From IMG/VR virus record IMGVR_UViG_3300030061_001500, positions 1 to 21,473 of that record: a DNA stretch of 21,473 bases, one strand, 5' to 3'. The stretch is from a virus. The notes beneath the pieces are model-generated. The model had not been told where the DNA came from and made no database searches. It worked only from the letters and a program-made list of their open reading frames with translations. The translations under genes and the position numbers were made by a program. This document shows, one piece after another, positions 1 through 21,473 of the stretch; within the stretch, counting starts at the first letter, position 1; the number at the start of each line of letters is the position of its first letter.

Positions 1-891
1 AAGAAGAATGCATTCGGTTGGGATTTCAGTGGCGCGTCTAACATAGACACAAGCCGTGATGGTATCACAACACCACTTAACCACATCTTGCGTGATTTCA
101 TGTTGCGTCGTTCTATGGATGACCCACGAATCGCAGGTGAGATGCCGGACTTAGTTGAAACTATTATCAATCTTGATTTACCACAAGAAGCGCAGAAAGC
201 ATACAAGGTTGAATACAACTCATGGATGCAAGAATGGGTCAAACAACAGGCTGACTTTGGTTCAACAGACGCGGGCTTTTCTCTCAACATGATGACTGAA
301 CTCCGACACATTGCGGGTCGCCTCAAGGTGGACGCGGCAGTTAAGTGGGCGAATACTTACTTTGAAAACACCGGCAAGCCGCTCGTTATTTTTGCGCATC
401 ATAGAGATGTTGTTGAATCCCTATTCAAGAAACTCTCCAACTACATAGAGCCAACGGGGAGAATGACTCAAGCATTCTATCACGCTAATGTTGATAGAAT
501 CACAGGCGAAACATCAGCGGATGACCGACAAGAGATAATTGAATTATTCCAAGAAGGAGAGATGAAGTTCCTTATCTGTTCCACCAACGCCATGCGTGAA
601 GGTGTCAACCTCGACCGCGCTAACACCACACTCTTCGTTGAACGAGAGTGGGTTCCAGCATGGGAACAACAAGCGGCGGCGCGTGTTCGCCGTATGACAC
701 AAGAAGATTCCACTTGCCACAAGGTTGTCTTGTCGGCTAATGATACAATAGATTCAATGTTTGACCAAGTGGTTGCTGAAAAGGCAGACCTTGTTGACCG
801 CATACTTGACGGTGAAACAGGAAAGACGCGTGAAGCAATCGGTAAAGCATTGTTGATGAAATTGAAAACAGGAAAAGGTGTATTGCTATGA
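1..891 (+). CDS. SNF2-family DNA helicase/ATPase, C-terminal part (5' end outside window)
   Basis: The frame is open from base 1, so the start and the N-terminal ATPase lobe (Walker A and DEAH box) lie upstream. What remains is the second RecA-like lobe. FMLRR at about 97-111 is the helicase motif at the start of lobe 2 (family consensus hMLRRtK). VIFAHHRDVVESLF is the motif IV strand region. FLICSTNAMREGVNLDRA is motif V. QQAAARVRRMTQ is motif VI (QAxxRxxRxGQ), with the arginine fingers present and the final G changed to T. SNF2 proteins translocate on dsDNA to remodel nucleoprotein; viral members are usually assigned to replication, repair or transcription. The stop overlaps the next start as ATGA. 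The ATG at 88 is internal and not the true start. The family call is firm; the viral role is inference. Confidence 0.85.
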   Translation, partial: KKNAFGWDFSGASNIDTSRDGITTPLNHILRDFMLRRSMDDPRIAGEMPDLVETIINLDLPQEAQKAYKVEYNSWMQEWVKQQADFGSTDAGFSLNMMTELRHIAGRLKVDAAVKWANTYFENTGKPLVIFAHHRDVVESLFKKLSNYIEPTGRMTQAFYHANVDRITGETSADDRQEIIELFQEGEMKFLICSTNAMREGVNLDRANTTLFVEREWVPAWEQQAAARVRRMTQEDSTCHKVVLSANDTIDSMFDQVVAEKADLVDRILDGETGKTREAIGKALLMKLKTGKGVLL

Positions 892-1037
892 CATACGGAA
901 AAAGAAAATTAAGAAGATGCCGCAAATGCGGGAGCGAAAGAATGAGAAGTGCGGGAACATGCAGACTCCCAATCGACGGAGAGAAATGCAAAGGAACTAT
1001 GCAGGTGGTCAAAGATGATAGAAGAACAACACGATAA
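888..1037 (+). CDS. Small zinc-ribbon protein (49 aa)
   Basis: This short gene starts at an ATG overlapping the helicase stop (ATGA). The protein is very basic at its N-terminus (MTYGKRKLRR) and carries CRKCGSERM, followed by GTCRLPIDGEKCKG. The four cysteines are arranged C-x2-C ... C-x8-C, as expected of a zinc ribbon. Basic charge plus a zinc knuckle suggests nucleic-acid binding, but no family is recognised. It overlaps the following gene by 23 nt. The four regularly spaced cysteines and the coupled start make it a likely real gene. Confidence 0.6.
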   Translation: MTYGKRKLRRCRKCGSERMRSAGTCRLPIDGEKCKGTMQVVKDDRRTTR

Positions 1038-1335
1038 CCAAATGCCTACGGCTGAAACATACAACCTCACATTAAGAAGTGGGAGGCAATGTGCGATAAC
1101 TGATGTGACCGATAAGGTTCTCAAGAACTTCGCACATAAGCAACTGCGCAGGTTGAAATTTGAAGTCATGCGACTCAATAGAATAAAAGAAGAGTTGGAA
1201 AGACGCGAGTATAGAGGCTCACTATCTCACTTGACCTCATACAGTGAATACAATATATTCCAAATGATGACCCACGCCACTATCATCGGCACAAACCAAC
1301 ACAACCAACATGTTAACGGGGGCGAAGAAGAATGA
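1015..1335 (+). CDS. Hypothetical protein (106 aa)
   Basis: Function not recognised. I chose the ATG at 1015 because AGGTGG at 1003-1008 is a good Shine-Dalgarno six bases upstream; an in-frame ATG at 949 would run further into the preceding zinc-ribbon gene. The protein starts MIEEQHDNQMPTAETYNL. Its middle part (about residues 35-65) is rich in Lys, Arg, Glu and Leu and probably helical (KNFAHKQLRRLKFEVMRL). No cysteine pairs, signal peptide or membrane segment are seen. The stop overlaps the next ATG (ATGA). Confidence 0.65.
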   Translation: MIEEQHDNQMPTAETYNLTLRSGRQCAITDVTDKVLKNFAHKQLRRLKFEVMRLNRIKEELERREYRGSLSHLTSYSEYNIFQMMTHATIIGTNQHNQHVNGGEEE

Positions 1336-1655
1336 TTGGTAGATGTTTTACTTGTGAAGACAAAGTAGATGTATATTTAGACCATGATTTTCAGCGCGGT
1401 GCAGATTACTGTGCGAAGTGTTTGCTCGCAAACCTCACATGGGCTGAATCACGAAGTGGTGTGTATCATTTCAACAAGGTGACGAAACACAAACTCATCG
1501 CTTTGAACTTAATTGCGTTAGAAATGGCGAAAGAACATAAGCGTATTTCAAGACGCGGGTATATGAAATGGCCGGAAAATGTTGAGAAGGTTGCTGATGA
1601 TTGGTTCCCCGAACTACATGAAATATGCCACCTCGCATGGAGTGATGAACAATGA
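1332..1655 (+). CDS. Small zinc-finger protein (107 aa)
   Basis: The protein begins MIGRCFTCEDKVDVYLDHDF and then has DYCAKCLLANL, giving two CxxC knuckles about 20 residues apart, a treble-clef or zinc-ribbon-like arrangement in the first 35 residues. The remainder is mixed and probably helical, with two aromatic patches (YMKWPENVEKVADDWFPEL) and a final EICHLAW. No family is recognised. It is linked to both neighbours by 4-nt ATGA overlaps, so it is probably translated with them. A DNA- or protein-binding adaptor is possible but unsupported beyond the cysteines. Confidence 0.7.
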   Translation: MIGRCFTCEDKVDVYLDHDFQRGADYCAKCLLANLTWAESRSGVYHFNKVTKHKLIALNLIALEMAKEHKRISRRGYMKWPENVEKVADDWFPELHEICHLAWSDEQ

Positions 1656-1891
1656 CGCGTGATTTTGCTTACAATCAAACATGGGAAGGAATTGAGCAGA
1701 TGCTTGAACAAGCGGAAGCAGAAAAGAATAAGCATAAAATGACCATACTCAACAAGAACATACCCACACGCATGAAGGAACAACCGATGCGAGATTACAA
1801 AGGATTGCAAGGAGTGTGCAATGCGCTTCGTTGGGTTCTTGGTGATAAGAACATGACGCGCGCAGAAGTATTAGGGAGAGATGAAAGATGA
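1652..1891 (+). CDS. Hypothetical protein (79 aa)
   Basis: Function not recognised. The first half (TWEGIEQMLEQAEAEKNKHK) is strongly helical and charged. The second half contains KGLQGVCNALRWVLGDKNM, an amphipathic helix with a Gly-containing turn. The size and the helical pattern followed by a short conserved-looking segment resemble small viral accessory proteins, but I cannot name one. The ATG lies in a 4-nt overlap with the preceding stop, and the gene ends in an ATGA overlap with the next. Confidence 0.65.
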   Translation: MTRDFAYNQTWEGIEQMLEQAEAEKNKHKMTILNKNIPTRMKEQPMRDYKGLQGVCNALRWVLGDKNMTRAEVLGRDER

Positions 1892-2085
1892 TACCAGCAC
1901 AAGAACCACTTGATGTTATCATCTTACCATACAAAGACTGTCCATGTGGTGGTCATCCCGACGCATTCGTTGACATGCTCATCTATCGAACTGTGCCTTA
2001 CGGTATCTTTCACAAGATTGAGATTATCTGTGATATTACAGGTGTGACATACGAAATGCTACCCGCTTTCATAGCGCAAGAATAA
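1888..2085 (+). CDS. Hypothetical protein (65 aa)
   Basis: Function not recognised. The sequence is MIPAQEPLDVIILPYKDC followed by PCGGHPDAFVDMLIYRT and ends YEMLPAFIAQE. It has a CPCGG knuckle and a single further cysteine (EIICDITG), with a His between them. This could be a one-knuckle metal site, but it is too sparse to claim. It starts in an ATGA overlap and is followed by a 26-nt gap, one of the few breaks in the coupling of this left-hand cluster. Confidence 0.6.
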   Translation: MIPAQEPLDVIILPYKDCPCGGHPDAFVDMLIYRTVPYGIFHKIEIICDITGVTYEMLPAFIAQE

Positions 2086-2111
2086 AAGCCTTATCCCGCT
2101 TGGGGGTGAAT

Positions 2112-2408
2112 GTGTCCGTTTCTTACAAGATAGCCGTGTCCGATTTTACGGACTGTGGGAGGTTAATCAAACCGAATGGTGAGGACGCGAATCTCAAAGG
2201 CATCATCATAGATACTGATGATGGCGAATCACACATGATTGAGGGTTTCGATTATGTGTCACACCTACTTGGTGATGTTGTTGTCTGTTCTTGTGGTGAC
2301 CAAATAGACCCACATCAAATCGCTTTGCACACCCACAAGCGAGAAGTTATTCTTGTCCCCGCGCGATGCTGTAAAAGGTTCCGTTGGTTCAAAGGTGATG
2401 AAGTATGA
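2112..2408 (+). CDS. Hypothetical protein with scattered cysteines (98 aa)
   Basis: Function not recognised. The longest frame would begin at a TTG at 2100, but GGGGGTGA at 2102-2109 is a strong Shine-Dalgarno and points to the GTG at 2112 (N-terminus MSVSYKIAVSDF). Cysteines occur in DCGRLIK, VVCSCGDQ and ARCCKRFRWF. CSCGD and RCCKRF could form a split zinc site. The C-terminus is basic and aromatic. The stop overlaps the next ATG (ATGA). The start codon is the main uncertainty. Confidence 0.6.
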   Translation: MSVSYKIAVSDFTDCGRLIKPNGEDANLKGIIIDTDDGESHMIEGFDYVSHLLGDVVVCSCGDQIDPHQIALHTHKREVILVPARCCKRFRWFKGDEV

Positions 2409-3052
2409 TAGCAGACGATTGGATACCACAAGAAGAAGACATTAACTGGACGCGTGAACACTACGAGAAAATGAGTATGGGTGACACATGGGGTGTCGCT
2501 GATGCTGTGTTGCGCAAAGACGAAGATAACATACTCACCGTTCTCAAAGCAAGCCCCGCATCTCTATTACCTCTTGAACGAATCAAGAAGGTGTGTGATT
2601 TAATCGGTATTGATTTGGTTGCTGACAACGCAGAACTAATTCAAGACCCACAAGCCGCCGCGCAAGCCGCCGCAGAAGAATGGACTTCACCCAACACAGG
2701 TATTCCTCTTGTCAATTTCGATTTAGAAAGCGCGGAGTGGGTGTTGCTTGAAGAAGAAGAAGAATCGTGGCGTGTGATTATTAGACACTACGATGAAGGT
2801 GACACGGATGAAGTAGCGATAAGTCCAATGGACTATCATCTTCTTGCGGGGGATGAACTCTTCTTCTCATGGGATGGTATGCAAGTTCTTGAGCGACACG
2901 AAATCATAGACATGGCTGATGAAGGAACTATCATGCGCGCCCTTGAAGACAACACTGTTGTCATCATGCCGACTGTTTGGAAAGAGAAGACTGTCCCCCC
3001 TCATTTGCGCGGATTGATATTCAACACTAAGAGTATCGAGGAAGAGGAATGA
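2405..3052 (+). CDS. Hypothetical acidic protein (215 aa)
   Basis: Function not recognised. The protein is strongly acidic, with a short low-complexity stretch AAAQAAAEEW near residue 90 that looks like a linker between a helical N-terminal half and a beta-rich C-terminal half. The second half (VLLEEEEESWRVIIRHYDEG, then VAISPMDYHLLAGDELFF and TVVIMPTVW) has alternating hydrophobic strands. It ends in EEEE. No catalytic motif, cysteine pair or membrane segment is seen. It lies between small unknown genes and the ligase-like gene, coupled to both by ATGA overlaps. Confidence 0.65.
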   Translation: MIADDWIPQEEDINWTREHYEKMSMGDTWGVADAVLRKDEDNILTVLKASPASLLPLERIKKVCDLIGIDLVADNAELIQDPQAAAQAAAEEWTSPNTGIPLVNFDLESAEWVLLEEEEESWRVIIRHYDEGDTDEVAISPMDYHLLAGDELFFSWDGMQVLERHEIIDMADEGTIMRALEDNTVVIMPTVWKEKTVPPHLRGLIFNTKSIEEEE

Positions 3053-4350
3053 AGTTTGAAGAGTTGGCGAGTGCGGTCTTTGCATCTCAAAACGAGAGTA
3101 AAGGAAACACGCTCGCCAATCTTTTCACCACGAATGTTGATAGCGCGCATGACATCATCACGATTTGCTGTGCTAATCCGCGCTCATCCATCAAGCCTCA
3201 CCATGTAGTAAAGATGTTAGCGCAATCTTATGGTTTGTTCCCCGAAGAATACGAATCGTTGATGGATGAACACGAAATGCCTACACTGCTCGCTTCCGAA
3301 TCCCCGCACATAATTACCAACTCACTTACGCTAAGACAAGTCATCGAAATAAAAGAGATGATTGTTCAAGGCGAAATGAATGCTGACATTCTATTCAACT
3401 CCATGTCACAATTGAGTGCGATGTTGTTTTGGGGTTTTGCGTTTGGTCGAAACTCATTAGCGTTTAGACGAATCATGCAAGCGATAGCATCCACTACTAA
3501 GTATGACACGAATCATCTTCAACGAATGCGCTCTATCATGCCAGCAGGTGAAGTAATTCAGCGTGCGCTAAACGAAACCCTACCTCACGAATACACCATC
3601 CAACCCACATACCCATTCAAGTCCCCGCACTATTCTCGTTGGAATAGGTGGTCGCTCCCATTCAAACACACACACTACGACATTGTGCGAGGTAAGAGAT
3701 ACTACGCGCACCGAAGGGGAGATGCCGTCTATTGTTTTTCATCAACCGCGGAACGCGTCGCACGCTCACCCAATATCGAAGGCACGCACGATTGTGTGTG
3801 CGAAATTGACGAAGCAGACAACATCGTTGAGTGGTTATACACAGATGACAACCCGAATCTATGGAAGGAGAATAGGAATGTGCGCGCGCACGAACCTAAG
3901 AAGGTCGAAGACCGCGCACATTTGCGTGCGATTGTGCAGTCATTAGAAGAAGGTGAAGTGTTGCGCTTGACTGATGCTGAACGACCTTACTTCCATAGTG
4001 GAGCAGTTGGAGGATTTATAGTGCCAAGAAGAACATTTGACTTACCGCTTATTATTCTCGGAGGATACCGAGATGGCGAAGGAATACGAATTAAGATTGC
4101 CGCCCTTGATGGGTTCGACCCGTTCCCAATAGGATATGCGTTTGTTAAAGCAGACGACATACCCGAACGACTGGCACGACTCTATGATGCGCAGGGTATG
4201 ATGGACATAGACGAAGGACTCATCGGTATATTCCACGCACTATCATACGACCATGACACGAAAACACTGCGCGCACCATATCTTACACGCATTGACACAA
4301 CGATAGGTCAATCCGACGCAATACAGATTGGCGACTTGATGGAGAGATAG
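3049..4350 (+). CDS. Degenerate ATP-dependent DNA ligase-like protein (433 aa)
   Basis: The order of segments matches archaeal ATP-dependent DNA ligase. An N-terminal DNA-binding domain includes GNTLANLF (19-26) and LTLRQVIEIKEM (93-104; ligases have LTIKRV), then FGRNSLAFRRIMQAI (132-146). The nucleotidyltransferase region has IVRGKRYYAH (212-221) where ligases have KYDGxRVQxH, then FSSTAE (230-235) and CVCEID (249-254). The OB domain starts DLPLIILGGYRDGEG (331-345), and the C-terminal LRAPYLTRID (407-416) matches the ligase LRFPRFxxxRDD. The AMP-accepting lysine of motif I is replaced by Ile, and motif III DGE is VCE. Motif IV reads EGEVLR and motif V FIVPRR, so their usual lysines are replaced. 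The region between motifs III and IV is shortened; total length is about 430 against roughly 560 in archaeal ligases. By known chemistry it should not form ligase-AMP, so a DNA-binding or scaffold role is inferred. Recognition is by eye. Confidence 0.6.
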   Translation: MKFEELASAVFASQNESKGNTLANLFTTNVDSAHDIITICCANPRSSIKPHHVVKMLAQSYGLFPEEYESLMDEHEMPTLLASESPHIITNSLTLRQVIEIKEMIVQGEMNADILFNSMSQLSAMLFWGFAFGRNSLAFRRIMQAIASTTKYDTNHLQRMRSIMPAGEVIQRALNETLPHEYTIQPTYPFKSPHYSRWNRWSLPFKHTHYDIVRGKRYYAHRRGDAVYCFSSTAERVARSPNIEGTHDCVCEIDEADNIVEWLYTDDNPNLWKENRNVRAHEPKKVEDRAHLRAIVQSLEEGEVLRLTDAERPYFHSGAVGGFIVPRRTFDLPLIILGGYRDGEGIRIKIAALDGFDPFPIGYAFVKADDIPERLARLYDAQGMMDIDEGLIGIFHALSYDHDTKTLRAPYLTRIDTTIGQSDAIQIGDLMER

Positions 4351-4352
4351 TG

Positions 4353-4715
4353 ATGGATGATGATAGTTTCTTCCTCGGATGGCTGGCAAGAGAATGCCGA
4401 TTCCAACTTAGCGTTCACTTCGCACCCAAGACACGAATAGGATACCGTGTAGCAAGACGCGTGCTGGTATCACGAAAGGATGAACCCGCCCTCAACATGT
4501 GGCTATCCACTCAAGGTATCAATGCACGCATCCTCAAAGACCCAACACTAATCAAACAACTGATACGCATACTCACACCTGTCAAACAACATGTTGCAGA
4601 CATAGACAACATGCTCAAGATGATTCGATTGATGGATTACAAGCACCGCAACCCCACGCATGAAAAGATAGAGGACATCATCAACCTCATTGACAACAGT
4701 GAAAGTGCGGATTGA
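4353..4715 (+). CDS. Small basic protein, possible relic of a LAGLIDADG endonuclease (120 aa)
   Basis: I chose the ATG at 4353 because GGAGAG at 4341-4346 is well spaced; a GTG at 4350 lies directly before it. The N-terminus FFLGWLARECRFQLSVHF resembles a LAGLIDADG helix followed by the first strand (LAGFIDGDGSFSI in the family), with Glu where the catalytic Asp would be and Arg/Cys replacing the Gly-Ser. VSRKDEPALNMWLSTQGI then matches the next segment of these single-motif proteins (xxQKDxxxLxxIxxxLG). The C-terminal third is helical. If this is right, it may be an inactive or domesticated DNA-binding protein. The similarity is weak and short, so plain 'hypothetical' is a fair alternative. 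It is the last gene before the first intergenic region. Confidence 0.45.
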   Translation: MDDDSFFLGWLARECRFQLSVHFAPKTRIGYRVARRVLVSRKDEPALNMWLSTQGINARILKDPTLIKQLIRILTPVKQHVADIDNMLKMIRLMDYKHRNPTHEKIEDIINLIDNSESAD

Positions 4716-4888
4716 CGCTAATTCATTTTGGATTATCAATAATATCGTTTTATTATTGTAAAGATAAAGTCTATTATTCTTATAATAATAATATGATAAT
4801 ATCGAGAAAAACTGTGGGGAAAACGGTGTGCGTCGTAGACCCCTTATAAGGGGAACTCTAAACCCTACCGAGGGATTGAGGAAAAAAC
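4716..4888 (+). promoter_or_regulatory. AT-rich intergenic region, likely promoter and leader of the 4889-16862 operon
   Basis: This is one of only two real gaps in the plus-strand genes. Bases 4735-4802 are almost pure A/T, with TTATAATAATAATA at 4780-4793 and ATAATAT at 4796-4802, good archaeal TATA-box candidates. CGAGAAA (4803-4809) and AAACGGT (4821-4827) follow; the same pair occurs in the other gap at 16863-17010. With ATAATAT as TATA box, transcription would start near 4821-4827, leaving a leader of about 60 nt. That leader carries the palindrome at 4840-4853, the short hairpin CCCT-ACCG-AGGG at about 4863-4874, and the Shine-Dalgarno GAGG at 4878-4881. An AT-rich replication origin is an alternative reading of the same tract. 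Confidence 0.6.
4840..4853. repeat. Perfect 14-nt palindrome CCCCTTATAAGGGG
   Basis: The sequence equals its own reverse complement. It contains TTATAA at its centre, so it could act as a TATA-like element for 4889, as an operator for a dimeric regulator, or as a hairpin in the leader RNA. A GGGG at 4816-4819 upstream could also pair with the first CCCC, giving two alternative structures. Confidence 0.6.
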
Positions 4889-5773
4889 ATGCCCGAACAC
4901 AAACCCCGAACCATTGCCGAGTTCATCGGCCACAATGACCCAAACAACCCGCTCTTCTATCTTGACGAGTGGGAAAGTGATAGCCCCCAATGTCTGCTTT
5001 TCAGTGGCAACCCCGGCCTCGGTAAAACGACAGCCGCTTATCTTATTGCGAACGAATTGGACCTTGACCTCATCGAGATGAATGCATCCGATGACCGAGG
5101 TATCGACGCAGTGCGAAACAAAATCAAAGAGATTGCATTGAGCAGTTCGCTTTGGTCAAGACGACTTATCCTTCTTGATGAGTTTGAAGGAATGACCAAA
5201 CCTGCACAAGAAGCCTTGAAGCGCATGATGGAGAAGAGCCAATGCTGGTGGATTCTCACATGCAACGATGATGGTGGTGTAATCCCCGCCATCAAATCAC
5301 GCTGTGTTCAGTTTAGGTTCAAGCCTTACAATCAAAACCAAGTGCGCGCGTATGCAGAACTCTTACTTTCGACGCAAGGACTGTCCTCGGAGGACAGCCC
5401 CGACGCACTGCATTCATACTACGGTGGTGACCTTCGCGCTATCGGTAATCACATCATGAGTGGTCGCAAATTATCCGATTCACAAACCAACTTTGACTCA
5501 CTTGCTCTCGACATCGCCGCTGGTGATTGGGAGTCAACTCACCGAACTATGCTTGAGATGGTTCGGGAGGGCGTATCACTACACATGGTGATGCGCAAAA
5601 TCCACGAACATGTGAAATCCGTAGGGATGACTTCACAAAGTTTATATGCCTTCTTCGCTGTATGGGGTAATTTCGTATTACGAATGCACCGATGGCCCCT
5701 TAATGATGAGTCGTTTATCGACTATTTTATCGGGACGCTATGCACCGAAGACACACAAAAAATGGAGGAATAA
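4889..5773 (+). CDS. rfcS: Clamp loader ATPase, RFC small subunit-like (294 aa)
   Basis: This is an AAA+ ATPase that would load the PCNA ring encoded at 8630 onto primer-template DNA. Walker A is GNPGLGKTT (40-48). NASDDRGID (65-73) is the RFC-specific segment after it. Walker B is LILLDE (93-98). Sensor 1 is TCND (124-127), and KSRCVQF (136-142) is the RFC SRC motif, whose Arg acts as a trans arginine finger. Sensor 2 is probably in GGDLRAIGNHI (about 174-184). The C-terminal collar is present, but the protein is a little shorter than usual archaeal RfcS (about 320). Only this subunit is in the window; a large subunit could lie elsewhere, or this one may act as a homomer or with host subunits. 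It is the first gene after the AT-rich promoter, with GAGG seven bases before the ATG. Confidence 0.92.
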   Translation: MPEHKPRTIAEFIGHNDPNNPLFYLDEWESDSPQCLLFSGNPGLGKTTAAYLIANELDLDLIEMNASDDRGIDAVRNKIKEIALSSSLWSRRLILLDEFEGMTKPAQEALKRMMEKSQCWWILTCNDDGGVIPAIKSRCVQFRFKPYNQNQVRAYAELLLSTQGLSSEDSPDALHSYYGGDLRAIGNHIMSGRKLSDSQTNFDSLALDIAAGDWESTHRTMLEMVREGVSLHMVMRKIHEHVKSVGMTSQSLYAFFAVWGNFVLRMHRWPLNDESFIDYFIGTLCTEDTQKMEE

Positions 5774-5775
5774 AT

Positions 5776-7101
5776 ATGCCAAACCTAAACCCAAACGAAG
5801 ACAGAAATGATGACCAAAACAAGGACGCGGGCCTACACCCCGAAGTCGAGGAGCGATTAAAGTGGTGGGCTGAAAAGCACAACAAGACACTTGATGACGC
5901 AACAGGTGAATTTTTCACTTACCTTATGACTGAACTCGGTGTTTCCAACCCGAACGATGAAGAAGATGACTTCATGATTGATGCCGCAGAAACCTTCGTG
6001 GTTGAGCGACGAGTTATGACTGGAACTGCGCAGAACGCAGTTGAACTTGTTGGATACTTTGTCGGTGTTGACCCTAAGATGAGAGATGGACAAGAACGCA
6101 AGCGCAACCCTGCTGTTGCCGCCGCTTTGAATGACCTTGACGGAGCAATCCAACAAGGACTTGTAGCACGCGCTTACACCGAGAACGGTGTTTGGATGCT
6201 TGAGAAGAAAGACGGTGTAGTCGCTACTGAAGAATCAGCAGACGCGAAGCCGTGGTTCTTGTATGAAGAGAATGGTCTTCAACTTGCAATCTTACAGAAC
6301 AACCCCGAATGGTCACGCTATGGTGAACCAATTACACCATACCGATACCAACGAACTTACTACTTCCTCGGTAATGAGAAAGATAACTTCTTGGATGACC
6401 AAAGAAACCTGCGCTTAACTGTGACATCAAGTGACCCCGATGAGTGGTTCATCCCTCAATTGTTCAGCGAATGCACAATCAAAGTGCGCGCTCAATCAGC
6501 GAATGTCAAACCCGAATGGGCTGATACATACAACACTTTTGCCCTACCCGGTGCTTTGACCTACGGTAATGATTTTGTTGATGAACATGTCCGCAATGCA
6601 ATCAAACCGGACAAGTTGATTCCCGACCTTGACAACTACATCAAGGACTTATCAACCCTCAACGAAGTGTTTGAAACACGACAAGAAAATGTCCCCGGTT
6701 ATAATCCGGTAGGCCCTCTTGTCTTCATTCGTGGTAAAGTGAGTGATATGAGAAAAGAAGCACGCGAAACCGAATGGGACCCATCGGGTCACGACTACTC
6801 TATGAGTGTCACATCATTCGACCTTGCTCGCAATTTTAGTGAATCACGACGACAAAACATACCTTGCTATGTTCACGGACTACTCGGTGATGACGGTCAT
6901 CCATTTGATTATGCTACTGACGAAGGCTGGAAATCTTACGCTGTTAAATCCACAGTCATTGTCTTTGGTCGATTGAGTGTGCGCGTCACAGATGACGGAC
7001 CTCAACCGGCAATCAAAACCTTTGGAGTCTTCGCAGTCCCACGCCTCGTCATCCCTGCTGGTGAAGGCGGCGACACATCAACAACACAATATGGAGAGTG
7101 A
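5776..7101 (+). CDS. Putative single-stranded DNA-binding (RPA-like) protein (441 aa)
   Basis: I chose the ATG at 5776 because GGAGG at 5764-5768 precedes it; an in-frame ATG at 5740 lies inside the clamp loader. The acidic N-terminal 70 residues are helical. Two segments look like OB-fold strands: AVELVGYFVGVDPKM (89-102) and PLVFIRGKVSDM (314-325), the latter continuing to STVIVFGRLSVRV (392-404). The gene lies between the clamp loader and the RecA-like ATPase, where an ssDNA-binding protein would be expected. No zinc motif is seen. The functional call rests on position and strand pattern and is tentative. Its first 15 coding bases, ATGCCAAACCTAAAC, are identical to those of the next gene at 7107. 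Confidence 0.45.
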   Translation: MPNLNPNEDRNDDQNKDAGLHPEVEERLKWWAEKHNKTLDDATGEFFTYLMTELGVSNPNDEEDDFMIDAAETFVVERRVMTGTAQNAVELVGYFVGVDPKMRDGQERKRNPAVAAALNDLDGAIQQGLVARAYTENGVWMLEKKDGVVATEESADAKPWFLYEENGLQLAILQNNPEWSRYGEPITPYRYQRTYYFLGNEKDNFLDDQRNLRLTVTSSDPDEWFIPQLFSECTIKVRAQSANVKPEWADTYNTFALPGALTYGNDFVDEHVRNAIKPDKLIPDLDNYIKDLSTLNEVFETRQENVPGYNPVGPLVFIRGKVSDMRKEARETEWDPSGHDYSMSVTSFDLARNFSESRRQNIPCYVHGLLGDDGHPFDYATDEGWKSYAVKSTVIVFGRLSVRVTDDGPQPAIKTFGVFAVPRLVIPAGEGGDTSTTQYGE

Positions 7102-7106
7102 AATGA

Positions 7107-8132
7107 ATGCCAAACCTAAACGATTTGAAAAAACAAGCCAAACTGACACACCCACAAGTTGGACCTAAAGACCAATTTGACCCAAACACCGGAGAAACAG
7201 TTCCGGTTGCTTTGGTTGAAGAAAAGAAAAGCGATAGCAGACCAATAGCCCAATCCGTTTGGGATGAAATTGTCAACGCTGGTAAGCATGTTCCTAACAA
7301 CATGATTTTCGCTGGACTTGTTGGACCGGAAGGAGTCGGTAAGACAGGTATCGTTCTTGACAGCATGACCGAAGAAGAAAAGAAGCGCGGAGATGTAATC
7401 TTCTGCCTTGATTTCGATGGTGGTGGACAGACAACCCGCGTGACTCATCACCGTGAGTTTGCTAACAACATTCGTTGTCTTAACCCTAATGTCATGTTTG
7501 AAACATTCGATGAAGATGGTGAAATCCGTGAAGCAATCGACTATCCAGCAACACACAGACGCGTGATGAAAGTTGGACAGACTCTTGTTGATTGGGCCGC
7601 TAACCCCGGTGACAAACCACGACTACATTCAGTCTTGTTCACAGCAATTGACCTATGGGATGAAGTTGCGAAGAACTGTATGTTCATTGAAGACTTAGGG
7701 ACTGCACCCGATGGTATCGGTGCTAAGGTTGAACCTCACCTACAAGTCGGGATGCGTTTCAATTGGCAGATTCGTTCCACACGATTCCACCAACTCACCA
7801 CAATTGCACGAACTTTGATGTCACTTGGAGTCCGCGTCTATTTTGAATCTCACTTCAAAGAATTACAGGACAAGAGTGGTAATGTCATTGGTAAGAAACC
7901 AGCATGGGAAAAACATACAGCAAACTATCTTAACCAAATACTATATTTCCACAAGAAAAAGGTGCGCGGAGATGATAGCAAACCTACGGGAGAAACACGC
8001 TACGAGGTCGAGTTCGTTAAATGTAAAACGAACGCTGACCTACTTGACCAGCGAAGAACAATCATGGTCACGAAGCAGAATGCGTCCCCGGAGTGGTTTG
8101 GTTTGCCCGAACTACGAGAGGGTCAGTTATGA
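7107..8132 (+). CDS. RecA-superfamily ATPase, RadA/Sak4-like (341 aa)
   Basis: A P-loop ATPase with Walker A GPEGVGKT (73-80), a following strand VIFCLDFDGGGQTTR (97-111), and a Walker B-like strand SVLFTAID (176-183). About 70 residues precede the P-loop. This layout fits the viral RecA-like recombinases and annealing-linked ATPases (Sak4 and relatives), which act with ssDNA-binding proteins in recombination-dependent replication. The upstream neighbour is the candidate ssDNA-binding protein, which supports that role. GGAGAG at 7093-7098 is the Shine-Dalgarno; an ATG at 7103 is out of frame. The superfamily call is good; the exact subfamily is inference. Confidence 0.75.
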   Translation: MPNLNDLKKQAKLTHPQVGPKDQFDPNTGETVPVALVEEKKSDSRPIAQSVWDEIVNAGKHVPNNMIFAGLVGPEGVGKTGIVLDSMTEEEKKRGDVIFCLDFDGGGQTTRVTHHREFANNIRCLNPNVMFETFDEDGEIREAIDYPATHRRVMKVGQTLVDWAANPGDKPRLHSVLFTAIDLWDEVAKNCMFIEDLGTAPDGIGAKVEPHLQVGMRFNWQIRSTRFHQLTTIARTLMSLGVRVYFESHFKELQDKSGNVIGKKPAWEKHTANYLNQILYFHKKKVRGDDSKPTGETRYEVEFVKCKTNADLLDQRRTIMVTKQNASPEWFGLPELREGQL

Positions 8133-8491
8133 ACGAATGGAAAAAAACAGGCACACCTGCACACAACAAAGCAGTTCAGCGTAGCGCGGAAGATGAACCC
8201 GAATGGGAAGCCGACCCCGCTTGTCAAGACTGTGGAGGCAGTGGATTTGTTTGGACAGAATCACCAGTAAGAAACTATGAAGGCGAAGCCGTTGATGTTG
8301 AGTTCATCAACGAACCTTGTCATTGTATCTTTCAACGATGGGTGATGAAAGCAGACTCTACATGCCCTCAATGCAAAGGAACAGGCGCGGTTCAAGAACG
8401 ATTGATTCATCCCGATACGAAGGAAGAATACATCAAGTTTCACGATTGCGTTTGCCTACGGCTTGTTAAGGAGATGATTACTGATGACTAA
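8129..8491 (+). CDS. DnaJ-type zinc-finger protein with an internal duplication (120 aa)
   Basis: Two copies of the DnaJ cysteine signature CxxCxGxG are seen: CQDCGGSG at about residues 32-39 and CPQCKGTG at about 77-84. Each is followed some 30 residues later by a CxC pair, EPCHCIF and HDCVCLR. This gives two similar units of about 45 residues, each able to bind one zinc. There is no J domain, so this is not a full DnaJ. It could help the viral chaperonin at 19048 or bind nucleic acid. The ATG at 8129 was chosen because it forms an ATGA overlap and follows GAGAGGG; an in-frame ATG at 8093 would overlap the upstream gene by 40 nt. Confidence 0.7.
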   Translation: MNEWKKTGTPAHNKAVQRSAEDEPEWEADPACQDCGGSGFVWTESPVRNYEGEAVDVEFINEPCHCIFQRWVMKADSTCPQCKGTGAVQERLIHPDTKEEYIKFHDCVCLRLVKEMITDD

Positions 8492-8633
8492 GAAACACAT
8501 TAAAGGAAAAACAAAACCAAGACTATGCGGAGCAAAGGGTGAATTTGAACCCGTTGGAACTGATACTGATATACCCGTCTGTGAAAAATGCGCGTGTATC
8601 CATCTTGTTGAAACAGGAGAAGTGATTGAATGA
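8484..8633 (+). CDS. Small zinc-ribbon protein (49 aa)
   Basis: A short gene placed exactly between the DnaJ-like gene and PCNA. It overlaps the first by 8 nt and the second by ATGA. The basic N-terminus MTKKHIKGKTKPR is followed by LCGAKGEF and, after about 18 residues, VCEKCACIHL, giving a Cys-Gly and a CxxCxC cluster. The basic tail plus cysteines resembles the 49-aa protein at 888 and the 39-aa protein at 12162. No family is recognised. Confidence 0.55.
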   Translation: MTKKHIKGKTKPRLCGAKGEFEPVGTDTDIPVCEKCACIHLVETGEVIE

Positions 8634-9385
8634 GTTTTGCAAAAGCGACATTCAATAATGATTCTCTTTGGGCTTTCATGACAGGGTTTGGTGAAGGTGT
8701 TAATGACCTTCGTTGTGACATTGCTGATATGAAATTGACAGGTTCCGTTGACACTGCTACGCATTACTTCACCAAGAGTATTGGTATTCACATGGAAGAT
8801 TACAAAGCCGGAACTGTGTATGTCCCCGATGTTCACAAGGTTGGCGCGTTTCTTAAAACATGCAAAGAAGATAATACAGTCATGCAACATGTAGGTAATA
8901 CGCTTACACTAAGAAACGGCAACGATGAGTTCAGCACACCAACACACGACCACATCATATCATATACAACTGTGGACCGCGCGAAATTAGCACTATCTAT
9001 GTCTTCGCAAGATGATTGGAAATCTCTTGGTCGCGCTAAAATACAGGCTCATGGTAATATGACTATGGAAGAACTTCGTGGTATATCATCAATGACTAAG
9101 GTTGTTGGTAAGGATGCTCCGATTCGTGTGTCTATCGAAGACCAAGAAATGACGATTACTGCTGGCACTAAACGAGGCGCAAGGATGACTCGACAAATTG
9201 AGATTGATACTCAATACAAAGAATCGTGCGAAACTGTATTCGGTTCACATTTTCCTAAGTTGGTTAACATCATGCCGAGCGGAACTATCATTTTCCACAT
9301 GGGAATGAAGAGCGCGCTAATCCTAAAACATTCGGAAGTAGCCGCAGTTCTTGTCCTTAAACATCAAGAGGGTGCTGACCAATGA
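8630..9385 (+). CDS. pcn: Sliding clamp, PCNA-like (251 aa)
   Basis: The ring-shaped processivity factor for PolB. The length (251) is typical of PCNA. Recognisable parts are the first-domain segment SVDTATHYFTKSIGIH (about 39-54), the segment VGAFLKTCKEDNTVMQHVGN (67-86) with the following strand LTLRN, and the C-terminal half with ETVFGSHFPKLVNIMP (about 203-218). That half ends in IIFHMGMKSALILKH and VAAVLVLKHQ, which match the last PCNA strands. The sequence is divergent; motif-by-motif identity is low and the call rests on length, strand order and operon context (clamp loader upstream, polymerase downstream). The start overlaps the preceding stop (ATGA). Confidence 0.75.
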   Translation: MSFAKATFNNDSLWAFMTGFGEGVNDLRCDIADMKLTGSVDTATHYFTKSIGIHMEDYKAGTVYVPDVHKVGAFLKTCKEDNTVMQHVGNTLTLRNGNDEFSTPTHDHIISYTTVDRAKLALSMSSQDDWKSLGRAKIQAHGNMTMEELRGISSMTKVVGKDAPIRVSIEDQEMTITAGTKRGARMTRQIEIDTQYKESCETVFGSHFPKLVNIMPSGTIIFHMGMKSALILKHSEVAAVLVLKHQEGADQ

Positions 9386-9576
9386 AGTATCCAACATTAG
9401 TTATTCAACTAACAAGTGATGCAGGTGTGCCTATTGACACACCTAACGATTGGCTTGAAACTGTCATGCAAATAGCAAGCATGGTTCATAGCAAATACAG
9501 ATGTGGTATTGATGTCTTGTATGGAGAGGCAACTAAAGAAGGATTCAAAATCATAGAAGAAGAGGTGGAACAATGA
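9382..9576 (+). CDS. Hypothetical protein between PCNA and PolB (64 aa)
   Basis: Function not recognised. The sequence MKYPTLVIQLTSDAGVP reads as a beta strand, NDWLETVMQIASMVHS as a helix, and GIDVLYGEATKEGFKIIEEE as strand-turn-strand, so a small alpha/beta fold is likely. It is joined to PCNA and PolB by ATGA overlaps on both sides, suggesting it is made together with them, perhaps as a small accessory factor. Confidence 0.65.
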   Translation: MKYPTLVIQLTSDAGVPIDTPNDWLETVMQIASMVHSKYRCGIDVLYGEATKEGFKIIEEEVEQ

Positions 9577-11939
9577 TAAGTGATGCTATTTATCACGATG
9601 ACCGACCACCAACAATCTACAACCGATTCCGTGATGAAACGGGTGCGTTGATTGAATATACCATTAACGACTACAAACCTCACATGTATATTCCAGCATC
9701 AACACCGGAGTTCCGACTCAAGCAACTCAAGCGTTCATTCCCTGCTTCTAAAGTGCGCAAGGAAAAAACATACGAAGGGCTTGATGGTGCTACTCTTTGG
9801 AGAGTTGAAACGGATAATCCTTATGATATTGTGCAGATGAAGAATATGTTCAGCAAGACATACGAAGGCGATATGCGTTTTATTGACCAATACTTAGTTG
9901 AAGAATGCACTAAGATGCCGAAGTGGAAACCGCGCAAGTGGTGGTATGATATTGAGTGCAACACTGGCGACGACAACTTCACCACTGTTATTGCTGTCAT
10001 CGACTCCGACCTCAAGAAGCCCGTTGTTTTTGCATGGGCTGATGAACGAACGAACTGTCCGTGGCTTGACAAACTTGACAATCCAACAGGCGCGTATCGC
10101 ATTTTGGATAGAAAGGTTCGCGACACAACATTTGATATTGAACTCTTCAACTCCGAAGAAGCCCTTTATCATCACTTCATCGAGTTCCTCAACGAGCGCA
10201 ACCCCGACATGATGATTGCTCACGCGGGAACATTCTTTGACATCCCTCACATGATTGAACGCCTTGACAAGATTCATGGTCATGGTGGTGCATCTAAGTT
10301 GAGTCCTCTCCAAGTTATCCGATACCCGAAGAAAGGTGATAGATACCGATTTGATGACCAACCGATAGCAGGTCGATGGCAGTTTGATACTGCCGCACCT
10401 GCTTCATCCGGCACAGGATTTGAGCGAGTTTGGAAAGATAGCGGTGGTGGTCAACTACCTAACCGCAAGTTGAATACTATTGCTGAAACACTTGGGCTTG
10501 GTTCTAAACTAACCGAAGAGATTGACGGTATGGATGTTCATAATGGATGGTATAAGTATTGGACCGAGTTTGTTGAATATTGTTTGCTTGACACCGTTCT
10601 TCTTCGTGGAATTGATGAAGCGCGTAATGTGACTGACTTCTTTGTTGAGATGGTTCGCCTATGTGGTGTATCAATTCAATCAGCAACGAATGTATCGAAT
10701 TTTATGCGCGGTCTTCTTGGTCGTAAAACCGAGTTGATTGCTCCTACTCGCATGAATGTGATGAAGCCCGATATTCAAGGCGCGGAGTTCATTCTCAAAG
10801 AGAACGGTTTGTATGAAGATGTGTGCGTTATTGACTACAAAGGTCTGTATCCATCACTAATGACAGGGTTCAATCTATGCTATACAACGAAGCGAGATGG
10901 ACCGGGTGAAGGTATTCTTGAGATGGAGAACGGAACTTTTTGGGACCAAACACAGAAAGGCATACTACCTCAAGTTGTTGACGACCTCTTTGAATACCGA
11001 GCATTATGCAAACAACGAATGCGCGAAGCAAAGTCTAAAGAGATTCGTGCCGCTTGGAATACAACTCAAGCCGCAGTAAAACGCGTAATGGCGAGTCTGT
11101 ATGGTGCGACAGCAAGTGTTGGGTTTGGCTGGGCTGACCTCGACATTGCTGAAACGATTCTATCCGAAGGACGACGATGCATTGCACTACTTGATACAGT
11201 TGCCACTCGTCTTGGGTATAATGTTCTCTATGGTTTCACTGACTCCGCTTTCATCCAAGTGCCACTTGACAAAGCAGAATCACTGGCCGCGCGTATTACC
11301 AATGTAGTTCAACAAACAACTGGTAATACCAAACTTGTCGCGGAGGTTGAAGCATACATGCCTTACTGGTTATTGGCTGGTAAGAATCGCTACGCTGGTA
11401 AGGTATCTTATCCTCCCGAAGACGCTGGTAAAATGAAGACTGCTAACTTCATGAAAGGTAGCAGTCTTGCACCTATCAGTAAGGAGATTGAAGGCACAGT
11501 CCTTGACCTTGTATGTGATGGTGCATCCGAAGCCGAAGTGAGAGCAAGCGTTCTTGAGATAGCAATGCCTATTCGTTTAGGTAATATGGATTTGAAGAAT
11601 GTCACAACACAGACACGGATTGGTAATGACCCGGAGAAGTTTGAAACTCCGAGTGGTGCATCAAGAGCCGCGCTATATTATAACAAACACATGGCTAAGG
11701 GTGACCCGTTTGTTTCGGGTGACTCCGTTCAATGGATACAAGTTTCAGCAGTTCCAAGTGGTTTGCCGCCGACAGATATTGTCGCGTATCGCGAACCTGC
11801 TGAAATTGATGGATTTGAACTAAACTCAAAAGCCATTCTTAAGAAACACATTGAGAAAAAAATCTCCGGTATATTCGATGTCTTGGGTTGGGACATTGAA
11901 GCCGCAATTGGAACCCCCCGACCCGCAACTTATTGGTGA
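9573..11939 (+). CDS. polB: Family B DNA polymerase with 3'-5' exonuclease domain (788 aa)
   Basis: The replicative polymerase. The exonuclease domain has Exo I WYDIEC (D126, E128), Exo II GTFFDIP (D223) and Exo III YCLLD (Y336, D340). All four acidic residues are present, though the usual Asn of Exo II NxxxFD is Ala. The polymerase domain has motif A DYKGLYPS (421-428), then GILPQVVDDLFEYR (463-476), motif B K503-xxxx-SLYG (508-511), motif C YGFTDS (553-558) and the thumb-side KNRYAGK (604-610). Family motif C is YGDTDS; here the first Asp is Phe and only the second (D557) remains. The length is close to archaeal PolB. It follows PCNA and a 64-aa protein without gaps. Confidence 0.96.
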   Translation: MISDAIYHDDRPPTIYNRFRDETGALIEYTINDYKPHMYIPASTPEFRLKQLKRSFPASKVRKEKTYEGLDGATLWRVETDNPYDIVQMKNMFSKTYEGDMRFIDQYLVEECTKMPKWKPRKWWYDIECNTGDDNFTTVIAVIDSDLKKPVVFAWADERTNCPWLDKLDNPTGAYRILDRKVRDTTFDIELFNSEEALYHHFIEFLNERNPDMMIAHAGTFFDIPHMIERLDKIHGHGGASKLSPLQVIRYPKKGDRYRFDDQPIAGRWQFDTAAPASSGTGFERVWKDSGGGQLPNRKLNTIAETLGLGSKLTEEIDGMDVHNGWYKYWTEFVEYCLLDTVLLRGIDEARNVTDFFVEMVRLCGVSIQSATNVSNFMRGLLGRKTELIAPTRMNVMKPDIQGAEFILKENGLYEDVCVIDYKGLYPSLMTGFNLCYTTKRDGPGEGILEMENGTFWDQTQKGILPQVVDDLFEYRALCKQRMREAKSKEIRAAWNTTQAAVKRVMASLYGATASVGFGWADLDIAETILSEGRRCIALLDTVATRLGYNVLYGFTDSAFIQVPLDKAESLAARITNVVQQTTGNTKLVAEVEAYMPYWLLAGKNRYAGKVSYPPEDAGKMKTANFMKGSSLAPISKEIEGTVLDLVCDGASEAEVRASVLEIAMPIRLGNMDLKNVTTQTRIGNDPEKFETPSGASRAALYYNKHMAKGDPFVSGDSVQWIQVSAVPSGLPPTDIVAYREPAEIDGFELNSKAILKKHIEKKISGIFDVLGWDIEAAIGTPRPATYW

Positions 11940-11943
11940 TACC

Positions 11944-12165
11944 ATGACAAACGAAAAAATAAAAGAATTAGAAGCCCGAATAATAGAACTTGAAGAACTT
12001 GTGCAAGGACTCAATGATGAAATTGATGTCATGATGGATGAGAACCGCACGACAAATAAAATGGCTCGCGCGATTTGTGAACTACAAGAAGAACTGCGAC
12101 GCAAGTTCCCCGACCTTTACTTGATTAACAAAATCAACGCTCCAACAATGGTGGGTATGCAATGA
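11944..12165 (+). CDS. Coiled-coil protein (73 aa)
   Basis: I chose the ATG at 11944, just after the PolB stop; the same frame is open further upstream but only inside polB. The first 45 residues (MTNEKIKELEARIIELEELV and on) show a clear leucine/isoleucine heptad pattern, so a dimeric or trimeric coiled coil is likely. The C-terminal part is a short basic helix (ELRRKFPDLYLINK). No enzymatic motif. It could be a polymerase-associated oligomerisation factor, but that is only a guess from position. Confidence 0.65.
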   Translation: MTNEKIKELEARIIELEELVQGLNDEIDVMMDENRTTNKMARAICELQEELRRKFPDLYLINKINAPTMVGMQ

Positions 12166-12281
12166 ATGACCGATGCATAAGGTGTGGTTCTATCATAAGA
12201 AAAGACCGAAACCCTCCATGCAAATGCGGTAAAGTGATTAAAGGAAAAGGACGAATAACAAGAACATTACAAGGTGATTAA
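12162..12281 (+). CDS. Very small zinc-ribbon protein (39 aa)
   Basis: The protein reads MNDRCIRCGSIIRKDRNPPC followed by KCGKVIKGKGRITR. CIRCG and CKCG make a four-cysteine zinc ribbon, and the second half is strongly basic (KVIKGKGRITRT), as in nucleic-acid-binding ribbons. The ATG overlaps the preceding stop (ATGA) and the stop TAA is immediately followed by the next ATG, so it fills the space between its neighbours exactly. Confidence 0.6.
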   Translation: MNDRCIRCGSIIRKDRNPPCKCGKVIKGKGRITRTLQGD

Positions 12282-12575
12282 ATGAAAGCAAAAATAGAAT
12301 ACTTTGAAACAGGAACAAAGAGCATAAAATACGCAGAAGGACAATTATTCTTTGGCGATGCGCTACTTACAGACTACATCGGATTGAAGAGAGAAGGAGA
12401 TGACTACCTTCTCATTCCATCAGCGACAGTCATCACGATTCAAACCTATGAATTAGATGAAGAACTTTACATGGTTGACACAGACAGCATGAAGCGTTCA
12501 AAATTAGCCGCGCTAAAAAGAATGGACAATGAACTACTAAGACAAGATGATTCGGGGAGGCCGTTTCATGGATAA
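12282..12575 (+). CDS. Hypothetical protein (97 aa)
   Basis: Function not recognised. The first 60 residues look like beta strands (KAKIEYFETGTKSIKYAEGQ, then LFFGDALLTDY and YLLIPSATVITIQTYEL). The last third is helical and charged (MKRSKLAALKRMDNELLRQD). The small beta-barrel-like pattern could suit an Sm- or OB-like fold, but no motif confirms it. It starts directly at the preceding stop with AAGGTGAT as ribosome-binding site. Confidence 0.6.
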   Translation: MKAKIEYFETGTKSIKYAEGQLFFGDALLTDYIGLKREGDDYLLIPSATVITIQTYELDEELYMVDTDSMKRSKLAALKRMDNELLRQDDSGRPFHG

Positions 12576-12957
12576 CTACCCACCCGGAATGGATTGGGGA
12601 GCATACGATGATTACCACACACCTCAACTTGAATGCGGTCATCGCTCCGGCGATGGTTGCGATTGTTGGTGTGATGGTGGTTCCGGTGAAAATTCACACA
12701 TGAAAGGTGATTGCACAGGTGACAACTGCACATACTTGCAATGTCAATCGTGCGGCGCGCCTACCGATGAAGAAGAGTGGGTTGTTGATAATCTCCAACG
12801 CCGTAATTTGCTTACAGGAAAATTGATGTGGGTTGACAAAGAGAATACAAAACCACTACGCTTTATTCCTCAACATAGGGAACTTGTAGTTCGTCTTTGC
12901 GGCCATTGCTATGAGGAATACAAATACGAAAGAGAAGAAAAGGAGTTGAGAACATGA
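12568..12957 (+). CDS. Cysteine-rich zinc-binding protein (129 aa)
   Basis: I chose the ATG at 12568 because GGGGAGG at about 12555-12561 precedes it. Cysteines and histidines are dense: ECGHRSGDGCDCWCDGGSG in the N-terminal third, then GDCTGDNCTYLQCQSCGAP, and a C-terminal VRLCGHCYEEYKYE. This suggests two or three zinc sites. No known family is recognised. The Gly/Cys-rich centre could be a protein-protein adaptor. It is followed by an ATGA overlap with the next gene. Confidence 0.7.
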   Translation: MDNYPPGMDWGAYDDYHTPQLECGHRSGDGCDCWCDGGSGENSHMKGDCTGDNCTYLQCQSCGAPTDEEEWVVDNLQRRNLLTGKLMWVDKENTKPLRFIPQHRELVVRLCGHCYEEYKYEREEKELRT

Positions 12958-13157
12958 GTGATACAAAAGAAAAACTGATGAAATGGATTAAGCATGAATG
13001 TGAATGTCATTACGGATGGCGTGAAGATTATGCGCTTGAAGTGTTGATTGGGATTCTTGCAGGTGCGATTGATGGCGAAGATGCAGAATACGGCTATGCT
13101 TCGTTCGATGAGATTATCTTTGACTTGAAGCACTATGGCGTGGAGGTGAAGGCGTGA
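12954..13157 (+). CDS. Hypothetical protein (67 aa)
   Basis: Function not recognised. It is mostly helical, with HECECHYGWREDYALEVLIG (about 14-33) containing two Cys and two His close together. It has an acidic middle (DGEDAEY) and a short C-terminal helix. It is coupled upstream by ATGA and downstream by GTGA to the Fe-S nuclease. A small partner of that nuclease is conceivable from position only. Confidence 0.6.
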   Translation: MSDTKEKLMKWIKHECECHYGWREDYALEVLIGILAGAIDGEDAEYGYASFDEIIFDLKHYGVEVKA

Positions 13158-14074
13158 CAGTGAAGATTTACGATGACGGCTCAAGTTATGCATGGACACC
13201 CGAAATGGGTAAAGATGGTATCATCATTCGGATGAGCAAGTCAACTGCTGGCTCACTTGGATGGTGCGCGCAACAGATGTGGTTGCAACAAAACTTTCCT
13301 AAACCTCAAGGGTTGGTAAAACACCTTGTTCTTGGTGACGATGTTCACAACGGACTCGACCTATTCTATCAATCAATTGAAAGCAACAAGCATCAAATGA
13401 AAATCATCCAAAAAATGATTGAACAAGGTGCAGAACTTACAGATTATCTCAAGAAGTTGATTCCTTCCGAGAAAGTTATTGTAAATAATCGTCGCGCGGA
13501 AAATAAAGATTTTCCGTTTTATAGTGACGATTACTACTACAACATGAACTGGCTTATGGAGTTTGAAAACGCGCGAATGAAACTTGCAAAGGATAACCCT
13601 ATGCCTCTCGCTAATGAAGTTCGTATTGATGTAAAGATTGATATGAATGTTGAGGGGTATGGAACTATACCCGTTCAGTTTGTTGGTATCATTGACCGTA
13701 TCTTTGAAGCACCCGATGGTGGATTGATGTTGTTTGAATTGAAGACTGGTAAATGGGCTGATGCTAAAGCAACCGAGATGAGGAAAGAAATGGCGTATTA
13801 CAAATTCTTGATTGATAATTGCGATAGTGATTATTTGAAAGAACGCAATATCGACCGCGCCGTCACACATTGGGGATGGAGATTTTCAGCCGCGGACAAC
13901 TGGATGAGTGAGAAAGTCAAATCAGTTAGTGAAAAGGCAATAATGAAGCGTGTCAAAGATTTGATAAAGATGTATCTTGACGAACAGTTCCCCCCGACCC
14001 AACAGGATTTCAAGTGTGGTTATTGTGATTACCTTGAACTTTGTCCAAAATATGCAATACAGGTGAGCGAATGA
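13154..14074 (+). CDS. PD-(D/E)XK nuclease with Fe-S cluster, Cas4/AddB/RecB-like (306 aa)
   Basis: The GTG start is fixed by a perfect GGAGGTGA (13142-13149) and a GTGA overlap with the preceding stop. The catalytic core is VGIIDRIFE (D181) followed by LMLFELKTGKW (E195, K197), the D...ExK pattern. EMAYYKFLI (about 212-220) corresponds to the QxxxY motif with Gln changed to Glu. One cysteine near the N-terminus (C38) and a C-terminal cluster CGYCDYLELC (C288, C291, C297) match the four-cysteine iron-sulfur site of Cas4 and AddB. Such enzymes resect DNA ends. There is no cas1/cas2 or CRISPR array here, so a role in viral recombination or DNA processing is more likely than adaptation. Confidence 0.88.
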   Translation: MTVKIYDDGSSYAWTPEMGKDGIIIRMSKSTAGSLGWCAQQMWLQQNFPKPQGLVKHLVLGDDVHNGLDLFYQSIESNKHQMKIIQKMIEQGAELTDYLKKLIPSEKVIVNNRRAENKDFPFYSDDYYYNMNWLMEFENARMKLAKDNPMPLANEVRIDVKIDMNVEGYGTIPVQFVGIIDRIFEAPDGGLMLFELKTGKWADAKATEMRKEMAYYKFLIDNCDSDYLKERNIDRAVTHWGWRFSAADNWMSEKVKSVSEKAIMKRVKDLIKMYLDEQFPPTQQDFKCGYCDYLELCPKYAIQVSE

Positions 14075-14250
14075 CTGAATACAAGATGTGCGAATTATGT
14101 GGAAAGAAACCCGATGCAAGCACAAAAGTGTTTGGTAAGAAGTTCCTTCAATGCCCCAATGGTGAAAACTATGTTTGCGGTCATTGCTTGGGTAAATTGG
14201 TTGACTTTGCTATTACTGCCGGAATGAGGTTTGACGATGAATCCTCTTAA
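14071..14250 (+). CDS. Small zinc-finger protein (59 aa)
   Basis: Starts at an ATGA overlap with the nuclease gene. The protein has MCELCGKKPDASTK, then FLQCPNGENYVCGHCLGKL: CxxCG plus a Cys and a CxxC, enough for one or two zinc sites in a treble-clef-like fold. The C-terminus is a short hydrophobic helix (KLVDFAITAGM). No family is recognised. It overlaps the primase start by 14 nt. Confidence 0.65.
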   Translation: MTEYKMCELCGKKPDASTKVFGKKFLQCPNGENYVCGHCLGKLVDFAITAGMRFDDESS

Positions 14251-15832
14251 CTTTGATTTTCCTAAAGAAGTGGGACTATTCCGTAAAATTGTTAACGACA
14301 AGAACGGTTTTGAAAGATATTGGTCCGCATTACAAAATTCACAATGCGCGTATATGTCTGTTTATGGTTTCCGAGCCGTGAAACCTAATGGTCGTCGCGC
14401 TGAATACAACACGGCTATCATCAAGCATTTCGTTCTTGACTTCGATAAGAAGTATCGTAAAGGTAGCAACATGGTTGAGGTTGAAGGTGACGAGGTTGTT
14501 CAACAAGTTCGCCGCCTTCATCAGTTTTTGATGAATGAACAAATCAATCATGGTGTGTGGTTTAGTGGTAATGGTTTTCACATTTGGACATCACTCGATA
14601 AAACTCACTTACCATCAAGCGGAACACAGGTGTCACATATCAAAGCGGCGGGTAAGAAAGTCATCAACAAGTGGAAGAAAGATATGGAATTATATTGTAT
14701 GGACCCAACAGTGCCATTTGACACTGCGCGTATGATACGAATTCCTAACTCTTACAATGCCAAGCAACATGTTTTGCGATGGAGCATCCCGCTAACGAGT
14801 GAGCAATTACTTACTATGTCTTGGGATGAGATTTGCGAGAAAGCAGAAAACCCACTCAACACCGCGCACTTCTATGGTCATAAAGGAGTCAATCTCCCTA
14901 TCAGTGAAGTTCGCAAAAGCCAATTCAAAGTCACAGGTGAACCAGTGAACTTTGATACTGTCAAAATGGGGAGCATCAAGATTCTCCCATGCCTTATGGA
15001 ATCGGCTTGTCAAGTCGGGAGCAACCCTCCACATATCAGTCGCGCGAGTCTTGCTATTTACCTTGCGTCGCGACTACGAAACTTTCTCCCCGTTCAGCGA
15101 ACTACTGTGCAGATGAGAGAGAAGCACATACTCACACTCCACGATTTCATTAAGACGCTTCAATGGGCTGACTACAATCCCGGTGTCACTGAATATCAAT
15201 TACGCTCAATAGTTGAAACAGGATACATGGAAAGATGCGAGAGCCTTATTGGTAAGGGTCTTTGCGTCGGTCGCTGTCAATTATGGGATGGAACAGGTAA
15301 TCATGAAGATAGTGACGAAGAAGTTGTTGAGTTAACTCATCAAGAAACGAAGCAAATTTATGAACGCGCTAAACAAGAAGTTGAGAAGCATAAGAGTAAT
15401 GTTGGTGATTATTCACATAACAAAACATCTTCAACATTTATAGGCTTGAAGGCTGAAAAAGCAGTTGAATTTTACTTATCAAGACATTTCGATGTTTCAA
15501 CGCTCAAGGGTGACCTCTTCACTAACGGCAGAACAATCGAAGTTAAGACAGTGTTAGAAAAAGACTGGACGCGTCTTGGTAGAATGATACCTCCACACCA
15601 ATTAACAAAATACACAAACGCAAAGTCAATTGTTATTTGGGCTACATGTGATGATTACGACCACAACAATAACAAAGTTATCATCAAAGGTTGGAATCAT
15701 GCTCAAGAGATTCATAGTAAGGGAATACCTATCAAAACCATTTGTGATAACATTTGGTTGAAGAATGAAAATGATGTTAAATCTATCAATTCAATATATA
15801 CAACGCTAAGAAAACAGAAGGTGATACAATGA
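14237..15832 (+). CDS. Archaeo-eukaryotic primase fused to a PriL-like Fe-S domain and a PD-(D/E)XK nuclease (531 aa)
   Basis: Three parts are visible. (1) The AEP catalytic domain has FVLDFDKK (D68, D70), FSGNGFHIW (109-117, the SxH motif) and ARMIRIPNSYNAK (164-176). (2) The segment at about 250-350 resembles the C-terminal domain of the large primase subunit PriL: LPCLMESACQVG (C252), a helical middle, then TEYQLRSIVETGYMERC (C334) and GLCVGRC (C343, C347). The four-cysteine spacing suits a [4Fe-4S] cluster. (3) After a charged linker (about 360-395), residues 400-490 have GLKAEKAVEFYL, KGDLFTNGRTIEVKT (D426, E435, K437) and IVIWATCDD, a PD-(D/E)XK nuclease pattern. It would make RNA or DNA primers. 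The ATG at 14237 follows GAGGT; a TTG at 14231 is less likely. Confidence 0.85.
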   Translation: MNPLNFDFPKEVGLFRKIVNDKNGFERYWSALQNSQCAYMSVYGFRAVKPNGRRAEYNTAIIKHFVLDFDKKYRKGSNMVEVEGDEVVQQVRRLHQFLMNEQINHGVWFSGNGFHIWTSLDKTHLPSSGTQVSHIKAAGKKVINKWKKDMELYCMDPTVPFDTARMIRIPNSYNAKQHVLRWSIPLTSEQLLTMSWDEICEKAENPLNTAHFYGHKGVNLPISEVRKSQFKVTGEPVNFDTVKMGSIKILPCLMESACQVGSNPPHISRASLAIYLASRLRNFLPVQRTTVQMREKHILTLHDFIKTLQWADYNPGVTEYQLRSIVETGYMERCESLIGKGLCVGRCQLWDGTGNHEDSDEEVVELTHQETKQIYERAKQEVEKHKSNVGDYSHNKTSSTFIGLKAEKAVEFYLSRHFDVSTLKGDLFTNGRTIEVKTVLEKDWTRLGRMIPPHQLTKYTNAKSIVIWATCDDYDHNNNKVIIKGWNHAQEIHSKGIPIKTICDNIWLKNENDVKSINSIYTTLRKQKVIQ

Positions 15833-16176
15833 CGAAAGAATATGATTATACAGAAAGACAAGGATTTTTGAAATCCATTAAAGTGACACAAGTTGAGATT
15901 ATCAAACCCTCACATATACCGGGTTTAATTGGTGATAGTGAATGGTTCAACGCTGATTACATTGAATTATTATTGATGATTGATGAAAAGTGGAGAACAC
16001 CCCGCGCGCTTTGTAAGTATTCAGCACCGTTGAGATTGATGGATTCGTCTAAAATATCGCAGATGCTAAAAGGTCTTGAAAAGCGTGGTCTTGTTGAGTC
16101 AAGAAAAGAAGGAAGAAACCATACCCAATACAGACGGACTCACAAGTTCCCAGCACATGAGGGGCGAATAGCATGA
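15829..16176 (+). CDS. Winged helix-turn-helix DNA-binding protein (115 aa)
   Basis: The central and C-terminal part has the winged-helix layout: DYIELLLMIDEKWRTPRALC (about 44-63), a recognition-helix region SSKISQMLKGLEKRGLVESR (about 73-92), and a wing with basic residues (KEGRNHTQYRRTHKF). This is the MarR/ArsR-like arrangement. The N-terminal 40 residues may serve dimerisation. It may regulate one or both intergenic promoters (4716-4888 and 16863-17010) or act in replication. It is placed between primase and ERCC4 nuclease with ATGA overlaps on both sides. Confidence 0.75.
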   Translation: MTKEYDYTERQGFLKSIKVTQVEIIKPSHIPGLIGDSEWFNADYIELLLMIDEKWRTPRALCKYSAPLRLMDSSKISQMLKGLEKRGLVESRKEGRNHTQYRRTHKFPAHEGRIA

Positions 16177-16862
16177 AACCACCATTGATTATTGATACCA
16201 ATGAAAGAGGCACACTTGTTTCTGCACTTGAACGACGCGCGCAATCAAGGTCACCTCGTATCAATACCCTGCGACAAAATTTAATCAACGGTGATTACAA
16301 GTGTGGTGATTGGTTGATTGAAGCCAAGAGTATTGACGACCTTTTCAGTTCAATGAGAAATGGTCACTTAATGCGTCAACTCGACAACATGGATGCTAAC
16401 GATGGTAATTATGGTTTAGTGATATGGGGAGAAATAGGTGGTTATGTTCACCGAGCGCGTGAGCGTGGTTCTACCATTACCACCAGCCAAGCCCTCAAAC
16501 AAATGACAGGTTTTCTTGGTAGAGTCGTAGCCGACTTTGGTTGCCTCATTTACCGCGCCCCTAATGCAAGTGAAGCGGCACAATTTATGGTTGCTCTTCA
16601 TGAGAAGACTTACAAAAAAGCAAGCAGACATGGTGCGCAAGCAGTTAGACGCGTATCCACAAATGATGTTCGCAAAGATATGCTACATACTATTCCCGGT
16701 ATTGGACCGGAGATGGTTGAAGCAATTCTTGATGCGTGTGGTTCAATCGAAGAAGCCGCATGTGGTGATTGTTTGCGTGATGTCCCCCGTATGGGTAAGA
16801 TTTTGCGCAACCGCGTAATAGAAGTTCTAACAAGCGAAGAAGAAGTTCGCTTTGAGAGGTGA
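16173..16862 (+). CDS. ERCC4-domain (XPF/Mus81-type) structure-specific nuclease with HhH domain (229 aa)
   Basis: The nuclease core has IIDTNERG (D8, E11), INGDYKCGDWLIEAKSIDDL (D41, E50, K52) and SSMRNGHLMRQLDNM (about 59-73), matching the family pattern (D...RE ... gDy ... iERKs..Dl..Si..gr...Q). The signature ERK is EAK here. The C-terminal tandem helix-hairpin-helix is LHTIPGIGPEMVEAIL (171-186) followed by a second hairpin (VPRMGKILRNRVI). The size corresponds to nuclease plus (HhH)2 without a helicase domain, as in archaeal short XPF. These enzymes cut flaps and branched DNA; XPF partners with PCNA, which is encoded here. It is the last gene before the second intergenic region. Confidence 0.9.
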   Translation: MKPPLIIDTNERGTLVSALERRAQSRSPRINTLRQNLINGDYKCGDWLIEAKSIDDLFSSMRNGHLMRQLDNMDANDGNYGLVIWGEIGGYVHRARERGSTITTSQALKQMTGFLGRVVADFGCLIYRAPNASEAAQFMVALHEKTYKKASRHGAQAVRRVSTNDVRKDMLHTIPGIGPEMVEAILDACGSIEEAACGDCLRDVPRMGKILRNRVIEVLTSEEEVRFER

Positions 16863-17010
16863 TTCTAATATGAATAATTTAAATATACTCGATATTTCTT
16901 TCTATTATAATATAGCGAGAAATAAGAAAATGAGAAACGGTTATAGGCTGACTCGCACCGTTGGGGATTACCCCGAAGCGTCTGCCACCCCCCAAAGGAG
17001 ATGAAAAAAT
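16863..17010 (+). promoter_or_regulatory. AT-rich intergenic region, likely promoter and structured leader of the 17011 gene
   Basis: The first 60 bases are AT-rich, with TTATAATATA at 16905-16914. CGAGAAA (16916-16922) and AAACGGT (16935-16941) follow in the same order and nearly the same spacing as in the gap at 4716-4888. If TTATAATATA is the TATA box, transcription should start near AAACGGT. The leader then carries AACGGT (16936-16941) pairing with ACCGTT (16957-16962), and GGGG-ATTA-CCCC (16963-16974), and ends in AAAGGAGATGA, a strong Shine-Dalgarno before the ATG at 17011. An origin of replication is an alternative. Confidence 0.6.
16936..16974 (+). repeat. Two adjacent inverted repeats in the leader
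   Basis: AACGGT at 16936-16941 is complementary to ACCGTT at 16957-16962 (15-nt loop). It is followed directly by GGGG-ATTA-CCCC at 16963-16974. As RNA these would form two stacked hairpins some 35 bases before the start codon. Confidence 0.5.
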
Positions 17011-18435
17011 ATGCCCCAAAGACAATGGAACCAATATACAGCAGTAAAAGAATACCCCGTAATGAAGGATTACCTTGAGCGTTTTCGGACGACTTCGTTT
17101 TTCAACGAAATACCCGGCCTCATATCCTTCTTTTACCTACAAGGACAAGCCCTTGTTGACTATGTGCGAATACCCGTATGGGCTTCGGCACTCGACCCGC
17201 GTATCCACACATTTTGGATACAAGCAACAAGGTCCGGTAAGTCAATCGCTTGGGAGTTCACCGGAGAAGTCGCTGAACTTGCAGGGCTTGACATTGATAT
17301 GTTCACCAGTGGAACTGACAGTGCGCTTATCGGGTCAATAGACTCCGTGAGTGACGGTGATGGTGGATACGAACTTGTGCAGAATGAAGGACTACTCGGT
17401 GGTAAGAAGTGTTTGAATTTTGATGAAGGTTCAATCCTTCTTCAATCAAACCCTAAGCAATTCTTTTCCGAAGTTATTCTGTATCTTCAACAAGCAATGA
17501 ACCCTGTTGGGAGTCACAGTAATACACTAACTAAACACATGAAGAACGGTAAAGTCGAAACAGAATCCCGCGTATCGCTTTGGATTACTTCTTTCCCACC
17601 AGCAGGTGTCAAAGAGTATGTTCTTACTAAGGGTCTGTTTCAACGAGTGTTGTTGATTTACCGACCGTGGAGTGATGACATGCGACAGATGGTATCCGAA
17701 CAAAGAATGTCGGGTGTCTTCCAAGATAAGTTAACAGAAGTTGCTTCACTACAAGACATTGCTGACCACTTCATTCGCATTCGTGAGAAAACACAAGCGC
17801 GCTTGTTAGCAATTGCTAACATGACAAACCAAGAATGGGATGAACTCAACCCAGCAAGTAAAGAAGAAGTAGCGCGTGGTTGTATGCATGAAATGTTCAA
17901 TGTTGATGAATCAGTTCATCCTCAATTGATGGCATCAGTCGATGAATACTACACTCTTGTGCGTGGTATGGACAAACATTTGAGTGATGTTGTCTGTTCA
18001 TTTATTCCAAATATTCTCAACTACACCGTATTATTTGCAACACATCTTGCTTTAATTCGTGTCGAGCGTGATAACATATCAGCGGATGGTGATTGGACGG
18101 TGACAGGTGACGATGTTGAAATGGCGACTGAAATCCTCTATGATATATACGAGCAACTTGTCCTATGGCTTGAGTCCGAAGTCGAAGTCGGAGCAAAAGC
18201 GGCTGAAAAGATTGCGCGCAAAGATGAATGGTTGAATGCTATGAAACCCTGCAAGAGTGTTGAGATTGAATCCAAAGGCGACGGTTGGGTTCTCAAGAAT
18301 GATATGTTTGACCGATACGCTAACCAACTCGGTAAGAGCAAGCCGACTGTGTATAAGCGATTCAAAGATGTTGAGAAGTTATTCAAGACACATCGTGTAG
18401 GAAGCGCAGTATATGTTAAGTTCAAGGAGGAATAA
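17011..18435 (+). CDS. P-loop ATPase, putative replicative helicase, with C-terminal DNA-binding domain (474 aa)
   Basis: An AAA+/DUF3987-like layout is visible. Walker A is QATRSGKS (71-78), with Gln in place of the usual first Gly. Walker B is CLNFDEGS (134-141). A sensor-1-like strand is LWITSFPP (190-197). LFQRVLLIYRPW (209-220) carries a likely arginine finger, as in DUF3987 and D5-like helicases. The C-terminal 60 residues (NDMFDRYANQLGKSKPTVYK, then RFKDVEKLF and VGSAVYVKF) read as a winged helix. No other helicase of MCM or DnaB type is in the window, so this is the best candidate for the replicative helicase. A DNA-packaging or other ATPase is less likely. It begins the second operon with its own promoter and strong ribosome-binding site. 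Confidence 0.6.
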   Translation: MPQRQWNQYTAVKEYPVMKDYLERFRTTSFFNEIPGLISFFYLQGQALVDYVRIPVWASALDPRIHTFWIQATRSGKSIAWEFTGEVAELAGLDIDMFTSGTDSALIGSIDSVSDGDGGYELVQNEGLLGGKKCLNFDEGSILLQSNPKQFFSEVILYLQQAMNPVGSHSNTLTKHMKNGKVETESRVSLWITSFPPAGVKEYVLTKGLFQRVLLIYRPWSDDMRQMVSEQRMSGVFQDKLTEVASLQDIADHFIRIREKTQARLLAIANMTNQEWDELNPASKEEVARGCMHEMFNVDESVHPQLMASVDEYYTLVRGMDKHLSDVVCSFIPNILNYTVLFATHLALIRVERDNISADGDWTVTGDDVEMATEILYDIYEQLVLWLESEVEVGAKAAEKIARKDEWLNAMKPCKSVEIESKGDGWVLKNDMFDRYANQLGKSKPTVYKRFKDVEKLFKTHRVGSAVYVKFKEE

Positions 18436-18437
18436 GT

Positions 18438-19040
18438 ATGAGTAAAGTAATGGCATTGGATATTGAAACATCAAATTATTCTCATGAGATAGGTGGTTGG
18501 GATAAAACCCACATGTTCGACACAACTGTTGTCGCTACATGGGATGGCGAAGAAGCCCATGTATTCAGCAAAGCCGATAATGTAATTGTAGCAGACGCGC
18601 ACATGCACCCTCTCCATCCACGCGACCTCGGTGAACATCTCAAGAAGCATGTTGACAATGGTGGTATCGTCATTGGACATAACATACGAGGTTTTGACCT
18701 ACCCGTTCTCCGTGATGCGCTTGACATGCATTACGCCGGAGTTCTTCTCAACAAGAAGGAATCCATCGTTGATACATCTTGGGAGGTTCGTAGTGCAAGT
18801 GGTAAAAGCCACCACCTCGATTCTTTATGTAAGCATACACTTGGTGTAGGAAAAGAAATTATGGATTCAGCAGACGCGCCGGTTGCTTGGCAAGAAGGTC
18901 GTTATGCTGATGTCATCAAATACTGCATAGCAGATTGCAAACTCAATTATGACTTGTTTCTTCATGGAAGAAACGAAGGCTTTGTCAAAGGCCGTAATGC
19001 TGAAACAGGACTGATTGAAGAATACCACATAGGATGGTGA
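18438..19040 (+). CDS. Stand-alone DEDDy 3'-5' exonuclease (200 aa)
   Basis: The RNase H-fold exonuclease motifs are complete: MALDIETS (D8, E10), VIGHNIRGFDLPVL (N82, D87), and DVIKYCIADCKLNYDLF with the YxxxD pair (Y162, D166). The DEDDy type matches the PolB proofreading domain, but this is a separate single-domain protein. It could proofread, trim ends or degrade host nucleic acid. It sits two bases after the helicase-like gene with AAGGAGG as ribosome-binding site, and shares its operon with the chaperonin. Confidence 0.85.
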   Translation: MSKVMALDIETSNYSHEIGGWDKTHMFDTTVVATWDGEEAHVFSKADNVIVADAHMHPLHPRDLGEHLKKHVDNGGIVIGHNIRGFDLPVLRDALDMHYAGVLLNKKESIVDTSWEVRSASGKSHHLDSLCKHTLGVGKEIMDSADAPVAWQEGRYADVIKYCIADCKLNYDLFLHGRNEGFVKGRNAETGLIEEYHIGW

Positions 19041-19047
19041 ACCCCCC

Positions 19048-20550
19048 ATGACAGAAGAAAGAAAAACTGGAAGAGAAGCCCAAATGAGTAATATACGAGC
19101 CGCAGTGCAGGTAGCAGAAACCGTAAGGTCAACGCTTGGTCCCGCCGGAATGGACAAAATGCTTGTTGATGAACGAGGAGAAACAATCGTCACTAACGAC
19201 GGTATAACGATTATGCGAGAACTAAGCACAGCGCATCCCGGTGCGCAGATGATGGTTCAAGCGAGTCAAACGCAAGAAGAAATGTGCAAAGATGGAACAA
19301 CGAGTGTAGTTGTTCTTGCTGGACAGATGTTAGCATTGAGTGAAGGATTACTCATGCGTGGCATTCATCCGCAAACTATTGTGCGCGCATTCAATAAAGC
19401 CTCTAATTTAGCAATTGACAACTTACCAAACTCATCAAAATTTCTTGGGGCTGAAATTTCACACATAGCATCAACAGCCTTGAGAGGGAAAGCCGCAGAA
19501 ACACACCTTGAGTTTGCCGCTGAACTATGCGCTAATGCCGCTGAACAAGTCAAAGGTGACATGGACCGATTGAGAATTTTGACTCAATCGGGAGGTTCTA
19601 TGAATGATTCATATATTCACGGAGGACTTGTCTTAAACAAGACATTCACTAACCCCGACTATGTTGGCAAAAAGAATCCGCGCATTTTACTTTTAGATGG
19701 TGGGCTTGATGGGTTTAACTATGAAGATGTTCAATTGCAGATTCAAGACCCCGCACAACTGAACAATATCCGACAACAAGAGATGCAGATATTGACCGAG
19801 GTTGCTCATGCTATCGCTGAAATGTGTGATGTTGTAATTATCCGTGATGGTGTTCATGAAGCAGTCGCTAAGTATCTTGACAGTCAAGGTGTTGGAGTTG
19901 TAAGTCGTGTCAATCAAAGTGATATTGATGCAATATCAAGAATCACTGGTGTTCAAATTTATCACCGCATCACAGAAGCACCCGAAAATACAGACAGAAT
20001 AGAAGGTATCATCGAATCAAAACGCATCGGTGACCTTGATTATGTATCCGTTGAATCCAAAGGAAGTGATACGCTAACACTTGTTATCCGTGGCGCAACT
20101 CGACAAACACTCGATGAATACGAGCGCGCGTTTGAAGATGCTCTTGGTGTAGTATGTCTTTACATGAATGACGAGCGCGTCTATCCGGGTGGTGGTGCTG
20201 TTCTATCGAAATTGTCTATGGTTGTCCGCAACTATGCGCTTAACGAGAATGGTTTGACAGCAAGAGAGCGTATGTGTATGGAAGCATTCGCAGACTCACT
20301 TGAAATCATACCAGCCGCTATTGCAAGCAACGCGGGAATGGACCCTCTTGATGTAGTTATGGAACTGCGTTCTTGTGAACTTGATGTCGGTCTTTACATT
20401 GACGATAAAGGTGAAGGTCAAATCACCAGCACAGCAGAAATGAATGTGTGGGAACCAGCCTCCCTTGTTGAACAGATTATCAATTCAGCAACCGAAGTAT
20501 CTTGCTCAATCCTACGAATTGACGACATCATTGCCCGAAGAGGGGAGTGA
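19048..20550 (+). CDS. Group II chaperonin, thermosome-like subunit (500 aa)
   Basis: The protein-folding machine of archaea and eukaryotes, here probably virus-encoded. Recognisable motifs are STLGPAGMDKMLVD (28-41), VTNDGITIMREL (48-59), KDGTTSVVVLAGQML (81-95), the C-terminal VYPGGGAVLSKLS, and the final ILRIDDIIA. The apical domain and helical lid region (LQIQDPAQLNNIRQQEMQIL) are present. The length is 500, against about 540-550 for cellular thermosomes, and it lacks the Gly/Met-rich tail. The nucleotide-binding GDGTT reads KDGTT: the catalytic Asp is kept but the preceding Gly is Lys. It would form a double-ring folding chamber, alone or with host subunits. Confidence 0.95.
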   Translation: MTEERKTGREAQMSNIRAAVQVAETVRSTLGPAGMDKMLVDERGETIVTNDGITIMRELSTAHPGAQMMVQASQTQEEMCKDGTTSVVVLAGQMLALSEGLLMRGIHPQTIVRAFNKASNLAIDNLPNSSKFLGAEISHIASTALRGKAAETHLEFAAELCANAAEQVKGDMDRLRILTQSGGSMNDSYIHGGLVLNKTFTNPDYVGKKNPRILLLDGGLDGFNYEDVQLQIQDPAQLNNIRQQEMQILTEVAHAIAEMCDVVIIRDGVHEAVAKYLDSQGVGVVSRVNQSDIDAISRITGVQIYHRITEAPENTDRIEGIIESKRIGDLDYVSVESKGSDTLTLVIRGATRQTLDEYERAFEDALGVVCLYMNDERVYPGGGAVLSKLSMVVRNYALNENGLTARERMCMEAFADSLEIIPAAIASNAGMDPLDVVMELRSCELDVGLYIDDKGEGQITSTAEMNVWEPASLVEQIINSATEVSCSILRIDDIIARRGE

Positions 20551-20552
20551 TT

Positions 20553-20693
20553 GTGTTGGGAATCTTGGGCGCGCTTATCACAGTAATTGCAGTATTCATA
20601 TTACTTGAGTTCGGTTTTTACTTGACCGATTTAATCGTGCGCAAGATGTCTAACCTTGCTGTTCCGGGTTCTGTTGAAACGGGAGAGGAGTGA
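20553..20693 (+). CDS. Single-pass membrane peptide (46 aa)
   Basis: Starts with GTG (or the TTG one codon later) after GGGGAGTGA, a good Shine-Dalgarno at 20542-20550. It begins directly after the chaperonin stop. LGILGALITVIAVFILLEFG forms one clear transmembrane helix, followed by a short polar tail (VRKMSNLAVPGS and on). Small one-helix proteins like this in viruses can be holin-like or membrane anchors, but no family is recognised. Its 3' end overlaps the convergent minus-strand gene by 44 nt. Confidence 0.55.
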   Translation: MLGILGALITVIAVFILLEFGFYLTDLIVRKMSNLAVPGSVETGEE

Positions 20694-21473
20694 GGCCTAT
20701 TGCGTTCTTACGCCTTTGTGCTTCGCGTTTCTCTCTATCTTGTTGCCGCTTAAGGGCGGCTTGTCTTCGCTGTTCCTCCGCTACGAAATCAGTTGGTGCG
20801 AAGGCAGGTCGCCCATCAAGGGTCTTCTGTCCTTGAACGAAGAGTTTCTTCTGCTCCTTCAACAACCGCATGGCTATGTCCATTGGCTCACCCGTTGCTA
20901 TATCGGGTTCATAATCACCTTCGTAGGACACAAGCCCTTCATCGTTCATTTTTTCCCAAAATGGATGGGATTGTTCAATCACTCCTGTTGGCTCAATGTG
21001 TTCAACATCGGGATGAATAGTGCGTAGTTCGCTTCTAATATCGTGCAACGCTTGTCTTCCATGACCCTTTCCTCTTTCTTTACCATGCGTAGCGAAAATT
21101 GGTATGCTGGCATGTTTGCCTCGCGATTCAACTATTGCGCGCACTTTTTGGTCGGGTGATTGATAGAGAAAACGCTCATTTGGTTGAACAGGTGCGTGGT
21201 TTGAATAATCAAAATCAAAGTTCATGTTGTTTTCAAAACGAAGGTCATCTTTACTTGGAATAGGCGTAGGAACTCCCGCGACTTGCTTTCCTGTGGCCGT
21301 GTCGTAGAGTGGTGCTTTGGTCACCCCCTCACTTCTCATCTTGTCCCAAAACTCAACAGACTCCGGGGTCATATTTGAGAATCTTTGAAACTGATGCAGG
21401 TTCTTCTTACCCATCTCTCCCAATTCATTCTTCAAATTGACAAGACCTTCTCTCCCCTTACCCTTTCCTTGTT
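20650..21473 (-). CDS. Tandem GNAT-like acetyltransferase-fold protein (5' end outside window)
   Basis: The frame stays open to the right edge, so the N-terminus is missing. Two similar units of about 130 residues are seen. In the second, ERGKGHGRQALHDIRSEL (about 21078-21025 on the minus strand) is the GNAT acetyl-CoA-binding motif A (RxxGxG), and HPFWEKMNDEGLV is the typical C-terminal GNAT segment. In the first, only its end is in the window: GKGKGREGLVNLKNEL next to the window edge, then ESVEFWDKMRSEGV. The C-terminus is a charged helix (EEQRRQAALKRQQDREKREA). Because it is on the opposite strand to all other genes, it probably belongs to another (late or structural) module. Its substrate is unknown. 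Confidence 0.65.
   Translation of the reverse strand, partial: QGKGKGREGLVNLKNELGEMGKKNLHQFQRFSNMTPESVEFWDKMRSEGVTKAPLYDTATGKQVAGVPTPIPSKDDLRFENNMNFDFDYSNHAPVQPNERFLYQSPDQKVRAIVESRGKHASIPIFATHGKERGKGHGRQALHDIRSELRTIHPDVEHIEPTGVIEQSHPFWEKMNDEGLVSYEGDYEPDIATGEPMDIAMRLLKEQKKLFVQGQKTLDGRPAFAPTDFVAEEQRRQAALKRQQDREKREAQRRKNAIGLTPLPFQQNPEQQG

Follow-up and report, generated by a model that had tools for sequence, protein, structure and literature searches.

The window analysed here (21,473 nucleotides, positions 1 to 21,473 of the IMG/VR virus record IMGVR_UViG_3300030061_001500) encodes RFC, PolB, a Cas4/RecB-like nuclease, an ERCC4 nuclease and a thermosome, and its gene content suggests assignment to a magrovirus-like archaeal tailed virus. 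An archaeal-type primase is listed for magroviruses in the ICTV profiles. The primase gene of the window is a single open frame encoding 531 aa, which the first-pass annotation had read as three domains on one chain: a PriS-like core, a PriL-like Fe-S domain and a PD-(D/E)XK nuclease (Table 1). This reading is borne out by the open frame, the motifs conserved in the family, the PriS and PriL profiles and the AF2 model of the nuclease. Searched alone against Pfam, NCBIfam, PHROG and PDB sequences, the window protein gave nothing decisive; Pfam matched it nowhere, and its two PHROG matches (phrog_9660 at residues 35-206 and phrog_16175 at residues 424-499) are both annotated as of unknown function. 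Elsewhere in the window, a 474-aa protein (17011-18435) is kept across the virus group and has no Pfam or PHROG match, and the replication cluster includes PCNA-like (8630-9385) and RadA-like (7107-8132) positions without confident Pfam matches.

Table 1. Features of the primase locus and of related replication genes in the window.
Feature	Position	Strand	Basis
Whole fused ORF including stop codon	14237..15832	+	Open frame, translation
AEP (PriS-like) catalytic domain, residues 1-245; D68/D70, H115, D162	14237..14971	+	Family alignment, NCBIfam, Foldseek
PriL-CTD-like four-cysteine domain (predicted Fe-S), residues 246-354; C252, C334, C343, C347	14972..15298	+	Family alignment, Pfam, NCBIfam
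Fused PD-(D/E)XK restriction-like nuclease, residues 355-531; E407, D426, E435, K437, Q455	15299..15829	+	Homologue alignment, AF2, fold matches
Small gene of winged-helix-like type, the second one in the primase-ERCC4 slot	15829..16176	+	Weak MarR/TrmB-type matches
ERCC4-type nuclease with HhH, which forms the conserved right-hand edge of the slot	16173..16862	+	
Cas4/RecB-like PD-(D/E)XK exonuclease upstream of the primase; different nuclease family	13154..14074	+	
Family B DNA polymerase (PolB), no inserted nuclease in the window virus	9573..11939	+	

Relatives of the primase were collected by scanning IMG/VR with successively wider alignments, which returned 13, 20 and then 338 sequences, 80 of the 338 being kept. 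The primase alignment comprises 32 members with 38-84% identity to the window protein, and D68, D70, H115 and D162 are invariant in it, so that the DxD, SxH-type and hD motifs of the AEP superfamily are all present. Each of the 32 has some match to NCBIfam PriS models (best E 3.6e-5), and at the sequence level the family profile detects the Prim-Pol domain of CAPP (E 3e-4). When the primase model was compared with the PDB by Foldseek, the best matches were AEP enzymes, led by the LigD polymerase 4mky (E 7.5e-4, prob 1.00), with PrimPolC, CAPP and PriS ranking below it; it should be noted that the AF2 model of the primase core behind these fold matches is poor (pLDDT 52.5). The most probable role of the primase part is to supply primers to the viral PolB.

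The region following the AEP domain carries four cysteines, C252, C334, C343 and C347, which are invariant in the same alignment. NCBIfam PriL models match this C-terminal region in up to 22 of the 32 members, all below the curated cut-offs, the best match being to residues 259-357 of L081 (E 1.1e-6), and Pfam PF04104 matches two family members (best E 0.0011). The PriL/Fe-S assignment for the window rests on transfer from the family, because neither Pfam nor NCBIfam gives a PriL match for the window protein itself. As a control, the accepted PriL-like domain of PolpTN2 (plasmid pTN2) was searched and is also missed by Pfam; therefore, the absent Pfam match was not taken as a refutation. Profile searching of PDB sequences with the Fe-S region turned up no relative, and a search of plasmids with the same region gave chance-level matches only. 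The range originally proposed for the PriL-like region, residues 245-355, was right, with PriL models matching family members though not the window protein. Profile matches and invariant cysteines are those of a PriL-CTD-like sequence, and the domain would be expected to act like PriL-CTD, binding a 4Fe-4S cluster and helping to start primers. Only the C-terminal part of PriL could be recognised, the PriL N-terminal domain not being seen in the viral primase.

One-chain primases of this kind are not new. A PriS-like AEP and a PriL-like four-cysteine domain also share a single chain in PolpTN2, the primase-polymerase of the Thermococcus nautili plasmid pTN2, and in the PriS-PriL fusions reported for Nanoarchaeum equitans and phBC6A51 (PMC3973330, PMC5862659). 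PolpTN2 is longer, at about 920 aa against about 360 aa for the magrovirus core, and includes PriCT-1 and winged-helix regions; no nuclease has been reported on it. The archaeal/eukaryotic PriS-PriL heterodimer shares with the viral family the AEP motifs and the four invariant cysteines, as well as the NCBIfam models that match it; however, the viral primase is one chain in which the PriL N-terminal domain is not seen, and in structure comparisons LigD-Pol/PrimPol-type AEPs rank ahead of PriS. The one-chain arrangement, which the first-pass annotation had counted as part of an unusual combination, is the rule in this virus group. All the 80 distant relatives kept have primases of 360-371 aa that end just past the fourth cysteine, without a nuclease extension, and in the clade to which the window belongs the protein generally ends at about residue 360. 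The two-part primase of about 360 aa is the conserved, standard primase of this group, which is magrovirus-like by gene content.

It is the C-terminal nuclease that sets the window protein apart from most of its relatives. The AF2 model of residues 355-531 (pLDDT 89, pTM 0.85) has the element order of a PD-(D/E)XK enzyme, in agreement with the fold that had been proposed for the C-terminal part; the predicted core (alpha-beta-beta-beta-alpha-beta) carries a D..(D/E)xK active site. The catalytic residues D68 and D426/E435/K437 had also been identified correctly, the former being invariant in the 32 primases and the latter three, together with E407 and Q455, in 15 nuclease homologues. The top four PDB fold matches are the type II restriction endonucleases PvuII and NhoI; these matches are weak (E 0.1-0.3). 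The element order and the D..ExK active site are shared. Unlike PvuII and NhoI, the viral nuclease is found joined to replisome proteins or set within them, and no methyltransferase was identified beside it. A profile of the nuclease found no relative among PDB sequences, and PADLOC gave a single weak REase_II match, in a free-standing homologue. Many small free-standing phage proteins in BFVD have the same fold, the best being K4FB91 of Cronobacter phage GAP32 (E 8.5e-10, TM 0.72); this protein and phrog_16175 are relatives of the nuclease in sequence and fold, but differ in lacking a primase fusion.

The distribution of the nuclease was assessed in 46 viral contigs in which the end of the primase could be read beside the ERCC4 gene, used as an anchor; the counts refer to records and not to independent events, as some contigs are near-copies. 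A long primase extension is present in 7/46, six belonging to this PD-(D/E)XK family and one, in L019, to a different PD-(D/E)XK-like domain. The nuclease is a separate overlapping gene in 2/46, and neither form is found in the remaining 37. The search for the same fused architecture in other viruses, suggested in the first-pass annotation, was successful: the primase-nuclease join is also open in L001, L033, L035, L028 and L053, of which L028 and L053 look like near-copies, and the fusion is therefore not a lone assembly error. Apart from L019, the seven fused frames listed have no in-frame ATG in the stretch from the fourth cysteine to the catalytic ExK, so that separate translation of the whole nuclease looks unlikely; TTG and GTG codons do occur. 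In many sister contigs the ERCC4 match starts 3-6 bases past the primase stop, and these therefore have no slot.

Other occupants of the slot are winged-helix-like or zinc-finger-like genes. A 297-aa protein with an HNH-like motif, seen by eye and not confirmed by Pfam, fills it in L198 (2611-3504) and L226, and a similar protein is encoded beside the PolB gene of L050 (8227-9003). The L019 domain (6072-6578; PDFILNGYSVDLKTT) is fused to the primase C-terminus, and an IMG/VR scan with it returned its own contig only.

The covalent join makes it conceivable that the protein is a true primase-nuclease replication enzyme, in which the nuclease, working with the primase at the fork, would trim primers or take them away, or would start replication by nicking DNA. 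That the fusion occurs in several contigs and has arisen with at least two different nuclease types would agree with such a role. The slot lacks the nuclease, however, in most relatives, including L002, L003 and L013, whose primases are 95-97% identical; among such close relatives the nuclease is either absent from the slot or present as a separate, divergent gene. Nor was a copy found in searches of the whole records of L003 and five other nuclease-free viruses, some of which are fragments. The histories of nuclease and primase also disagree: between the window and L004 the primases are 96% identical and the nucleases 38%, and between the window and L001 the values are 85% and 63%. On a primase tree of 25 rows, four of which are fused to this nuclease family, the presence of the nuclease requires at least six gains or losses, and the grouping of the fused rows as one clade is rejected (AU p = 2.6e-5). 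The nuclease has thus moved horizontally and has been fused recurrently and sporadically. Taken with the homologues in other genes and in phages described below, these observations do not uphold the original view of the nuclease as a dedicated part of a replication enzyme, and we regard that explanation as quite unlikely, even considering the two further points in its favour, purifying selection and an association with PolB.

Homologues of the nuclease are found in other settings. The 954-aa PolB of L050 (5356-8220) carries one in frame in a loop of the exonuclease domain that lies between Exo I and Exo II; a single contig shows this insertion, and 12 related polymerases without the insert have a short loop at the same position. 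An intein is not supported in either fusion, because the L050 insert shows by inspection no C-terminal HN-C/S/T junction and the primase has no downstream extein. Likewise, a group I intron-encoded endonuclease is not supported, as Rfam gave no match at the gathering threshold in the window or L050. Free-standing homologues occur directly after the thermosome gene in the distant magroviruses L062-L064 (L062:4968-5510) and in unrelated phages; such homologues also lie in marine phage regions with many small nucleases and in jumbo phages. The sole match in the genome collections is one contig of a Rickettsiales MAG. The virus-like genes of this contig (L077) include those for the nuclease homologue and for an AEP-like protein and one similar to window positions 1652-1891, and it is possibly a mis-binned viral contig. 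In our reading, the nuclease belongs to a phage family whose members are free-standing, resemble restriction enzymes and travel as a cassette.

The nuclease is under purifying selection and is kept as a protein. For pairs with unsaturated synonymous change, its dN/dS is 0.07-0.23 in all but one pair, the exception being the window and L012 (0.36, itself near saturation); the primase values are 0.02-0.08. These low ratios and the intact catalytic residues argue against a neutral read-through, in which overlapping genes were joined by chance and without consequence. Fusions are indeed scattered over the primase tree, and the unfused primase and nuclease genes overlap at SD-bearing, ATGA-type stop/start junctions (e.g. 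GAGGTGATTGAATGA), so that a small change can fuse them; yet L001, L033 and L035 all keep this fused form despite dS of up to 1.4, and a neutral origin seems very improbable.

Purifying selection fits equally well a nuclease useful to the virus, which might degrade host DNA or kill competitors, the primase being only a tether to replicating DNA. The predicted restriction-like fold and the attachment to two different replisome enzymes are in line with this, as is the competition reported for a phage homing endonuclease (PMC11620839). Against it, the distribution is patchy, neither a modification partner nor a gene for self-protection was identified, and the viral genome itself would have to be resistant. 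This reading appears unlikely.

The explanation that we consider probable is that a compact, magrovirus-like primase and a mobile, restriction-like nuclease cassette of the homing or competition type have been joined, the cassette having attached repeatedly to replisome genes. Genes for phage homing endonucleases are often located near or within essential genes, those of the replisome included (Barth et al., PMC10448857), and the nuclease described here is a sporadic passenger with the same patchy, horizontally moving behaviour in or beside essential genes. The free-standing phage homing endonucleases, of which six families including PD-(D/E)XK are known (PMC6083498, PMC10448857), resemble it in being scattered in their occurrence and in lying close to, or inside, essential replication genes, and the sharing of the viral slot by other nuclease types is a further likeness. 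They differ in that the viral nuclease is attached in frame, without splicing, to primase and PolB, and here we infer the homing or competition role, along with DNA cutting, its target and its benefit.

According to this explanation, the AEP domain of the chain of about 360 aa would make the primer and the joined PriL-type four-cysteine domain would help to start it. The PD-(D/E)XK nuclease of about 175 aa is translated as a C-terminal extension of the window primase; its cassette would have moved into the small slot separating the primase gene from that for ERCC4, and loss of the stop/start junction would have joined it to the primase. The nuclease would then cut cassette-free DNA of rival or co-infecting genomes, and repair would copy the cassette in.

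The repeated attachment to replisome enzymes could also reflect a fork-linked function. More speculatively, the nuclease family may spread among archaeal viruses precisely by non-splicing, in-frame attachment to replisome enzymes (the primase C-terminus and the PolB exonuclease loop), with the replication machinery carrying the nuclease to competing genomes; we put this forward tentatively, as a somewhat unlikely extension. A literature search of limited coverage found no earlier report of a primase-nuclease fusion or of the PolB insertion.

These results identify the conserved primase of an abundant group of ocean viruses, which family libraries mostly miss, as illustrated by the window protein and its lack of a Pfam match. 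With about 360 aa, this minimal one-chain PriS/PriL-type enzyme would be convenient to study. Because the nuclease joins different replication proteins in frame, selfish, competitive and truly replicative fusions become testable alternatives.
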